This document shows, in pieces, positions 1-64,000 of a stretch of DNA of 64,000 nt. Numbering within the stretch: position 1 is the first letter of the stretch; every line of letters begins with the position of its first letter. This DNA comes from an uncultured Methanospirillum sp. (lineage in GTDB: Archaea; Halobacteriota; Methanomicrobia; Methanomicrobiales; Methanospirillaceae). The notes beneath the pieces were generated by a model that was given only the letters and a program-made list of their open reading frames with translations, did not search any database and had not been told where the DNA came from. The stretch lies in NCBI RefSeq assembly GCF_963668475.1, contig NZ_OY764544.1:2480001-2544000 (forward strand). Reading direction: 5' to 3'. The position numbers and the translations under genes are program-made.

Positions 1-3000
1 GGTGTGCCATTCGATTCAAGGGGCGAAAAATTCACGCTGAAATTACTGGAACACGATCCGTTATAGATCAACCGTGATGTCCAGTCAGTAGAACCGCATT
101 CGTTAGCAATCTCAAGCATTGCAGTGTAGGATGCAACATCCGGGTATTTGTGGATAATCCTCCCAGCTGCTGACTGCCAGGCTGTCTTATCCCAGGTTGT
201 CTTTGTTCCGTCTCCAAATGTCCAGGTCCATGAGCTGATGTTGGATCTGCCATAGTCATTTGAGGTGTCATTGAAGAGTATGGTCAGGTTGTCTGTGGCA
301 CTATCAATGGCGAGATATTCGAATCCAAATGATGCACTCACATTTGGGCACGAGAGGTTCACAGTTCCGATCTTGGTTCCAGACAGTCCGCAGTTATTGG
401 TAGCGGTAAGAGAGACCGCGTACCTGCCACTTGAATTGAATATGTGTGTGGGATTTTGGATATCTGATGTGTACCCGTCTCCGAAGTTCCAGGTCCAGTT
501 GGTTGCATTTGGTGTGAGATCGGTGAATGTTATCTCTCTTGGTGCTTTATCCTCAACATACAATGGAGAGAAGTTTGCAAGCACTTCACTGCATGGAGTT
601 CCGTTGTAGATCAACTTGTGTGTATAATTTGTGGCTCCACAGTCACTATCAACCGTTAATTTTGCGGTATATGGTGCAAATTCCGGATACGTGTGAGAGA
701 TCTTATGATCTGCTTCGCTCCATTGGGTCCAGTTCCATGTTGCATATGAACCATCTCCATAGTCCCAGCGCCAGAAGTTGATAATGCTTGTATTATATGA
801 TGTATCAGTGAAATCGATTGTCAGGTTGTTTGTCTGCCTATCGATGAATTGCTGATAGGTAAAGTCAGCAGTGATATCGGTGCAGGATACGATGACTGTT
901 CCAACCTTTGTATCAGTATTTCCACAGTCATTGGCAGCGTGCAGGCTTACTGTGTACGTGCCGGCCCTGGTATATCGGTGGGTTACATTATAACTGGATG
1001 TTGTATCGGTGTATTCTCCATCTCCGAAAGTCCAGTTCCAGTATGTTGCATTGGCAGGGTTTGTGATGTTGAAGGTAACTGAGTGACCTGATGTAATAGA
1101 ACTGGAAAGTGGCGTGAAATCTGCTGAAACACTCTTACATGAACCGTTGAATATCAGTTTGTGAATACTATCTGATTTTCCACAATCGTTGCTTATGGAC
1201 AGCGTTGCAGTGTATGGGGCTACCTCAGGATAATGGTGAGTTATCAGCTTTCCAGAAGCATTCCACTCGGCTTTGTTCCAGATGGTGGAGACACCGTCTC
1301 CAAAGTCCCATCTCCACGAGGTAATATTGTCTGAATTGTATGATGTGTCGGTAAAAGTTGCATTATAGGCAGTGGTATCTGTGACAAATTCAAATCCTGC
1401 TGTGATATCCGGGCAGTACCGGGTGACACGTACAGTCTTTGTTATCGTGTCACTGACTCCACAACTGTTTGTGACAGTGAGAGTTACCTCATAGTCACCT
1501 TCTCCGGTGAACTGATGATAGACGATATCTCCTGTTTCTGTAGATCCATCATCGCTAAACGTCCAGATTCGCGATGTTATGTCCGCATTGCTCACTGATG
1601 TGTTGGTAAATGTGTAGTAATACTCATAGGTAGAGTTCAGGGAGAACGTGAAATCGGCAGTTACCGGTATTGTTGCAACTTTTATTTTTTTAGATGTACT
1701 ATCTGATTTGCAGGTAGTATCTGACGATTTAACTGTAAGAGAAACTGTTTTTTCTCCACAACCTGTGTATGGATGTGATGGGTTTTGCAGTGTAGAATTT
1801 GTACTGTCTCCAAAATCCCAGTACCAGTCGGTAATGCTTGAGACCGGTGTTGATTCATCAGTGAATTCGAACGTACCCTGTGAATTTGGAGTCTCTGAAG
1901 CACTGAATGCTGCAGAGATATTGCAACAATTAATATCTACTGTATGGGCAATTGAGCAGTAATTTCCGTCTTCATACACAACATTGGCAAAAATATCGTA
2001 TATCCCGTCAGCGCTCATGGCTGTCGTATCACTCTGTTTATTGGTTATAACTGTCCCATCTGAATAGGTGTAGTTCCACGAAGATACAGGGGAAGAGTAT
2101 GTTGATGTGCCCGTTAATGAGAGCTGCCTACCTGGACAGGCTGTGGATGCTGTAAAATCAGAGAATGAGCATGGATTGGATGGAGAGATGTACGGGTATA
2201 TTGTCAGGGATTTCGTGGTGCTGGATGTACAGTTATAATTCTGGTTATTTGCCACCCAATGAGTTATCTGGTAATTGTACGATGCATTTTTGTTATTTGG
2301 AATGGTGAAGGTGTGGGCAGTGTTGAGATCTGTGGTTTCTCCACCGTTACTGAATATCCATCCCCATTGATATCCTGCATCCTTGGTATATGACTGGTTG
2401 GTCGCATTAAACAGGATCGTGGCAGAGTATGTGTTTTCAGGAAGGGTGATATAATGTTCAAATTCCTGGTTAGTCAATGTGTCTTTGGATGTGAACCCAC
2501 TATCAAGGGAACAATTTGAGGTTTCACTTCCTGACTCTCCCCCTTCAAAATATCCTTTATTAAACTGTTTTAATAGATATTCCCCTTTATTTCCCAGGTA
2601 TATGATCTGAAATGCCTCTGCTCCTGGAGCGTCTATTCTCGTAAATGTCCCATAACTCCATGGTGAACCGTTAGGCCATGGATTGAAATATTGCGAGGAG
2701 TTACTTGAATAATTAATATCAGTTCCTTTAAAGATTTTAGGGGTTTGATCACTATAGATAGCCCTGATAAGGATGTTATCTTTATAGAGGCTGTCTCCTC
2801 CTCTGTTTTCAAAAATTATGTACGGAGAGTTATTGGTCAGGTTAAAATCGGTTTTTGGGATCTTTTCCGGGAGCGGAGTTGATAATAAGTGTACTGTTAC
2901 AATCCCGGCAACTGCAGTAAAAATTCCGATTAGAATGATCGCCCCAACTACGTCGGTTAACGCCTTCTCTCGGGTTTTAATTGTACTGCTTCGGTTATAC

Positions 3001-3002
3001 AT
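1..3002 (-). CDS. Giant PKD-repeat surface protein with pilin-type N-terminus (3' end outside window)
   Basis: An open frame runs from the ATG at 3002 to the left edge without a stop, about 1000 codons. The N-terminus reads TREKALTDVVGAIILIG, a class III prepilin-like signal (Lys-Ala before Leu) followed by a hydrophobic segment, so the protein is probably exported and anchored like an archaeal pilin. A pilin-type ectodomain follows, then from about residue 390 a series of PKD domains with W-x-W-x-F-G-D-G cores. It is a colinear paralogue of the 2166-residue protein encoded at 3808-10308 and nearly identical to it in places. PKD domains are known in adhesive and S-layer-like archaeal proteins; an adhesin or fibre role is inference. 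It lies 109 bp after the PEGA gene on the same strand and may be co-transcribed. Confidence 0.88.
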   Translation of the reverse strand, partial: MYNRSSTIKTREKALTDVVGAIILIGIFTAVAGIVTVHLLSTPLPEKIPKTDFNLTNNSPYIIFENRGGDSLYKDNILIRAIYSDQTPKIFKGTDINYSSNSSQYFNPWPNGSPWSYGTFTRIDAPGAEAFQIIYLGNKGEYLLKQFNKGYFEGGESGSETSNCSLDSGFTSKDTLTNQEFEHYITLPENTYSATILFNATNQSYTKDAGYQWGWIFSNGGETTDLNTAHTFTIPNNKNASYNYQITHWVANNQNYNCTSSTTKSLTIYPYISPSNPCSFSDFTASTACPGRQLSLTGTSTYSSPVSSWNYTYSDGTVITNKQSDTTAMSADGIYDIFANVVYEDGNYCSIAHTVDINCCNISAAFSASETPNSQGTFEFTDESTPVSSITDWYWDFGDSTNSTLQNPSHPYTGCGEKTVSLTVKSSDTTCKSDSTSKKIKVATIPVTADFTFSLNSTYEYYYTFTNTSVSNADITSRIWTFSDDGSTETGDIVYHQFTGEGDYEVTLTVTNSCGVSDTITKTVRVTRYCPDITAGFEFVTDTTAYNATFTDTSYNSDNITSWRWDFGDGVSTIWNKAEWNASGKLITHHYPEVAPYTATLSISNDCGKSDSIHKLIFNGSCKSVSADFTPLSSSITSGHSVTFNITNPANATYWNWTFGDGEYTDTTSSYNVTHRYTRAGTYTVSLHAANDCGNTDTKVGTVIVSCTDITADFTYQQFIDRQTNNLTIDFTDTSYNTSIINFWRWDYGDGSYATWNWTQWSEADHKISHTYPEFAPYTAKLTVDSDCGATNYTHKLIYNGTPCSEVLANFSPLYVEDKAPREITFTDLTPNATNWTWNFGDGYTSDIQNPTHIFNSSGRYAVSLTATNNCGLSGTKIGTVNLSCPNVSASFGFEYLAIDSATDNLTILFNDTSNDYGRSNISSWTWTFGDGTKTTWDKTAWQSAAGRIIHKYPDVASYTAMLEIANECGSTDWTSRLIYNGSCSSNFSVNFSPLESNGT

Positions 3003-3111
3003 TGGAATTTTCTGTGTTGATGGAGTGGGAATATCTTACAAGTCAAGGTGAAACCCCCACTATCTGCCACTTGGAAAATCTGGGGAGGGTGTTGTATAGT
3101 TCACTTCTATG

Positions 3112-3753
3112 TTAGTATTTCTTTCTCTTCACCAGGATTCCGATCATCATGAGTGCTAATAGTGCGAGTATTGCCGTAAATCCGGGGATACCTGCTTTGG
3201 TCGGGGTTGTGGTTGGTTCAAGTTTAACCAGATCAGCATTCACCGATGTTTTCACGCCTGATGTAATCATCAGATCCTGTGACCAATCCTGAAATCCCTC
3301 CTGGTGAATACGTATCTTGTGTCCCCCAACCAGAACCTTGTCAGATGAGATCGGAGTTACACCAAAGTATGAGGTATCGAGATACGCAATTACGTTGGCA
3401 GGGTTTGCGGTGACTTCAAGAGTTCCGTAGAGGCTTTCGCTGCTGATATTCACAACTTCAGTCTTATTAACAAAAACCTCAACATTCCATGATTCATTTG
3501 GGTGTTCATCTCTAAGCATCAGCAACTGGCGTGATCCTCCTCTTACATCAGGAATCATCAGGGTTCCAGATTCAGGAATTAAACCTTTTGGTACATTATC
3601 GATCAGGATGGCAACCCCTGATGGGCCGTTTATCTGTATTGTTCCAACCTGGTCTGATGTAGTTTCTGGTGCCTTCTCAAGGACCAGCCCATATATTGGC
3701 TGCGTCATTGTCAGGATTAGGAATAATATTCCAATAATTGACAGTTTTGTCAT
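3112..3753 (-). CDS. PEGA-domain surface protein with PGF-type C-terminal sorting signal
   Basis: A secreted protein of about 213 residues. I start it at the second methionine because MTKLSIIGILFLILTM makes a clean signal peptide; the ATG at 3804 would add 17 residues and sit 4 bp from the preceding stop. The middle (about residues 40-180) contains two beta-rich PEGA-like modules, with 'GPSGVAILIDNVPKG' and 'NPANVIAYLDTSYFGVTP' as typical cores. The tail is a Thr/Pro spacer, then GIPGF, a hydrophobic helix and KRKKY. That is the layout of a PGF-CTERM signal, which archaeosortase A is known to process in other euryarchaea. It lies between the two giant PKD genes on the same strand and probably shares their transcript and location. 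Confidence 0.8.
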   Translation of the reverse strand: MTKLSIIGILFLILTMTQPIYGLVLEKAPETTSDQVGTIQINGPSGVAILIDNVPKGLIPESGTLMIPDVRGGSRQLLMLRDEHPNESWNVEVFVNKTEVVNISSESLYGTLEVTANPANVIAYLDTSYFGVTPISSDKVLVGGHKIRIHQEGFQDWSQDLMITSGVKTSVNADLVKLEPTTTPTKAGIPGFTAILALLALMMIGILVKRKKY

Positions 3754-3807
3754 ATTTCCAATCCTATCTGGTGCTAAATATTGTGGAGTTGTCTTTTCAT
3801 GCATTTC

Positions 3808-6800
3808 CTACCTGTACAGGAGATACTGGGATGCATTGCCATCAAAGTAGATCTGTCCGGATTGTAGATTAAGATCAAAATACCTTGATTTGTGCATAAG
3901 GTTGTAAACGTCAAGATTCCTTGTTGTTGAGACTGAAACTGTGGAACCATCCCACACGAAATTTGCCCATGCGGAGGTATCTTTTACAGCCGTTAACGTC
4001 AGGTTAGAGTGGAAATTATTGAAATCTGGGATATTAATCGCAGTACATGTTCCCTGTTGAAGATTTGTACCATTCACGGTTAACTGGACATTAGAACAGT
4101 TAAATGCTGTTATACTCCCTGAAACTAATATCCTGGCAGCACTTTGGGATGATAGTAGTCCTAGCTGGACAACGTCTCCGTCACTGAGTGAATAAGTTAC
4201 TCCGTTTACGGTTATTGTGGAACCTGATCCTGAAACAATCCACTTTACAGATCCACCTGATGCCAATGATCCGGTACGTGATGTGAAGAGGTTCGTGGAA
4301 TGCCATTGCCCTGATACTGTAACATTTTGGCGGTATGATGACTGGTGATTGGTGATATTCCAAACCGTCAGGGTAACTGGGAACGTGCCTGTCTGGTTAA
4401 ATACATGAATCGGAATTTTTTCATTGATAGTTGTTCCGGTTATGTTAACTGTACCATCGCCAAAATTCCATGCCCATTTGCTTGGACCACCTATTGAGGT
4501 GTCAGTAAATGCTACTTCAAGTGGTGCAGGTCCGGAATATGGATCAGCAGTGAAATTTGCCTGTATGGGGAATTTACTTGAAATTGTCACATACTGAATA
4601 GATGAATCAACAGGCCTTCCTCTCATTCTCCCATTATCATAGATTGGTGTAGCCCTGATGAGCATAGGAACAATTTTACCAGCCATTGGTTCGGAATAGA
4701 ACGTTGCAGTCGAGTTATTCCATCCTCCAGCCCAAGCACTATACCCGTTCGTCCATGTCATTGGAATGATACTGGTTCCTATTGTCGAGTTCCCAACAAT
4801 TACTGAAACATTGGATTTGTCGTAATTATGCCCTCCAACATATGCATTTACGGTAATATTACCAGCACTCGGGGAGTTGGTAGTCACATTAATAAATGAT
4901 GGAGTAAGAGGCTCGAAGTCTACTGATACATTCCGGAAAGCACGGACAACAGAGTAGTTTGGATAATGGAATGATGACTCTGTGGTGAACGTGATGTTTT
5001 GACCTTCGAACAGCCGGTTATCCCAGTCCATTGTGAAGTATGCCCATGTGTTATTCCAGACTAGTGTCTGGACAACCGGCGTTTTCAGGGTTGAATTTAT
5101 ACTCCTTCCATATCCTGTAACATGGCATGAGAAGTTGTATTGTCCCTTGTAAGCTCCAAAGTGCTGATCATAGGGAATAAGTTGGCCTTCATATGGGGGA
5201 TCGATTACTGAATACTGACTCTGATTTGCAAGCATGTATATGCTTAATTTATCACCTGTGTAGGATGTGTTGTCAGGAACGGTGAAACTCTTCCCGAGAT
5301 ATGTCGCTGCATTATATACCCATTTTTCAATCCAGACCGTATTTGTGATATCCGGAAGTAATCTCCCTGTCGATGTGTTTGTTCCCACTGTGATAATATA
5401 TGCAGAGTAAGGAGTCGGTGTCAGACTGAAGGATGAATTTCCCCATCTTCCATATGGAGGCACCTGGTATACATGGACTCTATTATATGTTGTGTAACTC
5501 TGTCCTGGGATCTGCTGCTCAACAGAGTTATATGAGGTTGAATATCCCCAGTAGCGGTTGAAATTTGGATCATCGATTCTAAATGTCGATCCATCTGCAT
5601 AATAATACCCCCACGGTAGTTGCATTGATGACACATGCCAGTCAACGTTTCCGAAATCTGCCCGGTAGTTACGTGTTGTATAAACCAGCATGGTCCCGGT
5701 TGCAGCAGTTTTATCTGGAGAGGGTCTGGTAACTCCATATGAGGTTGTCACATTCCAAATTGCCGGTAAATCCTCGACAAGCCTGAATACTCCATAGGAG
5801 ACTCCAGTAAGGGAGATATTATAATGCCCTGTTGCGTTTGTCTTTACAGTAGTGGTGTTTGTCCAGACTCCGTTGACCTTCTCCTGAAGAGTGACATTCC
5901 AGTTTGAAAGGTCCCATTCTCCTGAATCCTGAACTCCATTATAGTTGAGATCATCCCAGATATGTCCGGTGAAGGATGCCGGACTGGTTACCGTTACACT
6001 TTTTATCAGGCTGAACAGGTTTCCACACTTGTTCTGCAGTTGTTCGGTGATGTAATAGATTCCCCAGTTGTAGTATGTATGATTTGGAGGAACCCTGCTG
6101 TTTGCGTCAGTTGTATACGAATAATTTCCGTCACCAAAGAACCATCTCCAGGAGATGACATCCGTTATGTTTGAATTTTCAGTGAATGAGACGGTCAGTG
6201 GTGCTGTTCCGGTGGTCGGCGTGACATTGAAACTGGGTGTTAAGTTCGGACAGTACGGGTAGATAAGTTTCAGATTCTGTCCGAGGCTTCCACAATAACT
6301 TGTTGCAATGAGCAGTACATTGAAGGTTGTATCTTCAGTACCCACTCCGTATGTATGAGTAACATTCTTGCCTTTTCCGGTTGCCCCGTCACCAAAGAAC
6401 CATGTCCAGTCGATAATGTCAGAGTCTTCCAGCGGTGGATTGACATATGCACTGAAGTTCACTGTATTATTTGTTTCATCAGTGTGAGTATATCCAAAGT
6501 CAACAGAAACCTCTGGGCAGGTCAGATCGACGTATCCGCTCTTAACACCCGTATTTCCACACTCACTGGAAGCGATAAGGGTGACCATGTAATGGCCTGA
6601 AAGGTTGTATGTGTGGTTTGTATTTCCACTTGATATCGTGGAGTTCTTTATGATTTCAGTGAAGTATCCATCTCCAAAGTCCCAGTGCCACCGGTTTGGA
6701 GAGCCAGTTGTTGTGTCGGTGAAAGAAATTGTATCTGGAGCAGAATCGTTTACTGCCAGTGGACTGAAGTTGGCGACAACCTCCTGGCAGGTTGTTCCAT

Positions 6801-9800
6801 TGTAGATCAGCTTCTGCACTTTGTCTGTGGAACCACAGGCATTCTGAACAGTAAGGCCCACAAGATACGGGATTACTGCCGGGAATTTGTGTGTTATCTG
6901 TCCGGATGTTGTCTGCCAGACGGTCTGGTTCCATGATGTGGTGTTACCGTCTCCAAAGTCCCAGGTCCACTGGGTGATGTTGCTGCCGTGTCCTTGGGAT
7001 ATATCTGAGAACCTAACAGTCAGATTGTTGGTTGTGACGTTTGCTGCCAGGTATTGGTAGCCGTAATCAGCGGTAACACTTGGGCAGGTGACATTTACTG
7101 ATCCGGTCTTCTGTTTTGAGAGTCCACAGGGGTTGTATCCGGTAAGGGTTACTCCAAAGAGTCCACTCTGGTTGTAGATATGGATTGGGTTCTGCTCTTC
7201 TGAACTATACCCGTCTCCAAAGTTCCAGAACCAGCTTGTCACATTCGTGGTGTTTGCGACGAATGAGACCGAAAGTGGCGGAGTGCCGTTCGATACAAGT
7301 GGTGAGAAGTTCACGGTGATGTCGTTGCATGTACCGTTGTTGATCAGCCGGGATGTCCAGTCTGTGGATCCACACTCATTGGCAATCTCAAGGATTGCGG
7401 TATACGGAGCAACCTCTGGGTACTTGTGAACAATCTTACCTGCTGCTGCCTGCCAGGCTGCCTTGTCCCAGGTTGTTTTTGCTCCGTCACCAAATGTCCA
7501 GGTCCACTGTGTGATGTTGGATTTACCGTAGTTGCTTGAGGTGTCGTTGAACCGTACGGTAAGATTGTTCGTGGAACTATCAAGTGCCAGGTACTCATAT
7601 CCGAATGATGCAGAGACATTCGGGCATGAGAGGTTTACGGTTCCTGTCTTGGTTCCAGAGAGGCCACAGCCATTGGTGGCGGTGAGGGATACCGTGAACC
7701 TTCCACTTGAATTGAAGAGGTGAGTCGGGTTCTGAGTTTCTGATGCGTATCCGTCTCCAAAGTTCCAGACCCATTTTGTTGCATTGGGGGTGAGATCGGT
7801 AAAGGTTACCTCTCTTGGTGCTTTATCCTCAACATACAATGGAGAGAAGTTTGCAAGGACTTCACTGCATGGAGTTCCATTGTAGATCAGCTTATAAGTA
7901 TAGTTCGATGCTCCACAGTCATTGCCTACCGTAAGTTTTGCGGTGTATGGGGCTAACTGTGGATACAGATGTGAGACTTTTCCAAGTGTCTCGGTCCAGA
8001 GCGTCTTATTCCAGATCGTGTAATTGCCGTCTCCAAAGTCCCATCTCCATGTACTAATATTGGATGAGTTATATGAAGCATCGGTGAAGTTTACCCGTAA
8101 GTAATTATTCTGCTTGTCAATTATCTGCTGGAAAGTGAAGTCGGCAAAGACATCATAGCAGGTTACGATAACTGTTCCTAATTTTGTATCTGTGCTTCCA
8201 CAATCATTGATGGCCCGAAGACTGACTGTGTAGGTTCCGGACTTGGTGTAAGCATGATATACATCATTGCTGTTTGTCTTTTCCTCGTATGTTCCATCTC
8301 CAAATGACCAGTACCACTGGGTAGCATTGGCAGGGTTGGTGATATGGAAGGCTATTGAATTTCCGGCATTTGCTGAACTTGTAACCGGTGTGAAGTCCGC
8401 ATGAACTTCACCGCATGAGCCGCTGTAAATGAGTTTGTATATCTGATCTGAGTGGCCACAATCATTGCTTACTGTGAGTTTTGCGGTGTATGGGGCGAGA
8501 TCTGCATACTGATGGGTGATCTTCCCATTGCTGTTTGCAGTCCACTGGGCTTTATTCCAGACAACTGATTCTCCGTCTCCAAAGTCCCATCTCCAGCCGG
8601 TGATATTAACAACGTCGTAGGATGTGTCCTGGAAGGTTGCTGTTATTGCACTCGCGTCTGTAGTGAAGTCAAATCCTGCGGTGATGTTTGGACAGAACTG
8701 CACAACATGAACGGTCTTGGTGATTGTTGAACTGACTCCACAACTGTTTGTGGCCGTCAGTGTTACCGTGTAGTATCCTTCACTGGTATATGTGTGAGAT
8801 ACACTCTCTCCGGTCTGCGTTGAGCCGTCATCACTGAATTTCCAGACCCACGATGTAATATCTGCGGCACTGGTTGAGGTGTTCGTGAATGTATAACTGA
8901 AATAATTTGCCGAATCCCTGGTGAAACTGAAGTCTGCTGTTATCGGGATGGTTGTGATCGTTAAATCTTTAGATACTGTTTCAGATCCACATGCGGTATC
9001 TGCGGTGACAGTCAGGTTTACAGTCTTTGATCCGCAGGTTGTATACTGGTGGGTCGGGTTCTGATCTGTTGAGACTGAACTGTCTCCGAACTCCCAGTTC
9101 CATCCAGTAATCGTTCCACTACCGATCGTGGATGTATCGGTAAAGATGTAATATCCTGAACCGCTTGGTGACTCTGTAGCGGTGAAAGATGGGACTAACT
9201 TACAACAATCAACGTCAATTGTGTGTAATGTTGATTTCTGTGCCAAATTACTAGTTTCATCATAAAATGTGATCGTCGCTGTTACGTCGTATGAACCATC
9301 TGTATCAAAGTCTTTTGACACATCTTTTCCATCTAACGCTCCGGATACTCCTGAAATTGTGTAATTCCAAGATAGAGGATCTTGGCAGGTTGTATATCCT
9401 GAAAATGATGCATGTCTACATGAAAGACTTGTATTGAAATCAAGCGTACAACCTGAATCAAAATAGAACGGATATATTGTTATTTGCTTTCCGGTATTAG
9501 TCGTACAATTATAGTATTGGTTATTTGCTACCCAATGTGTCACAGTAAATGGATAAGATGCATTTCCTGTGCTTGGAATTGTAAAGGTGTGCTGTGTATT
9601 GAGATCTGATGATTCGCCTCCATCACTGAAAACCCAACCCCATTTATATCCCTGATTTGATGTATAGGTTTGATTTGATGCATTAAACTGAATTGTTGCA
9701 GAATATGATCCCGGATTAAGGATAATTGTTCTACTATCAACATCAGTTCCATATTTCCATGTAAATGAACTGTCCAACGAACAATTCGACGGAGAACCTC

Positions 9801-10308
9801 CGGATTCATCTCCGCCTCCCCATGCTGCTCGATTAAATTCTTTTATTAAGTACTCTCCTTGTTGTCCTTTGTATATGATCTGGTAAGCCTTCGCCATTGG
9901 ATTGTTTGGAACCCGGGTAAATGAACCATATCCCCAAGATGATCCATTTGGCCACGATTCAAATAGGCTGGTAGTATTATTTGAATAACTGATGTTTGAG
10001 CTGGTATAATTCGTATATGATTGATTGTCGTAAATGGCCCTGATTATTACCTGATCCTTCTTTAGGGCATCTCCTCCCATGTTTGCAAAATTTGCACCCT
10101 CTGTAGTATTGGTATATTGAACATCTATCTTCGGAATTTTTTCAGGAAGAGGGGAGGATAAAAGCATAACCGCAATGATTGACATTCCGACTACGACAAT
10201 AGAAATCAGGATTACTACTGATACAATCTCACTTACACCAGATTCTTTGTCTCTGGATTTTTTTGCAAAATTATTAAAAAGTAGTCGGAGCATATGACTC
10301 AACCCCAA
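3808..10308 (-). CDS. Giant PKD-repeat surface protein (2166 aa) with pilin N-terminus and SdrD-like domain
   Basis: Domain order: a short leader with KESGVSEIVSVVILI and a transmembrane helix at about residues 23-48, like archaeal type IV pilin N-termini; a pilin-like ectodomain; 12 PKD-type modules at about 390-1440; an SdrD/Cna-B-like module (GHIWDDLNYNGVQDSGEWD) at about 1445-1560; a beta-rich stretch; a last PKD at about 1945; and a 160-residue C-terminal domain shared with two proteins at 20-23.6 kb. PKD modules alternate between a short form (FGDGYxSExQNPTH) and a long form with a W-N/D-K-x-x-W insert. Nearly every module carries a CG pair and a second Cys about 16-18 residues later, suggesting one disulfide per repeat. 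The start overlaps the end of the pilin-like gene by 35 bp; the ATG at 10293 is an alternative. Probably a very long cell-surface fibre or adhesin (inference). Confidence 0.9.
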   Translation of the reverse strand: MGLSHMLRLLFNNFAKKSRDKESGVSEIVSVVILISIVVVGMSIIAVMLLSSPLPEKIPKIDVQYTNTTEGANFANMGGDALKKDQVIIRAIYDNQSYTNYTSSNISYSNNTTSLFESWPNGSSWGYGSFTRVPNNPMAKAYQIIYKGQQGEYLIKEFNRAAWGGGDESGGSPSNCSLDSSFTWKYGTDVDSRTIILNPGSYSATIQFNASNQTYTSNQGYKWGWVFSDGGESSDLNTQHTFTIPSTGNASYPFTVTHWVANNQYYNCTTNTGKQITIYPFYFDSGCTLDFNTSLSCRHASFSGYTTCQDPLSWNYTISGVSGALDGKDVSKDFDTDGSYDVTATITFYDETSNLAQKSTLHTIDVDCCKLVPSFTATESPSGSGYYIFTDTSTIGSGTITGWNWEFGDSSVSTDQNPTHQYTTCGSKTVNLTVTADTACGSETVSKDLTITTIPITADFSFTRDSANYFSYTFTNTSTSAADITSWVWKFSDDGSTQTGESVSHTYTSEGYYTVTLTATNSCGVSSTITKTVHVVQFCPNITAGFDFTTDASAITATFQDTSYDVVNITGWRWDFGDGESVVWNKAQWTANSNGKITHQYADLAPYTAKLTVSNDCGHSDQIYKLIYSGSCGEVHADFTPVTSSANAGNSIAFHITNPANATQWYWSFGDGTYEEKTNSNDVYHAYTKSGTYTVSLRAINDCGSTDTKLGTVIVTCYDVFADFTFQQIIDKQNNYLRVNFTDASYNSSNISTWRWDFGDGNYTIWNKTLWTETLGKVSHLYPQLAPYTAKLTVGNDCGASNYTYKLIYNGTPCSEVLANFSPLYVEDKAPREVTFTDLTPNATKWVWNFGDGYASETQNPTHLFNSSGRFTVSLTATNGCGLSGTKTGTVNLSCPNVSASFGYEYLALDSSTNNLTVRFNDTSSNYGKSNITQWTWTFGDGAKTTWDKAAWQAAAGKIVHKYPEVAPYTAILEIANECGSTDWTSRLINNGTCNDITVNFSPLVSNGTPPLSVSFVANTTNVTSWFWNFGDGYSSEEQNPIHIYNQSGLFGVTLTGYNPCGLSKQKTGSVNVTCPSVTADYGYQYLAANVTTNNLTVRFSDISQGHGSNITQWTWDFGDGNTTSWNQTVWQTTSGQITHKFPAVIPYLVGLTVQNACGSTDKVQKLIYNGTTCQEVVANFSPLAVNDSAPDTISFTDTTTGSPNRWHWDFGDGYFTEIIKNSTISSGNTNHTYNLSGHYMVTLIASSECGNTGVKSGYVDLTCPEVSVDFGYTHTDETNNTVNFSAYVNPPLEDSDIIDWTWFFGDGATGKGKNVTHTYGVGTEDTTFNVLLIATSYCGSLGQNLKLIYPYCPNLTPSFNVTPTTGTAPLTVSFTENSNITDVISWRWFFGDGNYSYTTDANSRVPPNHTYYNWGIYYITEQLQNKCGNLFSLIKSVTVTSPASFTGHIWDDLNYNGVQDSGEWDLSNWNVTLQEKVNGVWTNTTTVKTNATGHYNISLTGVSYGVFRLVEDLPAIWNVTTSYGVTRPSPDKTAATGTMLVYTTRNYRADFGNVDWHVSSMQLPWGYYYADGSTFRIDDPNFNRYWGYSTSYNSVEQQIPGQSYTTYNRVHVYQVPPYGRWGNSSFSLTPTPYSAYIITVGTNTSTGRLLPDITNTVWIEKWVYNAATYLGKSFTVPDNTSYTGDKLSIYMLANQSQYSVIDPPYEGQLIPYDQHFGAYKGQYNFSCHVTGYGRSINSTLKTPVVQTLVWNNTWAYFTMDWDNRLFEGQNITFTTESSFHYPNYSVVRAFRNVSVDFEPLTPSFINVTTNSPSAGNITVNAYVGGHNYDKSNVSVIVGNSTIGTSIIPMTWTNGYSAWAGGWNNSTATFYSEPMAGKIVPMLIRATPIYDNGRMRGRPVDSSIQYVTISSKFPIQANFTADPYSGPAPLEVAFTDTSIGGPSKWAWNFGDGTVNITGTTINEKIPIHVFNQTGTFPVTLTVWNITNHQSSYRQNVTVSGQWHSTNLFTSRTGSLASGGSVKWIVSGSGSTITVNGVTYSLSDGDVVQLGLLSSQSAARILVSGSITAFNCSNVQLTVNGTNLQQGTCTAINIPDFNNFHSNLTLTAVKDTSAWANFVWDGSTVSVSTTRNLDVYNLMHKSRYFDLNLQSGQIYFDGNASQYLLYR

Positions 10309-11665
10309 TCTGTGCGTTAATCTGGTTCGTTTCTACATAGCAGTCCGGATCTGAACTATCAAGGTCTCCAAAGATATGAACATCCACCCCGTAAGGATTT
10401 TTACTAAAAGTGAGATTTTTGTTTATGTATTTTTTCGGTATTAACTGATTGAGGGTGAGATTGATTGATTCACTGAACTGTGGGTCCTCTACATTAGAAA
10501 GGATGGAAAAATCTATCTGTTTCGCATTTGGTTTGATCTGGGACAACTGCTCTGATCCAAGCCTGTTTGACGTGACATTAAGAATTCTCCCTGTTATCTG
10601 GACCGGGTCACTCTCACTGATGATTGCTGGTGTACCTTGTATAGAAAATATCGTCAGGTAAACATCCATCACATTCCTTCCATCAGGGAGGACTTCATTA
10701 GATATTTTTATTCCAGGGTTCACCTGAGGGAGAGTAATTCCGTTCTGTCCCAGGAAGATACCGTCAAGGCGATAATGGTATGATTGATCTATCCAATAAT
10801 TATTGTTAGAGTCATACCTGAGCTCACCGATTGTATAATTTACAGTCGGATTATTGACATGATACCCGAAATCAGTCAGATATACCGGTGATCCTGGCAC
10901 AACACTTACAACAAACGGGAATCGAATATCATTATTGAGTCCGTATGCTTCATCAAGAAGATTAATGTAATACGAGGTATTTGTGCTGAGATTAGAATAA
11001 ACGGTCCAATTATCAATCGTTTTAATCCCGCTTTTATTGACACTAACAACGAGATCATAAATTGGATTCTTCTGCACCTGAAAAACTGTCCCATTTGGAT
11101 TAAGAAGAACATCCGATACATAAGGAATATTTCGAACCTTAAATGTGGCTAACCAATCCCCCTGTGTTGAAAAGATTGTAGAAGTATTTGTTAAATTAAT
11201 TTGTTCGGAATTTGTTTTGATATAATAAATCAGATCTGTCTTTGGCTGGGATACTGTACTCGCCTTTAATAATGATGTAGAAGAATTGCCTCCTCCTGCA
11301 AATATTCCATCAACCGTCAGGGAGAAGGTATCATTTGTAGTAATTGTTATTGTCCCAGACGCTCCTAAAGGCTGGAGTAAGGGCATTAAAGAGAATGACC
11401 CTGCTGTATTCGGTCCTTTTGTCCCAAGGGTGATGATACTATTGAATGGAACACCTATCTGGTTATTAACCCACAGTGAATCCAGGTTCATCTTAAAATC
11501 GATAAAAAATTTTTCGATGTCTTTCATGTGCTCGATTTCAGCATCTCTTCCCTGGACCGGGACGACGTATACCAGATACAAAGCGGAAACTAATACCAAA
11601 ACACCAAGAATCAGAATAAAACCGATAACCTCAGATAAAGCTCGATCCTGCAACGTCCCCACCAT
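10274..11665 (-). CDS. Pilin-like exported protein with class III signal peptide
   Basis: A protein of about 463 residues. I use the ATG at 11665 rather than the TTG at 11710 because it gives a short leader, MVGTLQDRA, directly before LSEVIGFILILGVLVLV. That pattern (Arg-Ala, then a hydrophobic residue and a Glu four positions in) is what archaeal prepilin peptidases cut, and the helix resembles archaeal pilin N-termini. The remaining 430 residues are a beta-rich, Asn/Thr-rich extracellular domain I cannot assign to a family. It is the first gene of the minus-strand surface cluster and overlaps the giant PKD gene, so the two are probably translationally coupled. It may be a minor pilin or a partner of the PKD protein (inference). 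Confidence 0.75.
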   Translation of the reverse strand: MVGTLQDRALSEVIGFILILGVLVLVSALYLVYVVPVQGRDAEIEHMKDIEKFFIDFKMNLDSLWVNNQIGVPFNSIITLGTKGPNTAGSFSLMPLLQPLGASGTITITTNDTFSLTVDGIFAGGGNSSTSLLKASTVSQPKTDLIYYIKTNSEQINLTNTSTIFSTQGDWLATFKVRNIPYVSDVLLNPNGTVFQVQKNPIYDLVVSVNKSGIKTIDNWTVYSNLSTNTSYYINLLDEAYGLNNDIRFPFVVSVVPGSPVYLTDFGYHVNNPTVNYTIGELRYDSNNNYWIDQSYHYRLDGIFLGQNGITLPQVNPGIKISNEVLPDGRNVMDVYLTIFSIQGTPAIISESDPVQITGRILNVTSNRLGSEQLSQIKPNAKQIDFSILSNVEDPQFSESINLTLNQLIPKKYINKNLTFSKNPYGVDVHIFGDLDSSDPDCYVETNQINAQIGVESYAPTTF

Positions 11666-12350
11666 GACTAATGTTACCAGTATCGACCAGGCAGGATAAA
11701 TATCTTTCAAATATAATCAGGAATATTTAGGCAACGAGTTTGGCCAAAAAACTCTACGAATTCTGGAGTGAGATCAAATTATTGAATAAACTTCTCCCAA
11801 AAATCGGTTCGATTTAAAATATTGCTCTATTTGTTTACATTATGGGGGAAAACACAATAGTTTGGTCAAATTTTTTGCCGAAGTAACAAATATCAGTTCT
11901 GGTTTTAATATTTATAATTTTTTATCTTCAAGACATGATAGTGAATCACGAATCGGTACATTACACTCCCAATATCTGCCTTATTTCCTGGATTTAACCC
12001 CAATCTGATCCTATCATTCACCCGGTATGAATTCGCTGCCATTTAACCCGGCGTTCCCGGTTTCTCCGGATTTAATCATTTTACCAAGGCTCCGATATCC
12101 CCAGTAATAACCGTAACGATGTTTCTATCGACCCAGCCCTAGAAACTATGATAGCGACCGTCTATTGGCCTCACCATTTCTGGAACTGATCCCATATCCG
12201 GGATCAACCAACTCTTCTGGTATTCAACCCGGGATTTATCTATCCCTATCTTGCGGTTTAAGATTCTTATTATCCAGATCCCGGCCATTACTGTATGTAT
12301 TTGCAGAGATCTGGAAATCTCAGAAGTCATGAACCCATGATGGTGATACA
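11666..12350. other. Long intergenic region, no supported gene
   Basis: About 685 bp between divergent surface genes. The part next to the minus-strand gene is AT-rich, including a TATA-like stretch (TTTAATATTTATAATTTTTT) near 11904-11923 that could serve either direction. The part from about 11960 to 12290 is pyrimidine-rich on the plus strand, with recurring short blocks such as CCCGG and GGATTTAACC but no clean repeat unit. Short frames here are interrupted by stops and resemble no protein I know. It probably holds both divergent promoters and perhaps decayed sequence. Confidence 0.5.
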
Positions 12351-13250
12351 TTGGCAGACAGAACACTGCTCATATGTGCATGCCTCGTAGTTGTTGCGGT
12401 TCTGTTATTCGCAGGAACCGGATTACTCCTCATGTACAAAGGAACTCCTGACAAAAACCCAGGGGTCTCCTCACCGAAGAATGATGAAAAGATGAAAGCA
12501 CCTGGTCAGGGCAGTGGCCCTGCACAGATGCAGAAACCAGGAGAACAGTCCGGTCAGCAGCGTGAATCCGGTCAGGTAAATTCAAAGAACCAGGGTGGCC
12601 GGGAATCGGTGCCTGGGAACGAAAATCCAGGGAAGATGAGCCGTGATGGTCCAGGTTCAGGACCTCAGAGCCAGGACTGCCCGGGATCAGGATCTCAGAA
12701 TAATGCTGGTGGCCACGGTGGTCGAATCCAAGGTCAGGAACAGATGAGACCGGGATCCGGAGGCCATGAGTCCGGCCCAAGTGATTGTGGCTGTCCAAGC
12801 ATGAAGAAATCAGGCAGGCAGCAGGGAACTGATAATGGCCCCTCCGGAAAGGCAGATCGCGAGTTATCAGACAAGAGTCGCTGGGCTCCTGAAGAGTCCG
12901 GGAACGGCCAGTGTGAATCTCCAGTGAAAGCATCTGGTCGCCAACAGATGAGACAAGGGCCTGCAGGACAGGAGTCCGGCCCGAACGGCGGAGGGTGCCC
13001 CTGTGTCAAGAACACCGACCATCAGCAGGGACCGGAAAATGGCCCCGCTGGAAAGTCAGATCGTGAGTTCTCAGACAAGGGTCAGAGGACTCCTGAAGAG
13101 TCCGGGAATGGTCCACGAGGTGGAGCAATTGGCCAGGACCGGAGTTATCAGGGACCTGCAATCAAGGATAACGAAGCGTTCCATCACCGGTTAACCAACC
13201 CCGGTCAGCATGAGCGATCCGGATGCAGTTGCATCTGCTGGAAAGAGTAA
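12351..13250 (+). CDS. Gly/Gln/Pro-rich secreted low-complexity protein with Cys pairs
   Basis: Begins with TTG preceded by a strong ribosome site, GGTGAT at 12342-12347 (only 3 bases of spacing). Residues 5-28 form a signal or anchor helix. The remaining 270 residues are hydrophilic, rich in Gly, Gln, Ser, Pro, Asn and Glu. A 68-residue unit occurs twice (about 131-198 and 199-266), each with an ESGP motif, a Cys pair (CGC or CPC), an xQQGxxNGPxGKxDRE block and a PEESGNG block. The protein ends with a Cys-rich tip, GCSCICWKE. No family is recognised. The cysteines could crosslink or bind metal; a cell-envelope or sheath role is inference from the neighbours. A hairpin terminator follows at 13330. 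Confidence 0.7.
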   Translation: MADRTLLICACLVVVAVLLFAGTGLLLMYKGTPDKNPGVSSPKNDEKMKAPGQGSGPAQMQKPGEQSGQQRESGQVNSKNQGGRESVPGNENPGKMSRDGPGSGPQSQDCPGSGSQNNAGGHGGRIQGQEQMRPGSGGHESGPSDCGCPSMKKSGRQQGTDNGPSGKADRELSDKSRWAPEESGNGQCESPVKASGRQQMRQGPAGQESGPNGGGCPCVKNTDHQQGPENGPAGKSDREFSDKGQRTPEESGNGPRGGAIGQDRSYQGPAIKDNEAFHHRLTNPGQHERSGCSCICWKE

Positions 13251-13329
13251 CTGAGGCATTTGTCCGTGTTATCCTTTACTCCGGCGTACCCTTTTTTTGG
13301 AATGGTCTGGTAATATGAGGCAGTAAAAA

Positions 13330-13357
13330 CCCCAACGGGCCCTGTTGGGGCATTTTT
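13330..13357 (+). terminator. Hairpin terminator after the Gly/Gln-rich gene
   Basis: The stem CCCCAAC/GTTGGGG with a GC-rich inner part (CCCCAACGGGCCCTGTTGGGG) is followed by CATTTTT. The same stem closes the dispersed element found at 18.1, 19.4 and 43.9 kb, but here the upstream half of that element is absent. It lies 79 bp after the stop at 13250. Confidence 0.6.
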
Positions 13358-13465
13358 AATTCGAGATAGTGATGGGCCAGAGGCACCACCGATGAGGTAT
13401 TTTAAGGAGGATACCAACAAAGAGATATTGTACCGACAATAACATTCCAAACAAAAGGGAATCTG

Positions 13466-13687
13466 ATGTTTCAAAAATTCAATGTGGTGATTGAGCCTGG
13501 AGAAGATGGATGGTTTGTAGTGACCGTCCCAGGCCTTCCTGGTTGTATCACTCAGGGGAAGACCATCGAAGAGGCAACAGAAAATTCTAAGGAAGCCATA
13601 GAAGCATATCTGGAATCAAGTCAGAATAATGGAATCCCTTTTCGGGCGAGTCAAGTTTGTGTCAGAGAAGTTCTTGTAAACATATAA
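13466..13687 (+). CDS. hicB: HicB-family antitoxin
   Basis: A 73-residue protein with the compact HicB fold pattern: an N-terminal strand (FNVVIEPGEDGWFVVTVPGLPGC), then TQGKTIEEATENSKEAIEAYLES. HicB proteins neutralise the HicA mRNA interferase and often repress their own operon; this one has no DNA-binding extension, so regulation would need another factor. It looks intact. The adjoining hicA frame contains two stop codons, so this is now an orphan antitoxin. An AAGGGAAT ribosome site precedes the ATG. Confidence 0.85.
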   Translation: MFQKFNVVIEPGEDGWFVVTVPGLPGCITQGKTIEEATENSKEAIEAYLESSQNNGIPFRASQVCVREVLVNI

Positions 13688-13691
13688 CGTA

Positions 13692-13922
13692 ATGACATAA
13701 TTTCCTCTTCTCCCTGCCAGAAAAGTGATTAACGCTATGATACGGCTGGGATATTCTATCAATCATCTGAAAGGAAGTCATATTGTTCTGAAAAGTAATG
13801 ATAATCAACGAACTATTGTCGTTCCTGACCACCATGAACTTGACCGGGGAACTCTTAAGGCAATTTAAAAACAAGCAGGGATTGATATTGAAGATCTGCT
13901 ATCGGTTCTCACGGTATTCTAA
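13692..13922 (+). pseudogene. hicA: hicA toxin pseudogene (two in-frame stops)
   Basis: The frame starts at ATG 13692, 4 bp after hicB, but codon 3 is TAA (13698-13700). It then reads PLLPARKVINAMIRLGYSIN, HLKGSHIVLK, TIVVPDHHELDRGTLKAI, a second TAA at 13866-13868, and KQAGIDIEDLLSVL. This is the layout of the HicA double-stranded-RNA-binding-like toxin, including the GSH motif with its catalytic histidine. The second stop replaces an aliphatic residue inside the final helix. Both stops must be sequence errors or, more likely, the toxin is dead. Confidence 0.8.
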
Positions 13923-14074
13923 TGATATAATATTCGTATTTTCGTATACTGCGAAAAGAATTGCAAAAATGCTGCTCAATGGGTATTGGATTTACTATTA
14001 CATCCAAAATAACCTGAAATGTTCATATTCACTAGAATGAATAATTTTGTCAGACTCTGACTAACAAAAGCATC

Positions 14075-14098
14075 GTATACAGATGGGTAAACGTATAC
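14075..14098. promoter_or_regulatory. Possible operator: paired GTATAC palindromes
   Basis: Two identical 6-bp palindromes (GTATAC at 14075-14080 and 14093-14098) are spaced 18 bp apart within CATCGTATACAG and AACGTATACATCG, 28 bp before the hicB-like start at 14126. Paired palindromes of this spacing are common operators of toxin-antitoxin operons; the assignment is inference. A further small inverted repeat, GTCAG-ACT-CTGAC, lies just upstream near 14049. Confidence 0.3.
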
Positions 14099-14125
14099 AT
14101 CGGGATACTCAATCAGGATATCAGA

Positions 14126-14356
14126 ATGATCATATCAGGAAAACACCAGGAAACTGAAATACTATTTCTTGTTGAAGAAGCTGATGAGGGTGGGTATATT
14201 GCACGCTCACTTGCATATCCCATATATACTCAGGCAGATTCGCTCGATGAACTCAGGGAGATGGTTCGGGATGCGGTTCTCTGCCACTTTGGAGACGAAC
14301 ATTATCCGGCTTTAATCAGGCTTCACATCGTGAATGATGAAGTTCTCGCCGTATGA
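14126..14356 (+). CDS. HicB-like antitoxin (second HicBA module)
   Basis: A 76-residue protein with the pattern EILFLVEEADEGGYIARSL, QADSLDELREMVRDAVLCHF and IRLHIVNDEVLAV. This HicB-like family usually sits directly upstream of a HicA-type toxin and is sometimes misnamed as an oxoacid dehydrogenase. The gene appears intact. Its TGA overlaps the ATG of the hicA remnant (ATGA), the normal coupling for such pairs. Confidence 0.75.
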   Translation: MIISGKHQETEILFLVEEADEGGYIARSLAYPIYTQADSLDELREMVRDAVLCHFGDEHYPALIRLHIVNDEVLAV

Positions 14357-14487
14357 AAGTACCTCAGCATGTTTCTGGTTATGTCTTAATTGCGTATCTT
14401 GTTCCATTAGGGTTTCAAAAAGTTAGACCACCGGGAGTCGTGTTCGGCATATGTGAAAGACCCGATTCGGATATGTCAGGGACATGA
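14353..14487 (+). pseudogene. hicA-like toxin remnant (truncated or frameshifted)
   Basis: Coupled to the preceding gene by ATGA. The first 30 residues, MKVPQHVSGYVLIAYLVPLG then FQKVRPPG, match the N-terminus of HicA partners of this antitoxin family (usually MKxPRxVSGxxLxxxLxxxGYxxxRQxGSH). The frame then leaves the family and ends at codon 45. Shifting frame near 14430 restores a TGSRVR stretch resembling the RQTGSH region, but no convincing C-terminal half follows. The module has probably lost its toxin through a frameshift plus deletion. Confidence 0.6.
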
Positions 14488-14582
14488 TAGCAATGATAGA
14501 GAATCGTTTCATCACCGGTTCAAAAACACCGATCAGCACGTTTATCCTTTCGCCAACTTGCCATTTTTAATTTTATTTACAT

Positions 14583-15038
14583 TTACTCGGTTCTTGGATC
14601 AGGATAATTTTCATGTAAAAGGGTAGACCTGATGAACTCAATGATGGTCCTGCCTGATTCGATACTTCTTTGAGCAAGTGAATGGTCATAAATGCATCCA
14701 TAATCAGCGCTTTCACGGAAATTTTTAGCATCATCAAACAGGTAGAGAAAATCTTCAGGCAGATATCCTTCATCAACGTACAATGCCTCGAATGCGTCTC
14801 TCAAGCAGAGGTGGCTTTTCTCTCGAAACCCCTTTGCAAGTAACAGTGCCCGGAATCCATGAAAGATAGCGTAGTATGACTGAACGATAGCCTATTTGAG
14901 GTTTTCATCACGAATTGATCGTTCAGCATACTGAAGATCGGTTACGGATTCAGCAAACTCCTTTGCTACCAGATCAGCATCAAAATCGGTAGGAATGATC
15001 TTGCCCCTTTTCAGGCACTCCTCAAATCGTGTTCTCAT
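14583..15038 (-). pseudogene. HEPN-domain toxin gene broken by one amber codon
   Basis: From ATG 15038 the frame encodes 151 codons of a HEPN-type protein: MRTRFEECLKRGK, then LQYAERSIRDENLK, a TAG at 14892-14894, then AIVQSYYAIFHGFRALLLAK and GFREKSHLCLRDAFEALY through to YPDPRTE. Related HEPN proteins commonly have Trp where the TAG sits (xYKWAxVQAYYAxFH), so one base change (TGG to TAG) explains it. HEPN proteins are usually RNases held in check by an MNT partner, here the preceding gene, which overlaps it by ATGA. Everything after the stop is still well conserved, so the mutation looks recent. Confidence 0.75.
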
Positions 15039-15580
15039 GGCTCCCCATCGTAAACAACCTTACCCTGATTAATTCGCTTATACAGTGGAGGATCATTTGT
15101 CTTCAATCGGGCGAATTCCCCAGGGGTTAGGATTATTGGAGATACCTCCCTATCCGAAATATCCGTATTCTCTGCAAGTATGCGATGGATTTCATCCCGT
15201 TCTAAACTGATGATCATAAGATCAATGTCACTATCAACAGTATCTTCTCCTGTTGCAGAACTTCCAAAGAGGATAATTTTACTGACACATCCTTGCATCT
15301 TCCGGACAACTGGATATATTTCAGAGAGAGTACAGAGTATTTTTATCTCCCGGACGATAGGGTTGTGTATTGCTGCATGATACAGGGCTAATCTCCCCCT
15401 GTCAATCCTGACAACCAGTTCCTGTTCTCTCAGTGTCTTCAGTGTCGTACTTACTGTACCAGTACTGATCCCTGTCTCTCTTGATATTTCCCTGACATAT
15501 TTATCTTCTCTCCATCTCCTTCCAAGATAGCAGATAATCGGTATGGCTTGCGGAGGAAGAGTGTTCATAATATTGAACAT
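15035..15580 (-). CDS. HTH-fused MNT nucleotidyltransferase antitoxin
   Basis: A 181-residue protein. Residues 1-75 form a winged-helix DNA-binding domain (YVREISRETGISTGTVSTTL). Residues about 90-180 form a minimal nucleotidyltransferase with the GS-x-x-DID motif, LFGSSATGEDTVDSDIDLMI, which holds the catalytic aspartates. MNT proteins neutralise HEPN toxins, in characterised cases by adding AMP to the toxin. The HTH suggests autoregulation of the operon. It looks intact although its HEPN partner has a stop codon. An AT-rich stretch (CAATTAATTATC) just upstream may be its promoter. Confidence 0.85.
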   Translation of the reverse strand: MFNIMNTLPPQAIPIICYLGRRWREDKYVREISRETGISTGTVSTTLKTLREQELVVRIDRGRLALYHAAIHNPIVREIKILCTLSEIYPVVRKMQGCVSKIILFGSSATGEDTVDSDIDLMIISLERDEIHRILAENTDISDREVSPIILTPGEFARLKTNDPPLYKRINQGKVVYDGEP

Positions 15581-15795
15581 ATGTTCTGATAATTAATTGA
15601 TTTGATCAGTATTCTAATTCTTTGGTTAGTTGGATTGAACCTCTTGTATTGTTACCCGATGTGTTTTGTATCACCACTCAACGAGAGGTAATTGGCAATT
15701 TTTGGCCGGGATCTGTACTTTATTAGTGGCATTCCTGTTTTCGCTTCCTGAACATTTACCCATGGGTAGCCTTTTGTCAACCTGGATCAAAGAGA

Positions 15796-16014
15796 ATGAT
15801 CATGCTTGATATTCGCCACCAGTCGATAACATCAGAAGATGGTAGACCTGTTGGGGTGATTCTTGATATTGATACTTTTCAGAAGATTGAAGCGATAATT
15901 GAGAATTATGGTTTAACTCACCTCATGGCCGAAGCAGAAGATGACGAGGAATTAGGAATGGAAGACGCAATTAAACTCTATAAATCATCTATTGCTGGAC
16001 CAGATAATGGTTGA
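15796..16014 (+). CDS. Phd/YefM-like antitoxin
   Basis: A 72-residue protein. Its N-terminus, DIRHQSITSEDGRPVGVILDIDTFQKIE, is the usual strand-turn-strand of Phd/YefM-type antitoxins, followed by a helical acidic tail (EAEDDEELGMEDA) that typically wraps the toxin. The first of two close ATGs (15796, 15802) is used. It overlaps the downstream RelE-type gene by 8 bp. This is the one module in the 13-20 kb island in which both partners look intact. Confidence 0.75.
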   Translation: MIMLDIRHQSITSEDGRPVGVILDIDTFQKIEAIIENYGLTHLMAEAEDDEELGMEDAIKLYKSSIAGPDNG

Positions 16015-16279
16015 ATGCAAATACAAAAAAACAACCATTAAGGATCTAGCAAATATTCCCTGTCCATATCGGGATAAAATTTCGAAAATAATCTTTGAAG
16101 ATATCCCGCATGCCAATAATATCCATAGTTGTGGGTTAGATATCTCTCCTATGAAAGGGTACCCTGATACATACCGGATTCGAGTTGGTAAATACCGCAT
16201 TGGGTTGAAAATAATGGGCAAAACTGTTGTATTTTATCGAATAAAAAGCAGGGAGGAGATATACTCTATGTTCCCATAA
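16007..16279 (+). CDS. RelE/ParE-family toxin
   Basis: A 90-residue basic protein starting at ATG 16007 (a TTG at 15992 would add five residues). The motifs KKTTIKDLANIPCPYRDKI, MKGYPDTYRIRVGKYRIGLK and VVFYRIKSREEIY match the RelE fold, with the conserved LxGYPxxYRIRVGxYRI core. RelE toxins cut mRNA on the ribosome; ParE relatives act on gyrase, and sequence alone does not separate them. It overlaps its antitoxin by 8 bp, so the two are translationally coupled. Confidence 0.8.
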   Translation: MVECKYKKTTIKDLANIPCPYRDKISKIIFEDIPHANNIHSCGLDISPMKGYPDTYRIRVGKYRIGLKIMGKTVVFYRIKSREEIYSMFP

Positions 16280-16413
16280 ACCTTCTCTCTTGTTCAAAAT
16301 CAAGACTGAAACTGCTGTGTCACAGGTAATTTTTAGGAAGATTCTGGTATCGCCCTGGTGTAACCTTTCTCACACGAAGGTATGATGAGTGATGAGGACA
16401 GTACCCCTCATCT

Positions 16414-17022
16414 ATGCGGCCATTCGTACTCATCTCCTCTCTCCTTCTTCTCGCCCTGATTGTTCCCTACTCCCTGGCAGAAGACTCCACTGCCTGGTAT
16501 GACAAGGGCATGGAACTGATGAACCAGAGCAAGTACCAGGATGCAGCAGCAGCATTCCGGAACGCTACCAACCTCGATCCGAACAACACATGGGCCTGGC
16601 TCAATCTGGGAAAGGCCATGCAGGGAATGAACTGGATCACGCCGTCTTATGATGCCTTTAAAAATGCGACAACCACTGATGCGAACAACACATGGGCCTG
16701 GATATTCAGGGGGAACTTCCTCCAGGACCGGGGTCAGATTTCCCAGGCCATAACCATGTATCAGAATGCGATAAAGTCAGATCCGAAGAATGCATGGGCC
16801 CGGTATCATCTCGGAACTGCAGAGCAGGCTCTTGCCCATTATGCTGAGGCAGAAAAGGCATTCAGGAGTGCAATTGACATAGATCCAACAAACCAGTGGG
16901 CCTGGTACAACCTTGCCATGGTGCAGAAGTCCATGGGTGACTATGGCGGATATACCATGAACCTCATGAAAGCGAGTGAGATTGACCCGGATCTTCCAAG
17001 AAAAGTAGGCTTGGTATCATAG
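16414..17022 (+). CDS. Secreted TPR-repeat protein
   Basis: A 202-residue protein with a signal peptide (MRPFVLISSLLLLALIVPYSLA) followed by about four TPR units with the W-x-x-x-G/N-x-x-x-x-x-x-x-x-Y-x-x-A pattern; AWYDKGMELMNQSKYQDAA is typical. Outer-surface TPR proteins are abundant in methanogens and act in protein-protein contacts; no partner can be named. It is monocistronic, between the RelE gene and a convergent HepT remnant. Confidence 0.8.
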   Translation: MRPFVLISSLLLLALIVPYSLAEDSTAWYDKGMELMNQSKYQDAAAAFRNATNLDPNNTWAWLNLGKAMQGMNWITPSYDAFKNATTTDANNTWAWIFRGNFLQDRGQISQAITMYQNAIKSDPKNAWARYHLGTAEQALAHYAEAEKAFRSAIDIDPTNQWAWYNLAMVQKSMGDYGGYTMNLMKASEIDPDLPRKVGLVS

Positions 17023-17099
17023 CCCCTTTTTTCGGGTATTGTTCTGAGTGGTATCGGTTCTGATCGTTCACATCAATCTGATAACACTTTGAGTATGTA

Positions 17100-17443
17100 T
17101 CATCGCGATGGTGATATTTCATCAATGATCTTTACAATGGAGGCTTTCAATGTTGGTAGATCTGAAATTACCGCATTCCAAACCTCATGAGGGTCAACTC
17201 CAAAATATTGGTGAACAAACAAATTTCTCATATCAATTATCTGACGCCAGGGAATTTGTGGATATTGTAACCTGAATCCAGGTGACACTCCTGCAGAAGC
17301 TTCACCAATCTCCTGAATATAATGAATAATCCAGATTTGACTAACTCGTTTGAGATGAGATCTTCGAAAATTGGTGGTTGATATTTTTCTATCTGATAAA
17401 TCGCTTCAAGAATATCTTTGAGCCTTGAGAGATCATCTCTCAT
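17100..17443 (-). pseudogene. HepT-like HEPN toxin pseudogene (frameshift)
   Basis: The N-terminal part in one frame reads MRDDLSRLKDILEAIYQIEK and ends ISNELV. The family continues in another frame with SQIWIIHYIQEIGEAS, IPWRQIIDMRNLFVHQYFGV and VWNAVISDLPTLK. Loss of one base at about 17341 (GAGTTAGTCAAATC) explains the change. The C-terminal part keeps the R-x4-H motif region (RNLFVHQYF) of HepT RNase toxins. It begins in a 4-bp overlap with the preceding mntA gene. The unshifted frame continues as an aberrant 68-residue product. Confidence 0.82.
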
Positions 17444-17730
17444 AGCGGTACTGCCTCATGAACAACCTGTTCGAGAACACGAGGCCTCAATCCCCTGTCA
17501 CTTACTACATGGACCTGAACACCAAGGAGATCCTGAAGATCGTGGATGAGATCTGAGTGAGTAAATAATGAGAAATCTGGTCCGGGATGTACCAGGATAT
17601 CAATGTCAGAGTTTTCATCCTGTGATCCCCGGGCAACAGATCCAAAAATCCGGATATTTGTCACCTGATATCTGGCTGTTATCGCATGGATGTCATCACG
17701 CCTGGAACGGATCATATCGAGGGTATACAT
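17440..17730 (-). CDS. mntA: MntA-type nucleotidyltransferase antitoxin
   Basis: A 96-residue minimal nucleotidyltransferase with an intact motif, IFGSVARGSQDENSDIDILV, and the family's C-terminal LGVQVHVVSDRGLRPRVLEQV. MntA adds AMP groups to HepT and silences it. Its hepT partner, coupled by ATGA, is frameshifted, so the antitoxin has outlived its toxin. An AGAAGGAGAAC ribosome site precedes the start. Confidence 0.85.
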   Translation of the reverse strand: MYTLDMIRSRRDDIHAITARYQVTNIRIFGSVARGSQDENSDIDILVHPGPDFSLFTHSDLIHDLQDLLGVQVHVVSDRGLRPRVLEQVVHEAVPL

Positions 17731-18068
17731 GAGTGACTATTGTTCTCCTTCTGGATAATTCTGGATCTAATTTCTGCAGGTAGGATCTTTAATATGTATT
17801 CCAGATCCTTGATTTGTTCCTCCTCACGTGTGGATGAGCGGACTCTATCAACTCAATCATCAGATCACTTTGGATGGATTAATCGCAGGACGATCAAACC
17901 CTGAAAATACGAAAAAACCTCTTGGGGTATTCTTCATTATCCCATGGGATAGTATCCACCTGAGTTGACCTTATATAATACTACCATTTACAATTCTTTT
18001 AAGGAATCGATCAGATACCTGGCTTCCCTGATTACATCTGGTATCTGGCAATCAATCGGACAAGTATC
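17731..18068. other. Intergenic region with a TATA-like promoter
   Basis: About 340 bp with no credible gene. The left part would hold the promoter of the minus-strand mntA gene. At 17971-17980 there is TTATATAATA in a CCTTATATAATACT setting, a good archaeal TATA box on the plus strand about 90 bp before a short open frame (18069-18230) that contains the first copy of the dispersed hairpin element. Nothing else is recognised. Confidence 0.4.
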
Positions 18069-18095
18069 ATGAGTGACACTCTTCAACATGGGATC

Positions 18096-18167
18096 TCTCT
18101 TTTGCATGAAAAAGTCCTTTTCACCGGTCCTACCTGGGGCCCCCAACGGGGCACCGTTGGGGTTTTT
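18096..18167 (+). repeat. Dispersed structured element, copy 1
   Basis: About 72 bp, nearly identical to copies at 19363 and 43862. Layout: TTTTGCATGAAAAAGTCC, TTTTCACCGGTCC, TACCTGGGGCCCCC, then a stem CCCCAACGG/CCGTTGGGG with loop GGCA, then TTTTT. The first half can also pair (TGAAAA/TTTTCA, loop AGTCC). The 3' part looks like an intrinsic terminator. This copy has the longest perfect stem (9 bp). Unlike copies 2 and 3 it does not follow an obvious plus-strand gene. Confidence 0.7.
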
Positions 18168-18303
18168 AAAGATGGAAAATATACCCTAGATTCCCGGAAA
18201 TCTGTAACGAGTGAGGAAGTAAAATCTTAAAATTGATTGCAAAATTAAAAAATGATTGATTATAGGGGATTAAAATTTTTATCCTCGTTATGTATTTTTA
18301 GCA

Positions 18304-18402
18304 CACATAACGATTAGGTGCAATTTTCTAATCTCTATAATATTATCTTCATTTAGATAAATTTCTTCGTATACCTCTCGGACCTTTTTCCATCGTTATG
18401 TG
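18304..18402. repeat. 10-bp inverted repeat enclosing 99 bp
   Basis: CACATAACGA at 18304-18313 and its exact reverse complement TCGTTATGTG at 18393-18402 bound a 99-bp AT-rich segment. A further CGTTATGT lies just outside at about 18287. The right repeat sits where the truncated TPR gene begins. It could be a small insertion (MITE-like) or an operator pair; with one example and no target duplication identified, this is tentative. Confidence 0.3.
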
Positions 18403-19315
18403 TTCCCGGGAATCAAGGATATACCGAAGCAGCTGAACTCCTTCAGCAGTATCTTCAGGAGAACGAGAACGACCCGAAAGCCTGGAATGCTCTCGGTGTT
18501 ATCTGCTCCAAATCAGGACAGTATAAAGACGCCAGTACCTGTTTTGAGAATGCAATGGTCTGTGATCCAGATAATCCGGTATATCTCAAAAATCTTGAGA
18601 GAAACCGATCCAAACTAAATATCAACAATCCCCTGCTAGAAACTGCCAGAGAAAAAGAGACCCAATCCAGTTCTCGCAAACTCCTCTCGTCACCACCGTT
18701 CTCAAATCCACGGATGGTCTATGGCAGGGTAATGATTGGAGTCCTTATTGTTGTTGGGTTGGTATTCATGGGATTGAGCGGTTATCTCGCCACCGGTGCA
18801 GGCTCTCACCTCAATACATCACCAGACACCCAAAAACCAGCCGTGTCAACTCCATTGGCTCCACCTCTTCCGGCCTTACACCAAAACTGACAAGTGAAGC
18901 CGCAAATACCAGTGAAATGAAGGCTACTGTTGCTGCTTTATACGATCAGTCCAGGTATCAGGAAGCAATTGTTATGATCGACGAACTCCTGAAAGTTGAG
19001 CCGGATAATCCCGGGATCTGGATAACAAAAGGAATTGCTCAGTATCGTCTCGGTCTGTACCAGGATGCAGTACACTCGTTTGATCAGGCATTACTGATAG
19101 ATCCGAACTCCACTGATGCCCAGGTCAACAAAAAACTGGCTCTCGTATATATTGAGACACCAACTCCGACATCTACCCCAACCCCGATGGCAACCCCGAC
19201 AAAACCTGAAGGAAAACCTCCGCAATCTGGCGAAAAACCACCGGGTGGTGCAGGCATTGGTGGCGGTCAGGGAATGCCGGGGGATAAGGGCCCAGGGCAA
19301 AAACCAGATCAATAA
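18399..19315 (+). pseudogene. TPR membrane protein pseudogene (5' truncated, frameshifted)
   Basis: The reading frame enters without a start codon and encodes a TPR unit (GYTEAAELLQQYLQENENDP, KAWNALGVICSKSGQYKDAS), then NLERNRSK, a transmembrane helix (VMIGVLIVVGLVFMGLSGYL) and a Ser/Thr/Pro linker ending at a stop at 18890. A second frame, open through the linker (TSSGLTPKLTSEAANTSE), continues with two more TPRs from ATG 18917 and a Pro/Gly-rich tail to 19315. Joining the two at about 18850 makes one TPR-TM-TPR protein, so I read this as a single gene with a lost start and one frameshift. The 3' half alone might still be translated. Copies 1 and 2 of the dispersed element flank it. Confidence 0.6.
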
Positions 19316-19362
19316 TCTCTCATCCTCTATCAAAACTTTTTGAGGGGGTATTTCCTTGAGTC

Positions 19363-19433
19363 TCCTTTTGCATGAAAAAGTCCTTTTCACCGGTCCTACC
19401 TGGGGCCCCCAACAGGGCACCGTTGGGGTTTTT
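19363..19433 (+). repeat. Dispersed structured element, copy 2
   Basis: Almost identical to copy 1. In the 3' hairpin, CCCCAAC/GTTGGGG encloses AGGGCACC (A in place of copy 1's G shortens the stem to 7 bp), and TTTTT follows. It lies 47 bp after the stop of the TPR pseudogene, a suitable place for a terminator. Together with copy 1 it forms a direct repeat about 1.27 kb apart around that gene. Confidence 0.7.
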
Positions 19434-19511
19434 ATGGGTATCATATCTGTAAGCCAAGGCCCATCATGTGCATCTGAAAAACCTGATCACAGAGAAGACT
19501 CAATATCTGAT

Positions 19512-19814
19512 ATGCACCGGGTTGATTCCTTTGAAGAGGTAAAAGAGGTAATCAATCTCAATAGGGCTGATCTGGAACAAAAGTGCCCGATCTCAAAAAT
19601 CGTTGTATTTGAATCAGCTGCCAGAAACCGACTGACCGAATCGAGTGACATAGAGATCCTGATAGAATTCAACAGGTCTGTCGGATTTTTCACTCTCACA
19701 CACCTGCAGAGTGAGTTGCGTTCTCTCCTTGGTCGGGATGTTGATCTTACAACCCCCGGGGCACTTCACCCTCTTCTTAAAGAATCAATACTTCAGGATC
19801 TCGTGTATGTCTGA
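19512..19814 (+). CDS. MNT-type nucleotidyltransferase with altered catalytic motif
   Basis: A frame of about 100 residues from ATG 19512 (MHRVDSFEEVKEVI). The nucleotidyltransferase motif reads VFESAARNRLTESSDIEILI: the Gly before Ser is Glu, and the second catalytic Asp of D-x-D is Glu. The rest (LTHLQSELRSLLGRDVDLTT) fits the MntA family. With both changes the enzyme may be inactive. The frame is also open upstream through element copy 2 from a TTG at 19356, which I do not regard as the true start. It overlaps a 33-codon frame by 8 bp. Confidence 0.65.
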   Translation: MHRVDSFEEVKEVINLNRADLEQKCPISKIVVFESAARNRLTESSDIEILIEFNRSVGFFTLTHLQSELRSLLGRDVDLTTPGALHPLLKESILQDLVYV

Positions 19815-19908
19815 ATCCCTGGAAATAGGAGTCAGGGAAGACATCTCTTCAATTCAAAATTTTTTGATGTCAGAGTTTAATACTACAATAACTGAACTGA
19901 TTAATTAA
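19807..19908 (+). CDS. Very short ORF in the HepT position (possible toxin remnant)
   Basis: A 33-codon frame starting inside the end of the MNT gene (8-bp overlap). It begins MSESLEIGVREDISSIQNF. The position and coupling are those of a hepT gene, but the product is far too short for a HEPN domain (about 110 residues or more) and too short to identify. It is either a truncated toxin or a chance frame. Confidence 0.3.
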   Translation: MSESLEIGVREDISSIQNFLMSEFNTTITELIN

Positions 19909-20166
19909 TGAGCGACTCCGCCGTTCTTTCAGATGGAGAATATAACTCCTTTACTGCAATTATTAAACAGGATGGCCCATGGTGGATTGGATGGATTGAA
20001 GAGATTCATGGGGTAAACTGTCAGGAAGAAACATACGAAGCACTCCTGGTACCTTAATCCAATAGAAAAAAAGCGTTCTGCTGTTCCTCGTCATGAAGAA
20101 TTGAGTTACATTTTAGCACGAAAAATCTGTAAGGAACTCTGCATTCCTCAACCTGATGACAGTTGA
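19908..20166 (+). pseudogene. hicB-hicA remnant joined by an internal deletion
   Basis: From ATG 19908 the frame gives a HicB N-terminus with YNSFTAIIKQDGPWWIGWIE and GVNCQEETYEALL, then stops at 20055-20057. From about 20050, in another frame, comes a HicA C-terminus with NPIEKKRSAVPRHEEL and ARKICKELCIPQP, ending at 20166. The missing stretch would be the HicB C-terminal helix and the HicA N-terminus with its GSH motif, so one deletion of roughly 150-250 bp probably fused them. Neither product should work. Confidence 0.65.
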
Positions 20167-20293
20167 TAGCCACAATTTCCAAGCCTGAATCACTTCATGC
20201 TTTAAAAATACGAAAGATTATTGACTCACCCTTCAGCCTGTTCACACTATTCTCTAAACCCAACCATCGGTACACTCTCTTTTACGTGCCATA

Positions 20294-20304
20294 TTTTATA
20301 TAAT
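20294..20304 (+). promoter_or_regulatory. TATA-box promoter of the 20.4-kb PKD gene
   Basis: TTTTATATAATA in an AT-rich setting lies about 80 bp before the ATG at 20382. That start has a very strong ribosome site, GGAGGT at 20371-20376, five bases upstream. The separate TATA box and ribosome site suggest a leadered transcript of about 50 bases. Confidence 0.5.
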
Positions 20305-20381
20305 ATCTTTAATATAGGTAACATACAGATATCTTACCTGTTTATCTGCCTGCCGCCCGGGGATGTGTTTGGAGGTATTCC

Positions 20382-21950
20382 ATGAACGAAGAAGAAGATG
20401 ATATGCTCGAACTGCTTGATGATGATGAGCTGATAGCAGAATCAGCCCATAATGAAGCACTCGGGCATGCGGAAGAGTCATCTGACGACTCGCCTGACGA
20501 TGAGTTAGAACTGGAAGAGTCTGAAGAGGAAGAAGAGTTAGCCTTGGAAGACACTGGAGAGGAGCAGGCCGGTGAACCTGAACCGGAGCCTGAACCTGCA
20601 ACAGAGAAGGAAGGCCTTGAGGTTGACGTACGATATCTTATCGTTGCTGCGGTAGCCATAGCAGCAATCCTTGTCGGTGCTGTCCTCTTTGTGCTTCCGA
20701 TGTTCTCAGACAAAGCACCGGATGTCTCTTTCAACCCGAGTCAGACCGGTGAAGATCTCTTCCTGTACCATGCCGGAGGAGCCCAACTCTCTAAAGAGTT
20801 CCTGACCGTTCAGATAAATGGGGCACCGGCATCACCTGACAAATATATGCTCATGGGTGGGGGAAACTGGCCATGGTCTTCAGGTACTGTGCTCAGGGTG
20901 GATACCTCTGGATATACCAAACCTGCAGTGGTAACCCTGTTCTATAAACCGAAGTCAACCGAGTACACCGTGTATACAACCACGGTTCAGCCCTCCCAGA
21001 CTCAGACCCCTGAGCCGGTGACAACTCCTGAGCAGCCTGAACAACAGGGACCTGCACAGAATGTCACACCCGGAGCACCTCCGGCCGGTCCACAGCCGGC
21101 AGCACCGGAAGTAACACCACAGCAGGTCCCACCAACACCTCTGGCAACACCGGTACCGGTTGCTGCACCTGTATCAGCCGGTGGAGTGGTAATGGATGTC
21201 CAGCCTGCAGCAGGTTCTGCACCGCTCACCGTCCAGTGTAATGACCTCTCAACCGGTTGCATCAGGAACCGGGTCTGGAGCTTCGGCGATGGTATGACCA
21301 CCATGAAACGCAGCCCGACCCATGTCTTCCCATTCCCGGGAACCTACAATATCTCACTCGATGTCAGGTTCTGTGATCCTGAAGACGACCAGGTACCTCC
21401 GACCAGGCAGGTTGTGGTGGCCCCGTCAAACCGGCAGGACACGATCATCCAGGGAACCGGAAAGGCAGAGATCAGTGTTGACGCAAAGATCTTCTTCACC
21501 GTCAAGGGTCCGGGGACCAACGTCAGAATTGGTGGGCGTGATCACACCCTGAAGTCAGGTGACCATGTCGAACTGATCCTCGGAAGCGGTGGAAGCGGCG
21601 ACCTTTCAGTAGTCTCTAACGCGATTCTGAAATGTGACTACAGTAATGTCACCATGGTAGTAAATGGCGAAGAAGTGGAGAACGGAACCGTATCAGCCAT
21701 CAATATCGATCAGTACCTCCAGTTTGAAACTGCAGATCTTACCATCAAAGTCCTGGCAGGCAGAGATGGTGCAAAGGGTCTCGTTGGAGGCCAGCCGGTG
21801 ATCAACGCAGCCAAAGGTCAGCAGATCACTTTCAGCAATGTCGGCACTGATTCACTCGGCAAACTCCTCTTCAGTGTCCAGGATTCGGCAGGATTTACCT
21901 TCAGGGGCGGGGTCGGGTCGTACGACGTCTCCACTCCCCCTCCCCTCTGA
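20382..21950 (+). CDS. PKD surface protein with acidic cytoplasmic tail and pilin-like ectodomain
   Basis: A 522-residue protein. Residues 1-82 are extremely acidic (repeated D/E runs) with no signal peptide. A helix follows at about 85-108 (YLIVAAVAIAAILVGAVLF), then a pilin-like ectodomain with NWPWSSGTVLRVD, which aligns with the next gene. A Pro/Thr-rich linker leads to one PKD domain (about 270-345; RVWSFGDGMTTMKRSPTHVF) and a C-terminal domain of about 160 residues shared with the next gene and the 2166-residue protein. The acidic tail should lie inside the cell and could bind a cytoplasmic partner; that is inference. It probably starts an operon with the gene at 22061, 110 bp downstream. 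Confidence 0.8.
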   Translation: MNEEEDDMLELLDDDELIAESAHNEALGHAEESSDDSPDDELELEESEEEEELALEDTGEEQAGEPEPEPEPATEKEGLEVDVRYLIVAAVAIAAILVGAVLFVLPMFSDKAPDVSFNPSQTGEDLFLYHAGGAQLSKEFLTVQINGAPASPDKYMLMGGGNWPWSSGTVLRVDTSGYTKPAVVTLFYKPKSTEYTVYTTTVQPSQTQTPEPVTTPEQPEQQGPAQNVTPGAPPAGPQPAAPEVTPQQVPPTPLATPVPVAAPVSAGGVVMDVQPAAGSAPLTVQCNDLSTGCIRNRVWSFGDGMTTMKRSPTHVFPFPGTYNISLDVRFCDPEDDQVPPTRQVVVAPSNRQDTIIQGTGKAEISVDAKIFFTVKGPGTNVRIGGRDHTLKSGDHVELILGSGGSGDLSVVSNAILKCDYSNVTMVVNGEEVENGTVSAINIDQYLQFETADLTIKVLAGRDGAKGLVGGQPVINAAKGQQITFSNVGTDSLGKLLFSVQDSAGFTFRGGVGSYDVSTPPPL

Positions 21951-22060
21951 ATAGATTCCTATCAAACAAATAGAAGCAGGTTCAACACTAACGAAACGAT
22001 TGCGTATGGTCGCTGAAAATGGGGCAGCGGCCTTTGTTTATCCGGATGGGTGGTACAATA

Positions 22061-23563
22061 ATGCGATATGACCAGGCGATGTCTCAAATGCAGACGATCA
22101 TAGCACTGTCGGTGGTGATGATCGTCCTCTTTGTTCTCGGGCTCTCTCTAGTTTTATGGAACCCGATCACCGAGAAGATCCCGAAAGCATCCATCTCTAT
22201 CGAGGGTGAGGGTGACTCGATCGTGATGCACCATGTGAGCGGGGATCCGCTTCCGTCAGACCGTCTGGTAATCAGGGTCAATGGCGATGTGGTGAACAAC
22301 CAGAACCTCAACTTCATGAACGGGGCATGGCCCTGGTCTGAAGGGGAGAATGTCCAGCTCTTCTACCCGGCACCGGAGTCACCACGGGTTGTCGAGATCT
22401 ATTACATGACCGACAAGGGCGAGAGCGTTCTCATCGATAAGGCCCGGATAGAACCTCCGCCGAAGGTGAGTGCAACCCCGATCCCGGTAGAGATTGTTGC
22501 AAATGCAACTCCGATGCCAGGAGCGACAATAATCCCGGTGCAGGTCAGGGATGCTGATCCATACCAGCCACCGGCTGCCGACTTCTCTGCAGATCCACTG
22601 GTCGGCGATCCGCCGTTGACGGTCTCATTCCGTGACATGAGTTATGGAAAGATCGGCAACTGGCTCTGGAGCTTTGGTGACGGTACGACCTCGACACTGC
22701 AGAACCCGGTTCATACATACTTCGTGCCCAACACCTACACGGTCAGTCTGCTGGTCTCCAACTCGTATGGATCAAACCGGAAGACCGCTGAGAACTACGT
22801 CACCATAGGCTCGCCACCGATGGCAAACTACCTTGCAGAGCCAAAGAGCGGCCAGTCCCCGCTGACGGTCCAGTTCACCGACCTCTCAACCGGAAGCCCG
22901 AAACAGTATGAATGGTCGTTTGGCGACGGTTACCAGTCGACTGAGAAGAACCCGGTTCACATCTTCCAGAACGGCGGGGACTACAATGTCACCCTGACTG
23001 TCACAAACGCGTACGGCACCCACAAATACTCGGCTCCTGAAGGGATCAACGTCACAGCACCGACCAAGATGGATGTCTACATGACAGAGAGCCTTGCCGG
23101 AAACCTTGAACCTGACGGATACATCAGGATGAGGATCACAGACCCGGTCAGTTCCATCAAGATAGCAGGCAAGATCTACCAGTTCACGCCCGGTGACATC
23201 ATCCAGCTCATCTATGGCGGGGGCTCATCAGACGGGACCATCTCATCTGATAAGAACCAGTTTGTGGCCTTCGACTTCAACGATGTGACGCTGGTAAAGA
23301 ACGAGGAGATCCTCGCCCGTGGACCGGTGAACAGTGTTAAGATCGGCGGGTTTGACAGTTTCTCCTCGACCCTGAACCTCACGATTCCGGCCGGGGATGT
23401 GTATGATAAACTCTTCATCGACCAGGAAGAGTACAAGTACGTCAAGACCCCGAAGCTCGGGTTTGTCGGGCTCGGTCCGGGAAGCGACCAGAAGTTCTTC
23501 TACCAGAAGTCAAGCCGGGCTATGAGCTTCCAGGGCGGCATCTCCGAGTTCAAACGGGGATAA
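22061..23563 (+). CDS. Pilin-like PKD surface protein
   Basis: A protein of about 500 residues. I start at ATG 22061, which has GGTGG eight bases upstream; a frame from 22019 would add 14 residues. The N-terminus MRYDQAMSQMQTIIALSVVM plus a hydrophobic run resembles archaeal pilin signals. Then come a pilin-like ectodomain (FMNGAWPWSEGENVQL), a linker, two PKD domains (LWSFGDGTTSTLQNPVHTYF and EWSFGDGYQSTEKNPVHIF) and the C-terminal domain shared with the preceding gene. A T-rich stretch at about 23571 may terminate transcription. Probably an exported, membrane-anchored surface protein. Confidence 0.8.
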   Translation: MRYDQAMSQMQTIIALSVVMIVLFVLGLSLVLWNPITEKIPKASISIEGEGDSIVMHHVSGDPLPSDRLVIRVNGDVVNNQNLNFMNGAWPWSEGENVQLFYPAPESPRVVEIYYMTDKGESVLIDKARIEPPPKVSATPIPVEIVANATPMPGATIIPVQVRDADPYQPPAADFSADPLVGDPPLTVSFRDMSYGKIGNWLWSFGDGTTSTLQNPVHTYFVPNTYTVSLLVSNSYGSNRKTAENYVTIGSPPMANYLAEPKSGQSPLTVQFTDLSTGSPKQYEWSFGDGYQSTEKNPVHIFQNGGDYNVTLTVTNAYGTHKYSAPEGINVTAPTKMDVYMTESLAGNLEPDGYIRMRITDPVSSIKIAGKIYQFTPGDIIQLIYGGGSSDGTISSDKNQFVAFDFNDVTLVKNEEILARGPVNSVKIGGFDSFSSTLNLTIPAGDVYDKLFIDQEEYKYVKTPKLGFVGLGPGSDQKFFYQKSSRAMSFQGGISEFKRG

Positions 23564-23663
23564 CCCGTCTTCTTTTTTTCTGGCCAGATCCACTGACCAG
23601 CTTCTGATCACTCCTGCCGACGAGCAGATATTCAACCTTGCAGTCAGAATAGATCTGAGTATC

Positions 23664-24638
23664 ATGCACCTGCATATCCCCCCACTGCTCCTTGCGTTCC
23701 TGCTGCTCTGTCTGGCAGGAGCATTTTTCCCCTCTTCTGCCGCCTCCGCAGGAGATGGTTCGGTTCTGTATTCGACTGACTTCTCCACTGCAGATGGCTG
23801 GATCACCAACAGTAAAGACCGCTTCTACCCTGATGTCGGGGGTGGGAGGTACCACTACCTTCTCGAAGGTGGTACCGGCGGGTACGCTGCCTATGCCCTG
23901 CCCCAGAAGGTGAACGGCCAGTTCGTTCTTGAGTTTGATGTCACCCCGATGAAGACCGATGACGGTTCGACCTTCAGATTCGGGATCGGCACAGAGAAGA
24001 AAGACAGTCAGAGAGGTCCCCTGCTCATGACTGAACTGGCAAACAAGAAGGATGGCAGGCTCTTCTACCTGAAGACGGTCTCAAAGGAGAACTCCCTGAA
24101 TCAGATCGGTTCGAGTCAGTCAACCGGCAGTCCGGGTGCCACGGTCAGGTTCGAGGACAACACAACCTACCATGTGAAGATGACCTACTATGCAGCAGAC
24201 AACCGGGCCAGCATCGTCGTACAGCAGCAGGGCTCCCCTGATGTGATCTTCACAGCCTCTGCACCGGTATCAGGAAAGATGGAGGATCTGACCTACCTGT
24301 ATACAACCGCGATCGGTGATGGAACATCGGGGCCACAAGCCGAGGGCTACATCGACAACATCATACTCACGCTTCCTGCCTCACAGGCAGCGGTGAACCC
24401 GGCCGGAACCACATCTGTGCAGACTACCGAAGAGACTCCTGCTCCAGCCAGCACAAAGGTAGCCGCCAGGCCGACCGAGGAACCAACGAAGGTCTTCACA
24501 CCCGGTCCGACCCGAACCCCGTATCCTCTCCCGCCGACACCGGCAGCAACCCCGACCCAGAAGTCAGGCTTTGGTGCTATGACTCTTCTCCCAGCCCTGG
24601 CAGCAGGAGCAGTCCTCGCTATCAGGAGATATCGATGA
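23664..24638 (+). CDS. Secreted surface protein with sorting-type C-terminus
   Basis: A 324-residue protein with a signal peptide (HLHIPPLLLAFLLLCLAGAF). A beta-sandwich-like domain of about 190 residues (DFSTADGWITNSKDRFYPDV, QFVLEFDVTPMKTDDGSTFR) resembles laminin-G/concanavalin-type carbohydrate-binding folds, though no subfamily can be named. A Thr/Pro/Ala spacer and a tail of SGFGAMTLLPALAAGAVLAI then RRYR follow, a variant of the archaeal PGF-type sorting signal with Ser in place of Pro. It overlaps mmp8 by 4 bp, which suggests co-expression without showing a shared function. Confidence 0.7.
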   Translation: MHLHIPPLLLAFLLLCLAGAFFPSSAASAGDGSVLYSTDFSTADGWITNSKDRFYPDVGGGRYHYLLEGGTGGYAAYALPQKVNGQFVLEFDVTPMKTDDGSTFRFGIGTEKKDSQRGPLLMTELANKKDGRLFYLKTVSKENSLNQIGSSQSTGSPGATVRFEDNTTYHVKMTYYAADNRASIVVQQQGSPDVIFTASAPVSGKMEDLTYLYTTAIGDGTSGPQAEGYIDNIILTLPASQAAVNPAGTTSVQTTEETPAPASTKVAARPTEEPTKVFTPGPTRTPYPLPPTPAATPTQKSGFGAMTLLPALAAGAVLAIRRYR

Positions 24639-25486
24639 CTGACGAACACATCATCGAAGCAATAGGCCGTTCGCGGGTGGTGGTTCGTGACGGAAAAGTT
24701 GTCGAGGTCGGTGAAGCAGTCATCAAAGACTGCCCACTTGCAAAACGGTTTGCATGTCCGGTGGAGGTGTTCACTCCCGCTGCAGTGAAGAAGAATATCG
24801 AGAACAGGATCGCATCGTTCGGGATGTGTACGCCTGACCGCTCACTCACCTCTGATGATGACTTTGTCGGGTTCGGTGCATCAGAACTCACCCGGACCGG
24901 ACTTGCATCAGGGATCATCGATGCAGCAGTCCTGGCCTGTGACGGTGCGGGCACCGTGGTAGTGACCGATCCCGCCATGGCACAGGGCATCGGAGGCAGG
25001 ATGTCAGGGCTTGTCTCGACATCTCCGATACGGTCGGTCATTGAGCGGATCGAGGCAGGCGGCGGTATCGTGCCTGATCCCGTCCATGCCTCCATGGACC
25101 CGCTTACCGGTGTTGCTGCAGCACACAAGGCAGGGTACTCACGCCTGCTTGTGACTGTTGCAGGAGCTGAGGCTGCTGAAGCAGTCAGAAGAGCAGACCC
25201 TGATGCCCTCATCATGGCGGTGCATGTCACCGGAACCTCACAGGAAGATGCAGTCAGGATCGCAGCGGTTGCTGACATCACAACCGGGTGTGCCTCCCGG
25301 TACATCAGGGAAGTCTGTGGGAAAAAAGCCCTGATGCAGGCAGGGACCGCGGTTCCGATCTTCATCCTGACACAGCGGGGGAAGGAACTTCTCCTGGCCC
25401 GGCTTGCCGTCATTCCGAATCAGATTCTTGTCAGCCATACCGCTCTTCCGGTGAGCGGCGGGAAGATCCCTGATCCACTGGTCTGA
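24635..25486 (+). CDS. Methanogenesis marker protein 8 (DUF2099)
   Basis: A 283-residue cytoplasmic protein. The N-terminal signature DEHIIEAIGRSRVVVRDGKV with CPLAKRF and NIENRIASFGMCTPDRSL is that of the methanogenesis-marker-8 family, found essentially only in methanogens and relatives. The exact reaction is not established as far as I know. The start overlaps the previous stop (ATGA). It is the strongest single indication that the organism is a methanogen. Confidence 0.8.
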   Translation: MTDEHIIEAIGRSRVVVRDGKVVEVGEAVIKDCPLAKRFACPVEVFTPAAVKKNIENRIASFGMCTPDRSLTSDDDFVGFGASELTRTGLASGIIDAAVLACDGAGTVVVTDPAMAQGIGGRMSGLVSTSPIRSVIERIEAGGGIVPDPVHASMDPLTGVAAAHKAGYSRLLVTVAGAEAAEAVRRADPDALIMAVHVTGTSQEDAVRIAAVADITTGCASRYIREVCGKKALMQAGTAVPIFILTQRGKELLLARLAVIPNQILVSHTALPVSGGKIPDPLV

Positions 25487-25507
25487 ATGAAGACCGCTGA
25501 AGGGCGG

Positions 25508-26185
25508 TCACCCTTCAGTTCTCGTTTTTCGCTCCAGGTCATCCCTGTTAGATGCCTCCTCTTTTCTCCGCTTCACATGGAAGAGCCGGCTTGTATCCTC
25601 ACGCTCGATCTCATCCCGCATCCGTGAGATGTAGAGTTCGGTCTCTTCAAGGGTAGGGATCACCTGGTGCTCAAGTGCCCGAACCCTCCTGCCGATCCGT
25701 TCAATCTCGGCCAGGAGGTGTTTGAGTGTCGCTTCGCTTCCTGCGTAGGCGACGATAGCGGCAAGCAGATCTTCGTATGAGTCTGCGAGATCGTCGATGA
25801 CAAGGGTTGTACCGAGCAGTCCGTATCCCCGGTCGATCACATCTGTCTTGATATCCTTCCCGGTGATGACCGGGACTTTGACACCAAAGACATTACGCTT
25901 TGTGAGTTCGATCTCGGGCTTCACCTCTACCGAGTAGGCAGCAACGGTCATACCGACCGTGCCTTCCATCATGTACGCTGCTGCGATCAGGAATTTTGTA
26001 CGGGTGTACCTGGTGATCAGGAGATCGTACTCCTTCTTCACCTCCGGAGCAAGACGGGTCACCTCGAGTATGAGCCCGTCGAGTTTCATGCTGAGGATCT
26101 TGTATGCCTTACGTGCCATCCTGAGCCTGCTCCTAAGAGCAAGAAGGCCGGCACGTGTTGGTTTTACATCAGTCTGGTATGCCAT
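25508..26185 (-). CDS. atpD: A-type ATP synthase subunit D
   Basis: A 225-residue protein of the expected size. The N-terminus DVKPTRAGLLALRSRLRMAR and the long helices to either side (KAYKILSMKLDGLILEVTRL, GRRVRALEHQVIPTLEETEL) are typical of the central-stalk subunit D, which turns inside the A3B3 head and couples proton or sodium flow to ATP synthesis. It lies 8 bp after atpC. In most euryarchaea D follows A, B and F rather than C; no other ATP synthase gene is in this window. Confidence 0.9.
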   Translation of the reverse strand: MAYQTDVKPTRAGLLALRSRLRMARKAYKILSMKLDGLILEVTRLAPEVKKEYDLLITRYTRTKFLIAAAYMMEGTVGMTVAAYSVEVKPEIELTKRNVFGVKVPVITGKDIKTDVIDRGYGLLGTTLVIDDLADSYEDLLAAIVAYAGSEATLKHLLAEIERIGRRVRALEHQVIPTLEETELYISRMRDEIEREDTSRLFHVKRRKEEASNRDDLERKTRTEG

Positions 26186-26193
26186 GACCCCTC

Positions 26194-27216
26194 CTACATG
26201 ATCAGGTATCGCCTGATGTGATCAGAATCGAGCCCGAACTGTTTTCCCCTGGCAATAGCCCGCAGGTTTGCAACCTCGTGCCTCTTGTGCTCAAGGTACG
26301 AAAGGATCGGCAGAACAGAGAAGGGGGATCTCTTAGCTATCAGTTCGAGTCGGCGGAGCCGAAGCCTGGTGACCGCCATCATCATAGCAAAGAGGGGTGT
26401 CTTTCGTTCAGCCCAGAGTTTCCAGATGAGATCTGCAGCATCCGCCTCGCATACTGATTCATTGCACCTGACATCCTGCAGTGCCTCCATGAGAATAGGC
26501 AGGATCTTCATCTGCTGCATTCCTGAAACGAACTGCTGCTTCTCTTCAATGGAATACATCTGCTGGTAGAAACCAGGCCGGAGGTTTCCTCCCGGAATCA
26601 TGTACGGCCTGATATCGCTGACCTTGCTCCCTGCCCTGAGCCTGAAGAGGTTTCTGATGTTGATGATGTCAATCTCGAACCGCAGGTAGGGAAGCATGGC
26701 ATCGCCTCCCCTGATTCCTGACCTTGCATCCCGGTAGAGATTTTTATAAAAGGACATGTACAGGGAGTTTTCCACCTCTCCAAAGAGCCCTTTTCTGTAT
26801 CCTGAGGCAAACCCGTCTTTGAGAACCGGGTAATGCTCCCACCCTTCGAGCCCTTCTACCACGTCATTGAGTGTCCGTTGCGAGAGCAGGCTCTCAATTC
26901 TGGGTTGTGATATTCCTCCGGCCGGGATCAGAACCTGGCGTATCTGTTCGGCCGGGATGCCAAACTGCCTGCTCCGTAGCACGAGCATTACATTCCATAC
27001 GTCCCACCTTGCAAGATATCGCTCGGTGAGTTCATGCAGGGCCCCCGGTGTTATCGCAACCACGCTCTGGTAGGTCTCGGCAAGGTTTCTGGTGAGAGCC
27101 CCTTCGATCAGGTCAATACCTGAGCGGCTGCCGGCAAGTTCGTTGACCTCGTTCTGGTACTCGGTCTCACCGATGAACCGGCTGATCTGGTTGAGATCCA
27201 TGTTCAGAAGCCGCAT
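26194..27216 (-). CDS. atpC: A-type ATP synthase subunit C, conserved N-terminus lacking a start codon
   Basis: 340 residues from the first in-frame ATG. MRLLNMDLNQISRFIGETEY, ELTERYLARWDVWNVMLVLR and FEIDIINIRNLFRLRAG are typical of subunit C, which links the membrane rotor to the central stalk. The frame stays open upstream with family-like sequence (YIYICTRLTVRKARLISRDQ directly before MRLL), matching the usual YxYxxTRVRAMKSxLL start, but no ATG, GTG or TTG occurs there. Either translation begins at a rare codon or at Met 27216, or the gene has lost its true start. Its isolation with atpD from the rest of the operon is unusual. Confidence 0.8.
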   Translation of the reverse strand: MRLLNMDLNQISRFIGETEYQNEVNELAGSRSGIDLIEGALTRNLAETYQSVVAITPGALHELTERYLARWDVWNVMLVLRSRQFGIPAEQIRQVLIPAGGISQPRIESLLSQRTLNDVVEGLEGWEHYPVLKDGFASGYRKGLFGEVENSLYMSFYKNLYRDARSGIRGGDAMLPYLRFEIDIINIRNLFRLRAGSKVSDIRPYMIPGGNLRPGFYQQMYSIEEKQQFVSGMQQMKILPILMEALQDVRCNESVCEADAADLIWKLWAERKTPLFAMMMAVTRLRLRRLELIAKRSPFSVLPILSYLEHKRHEVANLRAIARGKQFGLDSDHIRRYLIM

Positions 27217-27440
27217 GTACTGATCTCTGCTGATCAGTCTGGCTTTCCTGACGGTAAGTCTTGTACAGATATAGATGTACCCGGTTGGGGTAACAGGAAA
27301 GTGATGCAGACTTCTCCTCCTCTCTGTTGGTTTCGCCGTGAACCTTATAGATGCACGGTCATTTCTCTCTGACCGGTGAATGCTGTAACCGGAGGATCAG
27401 AATACTCATCAGGATGTGGGTAGCAGGTACACCAGATCTG

Positions 27441-28202
27441 ATGAACTCACCACGCTGCTCGTACCTCACCCACTGCGGCTACCTCCGGTCAGGTAACGAG
27501 GACAGCATCCTGGTTCCGGGAACGGTGATCAATGTGACCGGTATGGAGAGAGCGGAGCTGATGGAAGTTTCTGCTCTTCCTGCCCTCTTCATGGTGGCTG
27601 ACGGGATAGGAGGTGCGGTTCATGGCGAGGTGGCAAGCCGGACCGTTCTTGAGTACTGCTCACAGGTTCAGGTTCCCGCCACTCCTGAAGCAGTAACCAC
27701 GATGATAGCAGGTGCCAAAGAAGCTCTTGACAGGTTTGTCCGTGCAGACCCCTCGTATACCGGTTTTGGGACCACGGTTGCAGGGGTGGTCCTCTTTTCT
27801 GATCATGCCCTCATCTTCAACTGCGGGGACTCGCGGGTGTACCGTATCAATGAAGGAGATGCCGAACGGCTCTCCCATGATCACTCACTGGTCCAGGAAC
27901 TCTGTGACAGCGGGGCCATAACCAGCGACCAGATGTACACACACCAGTATCGCAACATCATCACGGCATCGGTATCCGGCGATCCGACCAGACCAACCCC
28001 GCCGGTTCTGGTGAGCAGGGTCTCGCGTCAGGAGAACAGCCGGTTCCTGATCTGCACCGACGGGGTCTGGGAGGTTGTCAGGGACGATACCATCTTTACT
28101 CTCTGTTCGACAGGGGATCTCCGGTCTGCCGCAGATGCTGTATTGAAGGCCTGTCTTGCCGGGGGCGGGCCTGATAACATCAGCCTTATCCTCATCGGCT
28201 GA
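27441..28202 (+). CDS. PP2C-family serine/threonine phosphatase
   Basis: About 253 residues from ATG 27441 (an upstream start at 27351 would add an atypical Arg/Cys-rich leader). All PP2C motifs are present in order: GYLRSGNEDS, MVADGIGGAVHGEVAS (metal-binding DG), GFGTTVAGVV, NCGDSRVYRI, DHSLVQELCDSGAI, CTDGVWEVV and GGPDNISLIL. These enzymes use two metal ions to remove phosphate from Ser/Thr. It lies close to an RsbU-type phosphatase and a histidine kinase, so this stretch concentrates phosphosignalling genes. Soluble; no membrane segment. Confidence 0.88.
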   Translation: MNSPRCSYLTHCGYLRSGNEDSILVPGTVINVTGMERAELMEVSALPALFMVADGIGGAVHGEVASRTVLEYCSQVQVPATPEAVTTMIAGAKEALDRFVRADPSYTGFGTTVAGVVLFSDHALIFNCGDSRVYRINEGDAERLSHDHSLVQELCDSGAITSDQMYTHQYRNIITASVSGDPTRPTPPVLVSRVSRQENSRFLICTDGVWEVVRDDTIFTLCSTGDLRSAADAVLKACLAGGGPDNISLILIG

Positions 28203-28289
28203 TTCCCGGCTGTTCCAGTAGGGAGCTTTCGTAACCCGTAGTCAGGATTTTTTGCAAATGTTTAGGTCTCCTGGTACTGTATCAGTACC

Positions 28290-28754
28290 ATGGATAATGA
28301 TATGCCCTGGGACAAGGCACGGATGGAGTTTAAACCGGTCTCAATGACCGTCTCACATACCGGCGGCATGACATTCACCGCTGATACTACTTCAGGTTTA
28401 AAAATCCCGATAGACGCTCATGTCCACCTTGGTGGTGGCGGCACAACCCCGAATCCCATTGAGTATCTCATCGCTTCACTGGGGGGTTGTATCGGGATCA
28501 AGATCCTGCTCTCACTCAGTGATGCTGGTATCACTCCCGGTCTGCTCACCATCGGAATCCAGGCAGAACGAAGGCAGGAACTCCCTGCGGTCTTTGAGAA
28601 GGTACATCTTGTCGTGACCGTGTCAGGGCCTGTGAATCGTCATCAGATATCTGATATTATGACCCGGACACTCTCGCACCTCTGTCCGATCGCTGCGATG
28701 TTTGCGAGCGTTGGCACAGTCACGTTCGAGCACCACATTGTGGATGAGCAATAG
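28290..28754 (+). CDS. OsmC-family protein
   Basis: A 154-residue protein. NPIEYLIASLGGCIGIKILL carries the first redox cysteine of the OsmC/Ohr fold and SHLCPIAAMFASV the second. OsmC proteins reduce organic hydroperoxides, but many archaeal members have unknown substrates. The gene is convergent with the RsbU-type gene and the two coding ends overlap by 35 bp. Confidence 0.85.
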   Translation: MDNDMPWDKARMEFKPVSMTVSHTGGMTFTADTTSGLKIPIDAHVHLGGGGTTPNPIEYLIASLGGCIGIKILLSLSDAGITPGLLTIGIQAERRQELPAVFEKVHLVVTVSGPVNRHQISDIMTRTLSHLCPIAAMFASVGTVTFEHHIVDEQ

Positions 28755-30126
28755 GTGATGAACTTCTGTCAGCCTCGTGATCTCTCCCTATCACAAGGAC
28801 GGTCACGTCATCTCCGGGAACTCCGGTTCCGGCATGTCGAAACACGAGATCCGTGATCGTCTTTACGATGGTTTCAGGATCTGTTGGATCGCTGTCCGGC
28901 AGTCCTGATCCGGAAAATGCCTGCAGCACCGGCTCAATCCCGAGCATCCCTTCAGCATTCTCACACTCGGTGACCCCGTCGGTGTAGAGCACGAGGTGTT
29001 CACCGGTGTTCAGCCTGAACTCTTCCTGCTTGTACTGGTAGTCTTCCCAGGTTCCGACCGGGATGTCAGGATCCATCTGGATCAGTGAAGCATTGGTATC
29101 ATTGATGATAAACGGCGGGTTATGACCTGCGTTAGCATAGATGATCACCCCTGTCTCAAGATCCATAACCCCGGCAAGCAGGGTGACAAACAGGCTGTCA
29201 TTACTGCTCCTGATAAGCCCCTGGTTAACTTGAGAGAGGATCTCGGCAGGCTGGTCAGAGTAGATGAGTGCATTGCGCAAAAGCGTCAGGGTTGATGCCA
29301 TCACGAATGCTGCCGAGACACCTTTTCCTGCGACATCCCCGATGCAGAAGAAGCATCTTGCCGGGGTGATCTGCTGAAAATCGTAAAAATCACCGCCAAC
29401 CTCATGCATCGGGATGAGTCTGGCTGCAACCCTGATCCCGCTCATCTCCGGAATCTTTGCAGGCAGGTATCCCAACTGTATCTCCCGTGCTGCAAGAACC
29501 TGTCCCTCAAGACGTGAGGCTGTCCAGCTCCTCTCTTTCTCCCGTGCCACGTTGTGCATCAACATGGTGAAGAGGCCCATGCCGGTTGCGATCACCAGGA
29601 TCTCAATAGATGCGATGTTTACGAGGAGAAGCCTTGAGATATCGATCCCCTGGTAAAGGAAGAGGGTGATGACGGAGTCTGCCGTGGTGAGCGCTGCCCC
29701 GAGCAGAGCCGCCTGCCAGACATGAATCAGTCTTCTTCCGTTCAGCAGGAAGACGATCCCACAGACCAGTCCGTTCAGAACTTCGGTGATCAGGACATCC
29801 GGACGTATCGCCCCGGTCCCTGCAGCCTGGAGCAGAAGCCCGAAGAGAGCGGCCCCGACTCCCCCGAACGGCCCTGCGATCAACCCTGCCATATTCGGGC
29901 CGATCTTGCTGGTGCTCAGGAAGTCTGTTGCTGTCCCGCTTCCTGCATAATATCCAAAGGCGTAGAATATTCCGAATATGAACGAGATGATGGCGATGTA
30001 GCGCCATGTCCGCTCTCTGCCAACGAGGAAGTCCACACCCTTTACCCTTGTTAGCAGGTATGCGGCAAAACAGACGGTGGCCATCTTTTCGAGGAGATCT
30101 CCGACCACCAGTGACTCAATAAACAT
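28720..30126 (-). CDS. Membrane-bound RsbU/SpoIIE-type phosphatase
   Basis: A 468-residue protein. Residues 1-210 hold about six transmembrane helices in a LytS-like 5TM arrangement (KIGPNMAGLIAGPFGGVGAA is its signature). A short linker with AREIQLGYLPAKIPEMSG leads into a PP2C/SpoIIE domain (about 235-455) with MHEVGGDFYDF, GDVAGKGVSAAFVMA, YANAGHNPPFI, LYTDGVTEC and PGDDVTVLVIG. In bacteria such proteins dephosphorylate anti-sigma antagonists; archaea lack sigma factors, so the target is unknown. It lies 17 bp downstream of a receiver-PAS-kinase gene on the same strand, a likely operon. Confidence 0.87.
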   Translation of the reverse strand: MFIESLVVGDLLEKMATVCFAAYLLTRVKGVDFLVGRERTWRYIAIISFIFGIFYAFGYYAGSGTATDFLSTSKIGPNMAGLIAGPFGGVGAALFGLLLQAAGTGAIRPDVLITEVLNGLVCGIVFLLNGRRLIHVWQAALLGAALTTADSVITLFLYQGIDISRLLLVNIASIEILVIATGMGLFTMLMHNVAREKERSWTASRLEGQVLAAREIQLGYLPAKIPEMSGIRVAARLIPMHEVGGDFYDFQQITPARCFFCIGDVAGKGVSAAFVMASTLTLLRNALIYSDQPAEILSQVNQGLIRSSNDSLFVTLLAGVMDLETGVIIYANAGHNPPFIINDTNASLIQMDPDIPVGTWEDYQYKQEEFRLNTGEHLVLYTDGVTECENAEGMLGIEPVLQAFSGSGLPDSDPTDPETIVKTITDLVFRHAGTGVPGDDVTVLVIGRDHEADRSSSPIAHPQCGART

Positions 30127-30143
30127 GAACTACCTTCAATCTC

Positions 30144-32387
30144 CTATTTCTGTTCACCGGTGATGGGAGAATCCATACGCCACATTCCTTTTGGAACTTT
30201 GATCTCAAACCGTGCTCCTTCTCCAGGCACCCCGTTCTCCTCAATGGTGATGCCTGTTATCGTGAGGATCTCACGCGATAAGAAGAGGCCGAATCCGGTA
30301 TGGGTTCCATATCCTCGATCAAAGATCTTTGGTTTTTCTTCGGCAGGTATTCCTCCGCCATCATCTGTCCAGGTGATGGAGAGCGTATCCCCTCCCGGTT
30401 CAGCCTTCACCCCGATGGAATGCACGTTAATCCCGTGGCTTACCGAGTCGTCGAGCAGGTTAAAAAAGACCTTCTTAAGCATCAGGTCAGCAAGTACCAG
30501 GGCACATCTTGTCTCTGAAGTAAGCGTGACAGGTTCTGGAACCTGGAGATTTTTCAGGATCTCATCAAGTGACTGCCACTGCGGTTCCTGGGTACCGAGA
30601 TCCTCGTACACCCTGGTAAACTCGATCTGTGCCCTGATCGTGTTGATGGCTTCATAGATCTTGCTCAGGTATGACTCAGCCTCCTGGCTCGTTGCCATCT
30701 CCCTGACAAGCACCAGAAGACCCGTGATGACCGAGATCTTGTTCAGGATATCATGCCTCGTAATTCCTGAAAGGAGGGAGAGCTGCCTGTTTGCCTGTTT
30801 TAATCCATCACCGAGCCGTCTCTTATCAGTGACATCACGCCCGATCCCGATGACTGACTTTACTACGCCGGTGGCGTCACGAATCGGTGCGTTGTTTGAG
30901 ATATGCCATCTCCATGATCCGTCACGATGCCGTATCCGATACTCAACACCGCCCCTTCCGGCTCCTGTTGCGATGAGAGAGGCCAGGGCTTCATTGCATC
31001 TGGCAACATCATCGGGATGGACAAACTGGCTAAAATTTTTTCCAATGACTTCTTCTGCAGGGTGACCGAGGATAGTTGTCCAGTTCGGCGAGACATAGGT
31101 GAATACCCCGTCCAGGGTCATATCATACACGATGTCGTTGGCGTTCTCGACAAATGACCTGAACTTCTCCTCGCTCTGTCTGAGTGCTTCAAGATCTGAA
31201 ACCCGCTGGGTGTTGTCAAAGAACGTCTCAAGCAGCCTTTTTCTCCCCTGGAACTGGAACGGGACGACGTTCTTGATGATCGGAACCGCTCTGCCGTCTG
31301 GATTCAGCAGGACCCGCTCTGAGTTGTCAACAGTCTGATTGAGATCGGTGATCGGGCACCTGCCATCTTCATCAGGACAGATGAATTTGTGGCAGACCTT
31401 CCCCAGGATCTCTCTCCGTTCTGCCCCAATCAGGGTTGCAGCTGCCGGGTTGAGATCCACGATTGTATGGGTCTCGGCATCAACGATCACGATGCCCTCT
31501 TTTACTGATGAGAAGATCTGGTTGAGATAATCCCTGCTCTCAACCAGAACCTCTTCTGCTTTTTTCCTGTCAGATATATCCCTGACAGACTCGATGGCCC
31601 CGACCATCATTCCATCACTGTCATAGAGCGGCCCTGCCTTTGCCCAGACCCACCTGGGTTCTTTACCGGACCCTTTGATCTCTGTCTCGGTGAAGATGAC
31701 GTCACCCTCTCTTTTGATGAACCGGGTATACAGTGCCTCTGTCTCTGCATCAGGAGAGAAGACAAGATCGATCAAAATCTTTCTCCGCTCCCCATAGAAC
31801 GGAATTGCATACTCGTGATCAGATCTCCCCAGAATCTCCCTGGCAGCAACACCGGTCATCTCCTCAATCGCCTTGTTCCAGACGATGACCCTTCCTTCTC
31901 TGTCTATCGCAAACGTGGCATCCGGCAGGAAGTTGATGATGTCAGACATCCGGTGTTCAGACTCTTCTTTCGCGAGAACTGCCCTCTTCTCGCCAACTGC
32001 CCTCTGGATCTTGTTCTGAAGTTCGGCGAACTGTGACTTTGGCTCGCCTCCCTTCTGGATGTAGAAGTCAGCACCGTTGTCAAGTGCCTGGATAACAATC
32101 TCTTCACGTCCTCTTCCTGTAAAGAGAATGAACGGAATAGCTCTATACCGTTCCCTGACGTACTTGAGAAGATCGATCCCGTTCATACCCGGCATCTGGT
32201 AGTCAGAGAGGATGGCATCGTACCTCCCTGTGATAAGTTTCTCCTGTGCTTCAGGCCCCGATCCTGCAGTATCGAGCCTGAACCTGCCGGTCCGTTCAAG
32301 AAATATTTTGGCGAGGGCAAGAAGATCAGGCTCGTCATCTACGTACAGTACCGATAATGGTTCAGTCGTCTGTGATGCCTGATTCAT
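30144..32387 (-). CDS. Receiver-PAS-PAS-PAS histidine kinase
   Basis: A 747-residue soluble protein. Receiver domain at 12-125 (LYVDDEPD; acceptor Asp in AILSDYQMPGMNG), then PAS domains at about 150-270, 285-390 and 405-520 (PNWTTILGHPAEEVIGKNFS is the last). The phosphoacceptor region is LLSGITRHDILNKISVITGL (His at about 544), the archaeal type, followed by an ATPase domain to about 740 with DDGGGIPAEEKPKIFDRGYG and GFGLFLSREI. No transmembrane segment, so the signal is probably internal. It is the first gene of an operon with the RsbU-type phosphatase. Confidence 0.87.
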   Translation of the reverse strand: MNQASQTTEPLSVLYVDDEPDLLALAKIFLERTGRFRLDTAGSGPEAQEKLITGRYDAILSDYQMPGMNGIDLLKYVRERYRAIPFILFTGRGREEIVIQALDNGADFYIQKGGEPKSQFAELQNKIQRAVGEKRAVLAKEESEHRMSDIINFLPDATFAIDREGRVIVWNKAIEEMTGVAAREILGRSDHEYAIPFYGERRKILIDLVFSPDAETEALYTRFIKREGDVIFTETEIKGSGKEPRWVWAKAGPLYDSDGMMVGAIESVRDISDRKKAEEVLVESRDYLNQIFSSVKEGIVIVDAETHTIVDLNPAAATLIGAERREILGKVCHKFICPDEDGRCPITDLNQTVDNSERVLLNPDGRAVPIIKNVVPFQFQGRKRLLETFFDNTQRVSDLEALRQSEEKFRSFVENANDIVYDMTLDGVFTYVSPNWTTILGHPAEEVIGKNFSQFVHPDDVARCNEALASLIATGAGRGGVEYRIRHRDGSWRWHISNNAPIRDATGVVKSVIGIGRDVTDKRRLGDGLKQANRQLSLLSGITRHDILNKISVITGLLVLVREMATSQEAESYLSKIYEAINTIRAQIEFTRVYEDLGTQEPQWQSLDEILKNLQVPEPVTLTSETRCALVLADLMLKKVFFNLLDDSVSHGINVHSIGVKAEPGGDTLSITWTDDGGGIPAEEKPKIFDRGYGTHTGFGLFLSREILTITGITIEENGVPGEGARFEIKVPKGMWRMDSPITGEQK

Positions 32388-32480
32388 ACTCCTTCTCCGC
32401 CGGTCGTCATAATGGGGCCGGTGTCAGGTTTTCTGCAATCTGAACCGGCCCGGCCGGGTAAATTCTCTGTCTGCGATCTA

Positions 32481-35400
32481 TTATGTGTTTCTGTCACCGC
32501 TTTGCCTCTCATTCCATGCTTTGCGTATGATTTCGCTGACAGCATCCTTCTCCAGGGGCTCCATGGAGAGGAGTCTTCCTTCTGGAACGCTATATAATGT
32601 AGCGGTTGCAGGCTTCATTCCAAGGATCTCTGCCGCCTGCCTGTAGATCTCGGTCTGAACCCGGTATGCCATCTTTGTGATCAGATCAGAGCCGGAGAGG
32701 GTATCACTCTTGTAATCGATCACCAGCCACGACCCGTCCTCTTTCTGAACGATGCAATCGATACGCCCGGTCACAGGCGTTTCATCGATGGTGACCGTGA
32801 AGGCGAGTTCACGCTTCACCTCTCCTGCATTCATGATCTCAGGAAGAGAATTGAAACGTTCCTTCACCTCCATGAGTTCCTGGTGAAGATCCTGACCTAT
32901 CTCCCACTCCCTGATGACTGCTGCCGGGTCCCTTCCTCTGAGCACCTCATGGACCGCGGTTCCATAAACTGCTCCCCGGGCTCCATGCTGTCCGTCCTGC
33001 TGTTCACCATGGTCATCAGCCTCATCGATGGCTATTGCTTTAGCAATCTCTGTGACAAGCAGGGGTGAACCGGAACGGTCTCCTGCAATCTGCTGCAGGA
33101 CAAATCTTCCCTGCTCATCACGCAGTTCGTCAGGGATGATGAAGGGCGGTGTGGTCCTGTCTGCCTGGATATGTGCTTGAGCGGGCTCGCAGATCCTCAT
33201 TGTGATCTCTGTCCCGTCTTGTGATCTGAGCGGCATCTCTCCTGCTGATATCACATTCCCGGTAATCCCGAGTTCTTTGATGATCCAGTCGAGTCTGGTA
33301 TCTTTGCTTCCATCAGGGAGTTCATCACCTATCTCCCCGCTCATGATCAGGTGGTCTGCAGACCGGGTCAGGGCAACGTAGAGGAGCCGCTTCTTCTCGG
33401 CAAGAAGCCTCTCCTCCTGCCTGTACCTGAGCAGCGAGTAAACCGGTGTCTCTGTTGTCTCAAAGTTATCTTCAGGATCCGGAATCCTCACTCCCATGAG
33501 CGGGCCGGGTCCCTCCATGAGGACCGGGGGCTGGACAAGGTTTGGCCTCTGGCCCATCCCGGGAACAAAGACGATCGGAAACTCAAGCCCTTTTGCAGCA
33601 TGGACCGTCATGATCCGTACGGCATCAAGCCCCGGGTCATCGATCATCGCCTCCCCCTCCTGGTCGCCGGTCTGCACCGCCTCGCTGAGATCGGTGACAA
33701 GATCTGCGAGCTGGTACCTCCCTTTCTCTTCCCGCTCTCTCACCATCTCCTGGAGTTTTCTGATGTTTGAGAGGATCTGCTGACCCTGCTCAAGTCCTCC
33801 ATACACAGCGAGAACTCCTGACTCATCAAGCACCGACTGAATCAGGTGTGAAACACGCCATCTTCCTGCACGTCCTCTCCAGGTTGTCAGAAGGTCATGG
33901 GCCCGGGCTGCTCCATCGCACCTCTTCCCGTACCTGTTCAGTCTCTCAAAGAACGTGCCTGCTCCTGATCTGCGGATATGAAGGAGATCGGTATCCTCAA
34001 GACCGATGTATGGGGATCTGAGCAAGCCGATGAGGGCGATATCATCGTACGGACGCTGAAGGAAGGTGAGCAGGCTGATGAGATCGAGGATCTCCTGTCT
34101 CTGGTAAAATCCTGTTCCTTTGTGGACATAATACGGAATGCTCCTCTGCCCGAGTGCATGAAGATACTCGCCAAGGTTGGTCCTCCGTTCCAGGAGAATG
34201 ACAACATCCCGCCATGCTGCCGGTCTTGTGCTGAACGTCCGCCGTCCCTCAACGTCCCGTTCTCCCTCCTCATAAACTTCAGACCCGCCTCGTACCATGG
34301 CTGCGATCTCGTCAGCGACCGCTTCTGGTTCTGATACCTCTCCGTCCTTGTGGGTGAGGAGGAGCGTGACCGTCCCGGTATGCCCGGCCCGTTCATCAGA
34401 GACCATCGCCTGTTCGTACGGAAACTCCCACGGTTTTTCTGCGGTGCTGAAGAGGCCTGAAAAGAGAATATTGACAAAGGTGATGACTGCAGGTGAACTT
34501 CTGAAGCAGACATCAAGAGGGATCTCCCTGCCGCTGCACTCTGCGGTGATCAACGATGCAGCATCACGGAACCGGGTGACATCAGCCTCCCTGAAGAGGT
34601 ATATCGACTGTTTTGGGTCACCGACGATGAAGAGACTCTGCAGATCAGGACCCGGGGTTCCTGCAATGGCGGTCACGATCTCAAACTGGGCAGGATCGGT
34701 GTCCTGGAACTCGTCGACAAGGATGTATCTGAACTGCTTGTTGTAATGCGCAGCGATAAGGTCATGATGATCCCTGAAGAGCTCTCTGCAGCTCCTGATG
34801 AGATCTGCAAAATCGATCCCTCCTGCTGCTGCCTTCTCCTCCTCTACGAGTTCACAGAACCGGGTGAATGAGGTTCCAAGTGCAATCAGGAATCTGATGG
34901 TGCGGATGCTGAACTTCTCACCTGGATCAAACCTCATCGCTGCAGCGGATTCGGCCCTGACATCTTCAAGAATCGCGTTCAGTTTTTTATACGTATCTCT
35001 CAGTTCTGCCAGCAGTTCTTCGGTCCAGATCTTTTTTGATCCCCCGGAACCGAGTTTCACCTTCAGGTACCTGGTGACTGCCTCAAGGAACTCGTCAGCA
35101 GTCCCAGTAGATCCGTCCCCGTCCATGACCTCTAGGAATGGCCGTACCTTCTGAAGGTACACCATTGCCTTGTCATCGGACGGGATATCCATCAACGCAA
35201 ATGCGATGAGGGATCTGACCGCTCTTCTGAATGTTGGATCACCCCTGATCTCTCCTGCTTTCTCCTTTCTGAAGGCTTGTATCTCATGCTTCCAGAAGGA
35301 GATCACAGCCTCCTGATCACCAATGAGTCGTGCGAAGAACTTCTCTGCCTCATCCCTGCGTGAGTAGAGGGTTCTGATCATCTGCTCAAGGTTGTACGGT

Positions 35401-35882
35401 CCGACGGTTGCAAGGGCGTATACAATAGCATCCCCTTCTGCCGGGGTGTGAATCAGATCCTGAAAGCAGGAGGTGAGGATACGGGAGGACTCCTGCTCAT
35501 CAAGGACCACGAACGAGGGCTCAACATGTGCCTCAAATGCAAACTCTCTGAGCACCTGGGCACAGAACGAATGAAAGGTCTGGACCGGTGCGATGAGAAA
35601 CTCTTCCCGGGTCCGTTCCCAGTAAACACCCTGTTTTGCCTCAAGGCTCTTTCTGATCCGCTCCTTCATCTCGGCTGCTGCCTTGTCAGTGAAGGTGAGG
35701 GCAAGGATGTTTCTGACCGATATCGGGTTCTCGTGCCACTCTTTTCCCTCCCCGAACGTCTCAAGCAGGTTCAGGTATTTGTTCACGAGCACATGGGTCT
35801 TCCCGGTTCCTGCCCCTGCGGTGACGATGAGTGAGCGGTCATGGGTGGTGATCGCCTCTATCTGGCGTGGTGTTCCGTTCAT
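32481..35882 (-). CDS. addA: AddA/RecB-type UvrD helicase-nuclease
   Basis: A 1133-residue protein. Walker A at about 20-28 (TAGAGTGKTHVLV), AFTFTDKA-like motif Ia (ILALTFTDKAAAEMKERIRK), Walker B at about 390 (YILVDEFQDTDPAQFEIV), GDPKQSIYLFREAD, and VRIMTVHAAKGLEFPIVFVP mark superfamily 1 DNA helicases. A C-terminal PD-(D/E)xK nuclease at about 1035-1060 shows GRIDCIVQKEDGSWLVIDYK. This is the architecture of bacterial AddA, which with AddB resects double-strand breaks for recombination. It overlaps the upstream addB-like gene by 4 bp. Confidence 0.85.
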   Translation of the reverse strand: MNGTPRQIEAITTHDRSLIVTAGAGTGKTHVLVNKYLNLLETFGEGKEWHENPISVRNILALTFTDKAAAEMKERIRKSLEAKQGVYWERTREEFLIAPVQTFHSFCAQVLREFAFEAHVEPSFVVLDEQESSRILTSCFQDLIHTPAEGDAIVYALATVGPYNLEQMIRTLYSRRDEAEKFFARLIGDQEAVISFWKHEIQAFRKEKAGEIRGDPTFRRAVRSLIAFALMDIPSDDKAMVYLQKVRPFLEVMDGDGSTGTADEFLEAVTRYLKVKLGSGGSKKIWTEELLAELRDTYKKLNAILEDVRAESAAAMRFDPGEKFSIRTIRFLIALGTSFTRFCELVEEEKAAAGGIDFADLIRSCRELFRDHHDLIAAHYNKQFRYILVDEFQDTDPAQFEIVTAIAGTPGPDLQSLFIVGDPKQSIYLFREADVTRFRDAASLITAECSGREIPLDVCFRSSPAVITFVNILFSGLFSTAEKPWEFPYEQAMVSDERAGHTGTVTLLLTHKDGEVSEPEAVADEIAAMVRGGSEVYEEGERDVEGRRTFSTRPAAWRDVVILLERRTNLGEYLHALGQRSIPYYVHKGTGFYQRQEILDLISLLTFLQRPYDDIALIGLLRSPYIGLEDTDLLHIRRSGAGTFFERLNRYGKRCDGAARAHDLLTTWRGRAGRWRVSHLIQSVLDESGVLAVYGGLEQGQQILSNIRKLQEMVREREEKGRYQLADLVTDLSEAVQTGDQEGEAMIDDPGLDAVRIMTVHAAKGLEFPIVFVPGMGQRPNLVQPPVLMEGPGPLMGVRIPDPEDNFETTETPVYSLLRYRQEERLLAEKKRLLYVALTRSADHLIMSGEIGDELPDGSKDTRLDWIIKELGITGNVISAGEMPLRSQDGTEITMRICEPAQAHIQADRTTPPFIIPDELRDEQGRFVLQQIAGDRSGSPLLVTEIAKAIAIDEADDHGEQQDGQHGARGAVYGTAVHEVLRGRDPAAVIREWEIGQDLHQELMEVKERFNSLPEIMNAGEVKRELAFTVTIDETPVTGRIDCIVQKEDGSWLVIDYKSDTLSGSDLITKMAYRVQTEIYRQAAEILGMKPATATLYSVPEGRLLSMEPLEKDAVSEIIRKAWNERQSGDRNT

Positions 35883-38800
35883 GACTCCTCCCCGCTGTCG
35901 CTGATCCTGAACCTGTTAAACCTGCAGATCCCGGTATATTCGCAGTATGGGACCTGGCAGGTTTCAGGCAGAGGGAATCTTCCACTCCTGATATGACTGA
36001 TACAGGTCCGGGCAGCATCAAGCGAGTTCATGAGGATATCCCTGAACCCGGTGGTTGCCCTGCTGGTTCCTGCCACGACCAGGTTCTTGTGATCCGGGCT
36101 CAGCAGCGGCCAGCTCTGCCTGACCTTTCTGCTGATCTCGCAGTAGGACCCTGCAATACCGGTGAGCGGGAGTTCGTCATCCTCATTCATCTTCTCAAGT
36201 GCCAGCAGGTAGAGAGGGAGCTGGAGAGCGGTCCCCTCCCTGATACCCTTGGCATTCGGGTAGGAACTCCCGGTCTTGTAGTCGATGATTGCAAAGTACC
36301 CGTCCCTGGAGAGATCAACCCGGTCTATCCTGCCCGAGATCCTGACCGGCTCCTCATCTCCCTGATCAAGCAGGACCCAGGATCTCTCTTCTGCTCTCCG
36401 GTCTTCTCCTGATATTTCACCGGTACTGGATTCTTCTTCCTGTACTGTGCCCGCTTTTTCTCCGTTTCTGTTTCTGTTTCCGCTTCCGTCTCCAGCTTTC
36501 TCCGCCCCGATCTCGCATTCAAAGTATCCGGGGAGAAGGGTGGTCTCCTCACGTGCCGCTTCACACGCAAGAAACCGGTCAAACAGGCCTGGCTGATCCC
36601 GGTCTCCAAAGAGCGAGAGGAGTGTTGCATGCCAGGCCGGAGTTGTGAACGTGTATCTCCGGCTCTTCTCGATCCCGATCTCCTTGAGAAGATCGGTTGC
36701 ACCAGCGAGGTACTGCCTGGTGATCTGCCTGGGACCGTCCTGTGACCATTGCCTGAAGAAGTCACAGAGTGTGTCATGGATAAAGTTCCCCCGCTGGGCA
36801 GGAGTCAGGGCGGGATCCACATCGGGGAGAGGAGAGAGGCGGAGTACCTGCTGAAGGAAGAATCTGAACGGGCAGGTGGCATATGTCTCAAGCCTCGTCG
36901 GTGCCCAGACCTTCGCAGGGCCGAACCGTTCTGTCAGCCATGCGGTTGCATCCTGATCGTCTGAAAGGACTCCGTCGTATGGTGAGTCTGGTGCACCGGT
37001 GCGGTGCCAGTCCTCCATCAGAATCCGCTCGGCCACAGAACCATACGTCTGATCAGCAGAAAGGAGATCCAGGATCTTCTCTGTAGTCCTGTCCAAAGCC
37101 TCGTCTGTATCCGGGGTCACATCTGATGAGGCTTCACCCTTCGCGATCAGCCTCCCGGCTGAAATCGCGGCATGACTCTTTGATCTGGTAATTACCCTTC
37201 CCCATTCAGGAGGATTCAGCCGGTGTCTCACTTCTTCCAGAAACGGGGAGGTGAGTTGGATCTTCTCGCCCCGGCTCCGTGGTGCAGAGAGATACACCTG
37301 GTCACCGGCAGATATGGCACTGATGAACGAGTACTGCTCACCGCTGATCACCTCGGAGAGGCTCCGGCCTCCGAGGAGGTCTGACTCCGCAGCGGTGAGG
37401 AGCGGAAGCCGTGTTGAAGGCCTGGGAATGTCCCCTTCAACAAGCCCGGCAAGGAAGAGGTATGGAAGGTGCAGGTAAGCTGTCTCTGAAAGCCGCATCA
37501 CCGTCACCCCGCCCTGATCCTCACTGATGGTCACCAGTTCCTCGAGAAGGTAGTTGAGGTACCTGGAGAATGAACCTACCCCGATCTTCCTGCCTGGCTC
37601 CGAGAGAGCAGAAAGCCTGGTGAGACAGAGATCAAACCGCTCCCATGCCCTCTTCTCCCGTTGTGATACCCTGACTGTGTCAGGCTTTCCGATAAACCCG
37701 GGCCTCACCCAGTGGTCAAGGATCTGACGAAAGACAGTCACATGTTCTGACAGGGTCTGCTCGACCCTGAGCGTGAGGAGGTCGGTCTGGAACTTCTCAA
37801 TCCATCCCCGTACTGCGGCAAGGTCTTCGGGATTAATCGCCTCGCCGGTTTCTCCATCGCTTCCACATTCAGAGTCCTCTGCAAGGGCCTCAAGGGTACG
37901 GTCCCAGGATGGGCCTTCTATGATTCTGGCCCTCCTGAGTATCATATCAACAACCCCGATCCCAGGCAGTCTGATATCAGGCTGGTCGGATCTGAAGAAC
38001 GGACTTGCCATCAGGCTCATCAGATCTTCACGTGGAAAATTATCAGCGACCAGGGAGGGGAAGAGGGTGAAGAAACCAACCAGAGGCTCCCTGTTCAATG
38101 CCTCGCCGGCAGAGATCTGCGAGGAGATACCAAAGTCCTGAAAGATTCCGGTTATCAGAGCATGAGAAGAGATGTCAGGAGTTACAACCGTGATATCATG
38201 AAGTGAAACCCCGCTCTCATGGAGATAGCAGATCTCTTCAGCAATGGATTCGAGTTCTTCACGCGGACTCTGGAAGATCCCGATGTTGATCCCCTCGTCG
38301 CTCCTGATCTCCTCTCCGGTGAAGAGCTTGGACAGGGGCGGCTCATCCATGGGGGTAATACCATCACCGAACCAGTCCGGGATATCATAGATACTCTGGT
38401 CCCTGCCGGTCGGATACTGATACACACAGTGTTCTGCATGATCCCTGATCGCCCTGATCAGTTCCTTCTCCCTCGGGAGGGGCTTGTGAAACCCCCTGAA
38501 TATGACAGTTCCGAAGGTATTGGACAGCCCGTCCTCGATTGTAGAGATAGTCCACTCGATAAGGCCGGTTGCATCTGTCAGACCTCTCTGGTCAAGGGCC
38601 CTGCTGTATGCTTCGAGTGCCAGATTGATCTGTCTGCACTTCTCAGAATTTCTTATCTGTACTGGTTCAAAAAAGGTAATTCTTCGCTGTGAGAGGATGT
38701 CCCGCAGTGCCAGGAGATCCTTGAGAGTCGTGGGGGCAGGGTTGTGTCGTGAAAAGAAGAACGGGATATCCTCGCGGATCGTTTCAAGTGTCTCTGAGAG

Positions 38801-39052
38801 GAGCTGGAGTGACTGACCGTCAGAGATCAGCGTTGTTTGTGAGTTTGAGTTCTCGTGGTGCCGTCTGCAGAACTCCCGAAGTGTTGTGATCTGATCAGGG
38901 AGTATCGGAGTCCCCGTTCTGACATATGCATCCTGAATCGCTCTGACAAGGTGGTTTGTCTGAACAAACAGAAAGTTCCGATCAGATGAAGGGGAAAAAT
39001 CTGCAAGGTCTGCGAGCAGGGGGTGTATTGATTCATCAGAGCCGGGTGTCAT
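35879..39052 (-). CDS. addB: AddB-type helicase-like nuclease with Fe-S cysteines
   Basis: A 1057-residue protein. The N-terminal two thirds are helicase-like but I find no Walker A motif, so that part is probably structural. The nuclease near 920-930 has GRIDRVDLSRDGYFAIIDYK followed by TALQLPLYLLALEKM. One Cys at about 727 (YATCPFRFFLQQVL) and three near 1035-1050 (CQVPYCEYTGICRF) fit the Fe-S cluster that holds AddB nuclease domains together, with slightly different spacing. A 4-bp overlap with the addA-like gene means the two are made together. Both nuclease motifs are intact, so this pair should cut both strands. Confidence 0.82.
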   Translation of the reverse strand: MTPGSDESIHPLLADLADFSPSSDRNFLFVQTNHLVRAIQDAYVRTGTPILPDQITTLREFCRRHHENSNSQTTLISDGQSLQLLSETLETIREDIPFFFSRHNPAPTTLKDLLALRDILSQRRITFFEPVQIRNSEKCRQINLALEAYSRALDQRGLTDATGLIEWTISTIEDGLSNTFGTVIFRGFHKPLPREKELIRAIRDHAEHCVYQYPTGRDQSIYDIPDWFGDGITPMDEPPLSKLFTGEEIRSDEGINIGIFQSPREELESIAEEICYLHESGVSLHDITVVTPDISSHALITGIFQDFGISSQISAGEALNREPLVGFFTLFPSLVADNFPREDLMSLMASPFFRSDQPDIRLPGIGVVDMILRRARIIEGPSWDRTLEALAEDSECGSDGETGEAINPEDLAAVRGWIEKFQTDLLTLRVEQTLSEHVTVFRQILDHWVRPGFIGKPDTVRVSQREKRAWERFDLCLTRLSALSEPGRKIGVGSFSRYLNYLLEELVTISEDQGGVTVMRLSETAYLHLPYLFLAGLVEGDIPRPSTRLPLLTAAESDLLGGRSLSEVISGEQYSFISAISAGDQVYLSAPRSRGEKIQLTSPFLEEVRHRLNPPEWGRVITRSKSHAAISAGRLIAKGEASSDVTPDTDEALDRTTEKILDLLSADQTYGSVAERILMEDWHRTGAPDSPYDGVLSDDQDATAWLTERFGPAKVWAPTRLETYATCPFRFFLQQVLRLSPLPDVDPALTPAQRGNFIHDTLCDFFRQWSQDGPRQITRQYLAGATDLLKEIGIEKSRRYTFTTPAWHATLLSLFGDRDQPGLFDRFLACEAAREETTLLPGYFECEIGAEKAGDGSGNRNRNGEKAGTVQEEESSTGEISGEDRRAEERSWVLLDQGDEEPVRISGRIDRVDLSRDGYFAIIDYKTGSSYPNAKGIREGTALQLPLYLLALEKMNEDDELPLTGIAGSYCEISRKVRQSWPLLSPDHKNLVVAGTSRATTGFRDILMNSLDAARTCISHIRSGRFPLPETCQVPYCEYTGICRFNRFRISDSGEES

Positions 39053-39148
39053 CGGAGGGGATCACTGATGTACCGTTTATCTGCAGACCATGTGATACCA
39101 ATGCATCGGTAAAAAAGAGCACAGACTGATGCGTTTGTGTTAGAAGAA

Positions 39149-39233
39149 TGTGGGAGAAGGGATTTGAACCCTCGAACGCCTTCGCGACAGGGCCCTCAAC
39201 CCTGCTCCTTTGACCTGGCTCGGATACTCCCAC
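39149..39233 (-). tRNA. tRNA-Leu (anticodon GAG)
   Basis: The 85-nt gene has acceptor stem GTGGGAG/CTCCCAC, D-arm with GGTC, anticodon stem CAGGG/CCCTG around loop TTGAGGG (anticodon GAG), a long class II variable arm (TCGCGAAGGCG) and T-arm GAGGG-TTCAAAT-CCCTT. CCA is not encoded, which fits the CCA-adding enzyme gene at 60.9 kb. It lies 96 bp upstream of the addB-like gene on the same strand. Confidence 0.95.
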
Positions 39234-39350
39234 ACAGAATAATTGATGTCACTGAATTACTTCAGTCATCATGAACAAAGAACACCCGGTTGTGTACAGA
39301 ATCTGTCGGGCCCCTTTCACTGCGTGCCTGAATAGGTGGGCGCATGAGCA

Positions 39351-39360
39351 CTTATACTTT
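39351..39360 (+). promoter_or_regulatory. TATA-like box upstream of the ACT regulator
   Basis: CTTATACTTT lies 43-52 bp before the ATG at 39403, in an otherwise GC-richer stretch. The position suits an archaeal TATA element with a short leader. Confidence 0.35.
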
Positions 39361-39402
39361 TTGACTTGAGATCCCCTGATCCCTTCTCATGAGTTCCCGG
39401 AC

Positions 39403-39942
39403 ATGTCCGTTATTTATCCCAGTCAGATCAAATCTCTGCATCATATGTGGTCGGCTATTCTCTCCGGGTTTTCAGATTCCCCGTCCCAGGGCAGGGTTGT
39501 CAGGTTTCTTCTTGAGAACGGATTCGGGGTGAACGAGGAGGGAAGGATCTGCTGTAACTCTATCCCGATTGCATCGACGCAGATCGGCCAGCAGGTAGGC
39601 GTTGATCGGAGAGTGGTGGACACAACCGCAAAGCGCATCCTCGACTCCCGCTACCGGGATATCTTCCTCTCGATGCGGGCGACCCCTGACCTGACTCTCA
39701 TTGCTGACAAACTCTCCCTCTCTGTCATCACCATCCTTCCTGATGATGCAACCAAGCCCGGGATTGTGGACGCCTGCATCCATGTCCTCTCCTCTCATGG
39801 GATCGCAATCAGGCAGCTCTTTGTCACTGATCCGCACCTCTCCGAGGACCCGAGGCTTGTCATCATCACCGAGAGTGTGATCCCTGCGCAGGTCATCGAG
39901 GATCTCAGGGCGCTTCCCTTTGTCAGGCGCCTGATCCTCTGA
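39403..39942 (+). CDS. Predicted amino-acid metabolism regulator with ACT domain
   Basis: A 179-residue protein. The N-terminal half (residues about 20-95) resembles a winged helix (STQIGQQVGVDRRVVDTTAK), and the C-terminal half an ACT domain (LSLSVITILPDDATKPGIVD, LFVTDPHLSEDPRLVIITE). The combination matches the archaeal family usually called 'predicted regulator of amino acid metabolism'. ACT domains commonly sense amino acids. It is a single gene, convergent with the HD-domain gene 22 bp away. Confidence 0.78.
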   Translation: MSVIYPSQIKSLHHMWSAILSGFSDSPSQGRVVRFLLENGFGVNEEGRICCNSIPIASTQIGQQVGVDRRVVDTTAKRILDSRYRDIFLSMRATPDLTLIADKLSLSVITILPDDATKPGIVDACIHVLSSHGIAIRQLFVTDPHLSEDPRLVIITESVIPAQVIEDLRALPFVRRLIL

Positions 39943-39964
39943 TTGAGCAGGCCAAAAAAAGTTT

Positions 39965-40489
39965 TCAGGGGAGGCTTCTGCCTGCAAGTGCTTCGAGTTC
40001 GTCCGCTAGCGCAGTAAACCGCTCCTGAACCTCCTGTGGAAACTTCAGGATCGAGAGATTGAGATCGCTTCTGCTGATGATCCTCGATCCCTTCACCAGG
40101 TTGTCGGCATGAGCCACGATCTTCTCTTCTATCGTCTCTGGGATCCTGTCCACATCTGAAAGTCCGAATCCGATCCTGTCCCTCCCGGTGAGGCCGGCAC
40201 CGATATGCCGTTCGACAATCAGGCAGACCTCCTCGGGAAACCCTATCTTTCTGCAGATCCTGCCCCCGGCATCGGCATGATCCATGCCATGAGTCTCTGA
40301 TCTGCCGACATCATGAAGAACAGCGCCGGCAGCGACAAGGTCCCGGTTAAGTTGGGCTGTGCCGGCAGAAAGGATCAGGTCTGCAATCCTGACTGCGACC
40401 TCACGCACCGTCAGGCAATGTGAGATCACTCCTGGATCGCATCCTGCTTCTTTGAGATAATTAATGTACTCGTCCCCGGGTTCAGGCAT
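39965..40489 (-). CDS. HD-domain protein (HDIG type)
   Basis: A 174-residue protein with the metal-binding H...HD...D motif: SHCLTVREVAVRIADLI, GAVLHDVGRSETHGMDHADA, CLIVERHIGAG and EEKIVAHADNLV. HD proteins are metal-dependent phosphohydrolases, often acting on nucleotides or RNA; the substrate here is unknown. It is the last gene of the five-gene minus-strand operon, overlapping TFE by 8 bp. Confidence 0.85.
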   Translation of the reverse strand: MPEPGDEYINYLKEAGCDPGVISHCLTVREVAVRIADLILSAGTAQLNRDLVAAGAVLHDVGRSETHGMDHADAGGRICRKIGFPEEVCLIVERHIGAGLTGRDRIGFGLSDVDRIPETIEEKIVAHADNLVKGSRIISRSDLNLSILKFPQEVQERFTALADELEALAGRSLP

Positions 40490-41003
40490 ACCCGAGCGTT
40501 TCCTTCATCCGTGCAATCCGGCGTGCCAATGCATCTACAAGAGGATCGTTGTCAAAGTGGGACATCTGGGTCTCACATGCCGGACATGCGAACTGGCTGT
40601 CCATTGCATCATAAAATGTGGAGACACACCCGCACTCCTTGCAGATGTAAAAGTCGTTCTGCTCCTCGTAATAATGACGCTTCTTCAGTTTTGCAAGGAT
40701 CACTTCCATGTCCTTTCCAACTGCGTCGTAGATATTGGAGAGTTGCAGATGCCACAGATAGGTCAGCCAGCCTGTCTCGTTATTCTTGATCCTCCGGTAA
40801 CGTGCCAGCCGGTGCTCATACAGAGTATAGAGCGTGTTCCTGACTGAGTTCAGGTTAATCTCGGTCAGTTCGGCCAGTTCCTCGTCGCTGTACTCTTTTC
40901 CCTCGGGAAACCGGCGGATAAGGTCCATCCCCTCGTCCCCGATCATCCGGTGCAGGTACGCTACGATCGCCGGCTCATCGAGCAGCTCTTCTACGGTGAC
41001 CAT
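40482..41003 (-). CDS. tfe: Transcription factor E (TFE alpha)
   Basis: A 173-residue protein with an N-terminal winged helix (EYSDEELAELTEINLNSVRN) and a C-terminal zinc ribbon (CKECGCVSTFYDA then CPACETQM). TFE joins the archaeal RNA polymerase initiation complex and helps melt promoter DNA. It follows the ATP-grasp gene with a 1-bp overlap. Confidence 0.92.
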   Translation of the reverse strand: MVTVEELLDEPAIVAYLHRMIGDEGMDLIRRFPEGKEYSDEELAELTEINLNSVRNTLYTLYEHRLARYRRIKNNETGWLTYLWHLQLSNIYDAVGKDMEVILAKLKKRHYYEEQNDFYICKECGCVSTFYDAMDSQFACPACETQMSHFDNDPLVDALARRIARMKETLGYA

Positions 41004-42091
41004 TACCCTATATATTGGGATACTCTCGTGATAGTTTTATCCAGTGCGAGACGGGCTGAGGATTCATTTGCTCCTTCTCCGAACACGCTGATGACGGCAT
41101 CTCCTTTCTCAAACGATGCAGGAGGAACCGGGATGTCTGCGACATCAGGGATGAGGTATGAGAGATCGGTTCTGATACTCAGATCCTCGGGTGCAAAGAG
41201 GATCTGCCTGATACAGGTACGTCCTCCTTCCGGGATTACTTCAGGGAGTACGCCGTGACAGGCATCGATGTGCAGTCTCACGAGGTTGCAGCCTGTCGCC
41301 CGTTCGATGGTGTCAAGGGTTGCAACGAATCTGGGGTTGACTTCAATCGCAGTGATGCCGGTTTCAGTTACAAGAAAGTCTATTCCGAGCACACCGCAGC
41401 ATCCGGTAGCAGCCGCTATCCTCTCAGCCATCATGCGCATCTGGTCTGCCATCTGATGCCTGAACGGTGTCAGCGATCCGCAGAACCCGTATCGTGCCTC
41501 CCTGCTTCCCCGCAGGATCTGAAGGTTGACTGCGACAGCCTTTGCCCGGTTGCCGTCAGCAACACAACATACCGAGGCCGGGATACCTGGTGCCAGTTCC
41601 TGGAGCAGGTATGGTTCACCGGGAAAGATATTCTCCCAGGCTCTGATGTCCTCTTCGCTGGTGACAAGGGCATTTCTCCAGCCTCCTGATCCCCGGCAGG
41701 GCTTGAGCATGGCAGGAAAGACGCCGGGAATGGCCAGGGCAGGAACCGGAAAACCGTGCTCCTCAAAGAACCGTTGTGTCAGTTCTTTATCAAGAAACCG
41801 TGCTGCAATGGCAGGATCAGTCCCGAGTATCGGTACCGGAAGGTCCGCAAGATCTTCGGCACCTGAAGTGGTGATGACCGCATCAACCTTCTGCTCACTG
41901 CAGAACCTGCGTATGAGATCCGGTAGTTCTGCAAGTTCTTCGAACCGCTCGTATGCAAAAACGAGGTTTATGAGATCCTGGTCGCAGAAGTTGTCGATGG
42001 CACAGACCTCAAGCCCGGCCCTGACCGCCGAAGAGACCACATGCCGTGTTGAGAATCCCGCGACAAGGATCCTCTGAATCGCTCCGTTCAT
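41003..42091 (-). CDS. ATP-grasp carboligase-like protein
   Basis: A 362-residue protein with an N-terminal pre-ATP-grasp domain ([20 protein letters not shown]) and an ATP-grasp fold: [60 protein letters not shown] and NPRF. It resembles the archaeal group annotated as predicted ATP-dependent carboligases related to biotin carboxylase. The substrate is unknown. Translationally coupled to trm56 and tfe. Confidence 0.78.
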
Positions 42092-42624
42092 TCGTCAGGT
42101 CTGATCTCTTCGACCAGTTTGCCTTCCTTACAGGGAACAACCCTTACCTTGGCACCCGGGAACTTCTGGACAAGGGCATCTTTTCCCATGAGGTGATCAA
42201 GGAAGATCGCCATGCTTGAGATCTCAGAGTGCGGCTGGTTGCTGACCGCGACGTTGAAGTCGGCAAGGTGGTATACCTCACCTGGGACCTTCTCGGCCCC
42301 GACGACAACAAGGATCTTGTCACGTGAGAGGATCTCCTCTTCGACATCAGGCAGGTTGAGCCCGAACATGGTAAGATGTACAACCGTTCCGCCTGCCTCT
42401 TTCCAGTGGCGAATGCACGAGTGCCAGCCGACGTCGTTCTCAACAAAGAAATCTCCACCCCACCGGTCGCCGACATCAAGGATACTCTTCATGATACCGG
42501 TATCGTTTGAGGCCAGGTACATCCCGGTTGCACCAAGAGCCCGTGCTGTGAGCCCTACATGAGTGGTCACCCGCTGATCACGCTGCGGGCGATGACCAAG
42601 CCTGAGGATCGCAACCTCCTTCAT
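42088..42624 (-). CDS. trm56: tRNA (cytidine(56)-2'-O)-methyltransferase Trm56
   Basis: A 178-residue SPOUT methyltransferase. The N-terminus [20 protein letters not shown] with GLTARALGA is diagnostic of aTrm56, which methylates the ribose of C56 in the T-loop of archaeal tRNAs. The knot region contains [20 protein letters not shown] and [20 protein letters not shown]. It overlaps its neighbours by 4 bp on each side. Confidence 0.92.
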
Positions 42625-42938
42625 TCCTGTCCCCTCACATCATGACTCTTATCCGCTGATTCTATAGTGGGGTTTTTCACCTTTACAACTCCGTTCTCGA
42701 TGATAATATCTGAAAAAGGATCCTGATTCATCTGGCTTGTGATCAGGAACTCCTCAAGAGAGCATGCACGATACTGGTCTCCCCTGCACTCCACAAGATG
42801 GGTCTTCATGAGTCTTGCAAGTGATTCTTCAACCTGTTCACGGGAAAAACCGCTGTTCTCGCAGATATCGTCTGCGGTACAGTTCTTCCCTCCGGTTATG
42901 ACGTGGTAGATAGTCCAGTCATATTCCTCTGCTCTCAC
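42621..42938 (-). CDS. Small winged-helix protein, first gene of the TFE operon
   Basis: About 106 residues from a GTG at 42938. I prefer this to the far-upstream start at 43181, whose extra 81 residues are Cys/Arg-rich and overlap the divergent SIMPL gene. The helix-turn-helix is [20 protein letters not shown] and [12 protein letters not shown], with [20 protein letters not shown] after it. No ribosome site is obvious, so it may be leaderless. Possibly a regulator of the operon (inference); the exact family is not recognised. Confidence 0.65.
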
Positions 42939-43069
42939 GCTGGGTGAAGGTTGGCATGAATGGTAATTATAGTAAATGCAGAACGTTCCAAAACCTGAGA
43001 TCTTCACACGCTGTTGCATTTGAGCGGTGTGGTCTGTCTTTAGAGTATGTCCGGTACATGAGAAAGGGT

Positions 43070-43840
43070 ATGAGTCCAGGAACCAGAGATCAGAGTATGC
43101 AGTTCGTACAGGTTTGTATTGTGCTGGTGCTGGCCCTCTTGTTTGCCGGCATCGCCTGTGCAGAAGAGACCAGTGAGACAAAGGAGAACCTGATTCACGT
43201 GTCAGGGAGCGGGACCATCAAGACGACTCCTGACCGGTGTGAGATATCATTCTCGGTTGTGACCAAGAACCCGGATGTGAAAGCAGCACAGAAAGAGAAT
43301 GCCCGTAAAATGGATGCCGTAATGGCGGTTCTGAAAGATCCCGGGAAAGGGAATCTGACTCCGGCAGAGATCAGTACGAGTTCGTACTCGATATCAGAGG
43401 TCTACAGTCCTGATGACACTCTCAAGACCAAGTTTGGAGATAATGTCACCATCTACGAGGTTTCAAACACCGTCACGGTTGAGACATCGCAGCTGGATGC
43501 AGTCGGGGATCTCATCGATGTGGTGGTTGCAAGCGGTGCGAACGGTGTCAGTTCACTCAAGTTCACCCTGAGCAAACCGAAGACCGCCGAGCTCCGTAGT
43601 GAAGCACTCAAAATTGCAGTTGATAAAGCACGGGCTGATGCTGATGCCACCCTTTCTGCTCTCGGTACTGGTGTTGGTGCAGTTCACGAGGTGACGGTCG
43701 AGGACAGTTACAATCCACCGGTATACTTCAACCAGGATATGAGGAGTGAGAAACTGGCAGCAGCAGGGCCATCAACCCCGATAGAGCCAGGCAGTGTTGA
43801 TGTTACTGCACAGGTCTCGATCACCTACGAGATCGCCTGA
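43070..43840 (+). CDS. Secreted SIMPL-domain (DUF541) protein
   Basis: About 257 residues. I choose ATG 43070, which gives MSPGTRDQSMQFVQVCIVLV and a signal peptide ending at AGIACA; ATG 43097 leaves no positive charge before the helix, and longer starts run into the divergent wHTH gene. The mature part has the SIMPL pattern: HVSGSGTIKTTPDRCEISFS, AQKENARKMDAVMAVLK, ISTSSYSISEVY and EALKIAVDKARADADATLSA. SIMPL proteins are cell-envelope proteins of uncertain role. Element copy 3 follows 22 bp after the stop. Confidence 0.82.
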   Translation: MSPGTRDQSMQFVQVCIVLVLALLFAGIACAEETSETKENLIHVSGSGTIKTTPDRCEISFSVVTKNPDVKAAQKENARKMDAVMAVLKDPGKGNLTPAEISTSSYSISEVYSPDDTLKTKFGDNVTIYEVSNTVTVETSQLDAVGDLIDVVVASGANGVSSLKFTLSKPKTAELRSEALKIAVDKARADADATLSALGTGVGAVHEVTVEDSYNPPVYFNQDMRSEKLAAAGPSTPIEPGSVDVTAQVSITYEIA

Positions 43841-43861
43841 GGAGTAACGGATCATCACTTC

Positions 43862-43932
43862 CTTTTTGCATGAAAAGGTCCTTTTCACCGGTCCTGCCCG
43901 GGGGCCCCAACAGGGCACCGTTGGGGTTTTTT
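43862..43932 (+). repeat. Dispersed structured element, copy 3
   Basis: The same element as at 18096 and 19363, 24 kb away: TTTTTGCATGAAAAGGTCC, TTTTCACCGGTCC, TGCCCGGGGGCCCCAAC, then the GTTGGGG stem and TTTTTT. It differs from copy 2 at only a handful of positions. It lies directly after the SIMPL gene stop and so very likely acts as, or includes, its terminator. Confidence 0.7.
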
Positions 43933-43982
43933 AGGAGAGAGGGAGATTCTGTATTATCAAGCCCGGACAGAGTCCGGTACTC

Positions 43983-44429
43983 ATGAGTGACATTATGAAA
44001 CACCAATCTTCCATACTCATCCTGTTCCTCATCGCAGTTGGATCTATCGCAGGGATTACCCCAGGCAGCTCTGCAGCTACAGATCTTCAGATCACAAACG
44101 GCTCCGTTTCAGGCTTTAGTGATCTGAAAGAAGATGGACTTGTAGGCACGTTGATTCTTCTCCTTGGAGAAGCGGGCCTCGACCTCTCGTATGGGGAGAA
44201 TAACGAGACTATCTTCACCATGGTCGATACATCCCTGACAACGATCATCTCTGACCTCTCATCCGGAAACACCGAGGGATTTATGAATATACCACTCATC
44301 AACGAGACCCTTGCGTATCTGGAGATCACTCCTGCAGATATCATCGTGAATCCGGATGATGTTCAGGGCACGATGCCTGCCATCGACACGTATAACTCCC
44401 GGTCTGATGGCAATAATGTCCATTTCTGA
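43983..44429 (+). CDS. Secreted protein of unknown function
   Basis: A 148-residue protein with a signal peptide (KHQSSILILFLIAVGSIAGI) and a small, acidic, Asn/Thr/Ser-containing mature part of about 110 residues with helices such as VGTLILLLGEAGLDLSYG and TSLTTIISDLSSG. No family is recognised. The N-terminus could be Met 1 (43983) or Met 5 (43995). It lies between the SIMPL gene and the first of three sensor kinases. Confidence 0.65.
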   Translation: MSDIMKHQSSILILFLIAVGSIAGITPGSSAATDLQITNGSVSGFSDLKEDGLVGTLILLLGEAGLDLSYGENNETIFTMVDTSLTTIISDLSSGNTEGFMNIPLINETLAYLEITPADIIVNPDDVQGTMPAIDTYNSRSDGNNVHF

Positions 44430-44552
44430 TCATCAAAGGATAAGTTCATTGATGCATACTGCGAACCTTCTCCTGGGCACTTGGTGATTCATTCTCTGAT
44501 CTCATTTCTCTTTCCTGATTACGAGCCTGGAAGCAGGACCTGCTCGCTTTTG

Positions 44553-47500
44553 ATGAGGAGAAAACTTGTTCTGCCGATCCTTTTTCTGATACTGGTGCTG
44601 GCCATCCTCTTCATCCAGTATAACTCCCAGATGATGCTGAACTCGTATAACGAGGTGGAAGAAGGAGGCACAAACTTCTCTCTCCTGGCAATAAAAAGTG
44701 TGATTTTGGTCCATGCTGAAACGCTCGAGAAAACCACCCTTGATTATGCAACATGGGATGAGACAGCCGGGTATATCAAAGAGCCCACTGACCTATACAT
44801 ATATAAGAACCTGCAGGTCAGATCCCTGAAAAATCTAGGGATCACCTACGTTGGGATCTCTGATCAGGAAGGGAAGACCCTCTACCTCAGGCAGTACGAC
44901 CCTGATACATACGCCGAGATCAACCCCGTGATCCTTCCTGTTGAACTCTCATCCTCATTTAATACCTCTGATAACTCCCGGACATCGCTTGTTTATGCAA
45001 ATGAGACTCTTCTGCTCGTCTCACTGGCCGGGATCAGCAACTCTGAGGCAACCCTTCCCAGTTCAGGAACATTCATCTTTGGAACACCTCTTGAGCGGGA
45101 CATAACCAAAAAAGTTCACGAACTCACGCTTGATGAGTCAGCCATACACATCATATCCCCCGTCTCTACCGGGGGGGTGACTCCGGTATTTGATATCGCT
45201 GATGGAGCAACAGCCACTCTCGGAGAACAGAATGAGTCCTGGAAGTCAGGAACCCTCTCGTTCACTGATCCCTCCTCCTCCTCGATCCTGCAGATCTCCA
45301 TATCTGGGGACAAATACCTCCTCACCCAAGGAAGAACATTTGTCTCTGCCTATTTCCTCCGTTCTGTTCTGTTCTGTCTTGTCGCCATAACCCTCGGAAT
45401 CCTGATTATATTTTTTCTCTTCAGAAGGCATGACCTGGCCCGTTCGCAGATCATCGCTCAGAATAATGAACTGGCAGCACTCAAGGAGAGGCGGGAGATC
45501 CTTGACAAGTTCCACCAGGTTCTTGATCAGTACCTGTATGCCGGTCTTGAGAGTGAACAGAACATACCCCTGATCACAAAGACGGCCGGAAGTATGCTGA
45601 AGACAGAGGCTGCCTTCTATACCCGGTTTGAGGATGGGAGCTACTCCCTGGTCAGTTCCTGGCCTGATGCCGGTGGCAGGGTCCATGCTTGGCTGGCAGA
45701 GTTTTTCCTTTCGCAGCCTGAACTTCCTGACTCTGCGTTCTGTTCGGGCGGGGACATTGTGATCTCTGTTGATGACCTGCCTGAAGAGGGGAGGAACCTG
45801 CTGAAAGCTGTGTACCCGAGAGTCCGGATGATCGTGTCGAGAGGGATCAGCGTCTCCGGGAATCAGGCAGGTGACCTCTCTCTCCTGTTATCAGGCGAAG
45901 AGCCCGAGAGCGAGGTGAACCAGATCATGCTTGATCTGATCGTTCATGCCCTGAGCGGAGAAGAGAACCGGAGAAGAACGAAGGCTGCTCTGAAAAGACG
46001 CGATATACTGCTGGAAGCTATCGGGTACTCGGCTGCGCAGGTTATCGGCGACCTGAGCGCATCCTCGATCATCGAGATTCTGCATAAGATCGTCATGAAG
46101 ATGGGCGTCAGCGAGGCTCATTATTTTGCCTGGGACACCCCGGCAGGAGATCCGGTTCTGACCCATGATTATGTCTGGGTGGAGGAGGCAGCAGACTTCA
46201 CCGAGGATCAACTGGCATGGACAGAACTGCTTGAGAGTCCCTTCAGCCCAATGATTTTTGAGATGCATGATGCCGTTGCGGGTCCTGCAGAGAAGTTTCC
46301 TGTACAGCAGAAGTTTCTTGCCGATCATGGTATCAGATCCATCGCCCTGATCCCGTTCATCTCCCGGAAGGAGACCCGAGGGGTTTTAATTCTGGCAGAT
46401 CGTGCCAGAGAACGTTCCTGGCATACTTCTGAGCTTGAAGCCCTTCGCATTGCTGCCGATCTGTTGATGGCTGCCCTGGTGCGGATCGATTCAGAAGAGG
46501 AGCATAAGAGGAGGGATGAGAACTTTCAGCAGTTCTTCAACCACCTGAACGACTTTGTCTTCATCCTTGATTCTGACGGCAGGATCATCACGGCAAATCT
46601 CTTTGCCCAGCAGGAGACCGGGATCAGGGCGTCTGATATGAGAGGGATGCGACTCTCCGGCCTCTTTACCTCACGCTGGATGGATACACCCCTTTCACCG
46701 GAAGGAGGAAGGATACCTGCCCAGGAACGGACAGCCGTTCTGCTAACGATCGAAGGGCGTGAGATCCCGGTCGAGATCCGGTACCTTGCAGGCATATGGA
46801 ACGGGAACCAGGCGGTCTTCTGCATCTGCAAGGATATATCCCATCTCAAGCGGTCTGAGCATAAATTTGCGACTGCTTTTCGATCCAGCCAGGTGCTCCA
46901 TGCGATATGGAGCCTGCGTGAAGAACGCCTCATTGATGCAAACGAGACCTTCTTTGAGACGACCGGCTATATCGCGAAGGAGATTCTGAGATCAACACAC
47001 TGGTCAGAGTACGGGATCATCGATCCTGGTCTGTTCAGACATATCAGGGAGACCATCCTGACTGAAGGTTCTGTTCGTGACCTTGAGCTTCCCCTGAGAA
47101 CCAAAAACGGGGAAATGAGACAGGGTTCTCTGTTTGGTGCCCTCATTGAGATAGATGCAGATCCCTGTATCCTCTTCTCTATCGTTGACATCACAGAACG
47201 TAAGCGTGCCGAACAGAAGGTACAGGATCTGTTGAAAGAACTCTCAGCTTCGAACAAGGGGCTGCATGATTTTGCCCACATTGTAGCCCATGATCTCAAG
47301 GATCCCCTCAGGGGAATCTTTTCGCTTGCTTCCTGGATTGGCGAGGATTACCAGGAGCAGATAGGTCCTGACGGGGTGCGGTATGTCGGTATGATCACCG
47401 AACAGGTCCAGCGGATGTACCAGCTGATTGATGGAATTCTGGCATACTCACAGGCAGGAATTGTCAGAGAGGATCGTATCCCTGTGAGCATCAGCCTCGT

Positions 47501-48017
47501 CATAGTAGAGGTTCTGCAGATCCTATCCCCTCCCCCATCAGTTCAGATCATAATCGGGGATGATATGCCGGTCATTACCGCAGAAAGGACAAAGATCCAG
47601 CAGGTGTTTCAGAACCTCATTGGAAACTCCCTCACTCACCTGAACCGTGATGACGGAGAGATACGCATCAGCGCCCATCCTGCTTCGGATAAGGATGGCA
47701 CTCCACTGGAATCAGGAGCCTGTGGTTCAGAGAGCAGCCCTGAGTTCTGGGAGTTTGAGATCGGCGATAACGGTCCTGGTATTGATCCCTCTCTCCATGA
47801 GTCCATCTTCGAGATCTTCACATCATATCCCTCTCATGACGGGAAGAAGAGTTCAGGCATCGGCCTTTCAATAGTGAAGCGTATTGTTGAAACGTCTGGC
47901 GGATCAATATGGGTTAAGTCAGTTCCTGGTGGGGGGGCTACATTCTGTTTTACGATCAAAAACATGACGGGGTCATCGCATGATGCCGGTATGTACGGCG
48001 GAGAAGCCGGCTATTAA
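44553..48017 (+). CDS. CHASE4-GAF-PAS membrane histidine kinase
   Basis: About 1154 residues from ATG 44553; a TTG at 44481 would add 24 residues. After a first helix (LVLPILFLILVLAILFI) comes an extracellular CHASE4 domain with the signature LDYATWDETAGYI, then a second helix at about 262-288. Inside the cell follow GAF-like regions (about 340-640), PAS domains near 656 and 770, a phosphoacceptor motif (HDFAHIVAHDLKDPLRGIFS, His about 910) and an ATPase domain with GDNGPGIDPSLHESIFEIF and SSGIGLSIVKRIVE. It senses an external ligand of unknown nature. Its end overlaps the next kinase gene by 38 bp, so the two are co-expressed. Confidence 0.87.
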   Translation: MRRKLVLPILFLILVLAILFIQYNSQMMLNSYNEVEEGGTNFSLLAIKSVILVHAETLEKTTLDYATWDETAGYIKEPTDLYIYKNLQVRSLKNLGITYVGISDQEGKTLYLRQYDPDTYAEINPVILPVELSSSFNTSDNSRTSLVYANETLLLVSLAGISNSEATLPSSGTFIFGTPLERDITKKVHELTLDESAIHIISPVSTGGVTPVFDIADGATATLGEQNESWKSGTLSFTDPSSSSILQISISGDKYLLTQGRTFVSAYFLRSVLFCLVAITLGILIIFFLFRRHDLARSQIIAQNNELAALKERREILDKFHQVLDQYLYAGLESEQNIPLITKTAGSMLKTEAAFYTRFEDGSYSLVSSWPDAGGRVHAWLAEFFLSQPELPDSAFCSGGDIVISVDDLPEEGRNLLKAVYPRVRMIVSRGISVSGNQAGDLSLLLSGEEPESEVNQIMLDLIVHALSGEENRRRTKAALKRRDILLEAIGYSAAQVIGDLSASSIIEILHKIVMKMGVSEAHYFAWDTPAGDPVLTHDYVWVEEAADFTEDQLAWTELLESPFSPMIFEMHDAVAGPAEKFPVQQKFLADHGIRSIALIPFISRKETRGVLILADRARERSWHTSELEALRIAADLLMAALVRIDSEEEHKRRDENFQQFFNHLNDFVFILDSDGRIITANLFAQQETGIRASDMRGMRLSGLFTSRWMDTPLSPEGGRIPAQERTAVLLTIEGREIPVEIRYLAGIWNGNQAVFCICKDISHLKRSEHKFATAFRSSQVLHAIWSLREERLIDANETFFETTGYIAKEILRSTHWSEYGIIDPGLFRHIRETILTEGSVRDLELPLRTKNGEMRQGSLFGALIEIDADPCILFSIVDITERKRAEQKVQDLLKELSASNKGLHDFAHIVAHDLKDPLRGIFSLASWIGEDYQEQIGPDGVRYVGMITEQVQRMYQLIDGILAYSQAGIVREDRIPVSISLVIVEVLQILSPPPSVQIIIGDDMPVITAERTKIQQVFQNLIGNSLTHLNRDDGEIRISAHPASDKDGTPLESGACGSESSPEFWEFEIGDNGPGIDPSLHESIFEIFTSYPSHDGKKSSGIGLSIVKRIVETSGGSIWVKSVPGGGATFCFTIKNMTGSSHDAGMYGGEAGY

Positions 48018-49590
48018 GATTCACTATATTGAAGATAATCTGATAGACCAGCATGCACTCACGAGAGAGGTCCAGAAACAGTCACTTCCGTACCGGATAG
48101 ACTTCTCCTCATCTCTTGCCGAGGCTCGTTCCCGCAGCGAGACCTATGACCTGGTGATCTGCGACTATTTCCTCTCTGACGGGACCATCCTTGATCTTCT
48201 TCCATTCATGAACGATCAGACTCCGGTTATCGTAGTGACCGGACAGGCAGATCTGAACAACGCAGTCACTGCGTTAAAACTCGGTGCAAAGGATTACCTG
48301 GTAAAAGATCCCGAACGCCACTACTTAAGCCTCCTCCCTATCCAGATCGAGAACCTGCTCAGACAGCAGCAGATCGAACGTGAGCGTAAAAGACTCTCAT
48401 CCCTGTTCTTCTCTGTCGGAGGAGCAATCCCGTTCGGTGTGTACCTGTATGAGCCTGGAACCGGCAGGGTGCTGTATGCAAATAAGGCCTTTTACTCGAT
48501 CTGGGAATTATCTGATGACATAATCGCAACGCCTCTGCTGACTCACGAGATAATCTCCCGGCATATCAGTTCCCTGCTTAAGACAGAGAGCGATCCTCCT
48601 GTCTTCTCCCCTGACTCCGGAAGTATGGATAAAGCCACTTCAGGCGAGGTAGAGGTACATGGATCGAGGACGATACGGTACTACACCGACAGGATTCCGG
48701 TGGAAACTGGTGACCCTGTCTGTTATGTGAGTATCTTCACAGATACTACCGAACTGAGCCAGGCCCAGGATGCTGTCAGCGAGTACTCCCGTATGCTTGA
48801 GCTACTGAATGCAACCCTTGATCAGCGGGTACAGGAGCGGACAGAACAGATCGAGGACCTGATGAAGAAGCAACGGGACCTGATCATTCACATCGGCCAC
48901 GACCTTCGCACCCCTCTCACCCCGCTTGTTGCCCTGCTCCCATACCTTCAGCAGAACGAGCAGGATCATGAGAAGAAAAGGTCGCTGGGAGTTCTCTGCG
49001 AGAGTACGATGAAGATGAGATCCCTGGTTGAAGAGATCCTGATGATGGAGAATCTGGAAGAAGAAAAAGCCTCATGCCGCCTGTGGAATGTAAACCCCTG
49101 CGACCTGGGCTGCATGGTTGATGATATCATAAGTTCCTCCCATTCGGTCATCAGCACAAAGGAACTCTCAATCAGGAATACGATTCAGCCCGGGATGCTG
49201 ATCATGATAAAGCAGAATCACCTGCATCTCATCCTTGAGAAACTGATCAATAACGCACTGCAGTTCACAGAGCCTGGCGGGACGATCACGCTTCATGGTG
49301 GAAAAGACCGGCATTGTACCTGGTTCTGCGTATCTGACACCGGCATCGGCCTTACTCATGAGGACTCATCCCGAATCTTTGATGAATTTTATAAGGCTGA
49401 TCCCTCACGGAGCAATCTGCAGTCTCATGGGCTTGGCCTCTCGGTGGTCAGAAAACTGGTCCTTCTCAACCACGGACATATCACCGTGAAAAGTGAAGGT
49501 CTTGGGATGGGCACCCGGTTCTGTGTCTCTCTTCCGGATACTGTTCAGCGAAACTTTCAACATAGGTGGGACTGCATCGAGACCTCATAG
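47980..49590 (+). CDS. Receiver-PAS histidine kinase
   Basis: A 536-residue soluble protein. Receiver domain at 12-125 (IHYIEDNLIDQHALTREVQK; acceptor Asp in LVICDYFLSDG; conserved LVKDPERHYL). A PAS-like domain at about 140-265 and a coiled coil (LNATLDQRVQERTEQIEDLM) lead to the His motif HIGHDLRTPLTPLVALLPYL and an ATPase domain with VSDTGIGLTHEDSSRIFDEF and GLGLSVVRKLV. The receiver makes it a likely phosphorylation partner of the upstream kinase (inference from the 38-bp overlap). It is paralogous to the N-terminal half of the next gene. Confidence 0.87.
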   Translation: MMPVCTAEKPAIKIHYIEDNLIDQHALTREVQKQSLPYRIDFSSSLAEARSRSETYDLVICDYFLSDGTILDLLPFMNDQTPVIVVTGQADLNNAVTALKLGAKDYLVKDPERHYLSLLPIQIENLLRQQQIERERKRLSSLFFSVGGAIPFGVYLYEPGTGRVLYANKAFYSIWELSDDIIATPLLTHEIISRHISSLLKTESDPPVFSPDSGSMDKATSGEVEVHGSRTIRYYTDRIPVETGDPVCYVSIFTDTTELSQAQDAVSEYSRMLELLNATLDQRVQERTEQIEDLMKKQRDLIIHIGHDLRTPLTPLVALLPYLQQNEQDHEKKRSLGVLCESTMKMRSLVEEILMMENLEEEKASCRLWNVNPCDLGCMVDDIISSSHSVISTKELSIRNTIQPGMLIMIKQNHLHLILEKLINNALQFTEPGGTITLHGGKDRHCTWFCVSDTGIGLTHEDSSRIFDEFYKADPSRSNLQSHGLGLSVVRKLVLLNHGHITVKSEGLGMGTRFCVSLPDTVQRNFQHRWDCIETS

Positions 49591-49667
49591 TCGATGATCA
49601 AACCTGGTCCTTGAATCGGCTGATATTACCTTTCCCCCGAAAACCACAAGACCTCCGTAATATCGAC

Positions 49668-49678
49668 TTTATTAAATA
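49668..49678 (+). promoter_or_regulatory. TATA box of the third kinase gene
   Basis: TTTATTAAATA lies 24-34 bp before the ATG at 49702. That spacing puts transcription start at or next to the ATG, suggesting a leaderless or nearly leaderless mRNA and expression separate from the two kinases upstream. Confidence 0.5.
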
Positions 49679-49701
49679 CTCCGTGTGAGAATTATTCATT
49701 A

Positions 49702-51612
49702 ATGCAGGTACTGTATATCGAGGACAGTTCTCTCGATCGCATGGCGTTCGAGCGTGAGGTCCGCAAGAGTTACCTGCCAATCCAATACACCTGTGCCGAA
49801 ACCCTGAGCGAAGGGCTGAATCAGATCAGATCAGGAAGGTTTGATGTCATCATAGCCGACCTCAGACTTCCGGATGGTTCTGCCCTGGATCTTCTCAACC
49901 AGATCGGTGACTCGGGTCTCACCGTTATTATCCTCACCGGAGTGTCTGATGTGCAGACCGCTGTTCAGGCGATCAAGAATGGTGCCTCTGATTATATCGT
50001 GAAGGATCCGTCACGTGAATACCTCACAGATCTTCCTGGCCACCTTGAGACGATCATCAGGGCACGAATCGATGCGACCCGTGAACGGCTTATCGGGAGT
50101 ATGTGTCGGTACTCATCCGAATCCTCACCGGTTGGTGTCTATGTACGGGATTATCTCACCGGCGATCCGCTCTTCTTCAACTCCTGCTTCGCCTCCCGCT
50201 TCGGACTCCCGCCGTATGCGGAGTTTGTCAGAACCTCTGCCGATCATGCAGGGCTCTGGGATACACTCTGTGTGAAGCACGGAATTCCTGTAGACCAGAT
50301 CAACCGAGCCAGGTACGAGCCTGGAGAGATAGCCAGGCATGACATGATCCTCCCTGATGGAAAGGTCGTACCACTCTACTCCACAATATCGGGATCTGAA
50401 AATAACACCGCTATCAGGCAGTTCATCTTCTTCTTTGACGGGGGGTATGATCTCACCCCAACTCCCGTGCAGGAGGCCGGGACAGCAGAGTCCCTTCCGG
50501 TTCTTGCAGGCGGGATAGCCCATGAGATGAACAACATCTTCACCTCCCTCATCTGCGATCTCTCGCTGGCAAAAGAACTTGCCTCCCGTGAGAGTGAGCT
50601 GCAGGTGTCATGTTTTGATCGTGCAGAGCGTGCAATTCATCAGGGCAGGGATGTGGCTTCACGTCTTCTCACCTATGCAGACGGGGGCTACCCGCTGATA
50701 ACAACGATTCCGCTTCAGGAACTGATGGCAGAGGTGCTCTCGCTTCATCACCAGAATGATGCCGGAATTTCGCTCATGATCCCTCACGATCTTGATGTGC
50801 TTGAGGTGGACCCTGACCTGATGAGGACTGCTCTGCGTGCAATCGTCATGAATGCAGTCGAAGCATCTCCTGATCATCCGGTGGAGATCATTGCTGCCAA
50901 TGCAGGGGATCATCTCTGCAACGATCATCAGGATCAAAGATCGTTTGTCAGTGTTGAGATAAGGGACAAGGGTGCAGGGATCAGTTCACAGGAGAAATCA
51001 CAGGTGTTTGATCCCTTCTTCACCACCAAGGAAGGGCATCTCGGCCTCGGCCTGACGTCGGCACGATCGATCATCGAGCGTCACGGGGGAACTATCGAAC
51101 TCTCTTCTTCACCTGGGAATGGAACCACGGTCAGGGTTCTGCTCCCTTCGATCTCAGGTCTCTCTCCCATTGCAGGGTCTGACACTCTATCGCAGAAAGG
51201 GGGTTCTTCAGGCGTCAGGATCCTGGTGATGGATGACGAGCCCGGGATCAGGGAAGTGCTCCATCTCATCCTCAAAAAGGAAGGTTTCAATGTGGATGTG
51301 GCCAGCAGGGGTGAGGATGCGGTAGCCGCGGTTGCAAAGGCCTATGATGAACTGAATCCTTATCAGGTGGTCGTTCTCGACCTGATCGTTCCGGGAGGAA
51401 TGGGAGGGAAGGATGCTATACAGGAGATCAGAAAGATATCACCTTCAGTCCTTGCAGTCGTCTCGAGCGGGTACTCCGATGATCCGATAAGTTCCCGGTA
51501 CCGCGATTACGGGTTTGACGCCTCTCTTCCTAAACCGTATCACCCGAAGGATATGATCTCGCTCCTCTTCTCTCTGCTCGATGAGCATTATAGCAGCAAA
51601 AGTAGTAACTAG
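49702..51612 (+). CDS. Hybrid histidine kinase: receiver-PAS-kinase-receiver
   Basis: A 636-residue soluble protein. N-terminal receiver 1-115 (LYIEDSSLDRMAFEREVRKS; Asp in DVIIADLRLPDGSALDLLNQ), a PAS-like region at about 130-250, His motif LAGGIAHEMNNIFTSLICDL (about 275), an ATPase domain with IRDKGAGISSQEKSQVFDPF and GLGLTSARSIIE, and a second receiver at 511-630 (ILVMDDEPGIREVLHLIL; Asp in VVVLDLIVPGGMGG). Two receivers around one kinase core make a phosphorelay. The first receiver and PAS are clearly related to the preceding gene, including the VKDPSREYLTDLP motif. Confidence 0.88.
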   Translation: MQVLYIEDSSLDRMAFEREVRKSYLPIQYTCAETLSEGLNQIRSGRFDVIIADLRLPDGSALDLLNQIGDSGLTVIILTGVSDVQTAVQAIKNGASDYIVKDPSREYLTDLPGHLETIIRARIDATRERLIGSMCRYSSESSPVGVYVRDYLTGDPLFFNSCFASRFGLPPYAEFVRTSADHAGLWDTLCVKHGIPVDQINRARYEPGEIARHDMILPDGKVVPLYSTISGSENNTAIRQFIFFFDGGYDLTPTPVQEAGTAESLPVLAGGIAHEMNNIFTSLICDLSLAKELASRESELQVSCFDRAERAIHQGRDVASRLLTYADGGYPLITTIPLQELMAEVLSLHHQNDAGISLMIPHDLDVLEVDPDLMRTALRAIVMNAVEASPDHPVEIIAANAGDHLCNDHQDQRSFVSVEIRDKGAGISSQEKSQVFDPFFTTKEGHLGLGLTSARSIIERHGGTIELSSSPGNGTTVRVLLPSISGLSPIAGSDTLSQKGGSSGVRILVMDDEPGIREVLHLILKKEGFNVDVASRGEDAVAAVAKAYDELNPYQVVVLDLIVPGGMGGKDAIQEIRKISPSVLAVVSSGYSDDPISSRYRDYGFDASLPKPYHPKDMISLLFSLLDEHYSSKSSN

Positions 51613-51687
51613 CCATCTCTGTCAGGGTCACTCATATTCTCACTCATGACCGAAGAGCGGTTATACCTGAAGTGATGATGGATATCC

Positions 51688-52098
51688 ATGCTTTTCGGAG
51701 ATGACGGGGGACGATTCGCAGATCTCGCTGATCTCGTGGAAGGAATCCTTGATCGCTGCGATGATGATCCTGCCTGTATTGCTGCAGAACTGAACACCCT
51801 TGAGCCGGAAAAGAGGGCCGAGATCCTCTCATCGGATCTTCTGAATGCATGGCAGGTCTTCTGGTACTTCTTTGAGGTATACCCCGGTGATGAACAGGTT
51901 GAGTTTCTGGTCTTCCATTCAGCAGGTGAGCTTGCCGGAGGGGTGCCGATGGGGCAAGCAGGTATCTTCAAGCTTACATTCTTTGTCCAAGGCGGTGAGC
52001 CAGGTATCATAATCGAGGACGATGTGACTGAGGTTGCGAGGTTCAGCGGCCGGACATCGTGGAATGATGCAAAAAAATATCTGGAAAATGAAGGCTAG
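51688..52098 (+). CDS. Small acidic protein of unknown function
   Basis: A 136-residue acidic soluble protein with a GTGATG ribosome site before the ATG. The N-terminal half is helical (ADLVEGILDRCDDDPACIAA, PEKRAEILSSDLLNAWQVFW) and the C-terminal half beta-rich (GIFKLTFFVQGGEPGIIIED, DDVTEVARFSGRTSWNDAKK). No signal peptide or known family is recognised. Its place between a hybrid kinase and a chemoreceptor hints at signalling, but only by position. Confidence 0.65.
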   Translation: MLFGDDGGRFADLADLVEGILDRCDDDPACIAAELNTLEPEKRAEILSSDLLNAWQVFWYFFEVYPGDEQVEFLVFHSAGELAGGVPMGQAGIFKLTFFVQGGEPGIIIEDDVTEVARFSGRTSWNDAKKYLENEG

Positions 52099-52120
52099 AA
52101 GAATCTGAATCGTTTTTCGT

Positions 52121-54634
52121 TCAGATTCTGAACCTGTCTATCTCGTTCTGAAGATCGGTGATGACCACATTCACTTCTTCAAGAACCTGCCTGATCTGAT
52201 CAACTGCAGCTGATGACTCTTCGCTGATCGCCGCACTTGAGACAGCGTTCTCTGCTGTCTGCCTGATCATCCTTGAGACCTCATGAACACTGGACGTAAT
52301 CTCTTCAACCGACGCGGCCTGTTCCTCTGACGATGCCGCAACTTCAGCCGTGTTCTGTGCTATCTGAGCCAGTTTCTCCACGATCTTGTTGAATATCCCA
52401 AGGGTGCTGCTTACCGCTTCGTATCCGGACCTGACCTGCTCGCTTGCCCGTGTCATCAGGTGATCTGCTCTGGCTGACTCACCTTGCAGCCCCCTGATCA
52501 TCTCTTCAATCTTTTCTGCACTCTCGTGGCTCTCTGTTGCAAGCTCTTTGACCTCATCTGCGACGACTGCAAATCCTCGTCCTGCTTCCCCTGCCCGGGC
52601 AGCCTCAATTGCAGCATTCAGGGCCAGAAGGTTGGTTTCGTCAGATATCGAGGTGATGATCCCAACCACCTTATTGATCTGCTCCATCTGCTCCCTGATC
52701 GCTGTGATCATCGTATTCAGGTCTGCAGTGGCTGTCCTGATCCCTTCCATACCCTCTTCTGCAACGCGTGCCAGTTTCTGCCCTTCCACGCTGAGAGAGT
52801 TGCCCTCATCAGCAAGGCGTGAGGCCTGTTCAGTCCTGCTTGAGACTCCGGATACCGTGACTGACAGATCCTCCATCTCTTTAAGAACCTGATCAACCCC
52901 GCTGCTGCCCTGATCGGCATGGTGCGAGACTGCCTCAGCATTGGTAGCCACCTCGTTTGCCCCGTTTGCAACCTCGTCAACCGAGGCCTGTGCTTCTTCT
53001 GCCCCTCCTGCAAGGTCAGCCATCTTGTTGATGATAACCCGGATTGTCGCAGAGACCTGAACACCGATCCCGTCCATGGACTCCTTCAGTTGGACAAAGT
53101 CACCCGATACCCTGATCTCCGGATTAAACCGGGCAGAAAAGTTATTCTGTGAAAACTCGTTTGCCAGACGAATACCCTCATTAACCGGTTCGATCACATG
53201 GTCAAGAGTCTGGTTCACTCCTGAGATGATCTTTTTGTACTCCCCTGAAAACCGGTCTGCATCACCACGGTATCTGAGATTTCCTGCTGCCGCCTCGTTT
53301 GCAAGGTGTGACATGGTGTCAGTCATTGCGATGAGTTCGGTCTTCATCTGGATCATGGATTCACCGAGCTGGTCCTGATCGCTGGTTTTGTGTACTCTGA
53401 ATGAAAGATTTCCTTCTGCAATATTCTTAGCAGCATCAGCCTTTTCCAGGAGGTTTGATGTCATCATTCTGAATGCGTCAGCGAGCCTTCCCACCTCGTC
53501 TCTCTGTCTGATTGAAACCTCTGTTGAGAGATCCCCTTCGGCAACCCGTAGTGCTACACCGGTAATCTCCTCGATTGGATGTGCTATCGAGCGTGCCACC
53601 AGGTACAGAAGGCTAAGACCGAGAAGGGATATCAGGATTCCGATGATGATGAGGGCAACGGTCTGTGATGTTGCTTCGGCAGTGACCACATCCCTGGGAG
53701 CAAATGCAATAACTCCCCAGGGTGTCTCTGCATTGCCGACCTGCACCGGTACAAATGTTCCGATGTAACCACCGCTGTCAAAGGATGTGATCTCTCCCCT
53801 GGAGAGTGCCCCGGTTATCATCGCAGGGTCAAGGTGGAGGAGTGGTGCAACCTCGCTGATCGGTTTCCCGGCTGCATCGAGATCTCCCGTCACTCCCGCG
53901 ACCATGCCCTGGTTGCTCAAGATAAGGACCTTCCCCTTTCCTCCATAGATGTCCATCTTGTCAGCAAGGGTGTCGAGTTCGTTCAGCGTCACATCGATCC
54001 CTACTATCCCGCTGAATTTTCCCCCAGAAAGGACCGGTGTTGCAATGGACGTCAGCAAAACCGGTGAGCCCTGCATGGTCTCGATATATGGTTCAGTTAT
54101 TGCACCCTTGAGGGTCTTCTTGGGAATTTCGTAATAATCGGTTGGATCACGGGCCTGAGCATCGTAGATCTTTCGCACCAGTGTTCCGCTTGCATCGCGG
54201 TACCAGTAAATCCGAAGACGTCCGGTCTTATCATATCCGTCTTTCAGACTGTATTCAGCATCCCGCCCGTCGAAGAATCCGGGCTCCCAGATGGTGTATA
54301 CTCCGTTGTAGAGGGGACGTGCATCCAGGACCCCTTCTATCATCGGTACAACATCATTCCTTGGGAATTTTGCATTTTCACTACGGATACCGGACAGGAG
54401 AGCCGCAACTCCTGATGCAGTGTTATACGGCTCTTCAAGAATGGTGTCAACCTTTCCAGCCTCTCTCTCAGCGATACTGTTCAGTCCTTCTGTGGCGCTT
54501 TTTACAGCAGCACCATTCAGGGAAAAGGCTGCGTACGCGATGATCCCGACTGCTACAAGGAGTAATGCAACCCCGCCAAAAAAGAGGATCTTCTGTTTGA
54601 TCGATCTGAAATCAGACCAGTTCTGATGATTCAT
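52121..54634 (-). CDS. Methyl-accepting chemotaxis protein with double Cache sensor
   Basis: An 837-residue protein. A first helix at about 17-38 and a second at about 331-352 frame an extracellular double Cache (PDC) domain with WEPGFFDGRDAEYSLKDGYD and KTLKGAITEPYIETMQGSPV, VGIDVTLNELDTL. HAMP (about 353-405), a second coil region, and a signalling domain with the hairpin-tip sequence DETNLLALNAAIEAARAGEA followed by GRGFAVVADEVKELA follow. Such receptors control archaellum rotation through CheA/CheW; those genes are not in this window. Confidence 0.92.
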   Translation of the reverse strand: MNHQNWSDFRSIKQKILFFGGVALLLVAVGIIAYAAFSLNGAAVKSATEGLNSIAEREAGKVDTILEEPYNTASGVAALLSGIRSENAKFPRNDVVPMIEGVLDARPLYNGVYTIWEPGFFDGRDAEYSLKDGYDKTGRLRIYWYRDASGTLVRKIYDAQARDPTDYYEIPKKTLKGAITEPYIETMQGSPVLLTSIATPVLSGGKFSGIVGIDVTLNELDTLADKMDIYGGKGKVLILSNQGMVAGVTGDLDAAGKPISEVAPLLHLDPAMITGALSRGEITSFDSGGYIGTFVPVQVGNAETPWGVIAFAPRDVVTAEATSQTVALIIIGILISLLGLSLLYLVARSIAHPIEEITGVALRVAEGDLSTEVSIRQRDEVGRLADAFRMMTSNLLEKADAAKNIAEGNLSFRVHKTSDQDQLGESMIQMKTELIAMTDTMSHLANEAAAGNLRYRGDADRFSGEYKKIISGVNQTLDHVIEPVNEGIRLANEFSQNNFSARFNPEIRVSGDFVQLKESMDGIGVQVSATIRVIINKMADLAGGAEEAQASVDEVANGANEVATNAEAVSHHADQGSSGVDQVLKEMEDLSVTVSGVSSRTEQASRLADEGNSLSVEGQKLARVAEEGMEGIRTATADLNTMITAIREQMEQINKVVGIITSISDETNLLALNAAIEAARAGEAGRGFAVVADEVKELATESHESAEKIEEMIRGLQGESARADHLMTRASEQVRSGYEAVSSTLGIFNKIVEKLAQIAQNTAEVAASSEEQAASVEEITSSVHEVSRMIRQTAENAVSSAAISEESSAAVDQIRQVLEEVNVVITDLQNEIDRFRI

Positions 54635-54725
54635 GTTACAGATTCCCTTCCCAGATGATCACCGGACATCATGTGGGAATTCAGATTGTGGAGTCTCTGT
54701 ATCACAAGGATATAAGGTGGATGAT

Positions 54726-56738
54726 TTACTCTGGAGGCTCACAGGCCTCAGGTTCATTACCACATGGATGAAACGCCATTCTGATCTCATCAGGCCTGCC
54801 GATGATCATCAGGATGTCTGATCCTCTGATAACATCCTCCCCTCCCGGGTTGATGATCATCCGGTTACCGCGTCGTATCGCTACAACCGATACATGAAAC
54901 CTGCTCCGCAAATGGCTCTCTGCAAGGTTCTTTCCAGCCAACGGTGACGAATCAGAGATCCGGATCGTCTTCATATCGATATCAGGAACCAACCCTCTGA
55001 GATCGTCAAATGTGGCAGGAGTCGTGGAGACGCTCCTCAGCATCTGGTATCCTCCTGCCCTGATCTCGGTGATGAGTCGTTCTATCTCGTCCTCAGGGAT
55101 CAGGTATTTGTTCAGGATCCTGGTGAATATCTCGATTGAGGTCTCAAACTCCTCAGGGATCACATCGTCTGCTCCGAGGTCTACGAGGGTGGCGACCTCC
55201 CCCATAAACCTGGTTCTGACGATGATGTACACGCCCGGGCTCAGTTCTCTTGCTATCCGGACGGTCTGCTGGGTAGCAAAGGGATCATTGACCACCACCA
55301 CCAGGACACGTGCCTGCTCGATCCCCGCCTTTATGAGGACGCCCGGCTGGGCGGCATCGCCGTAGAGGATAGACTCACCCTTCTTCCTCTCTTTCCTGAC
55401 AGTATCCGGGTTCATCTCGATGATCCGGTATGGTACACCCGCAGCCTTAGCTGACCTGGCAACGTTCATCCCGTTCAGTCCGAATCCCACGATGATGATA
55501 TGATCCTTCATCACCTGGGCTGGTTCCTTGTCTTGCGGTGCTGCATGATCAGGAACAATTCTTGTGAGCGGTGCAGCCAGTCTCGGAGACACCCGGGATG
55601 ACAATGAGATGAGGAGGGGAGCGAGCCCCATTGTTACAACCGACACATCAAGAAAGAGCTGATACTGTTCTGCGACCAGGATTCCTGCTGAAACCCCGGT
55701 TGTTGCGAGGATGAACGAGAACTCTCCTATCTGGCTGAGGGAGATTCCTGTGAGCACCGATGATCGGGCAGGGAGGCCTGATGCAATTGCTGCGAGTGTT
55801 CCAGTTGCATATTTTATCAGAATTATGACGATGACCAGTTCTATCACGATAGCGGGATGGGAGAGGAGGTACGAGAGATCGAAGATCATCCCTATTGAGA
55901 TGAAGAAGAATGCCGCAAAGATGTCCCTGAACGGGATCATGTTGTACATGGCATGCATCGAGTACTCTGACTCCGAGATGATCAGCCCTGCAAGGAATGC
56001 CCCGAGTGCCATCGAGAGGCCAATCTCAGAGGTCAGATATGCGATAAGGAGGCAGGTTCCGATCACGATAAAGAGAAACATCTCCCGGTTGCGGAGCCGT
56101 GCAGCGTAATGGAGCAGGTATGGGATCACGTACCGGGATGAGATGTACACAACCGCAACGATCAGGATCCCGCCAAGCAGAAGTTTCAGTGCAGAAGGGC
56201 TGTCTGTAGTATCACCTCCAAGAATCGGGGTGATCATCATCATCGGGATGACGATAAGATCCTGGAAGATGAGGATACCAAGGGCAGCTTTTCCATGCGG
56301 GCTGCCGACCTCCTGCCGGTCTGCAAGGACCTTCATCACAATTGCAGTAGACGAGAGAGAAACGAGCATCCCGACAAACATGGCATGTTTCAGGTCAAGC
56401 CCTGCAAGTTTCATGAAGGCTGATGTGAGCAGTATTGTTGAGAAGACCTGAACCGCTCCCCCGATCAGAACAAAATGTCTGCTCTTTAGAATATGGCTGA
56501 TCGAGAATTCAAGGCCTATCGTAAAGAGAAGAAAGATCACACCGAACTCAGCGAAGAACTCGATCGAATCCTGGTTATGAATAAGCCCGAGACCTGCAGG
56601 TCCGACGATGATCCCGGTGAGGAGAAATCCGACAACTGATGGGATTTTGATCCGGTACAGGGCGAGCAGCAGGAACACCGAGAGGAGAAAGATGATCACA
56701 ATGTCAGTGAAAAATGTTGCATATATACCCTCCATCAT
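54726..56738 (-). CDS. Kef-type cation/proton antiporter with RCK domains
   Basis: A 670-residue membrane protein of the CPA2 family. About 12 helices in residues 8-390 include KIPSVVGFLLTGIIVGPAGL and EFGVIFLLFTIGLEFSISHI. A cytoplasmic TrkA-N/RCK domain at about 412-530 (DHIIIVGFGLNGMNVARSAK, a nucleotide-binding GxGxxG variant; ESILYGDAAQPGVLIKAGIE) and a TrkA-C domain at about 575-655 (LAGKNLAESHLRSRFHVSVV) regulate it. It probably exchanges K+ or Na+ for protons; ion choice cannot be told from sequence. Confidence 0.9.
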   Translation of the reverse strand: MMEGIYATFFTDIVIIFLLSVFLLLALYRIKIPSVVGFLLTGIIVGPAGLGLIHNQDSIEFFAEFGVIFLLFTIGLEFSISHILKSRHFVLIGGAVQVFSTILLTSAFMKLAGLDLKHAMFVGMLVSLSSTAIVMKVLADRQEVGSPHGKAALGILIFQDLIVIPMMMITPILGGDTTDSPSALKLLLGGILIVAVVYISSRYVIPYLLHYAARLRNREMFLFIVIGTCLLIAYLTSEIGLSMALGAFLAGLIISESEYSMHAMYNMIPFRDIFAAFFFISIGMIFDLSYLLSHPAIVIELVIVIILIKYATGTLAAIASGLPARSSVLTGISLSQIGEFSFILATTGVSAGILVAEQYQLFLDVSVVTMGLAPLLISLSSRVSPRLAAPLTRIVPDHAAPQDKEPAQVMKDHIIIVGFGLNGMNVARSAKAAGVPYRIIEMNPDTVRKERKKGESILYGDAAQPGVLIKAGIEQARVLVVVVNDPFATQQTVRIARELSPGVYIIVRTRFMGEVATLVDLGADDVIPEEFETSIEIFTRILNKYLIPEDEIERLITEIRAGGYQMLRSVSTTPATFDDLRGLVPDIDMKTIRISDSSPLAGKNLAESHLRSRFHVSVVAIRRGNRMIINPGGEDVIRGSDILMIIGRPDEIRMAFHPCGNEPEACEPPE

Positions 56739-56844
56739 GTTCTCCTGATAATCTGTTCAGTTTTGTGGCTCATAATATAGGTCATTTCTCCCGTCCGGGT
56801 CTTGGAGACGCTTTTATCTCTGCAACGCTGAGGCTGTTGTACGA

Positions 56845-57765
56845 ATGAGGGTTGCAGGAGTCGCAGACATCGGGGGGACAAACACAAGGGTGGCCCTGAT
56901 CAGGGAGGACGGGATGATCCTCTCGGTGGAACGGTTTAAGACGCCGGCAGGAACCGATCCTGGTGAGGTCGCTGCACGGGTCGGTGCATCACTTTCAGAT
57001 CTTGCAGGAGGATCAGGTACGGATTTGTGCGGTATCGGTGTCTCGGTTGCAGGCCCGGTTGATCTGAAGACCGGCTGTATCAGCAATCCTCCCAATATTC
57101 CCTTTGATCAAGTTCCGGTTGTTACTCCTCTTACTGAAACCTTCGGGCTGCCTGTCACCCTGATGAACGACTGCCGAGCAGCCGTGCTCGGTGAGGTGTT
57201 TGCCGGAGCCGGGAGGGGGTATCAGCACGTCGTGTACATCACCATATCCACTGGAATCGGAGGAGGTGTCTTTACTGATGGAAAGGTCCTGCTCGGCAGA
57301 GGTGGAAATGCCGGGGAGATCGGGCACTTTACGGTCGAATCTGCATATTCGCAACCCTGCTCATGCGGCTGCTTCGGACACTGGGAAGGCTGTGCATCAG
57401 GGCGGGGAATCCCTTCATTCTTCCGGACCTGGTGCAGAGTTCATGGGCATACCCTCCATAAATCCCTCACAACAGCCGAAGAGATCCTGAATGCCGCCTC
57501 ACAGGGAGAACCACTGGCTCTGGAGTTCTCCGGGGTTCTGGCCATGGTCAACAGCCGTGGCCTCTCAACCGTTATCGTCGCGTATGACCCTGAGATCATC
57601 ATCCTTGACGGTCCTATCGTGACTGCTCACCGTGGAATCATCGTTGACTCTGCAGTCCGGTGCCTCGATACGTACCTTGAAACACCTGTAATTGTCGTAA
57701 GTCCACTTGGAGGAAATGCTCCCCTGCTCGGGGTTGCGGCGGCTGTATTCTCACGAGAGGTCTGA
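56845..57765 (+). CDS. ROK-family sugar kinase (glucokinase-like)
   Basis: A 306-residue protein. GVADIGGTNTRVALI is the phosphate-binding loop; MNDCRAAVLGEVFAGAGRG, ISTGIGGGVFTDGKVLLGRG and GGNAGEIGHFTVE are the ROK catalytic region, and CSCGCFGHWEGCASGRGIPS is the ROK zinc motif. ROK proteins phosphorylate glucose or other sugars; the exact sugar is not readable. It is 3 bp upstream of the clostripain-like gene, so the two share a transcript. Confidence 0.88.
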   Translation: MRVAGVADIGGTNTRVALIREDGMILSVERFKTPAGTDPGEVAARVGASLSDLAGGSGTDLCGIGVSVAGPVDLKTGCISNPPNIPFDQVPVVTPLTETFGLPVTLMNDCRAAVLGEVFAGAGRGYQHVVYITISTGIGGGVFTDGKVLLGRGGNAGEIGHFTVESAYSQPCSCGCFGHWEGCASGRGIPSFFRTWCRVHGHTLHKSLTTAEEILNAASQGEPLALEFSGVLAMVNSRGLSTVIVAYDPEIIILDGPIVTAHRGIIVDSAVRCLDTYLETPVIVVSPLGGNAPLLGVAAAVFSREV

Positions 57766-57768
57766 ATC

Positions 57769-59043
57769 ATGCTTCCTGGCATGGCATCTCTGATGCAGAT
57801 TGCAGGATCTGTGACAGTAGTCGCTCTTTTCATCCTCCTCCTCACATCTGCAGCAGCAGCCGAGGAGCAGACCGGAAAGGTTCTGGTCGCGGTGTATGCA
57901 GCCGGAGGAAGTCTTGAGACCGATTATGGGCTTATCACCGAAGATATCACCCAGATGGTTGCAGGAGCAGCGAACGCGACTCCGCAAACCCTCGAACTCC
58001 TGGTAGCCTATGGGGGATCGGCCAGACCGGGCTGGCAGGGGATGACGATTGCGAACAGGTCAGGCCTTGCTCATGATCTTGTTGACGGCAGACTTGGGAA
58101 CCGGACTGATGCGATCGCCTGGTATCCTGATGCGAGCATGGGAAATGCCAGCACGGTCGGTACATTCTTACACACGATTCGTGCTGGATACAGGTATGAC
58201 CGGGTCTTTTTGATCCTGATCGGTCATGGTGAGGCCTACACCGGGATGCTCTTTGATCAGAATCACAAGGAAGATCCGCTCACGACAGCGGAACTTGTCA
58301 AAGGGCTGGAGATAGGGGGGTTCAATGTGGAGGTCATCGGGCTTGATACCTGCCTGATGAGCACCCTTGAGGTTGCTTCCCGTCTGTCCGGGTATTCCAG
58401 GTACATGATCGCGAGCGAGGAGTCTGAACCTGCAGAAGGCTGGCGATACGATTCATTCATCTCCGGCCTGGTGAAAAATCCTGACGCACCTGTTTCAGAT
58501 GTCGGTCGTTCACTCCTTGAGACGTATCTTGCAAATCCTGCACAGGGCAAGACACTCTCTGTCCTTGACCTGGATGAGGCCGGGGTGGTGACTGCAAGCC
58601 TCGACCGTCTCTCAAAACTGCTTCTTCCTCTGCTTGACACCCCTGAAGGATACCGTTCCCTGGCAGATGCATTCAATAAAACACAGCAGTTCGGCCTGAC
58701 ATCCGAGGGAGTGCTCGACCCTGCAACCATGGATCTCATCGGATTTGCTGAGGAGATCAATAGAATAGATCCAGGTCTGGAGGGTCTATCAGACGATCTG
58801 ATCAACGCAACCAAAGCGATGGTCATCCTTTCAGGGCATGATGATCGTGTTCCCGGGGCAAAAGGGCTAGCCATCCTTTCGCCGGTTCAGATCAACCCGG
58901 GATTTTATCAGTATTACCATGACGAGGCGTTCATCACCCCGTCATGGGACCGGCTCCTTGCGAGGTACCTGGAGATCACCGATCAGGTGAACCCTGCACA
59001 TCTCCGCTCAGAAAAGAATGAGACCCGGGAGATGCCACAATAA
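57769..59043 (+). CDS. Secreted clostripain-family (C11) cysteine peptidase
   Basis: A 424-residue protein with a signal peptide (SVTVVALFILLLTSAAAA). The caspase-like fold shows LVAVYAAGGSLETDYGLITE, the catalytic His in RVFLILIGHGEAYTGMLFDQ and the catalytic Cys in VEVIGLDTCLMSTLEVASRL. C11 peptidases usually cut after Arg or Lys; the target here is unknown. It probably acts on or outside the cell surface. Confidence 0.87.
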   Translation: MLPGMASLMQIAGSVTVVALFILLLTSAAAAEEQTGKVLVAVYAAGGSLETDYGLITEDITQMVAGAANATPQTLELLVAYGGSARPGWQGMTIANRSGLAHDLVDGRLGNRTDAIAWYPDASMGNASTVGTFLHTIRAGYRYDRVFLILIGHGEAYTGMLFDQNHKEDPLTTAELVKGLEIGGFNVEVIGLDTCLMSTLEVASRLSGYSRYMIASEESEPAEGWRYDSFISGLVKNPDAPVSDVGRSLLETYLANPAQGKTLSVLDLDEAGVVTASLDRLSKLLLPLLDTPEGYRSLADAFNKTQQFGLTSEGVLDPATMDLIGFAEEINRIDPGLEGLSDDLINATKAMVILSGHDDRVPGAKGLAILSPVQINPGFYQYYHDEAFITPSWDRLLARYLEITDQVNPAHLRSEKNETREMPQ

Positions 59044-59069
59044 TCCCGCCCCCCACCTGGGTTCTGGTG

Positions 59070-60800
59070 TTATCTTCGTTTTCTTGCCAGAATGTATGCA
59101 ATTGGCACTGCCCCGGTTATCACGATCAGGGGTAGTGGTGTCTTCTTTGGCTGCTGATCCAGGGCATCCAGTTTTGCCGTGACCGATGTCATGTTAGCAT
59201 TGATCGCAAGTGCTTCTCTGTATGCACGTTCAGCACTACCCTTCTGACCTGCTGGCCCGAAGACATCGCCCATGTGCTCAAGCACCCGTGAGTCATCGCT
59301 CGTTCCGTTCAGGATTGGCTTGTATGCGAGCTCTGCATCTGCACTCCTTCCGTCCCTGATAAGAATGCGTGCCTTTTCATCGATGATCGGCAGTGAACCG
59401 CTCACATTTGCAAGAGATCTGTCAAGGAACTCCAGTGCCTCACTGCTGCGGCCTACTCCTGAAAGTGTCTTTGCCTTCTGGATGATCAGTCTCTGATCCT
59501 CGGGACTTGCCAGAAGGGCAAGATCGAGTGACTGCAGGGCTCCTGATGTATCACCCATCTCTGCCTGGTTTCTGCTCTTTCCTGCCCATACACCAGTGAC
59601 CTTCGGGTCAAGCTGCAGTGCAACCTCGTATGCGGTATCAGCTTCGCTGGTGCGGTTCAGGCTTGAGAGTGAGTCTGCCTTCCCGACCCAGGCCGTGGCT
59701 GCCTGTGGCTTGAGTGAGATCGCGATCTCGTAGGATGCGAGTGCCTCACTGTCCCTGCCCAGGGCATGAAGTGCCTTTCCCTTCCCTGTCCATGTGGCAG
59801 GATCAGACCCTGCAAGACCAACAGCCTGTTCATATGCTGCCAGGGCCTCATCGAACCTGCGTTCCTCCATCCAGACATCACCGATGCTGGTCCAGGTATC
59901 AGGATCAGTCTTCTCGAGGCGCAATGCCTGCTGGTATGCCTGGACTGCATCATCGTACCTCTTCTGGCTGACATAAACATGACCAAGACTCTTCCATGCC
60001 TTCAGGTCCGTGTTGTTGAGTGCTATGGCGCCCTTATAGGCATCGATCGCCTCATCGTATCTTTCGAGATCTGCAAGTGTAAGCCCTTTATTTGTGAATG
60101 CCACCCCGTCTTTTGGATTGAAAGCAAGTGCCATCTCGTAACTCTTCAGGGCGTCATCGAGTTGACCGAGATTGTACTGGGCGTTGCCTTTGTTGTACCA
60201 CGCCTTGCTGTCCTTACTGTCATGCTGCAGTGCAACCTCATATGACTTGATAGCGTCAGCGTACGCACCTTTGCTGTACTGGGCGTTCCCTTTTGCAAAG
60301 ATGGCCTCTGCATTCTCAGGGTCCATCTGAATTGCAGCCTCGAACGCCCTGATCGCCTCGTCGTACTGCTGGAGATCAGAGAGCACGTTCCCCTTTGCCA
60401 TCCATGCCTGAACATCAGACGGATCAAGCTGGATGGCCACATCATACGCCGTGAATGCAGAGGTCAGCAAATTTTTGTTGTACAGCGCATTGCCTTTATT
60501 ATACCAGTAATCTGGGTTCCGTGGATCTATGCCGATGGCGACCTCGTATGCAGCGATCGCCTCGTCAGGTTCCCCGAGTTTGAAGAGTGCAACCCCCTTG
60601 TTGTACCAGGCCGCTGCATTTCCGGGGTCAGCCTCAATGGCATGAGTGAATGCATCGATCGCCTCCGAGTACCTCTGCTGGCTGTAGAGTGCGTTCCCGC
60701 TTGTGAACCACTCCTGCGCCGTTGTCGCCTGAAGGGGCTGGACGAGGATCAGCAGGATCAGCAGCACAGCTGGGATTACCTTCAGGGAGGAGGCGGTCAT
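59070..60800 (-). CDS. Secreted or membrane TPR-repeat protein
   Basis: About 576 residues. I start at ATG 60800 because MTASSLKVIPAVLLILLILV is a clear signal peptide; starts at 60827 and 60911 are possible, but the last overlaps the cca gene. About 14 TPR units of 34 residues follow (AWYNKGVALFKLGEPDEAIA and YWYNKGNALYNKN are typical), regular in the first half and looser in the second. The C-terminus has a transmembrane helix and RKRR (PLPLIVITGAVPIAYILA), so the repeats should face outside with the tail anchored in the membrane. Probably a scaffold for surface protein contacts. Confidence 0.82.
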   Translation of the reverse strand: MTASSLKVIPAVLLILLILVQPLQATTAQEWFTSGNALYSQQRYSEAIDAFTHAIEADPGNAAAWYNKGVALFKLGEPDEAIAAYEVAIGIDPRNPDYWYNKGNALYNKNLLTSAFTAYDVAIQLDPSDVQAWMAKGNVLSDLQQYDEAIRAFEAAIQMDPENAEAIFAKGNAQYSKGAYADAIKSYEVALQHDSKDSKAWYNKGNAQYNLGQLDDALKSYEMALAFNPKDGVAFTNKGLTLADLERYDEAIDAYKGAIALNNTDLKAWKSLGHVYVSQKRYDDAVQAYQQALRLEKTDPDTWTSIGDVWMEERRFDEALAAYEQAVGLAGSDPATWTGKGKALHALGRDSEALASYEIAISLKPQAATAWVGKADSLSSLNRTSEADTAYEVALQLDPKVTGVWAGKSRNQAEMGDTSGALQSLDLALLASPEDQRLIIQKAKTLSGVGRSSEALEFLDRSLANVSGSLPIIDEKARILIRDGRSADAELAYKPILNGTSDDSRVLEHMGDVFGPAGQKGSAERAYREALAINANMTSVTAKLDALDQQPKKTPLPLIVITGAVPIAYILARKRR

Positions 60801-60867
60801 ATCTTGGACGAGATTAGGGCCTGACATGTAAATAGTTTCCAATCGCAGGATTTGTGTATTCAGGAGT

Positions 60868-62268
60868 TCAGGTATTCTTCTGTTGCGTCTCCATCCTTCG
60901 AATCCTGACAAGCGGAGAACGCTTCATCAGAAAATCGCTCATAAAGATCTCAAACCCTGGCGCCCAGCACTCCATCCCTGACAGGATCTCGTACTCCTCT
61001 TCCATCATGATCTTTACATGTTTTCCAAGAGCAGTCTGAAAGACCTCCTTTGAGGAGAATAGTTCACGGACCGTTCTGAACTTTCGCTCGAGCTCAACCC
61101 CGTACCTTCCGTCCTTGATAAAGGGGCCCGCAAAGATCGGGGTATTGTTCATGTATTTATCCAGAAACTTTCTGGTATTGGATGAAGAGTTTGCCGGAGG
61201 GCCGGCATGGTACCTGACAGCAGGCAGGGTGTCTACCAGGAGTTCAAAGAGGATCATCGACCGGTCGGGTAGCATCGTTGTATCTGCCCTGGCAACAACG
61301 AACTCGTGCCGTTCAAGGAGTTCGGTCAGAGTCTGCATGCTCTTTCTGAGCTGGGGAACCACGATATCCTCGATAAGCGGTGGGGTAGGGAGGGTGATCG
61401 CGTAGAAGAAGGATCCCCGCCGTGAGAGTTCGGTTTCTACCTCTTCCCTGGTCATGATGCATACCGGTGGGCGATAGAAGAACCATCGGGATGGCGACTC
61501 AAGGTACCCTCTGCAGAGCTCGCTGAACTCAAGCAGTTTTGTGAGTGAGACCGATGCTGATACATTACGCCTGGGGTCTACCGGGTCGATGACCACAAGC
61601 GGATCCTCAAACTCCTTTGCCTGATGCTCTTCGATATCGATCACAAGCCCGGGACGCCAGTCTGCACCCGCGGTGATGAGGTTCTTAAATCCACCATAAT
61701 GGAGCGTGAGGAGCTCGCAGAGGTATCCTGCAAACCCCTCCGTCATCTGGTCTGATCCGTACACTCCCCCGGCCTTGACAAACTGTTTGAGGAGGAGAAC
61801 ATCATCGGTGAACTGCCCGATCCGTGCAGAGATATAGCGGTTGTGAAACGGTGTCCGGTCGACGGCACTCTGAATCCCGGTGGCAGAGGTTACCCTGTAG
61901 CAGGGGACGAGATCCACGTCCATCCCGTGTATCGTGGCATTCACGTACGGGTGCTCGGCGTACTTCTCTACGACCTGCTCGGCATGTCGGGCAGCGATCG
62001 AGTGGGCGAGAGAGAGTCCTTCGCGTTCGAGTTCCTCACGCGGGAGCTCAGGGTCAAAGAGCATGAAGATGTCGAGATCCCTATCACCCCTGACACAGGT
62101 TCTTCGTGCAACTGAACCGACCAGCATCCCGGTTGCCATTCCCCTGGCATTTATCTCCCCGATGAGGAGATCTGCAAGGGCATACATCTGTTCCAGTTCC
62201 TCAGTGGTCGGGCGGATCTCTTTCAGCACCTCCTCCTCAAGTGAACTCCGTTTCTCATCCTCGCTCAC
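60868..62268 (-). CDS. cca: CCA-adding enzyme (archaeal class I)
   Basis: A 466-residue protein. The active-site motif is MLVGSVARRTCVRGDRDLDI with the two catalytic aspartates, and VDLVPCYRV gives the third carboxylate. FVKAGGVYGSDQMTEGFAGY and CELLTLHYGGF follow in the central domain. Archaeal class I enzymes add CCA to tRNA 3' ends; the tRNA-Leu at 39 kb needs it. It overlaps thpR by 4 bp. Confidence 0.93.
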   Translation of the reverse strand: MSEDEKRSSLEEEVLKEIRPTTEELEQMYALADLLIGEINARGMATGMLVGSVARRTCVRGDRDLDIFMLFDPELPREELEREGLSLAHSIAARHAEQVVEKYAEHPYVNATIHGMDVDLVPCYRVTSATGIQSAVDRTPFHNRYISARIGQFTDDVLLLKQFVKAGGVYGSDQMTEGFAGYLCELLTLHYGGFKNLITAGADWRPGLVIDIEEHQAKEFEDPLVVIDPVDPRRNVSASVSLTKLLEFSELCRGYLESPSRWFFYRPPVCIMTREEVETELSRRGSFFYAITLPTPPLIEDIVVPQLRKSMQTLTELLERHEFVVARADTTMLPDRSMILFELLVDTLPAVRYHAGPPANSSSNTRKFLDKYMNNTPIFAGPFIKDGRYGVELERKFRTVRELFSSKEVFQTALGKHVKIMMEEEYEILSGMECWAPGFEIFMSDFLMKRSPLVRIRRMETQQKNT

Positions 62269-62804
62269 AGCCTGACCTCCAGAAGATCAGTATATATCGG
62301 TCCCTGGGGCGTCAGTTCACTCTTCTTGAGAACAAACCTGTCCACAGGAAACGACCCTGAACATGAGTTGCTGATTCCGGCAACCTCTTCGAAGATATCT
62401 GGGTGAAACTGTCTGACCCGGGCCAGCGTGATATGCGGTCTGAATCTCCGACCTTCTGCAGGAATGCCGAGTGGCACCAGGGCTTTTTCTATCGCTGCTG
62501 CAAGGGTGTTACAGTCCCCGGGATCATGAACATCCCCCCAGATGACACGAGGCGATCGCGGACTGTTCAGGGTTATCGATCCCAGGTCGAGGGTGAATGG
62601 CGCACCTTTCACAGCCTGAAGGGCAGCAGTGATCGGAGGCAGGCGTGACCCCTCCACCTCCCCGATGAACTTGATGGTGATGTGCATGTCCGGAGGATGT
62701 ACCATTGTGAGTCGTGCACGGCTAGAGCGAATCATCTCCTGGGCCTCTGCGTACTGGCTCCTGATCTCTTCAGGGATCTCTATCGCGATAAACAGCCGCA
62801 CCAT
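62265..62804 (-). CDS. thpR: RNA 2',3'-cyclic phosphodiesterase (2H family, ThpR)
   Basis: About 179 residues from ATG 62804 (VRLFIAIEIPEEIRSQY is the usual family start; the ORF could extend 30 residues upstream but without similarity). The two H-x-T-x motifs of the 2H superfamily are HITIKFIGEV and HITLARVRQF. These enzymes open 2',3'-cyclic phosphates on RNA. Coupling to cca by a 4-bp overlap fits a role in tRNA end processing. Confidence 0.9.
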   Translation of the reverse strand: MVRLFIAIEIPEEIRSQYAEAQEMIRSSRARLTMVHPPDMHITIKFIGEVEGSRLPPITAALQAVKGAPFTLDLGSITLNSPRSPRVIWGDVHDPGDCNTLAAAIEKALVPLGIPAEGRRFRPHITLARVRQFHPDIFEEVAGISNSCSGSFPVDRFVLKKSELTPQGPIYTDLLEVRL

Positions 62805-62935
62805 TATGGTTAAAAATCTGAGTGCATCGGGCATAAAGAGAATGGACAGCCTGGTTGTACTGTTTGATCTGTCACACCCTCTGCCTAGCAACAAAATATA
62901 CGGTTGCTGATTCTATCATAAGATACAGGGGTCAC

Positions 62936-63199
62936 ATGAAAGACGGGGCAGGCTTCATCGTTTATACCCTCGAATTTTGTCCGCGATGTGAGATTCTCAA
63001 GGAGTATCTGGCGTCGCACAATATTCAGTTTAGTATAGCAGACATGTCATCAGCCGCTTCACTGACTGAGCTTCGGGTGAATGGCGTCTTTGTTCAGGAG
63101 GCACCGGTCCTTCAGATGGGGAAGAAGTTCCTTACCAGTAAGGAACTTTTCGGGGGATCCGATTCCGTGAACGAGAGTGCCATCGCAGCCCTTCAGTAG
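62936..63199 (+). CDS. Glutaredoxin-like redox protein
   Basis: About 87 residues from ATG 62936. A thioredoxin-fold start, FIVYTLEFCPRCEILKEYL, has the CPRC redox motif, and EAPVLQMGKKFLT supplies the cis-Pro region. It resembles NrdH/glutaredoxin-type electron carriers. It is 9 bp upstream of nrdD, so it probably supplies electrons to, or maintains, the anaerobic ribonucleotide reductase (inference from position). Confidence 0.8.
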   Translation: MKDGAGFIVYTLEFCPRCEILKEYLASHNIQFSIADMSSAASLTELRVNGVFVQEAPVLQMGKKFLTSKELFGGSDSVNESAIAALQ

Positions 63200-63208
63200 G
63201 AAGGCGGC

Positions 63209-64000
63209 ATGGGACGAATAACAAAGCAGATTACACTTGATGGTCTGTCGATCCCGGCGATGCCATCCGTCAGGACAAGTGACGGGCATATCCTTGAATG
63301 GGACCGGGAGAAGATAGCGAAGCAGATCGTCAAGGAGACCCGGCTTGTTGAGACTTTTTACGGGTATGAAGGGGCAGACGAAGAGGGGGCCCGTGAGATC
63401 GCCCGTGAGGTAGAGGACCGTATCCGGAAACTTGGTCTCAAGAGTCTTTCCGGGCCGCTGATCAGGGAGATCATGAACATGGTCCTCCTTGAGCACGGGA
63501 TGGTTCAGTACCGCAACGTCTGCACCAGGGTAGGAACCCCGGTGTACGACGCCCACCTGATCGATGTCGGCAGGGGGTTTGAGGCAAAGGACAACGCGAA
63601 CCTGCAGGAGAATGCAGAGACATCGCACAAGAAGAAAGCAGACAAGATCAGCAAGGAGCAGTACCTGCTCCAGTTGCCGCCGCATCTTGCAGACCGGCAT
63701 CTCTGTGGCGATCTTCATATCCATGATCTTGAGTACTTCGGGAGCAGACCGTTCTGTCAGGACTGGGATCTCAGATACTTCCTGTACTACGGGCTGATGC
63801 CTGACGGAAACGGGACCAAGGCATCTGTGGCAGGGCCGGCAAAGCGTGCTGAGGTCGCTGTGCTCCATGCGGTGAAGGCTCTCGGATCTGCACAGACGAA
63901 CTTTGCAGGCGGTCAGGGATACTACAACTTCCTCACGTTTCTGGCCCCGTTCTTTGAACGGATGCCGTTCGAAGAGATGAAGCAGCTGATGCAGATGTTT
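63209..64000 (+). CDS. nrdD: Anaerobic ribonucleoside-triphosphate reductase NrdD (3' end outside window)
   Basis: 264 codons are visible, open to the right edge. The start has the ribosome site AGGAAGG. The N-terminus is an ATP-cone (VRTSDGHILEWDREKIAKQI, REIAREVEDRIRKLGLKSLS), the allosteric domain. It is followed by the NrdD catalytic part (ENAETSHKKKADKISKEQYL, CGDLHIHDLEYFGSRPFCQD, SAQTNFAGGQGYYNFLTFLA). The enzyme makes deoxynucleotides through a glycyl radical set up by NrdG, which would be expected just beyond the edge. The glycyl radical site itself is outside the window. Confidence 0.93.
   Translation, partial: MGRITKQITLDGLSIPAMPSVRTSDGHILEWDREKIAKQIVKETRLVETFYGYEGADEEGAREIAREVEDRIRKLGLKSLSGPLIREIMNMVLLEHGMVQYRNVCTRVGTPVYDAHLIDVGRGFEAKDNANLQENAETSHKKKADKISKEQYLLQLPPHLADRHLCGDLHIHDLEYFGSRPFCQDWDLRYFLYYGLMPDGNGTKASVAGPAKRAEVAVLHAVKALGSAQTNFAGGQGYYNFLTFLAPFFERMPFEEMKQLMQMF

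What the first reader, a model, noticed from the sequence alone, without database searches (positions are those of the whole stretch)
13466..20166. Toxin-antitoxin graveyard in which toxins die and antitoxins survive
Seven TA modules of three kinds (HicBA x3, MNT/HEPN x3, Phd/RelE x1) lie within 6.7 kb. In five the toxin reading frame is visibly broken (stops, frameshift or deletion), and in a sixth only a 33-codon stub remains in its place; five of these antitoxins keep intact frames and one is truncated by the same deletion. Only Phd/RelE looks complete. This asymmetry is what is expected when selection to keep a toxin lapses but losing an antitoxin first is lethal. The surviving antitoxins could also act as anti-addiction genes against incoming plasmids or related toxins.
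Basis: partly seen in the sequence, partly recalled or inferred. Interest (0 to 1): 0.7.

Follow-up and report, generated by a model that had tools for sequence, protein, structure and literature searches.

The report
Dead toxins beside intact antitoxins
A methanogen carries seven small poison-antidote gene pairs side by side, and six poisons are broken while most antidotes stay readable; relatives show the same one-sided decay, as expected if the antidote cannot safely be lost first.

Summary
Window 13466-20166 carries seven modules (HicBA x3, MNT/HEPN x3, RelB/ParE x1). Six toxins are broken; five of their antitoxins have open frames and one is cut by the same deletion as its toxin. The related genome G004 lacks both inserted intervals at the syntenic site.

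The bias recurs. In 193 HicBA and MNT/HEPN pairs from eight Methanospirillum genomes, a fixed rule finds 40 with only the toxin broken and 6 with only the antitoxin broken (length-weighted p 1.8e-5). Three genomes not used to build the profiles gave 15 against 2. On reading, 36 of the 40 and 1 of the 6 hold.

Antitoxins with dead or undetected toxins show no clear relaxation of dN/dS. In one orthologous pair that seems to share a toxin deletion, the MNT still evolves under purifying selection.

Corrections: MNT3 has lost two residues of its catalytic GSX10DXD motif and is probably inactive. MNT1/HEPN1 is Class II, whose toxin role is unproven. HicB2 has an intact sister module in the same genome. 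Anti-addiction is untested. TA decay and orphan antitoxins are already known; the additions are this clean case, the count and the selection test.

The parts
13466..13687 (+). HicB1 antitoxin, 73 aa, intact frame
   Evidence: PF15919 6.9e-13; 81-90% aa identity to four relatives, dN/dS 0.04-0.09
13692..13922 (+). HicA1 toxin remnant, two in-frame stops (codons 3 and 59)
   Evidence: alignment with four open relatives; PF07927 hit with a stop inside
14126..14356 (+). HicB2 antitoxin, 76 aa, intact frame
   Evidence: 89% aa identity to the HicB of the intact module in L030, G000:C1:1172733-1175500; no Pfam hit on its own
14353..14487 (+). HicA2 stub: about 30 recognisable codons, then other sequence
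   Evidence: alignment with relatives; tail resembles 13140-13210
14583..15038 (-). HEPN1 (PF05168, Class II) remnant, one in-frame TAG
   Evidence: stop where L027 and L061 (38-40% identical) have Trp; PF05168 hit with 1 TAG
15035..15580 (-). MNT1: winged HTH plus nucleotidyltransferase, 181 aa, intact frame, GSX10DXD kept
   Evidence: PF18765/PF01909 and HTH hits; PADLOC PDC-M05A 2.6e-22
15796..16014 (+). RelB-like antitoxin, 72 aa, intact
   Evidence: PF18506 7.3e-21; 77% aa identity to L013 of G009
16007..16279 (+). ParE/RelE-like toxin, 90 aa, intact: the only complete module
   Evidence: PF05016 3.2e-5, 24.9 bits over a cut-off of 23; 71% aa identity to L013
17100..17443 (-). HepT2 remnant, frameshifted; RX4HXY motif lies beyond the shift
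   Evidence: two-frame reading and alignment with G009; PF01934 2.9e-16 on the 3' part
17440..17730 (-). MNT2 antitoxin, 96 aa, intact, GSX10DXD kept
   Evidence: PF01909 5.9e-11; 77% aa identity to G009 MNT, dN/dS 0.072 with dS near saturation
19512..19814 (+). MNT3, 100 aa, open frame, but Gly and second Asp of GSX10DXD replaced by Glu
   Evidence: PF01909 4.5e-9; motif kept in L063 and L084; motif scan
19807..19908 (+). 33-codon stub where relatives have HepT
   Evidence: translation; relatives with open HepT in L063 and L084; tblastn finds no relative of the stub in the fetched loci
19908..20057 (+). HicB3, truncated at 49 codons by a deletion
   Evidence: 71% aa identity to L156, 69% to L071
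20011..20166 (+). HicA3 3' part, out of frame with HicB3, joined by the same deletion
   Evidence: 54% identity to L156, 46% to L071; translation
18186..18419 (.). MITE-like dispersed element between modules E and F (context, not a TA part)
   Evidence: 7 copies in own genome, this one included, 97-100%; inverted ends and short flanking duplications read by eye

Best explanation
TA modules were inserted into two intergenic intervals flanking a TPR gene in this Methanospirillum lineage. Ordinary substitutions, small indels and deletions then accumulated. Cells that broke the toxin survived; cells that broke the antitoxin first were killed or impaired, so the surviving genome shows mostly toxin-first decay. 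Shown here: the lesions, the absence of the inserts at the syntenic site in G004, the bias in which partner breaks across eight genomes, and low dN/dS in antitoxins whose toxins are dead or not found. Inferred: that the inserts are gains, that lethality of antitoxin-first loss causes the bias, and that retained antitoxins are kept because they still neutralise related toxins, resident or incoming.
For: Lesions against relatives. Syntenic site in G004: 196 bp between TPR gene and right flank against 3.3 kb here, and 0.8 kb on the left against 3.9 kb here. Census of 193 pairs in 8 genomes: toxin-only broken 40, antitoxin-only broken 6, both 4; p 3.1e-7 at even odds, 1.8e-5 length-weighted. Genomes not used for the profiles: 15 against 2 in 59 pairs, p 0.0023. 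The 40 fall in 32 antitoxin clusters; of the 8 clusters with two members, 6 show clearly different lesions, while L106/L078 have stops in adjacent positions (TAA and TAG) and L056/L174 stops within 3 positions. In toxin-first operons the count is 4 to 0 (28 pairs), in antitoxin-first ones 36 to 6 (165 pairs). Median antitoxin dN/dS: both toxins alive 0.118 (46 comparisons), both dead 0.09 (7), both not found 0.136 (40). L113/L187 seem to share one toxin-deleting fusion, yet their MNTs differ by 8 nonsynonymous and 15 synonymous changes, dN/dS 0.143, p 2.4e-5 on a simple site-count null.
Against: MNT3 kept its frame but lost catalytic residues, so an open frame is not proof of function. One clear counter-example exists (G003 L155: HicB with an early stop, HicA open). 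Four of the 40 have damaged antitoxins on reading (L108, L138, L140, L173), and the L034 MNT stops a few residues early. HicA1 outside its stops is about as conserved as HicB1 (dN/dS 0.11-0.12 against 0.09 in the two comparisons where both could be computed), so it died recently and the window alone cannot show selection on its antitoxin. dN/dS is slightly higher when neither toxin is found (0.136) than when both are alive (0.118). Comparisons overlap and include time before toxin death. Outside the genus no usable test was made. No raw reads, expression or toxicity data.
Confidence: 0.75

Rival explanations
1. Plain neutral decay: the island is non-functional and both partners break at random; the window merely caught the toxins first.
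For: A neighbouring TPR gene appears split into two frames (no close relative to compare), and a MITE-like element sits in the interval. MNT3 has lost catalytic residues.
Against: 40 against 6 across 193 pairs, 39 against 6 without the window. Antitoxins with no toxin detected nearby are mostly open: 49 open against 13 broken, with 19 partial or start-less hits set aside; some of the 49 may not be antitoxins (long MNTs such as L022, L151, L192).
Confidence: 0.08
2. Sequencing, assembly or cloning artefact: intact toxins are under-represented in what was sequenced.
For: No reads were available. Genomes made from clone libraries can lose toxin clones (general knowledge).
Against: Random errors should hit both partners. 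24 of the 40 toxins carry in-frame stops only. Lesions mostly differ between species and occur in eight genomes.
Confidence: 0.04
3. Toxin loss is actively favoured because toxins cost growth, not merely tolerated.
For: Toxins are broken by the rule in 44 of 193 pairs, and relatives of the same module are broken in several species (HicA2, HepT2).
Against: Nothing here measures cost. 143 of 193 pairs have neither partner broken by the rule.
Confidence: 0.3
4. Antitoxins are retained for a function of their own: neutralising paralogous or incoming toxins (anti-addiction), or regulation.
For: No clear relaxation of dN/dS when the toxin is dead or not found. Orthologous solitary MNTs in four species keep the GSX10DXD motif. 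HicB2 has an 89% identical homologue in an intact resident module. Orphan antitoxins and anti-addiction are described in bacteria (PMC7192599, PMC2654758; passages read).
Against: MNT3 is catalytically altered. HicB1, MNT1, MNT2 and MNT3 match the fetched G000 loci at only 25-55% aa identity. Cross-neutralisation was not tested.
Confidence: 0.4
5. Programmed recoding or phase variation: the 'broken' toxins are conditionally read.
For: HepT2 frameshifts lie within a few codons of each other in two species.
Against: They run in opposite directions, no slippery site was seen by eye, and 29 of the 40 rule-based cases carry in-frame stops.
Confidence: 0.02

Closest known systems
Decay of ccdO157 in Escherichia coli (Mine et al. 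2009)
   Same: A chromosomal TA system acquired horizontally and degenerating
   Different: One system in one species there; here seven modules in one locus plus a count over eight genomes. The paper itself was not held; known here only through passages of PMC2654758 and PMC7167474.
Orphan antitoxins of the Klebsiella pneumoniae complex (PMC7192599)
   Same: Many antitoxins without a functional toxin partner, suggested to be remnants or anti-addiction genes
   Different: That survey lists orphans; the passages read do not count toxin-only against antitoxin-only lesions. Here lesions in both partners were counted by one rule.
HicA-rich TA clusters with solitary hicB, such as the Methanosarcina barkeri defence island (PMC10865869)
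   Same: Clustered hicBA modules with solitary hicB in a methanogen
   Different: Solitary genes are mentioned in the passages read; frame-by-frame decay of partners is not.
HepT/MntA type VII systems (PMC7641770)
   Same: Modules E and F are of this kind by family; MNT2 and the relatives of MNT3 carry GSX10DXD, the HepT2 remnant carries RX4HXY
   Different: HepT2 is frameshifted, the toxin of module F is all but gone, and MNT3 lacks the motif; module C is the untested Class II

Membership tests
HicBA (modules A, B, G) | HicB-like antitoxin next to a HicA-family toxin | tested here: met
   A: PF15919 on HicB1, PF07927 on HicA1. B and G: by homology to relatives only. Folds not modelled.
HicBA (modules A, B, G) | Complete, translatable toxin | tested here: not met
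   Two stops (A), truncation (B), deletion (G). These are remnants, not working members.
HepT/MntA type VII (modules E, F) | MNT antitoxin with GSX10DXD | tested here: inconclusive
   Met in MNT2, not met in MNT3. NCBIfam MntA model found at 41.6 and 39 bits, below its cut-off of 60.
HepT/MntA type VII (modules E, F) | HepT toxin with RX4HXY in an open frame | tested here: not met
   E: motif present, frame broken. F: only a stub.
Class II HEPN/MNT (module C) | PF05168 HEPN next to a GSX10DXD MNT, no RX4HXY | tested here: met
   PF05168 hit; by eye no RX4HXY in the translation, the nearest being RSTLLHENY. Toxicity of this class is unproven in PMC7641770. HEPN1 itself is broken.
RelBE/ParDE (module D) | RelB/ParD-type antitoxin with RelE/ParE-family toxin, both open | tested here: met
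   PF18506 and PF05016 above cut-off.
Anti-addiction module | Antitoxin neutralises a related toxin on an incoming element | not testable with these tools
   Only homology to 21 fetched G000 loci was examined; plasmid and phage collections were not searched.

The most novel reading that the evidence does not exclude
Methanospirillum genomes keep a repertoire of toxin-free antitoxins under purifying selection, a heritable immunisation set against the TA toxins that circulate among them. Decay of a captured module is then not just loss but conversion from an addictive element to a protective gene.
Probability: 0.2. Interest if true: 0.72.

Novelty: new member of a known kind. Interest (0 to 1): 0.42.

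Why it matters
Addiction theory predicts an order of decay: toxin first. Broken TA genes are hard to detect and easily skipped, so the order is seldom counted. Reading every frame with one rule gives a measurable toxin-first bias in an archaeal genus, and orthologous solitary antitoxins that seem to share one toxin deletion allow selection after toxin death to be measured. That makes the question 'are orphan antitoxins relics or protective genes?' testable.

Tried and rejected
Generality outside the genus: 60 best-scoring HepT and HicA loci from other genera of the order gave 63 pairs with neither partner broken, 1 toxin-only and 0 antitoxin-only. Choosing by best score favours intact genes, so this is uninformative and is not used as support.

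Rfam on 11700-20500: 0 matches. MNT1 relatives in genome contigs: none confirmed. Programmed frameshifting: rejected, since the shifts in two species run in opposite directions. Recoding of stops: rejected by judgement, not tested; TAA, TAG and TGA all occur among the lesions.

Limits of the rule. Incomplete or start-less hits count as unbroken. In the window only module C counts as toxin-only; A and E count as unbroken pairs, and B, F and G are not detected as pairs. In the five discovery genomes seven HicA genes that look damaged or truncated at one end (L035, L086, L093, L103, L129, L143, L145), beside open HicBs, are also counted as unbroken. An antitoxin can serve two toxins (the L200 MNT does). 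One search gave 22 against 2 when ambiguous hits were set apart; one search gave 25 against 4 for the same genomes with them counted as unbroken, and that is the figure used. Of the six antitoxin-only cases, read by eye: L106 HepT has a different N-terminus than its relative in L109, L046 and L081 toxins look truncated or damaged at the C-terminus, L183 HicA is truncated, L196 has a second, open HicB beside HicA, and L155 stands. MNT matches weaker than about 9e-9 were not listed, so weak solitary MNTs are under-sampled except in G000. The census used 8 of 12 genus genomes; G005, G006, G007 and G011 (64-84% complete) were left out, G002 (88%) was kept. For the three later genomes 60 of 61 planned regions were fetched. 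In one search ambiguous toxins, comparisons under 55% identity and saturated ones were dropped. The motif scan used a looser pattern (G[SA], 6-12 residues, DxD).

Literature: eight searches. In their listings and in the passages read I saw no paper that counts toxin-only against antitoxin-only lesions, but most subscription journals are not held. Predicted structures and plasmid/phage collections were not used.
Full report
Setting. The window is G000:C1:2480001-2544000 of a 3.93 Mb single-contig genome. Its genus is Methanospirillum: a pattern from module A hits a contig named M. stamsii whose length (43059) equals that of contig C58 of G009, a genome of the same genus. G003 has the length I recall for M. 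hungatei JF-1.

The seven modules. A: HicB1 is open and 81-90% identical to four relatives; HicA1 has two in-frame stops, while the same gene is open in G001, G003, G004 and G009. B: HicB2 is open; HicA2 ends after about 30 recognisable codons in sequence resembling 13140-13210. An intact copy of this module lies in the same genome (L030). HicA2 relatives are also broken in G003, G004 and G010, and open in G002, G007, G008 and L030; in G003 the HicB relative is shifted near its start too. C: MNT1, a winged-HTH nucleotidyltransferase, is open; HEPN1 carries one TAG. D: RelB-like and ParE-like genes are complete. E: MNT2 is open; HepT2 is frameshifted, and G009 has its own shift in the opposite direction, with its MNT open. 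F: MNT3 is open, but relatives L063 and L084 have the GSX10DXD motif and an open HepT, while MNT3 has Glu in place of the Gly and of the second Asp, and only a 33-codon stub follows. In MntA of Shewanella, changing GS to AT, or both Asp of DXD to Glu, abolishes toxin modification, and the Asp changes weaken neutralisation (PMC7641770, passages); MNT3 has lost one residue of each, so it is probably inactive. G: one deletion joins a truncated HicB3 to the HicA3 3' end out of frame.

Origin of the locus. In G004 the right flank, the TPR gene and the left flank are collinear with the window, but no match to the window is found in the two intervals that hold all seven modules, and these are short: 196 bp against 3.3 kb on one side and 0.8 kb against 3.9 kb on the other, the latter including the 3' part of a Gly-rich gene. 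G002 has 1.2 kb with an unrelated frame in the first interval. Gain in this lineage is the simpler reading; loss in G004 is not excluded.

Census. Profiles were built from intact local domains of five genomes. All frames of the fetched loci were searched with stops read through, and a lesion was defined as a stop before 88% of the profile or collinear pieces in two frames. Treating incomplete hits as unbroken, the five genomes gave 134 pairs: 25 toxin-only, 4 antitoxin-only, 3 both. Three further genomes, with profiles and rule unchanged, gave 59 pairs: 15, 2 and 1. Together: 193 pairs, 40 against 6, p 3.1e-7 at even odds and 1.8e-5 when weighted by the share of surveyed length (57% toxin). 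Without the window: 39 against 6. By family: HicA 11 against 3 (65 pairs), HepT 15 against 3 (86), Class II HEPN 14 against 0 (42). On reading, 4 of the 40 have a damaged antitoxin (L108, L138, L140, L173) and only 1 of the 6 stands (L155). The 40 fall in 32 antitoxin clusters. Lesions are stops only in 24, frameshifts only in 11 and both in 5.

Selection on antitoxins. Median pairwise dN/dS is 0.118 when both toxins are alive (46 comparisons), 0.09 when both are dead (7) and 0.136 when neither is found (40); mixed classes lie at 0.094-0.139. Toxins: 0.111 alive-alive (49), 0.163 alive-dead (36), 0.155 dead-dead (8). These comparisons overlap and include time before toxin death. A cleaner case is the MNT of L113 (G001) and L187 (G008). 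In both, the next frame starts 7 bases after the MNT match with about 17 codons that look like a HepT start, fused at the same junction to a gene that is 17 codons shorter in G009 and G010 (likeness judged by eye). If so, toxin loss predates their split. Their MNTs differ by 8 nonsynonymous and 15 synonymous changes (dN/dS 0.143, p 2.4e-5), and orthologues in G009 and G010, with no toxin found beside them, keep the motif. A GSX10DXD-like motif is kept in 75 of 78 MNTs with live toxins, 30 of 31 with dead, 45 of 48 with none found and 11 of 13 ambiguous.

What this does not show. Antitoxin-first loss was not shown to be lethal; neutralisation of any toxin was not tested; HicA1 still looks conserved outside its stops, so it died recently. 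HicB2 could guard against its intact sister module (89% aa identity between the two HicBs); HicB1, MNT1, MNT2 and MNT3 match the 21 fetched G000 loci at 25-55% identity, and HicB3, RelB and ParE gave no listed match. The HEPN of module C belongs to Class II, which lacks RX4HXY and whose toxicity is unproven; PADLOC lists the MNT1 family as PDC-M05A (I recall PDC as 'phage defence candidate').

Against the literature. TA decay by deletion and nonsense mutation (PMC7167474, passages), orphan antitoxins and their proposed anti-addiction role (PMC7192599, PMC7354431, PMC2654758, passages), and clusters with solitary hicB in a methanogen (PMC10865869, passages) are known. A reviewers' exchange in PMC2701414 (passages) notes that TA pseudogenes are hard to detect. 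The window is therefore a clean new instance of a known process; the counted bias and the post-loss selection test are the additions.

Noticed in passing
window 18186-18419: MITE-like element: 7 copies in the genome (this one included) at 97-100% identity, similar inverted ends and short flanking duplications (TATACC here), read by eye; also in G004. It looks recently active and lies at the start of a TPR-like gene.
   Followed up: partly
window 18099-18168 and 19365-19434, inverted piece at 13325-13350: A 70-nt palindromic, terminator-like repeat, 99% identical in two copies within 1.3 kb; similar translated pieces were seen beside L025 and L159.
   Followed up: no
window 18424-19315: A second TPR-like gene appears split into two frames between modules E and F; no close relative was found to confirm the break.
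   Followed up: partly
L113 and L187 (G001, G008): About 17 codons that look like a HepT start (by eye) are fused, at the same junction, to a downstream gene, right after an intact solitary MNT.
   Followed up: partly
window 14468-14538 and 13140-13210: The 3' end of a Gly/Gln-rich gene is partly duplicated (76%) where the HicA2 3' half should be.
   Followed up: no
L063 (G004:C8:544263-549874): Two intact MNT genes in tandem before one HepT: a possible source of spare antitoxins.
   Followed up: no
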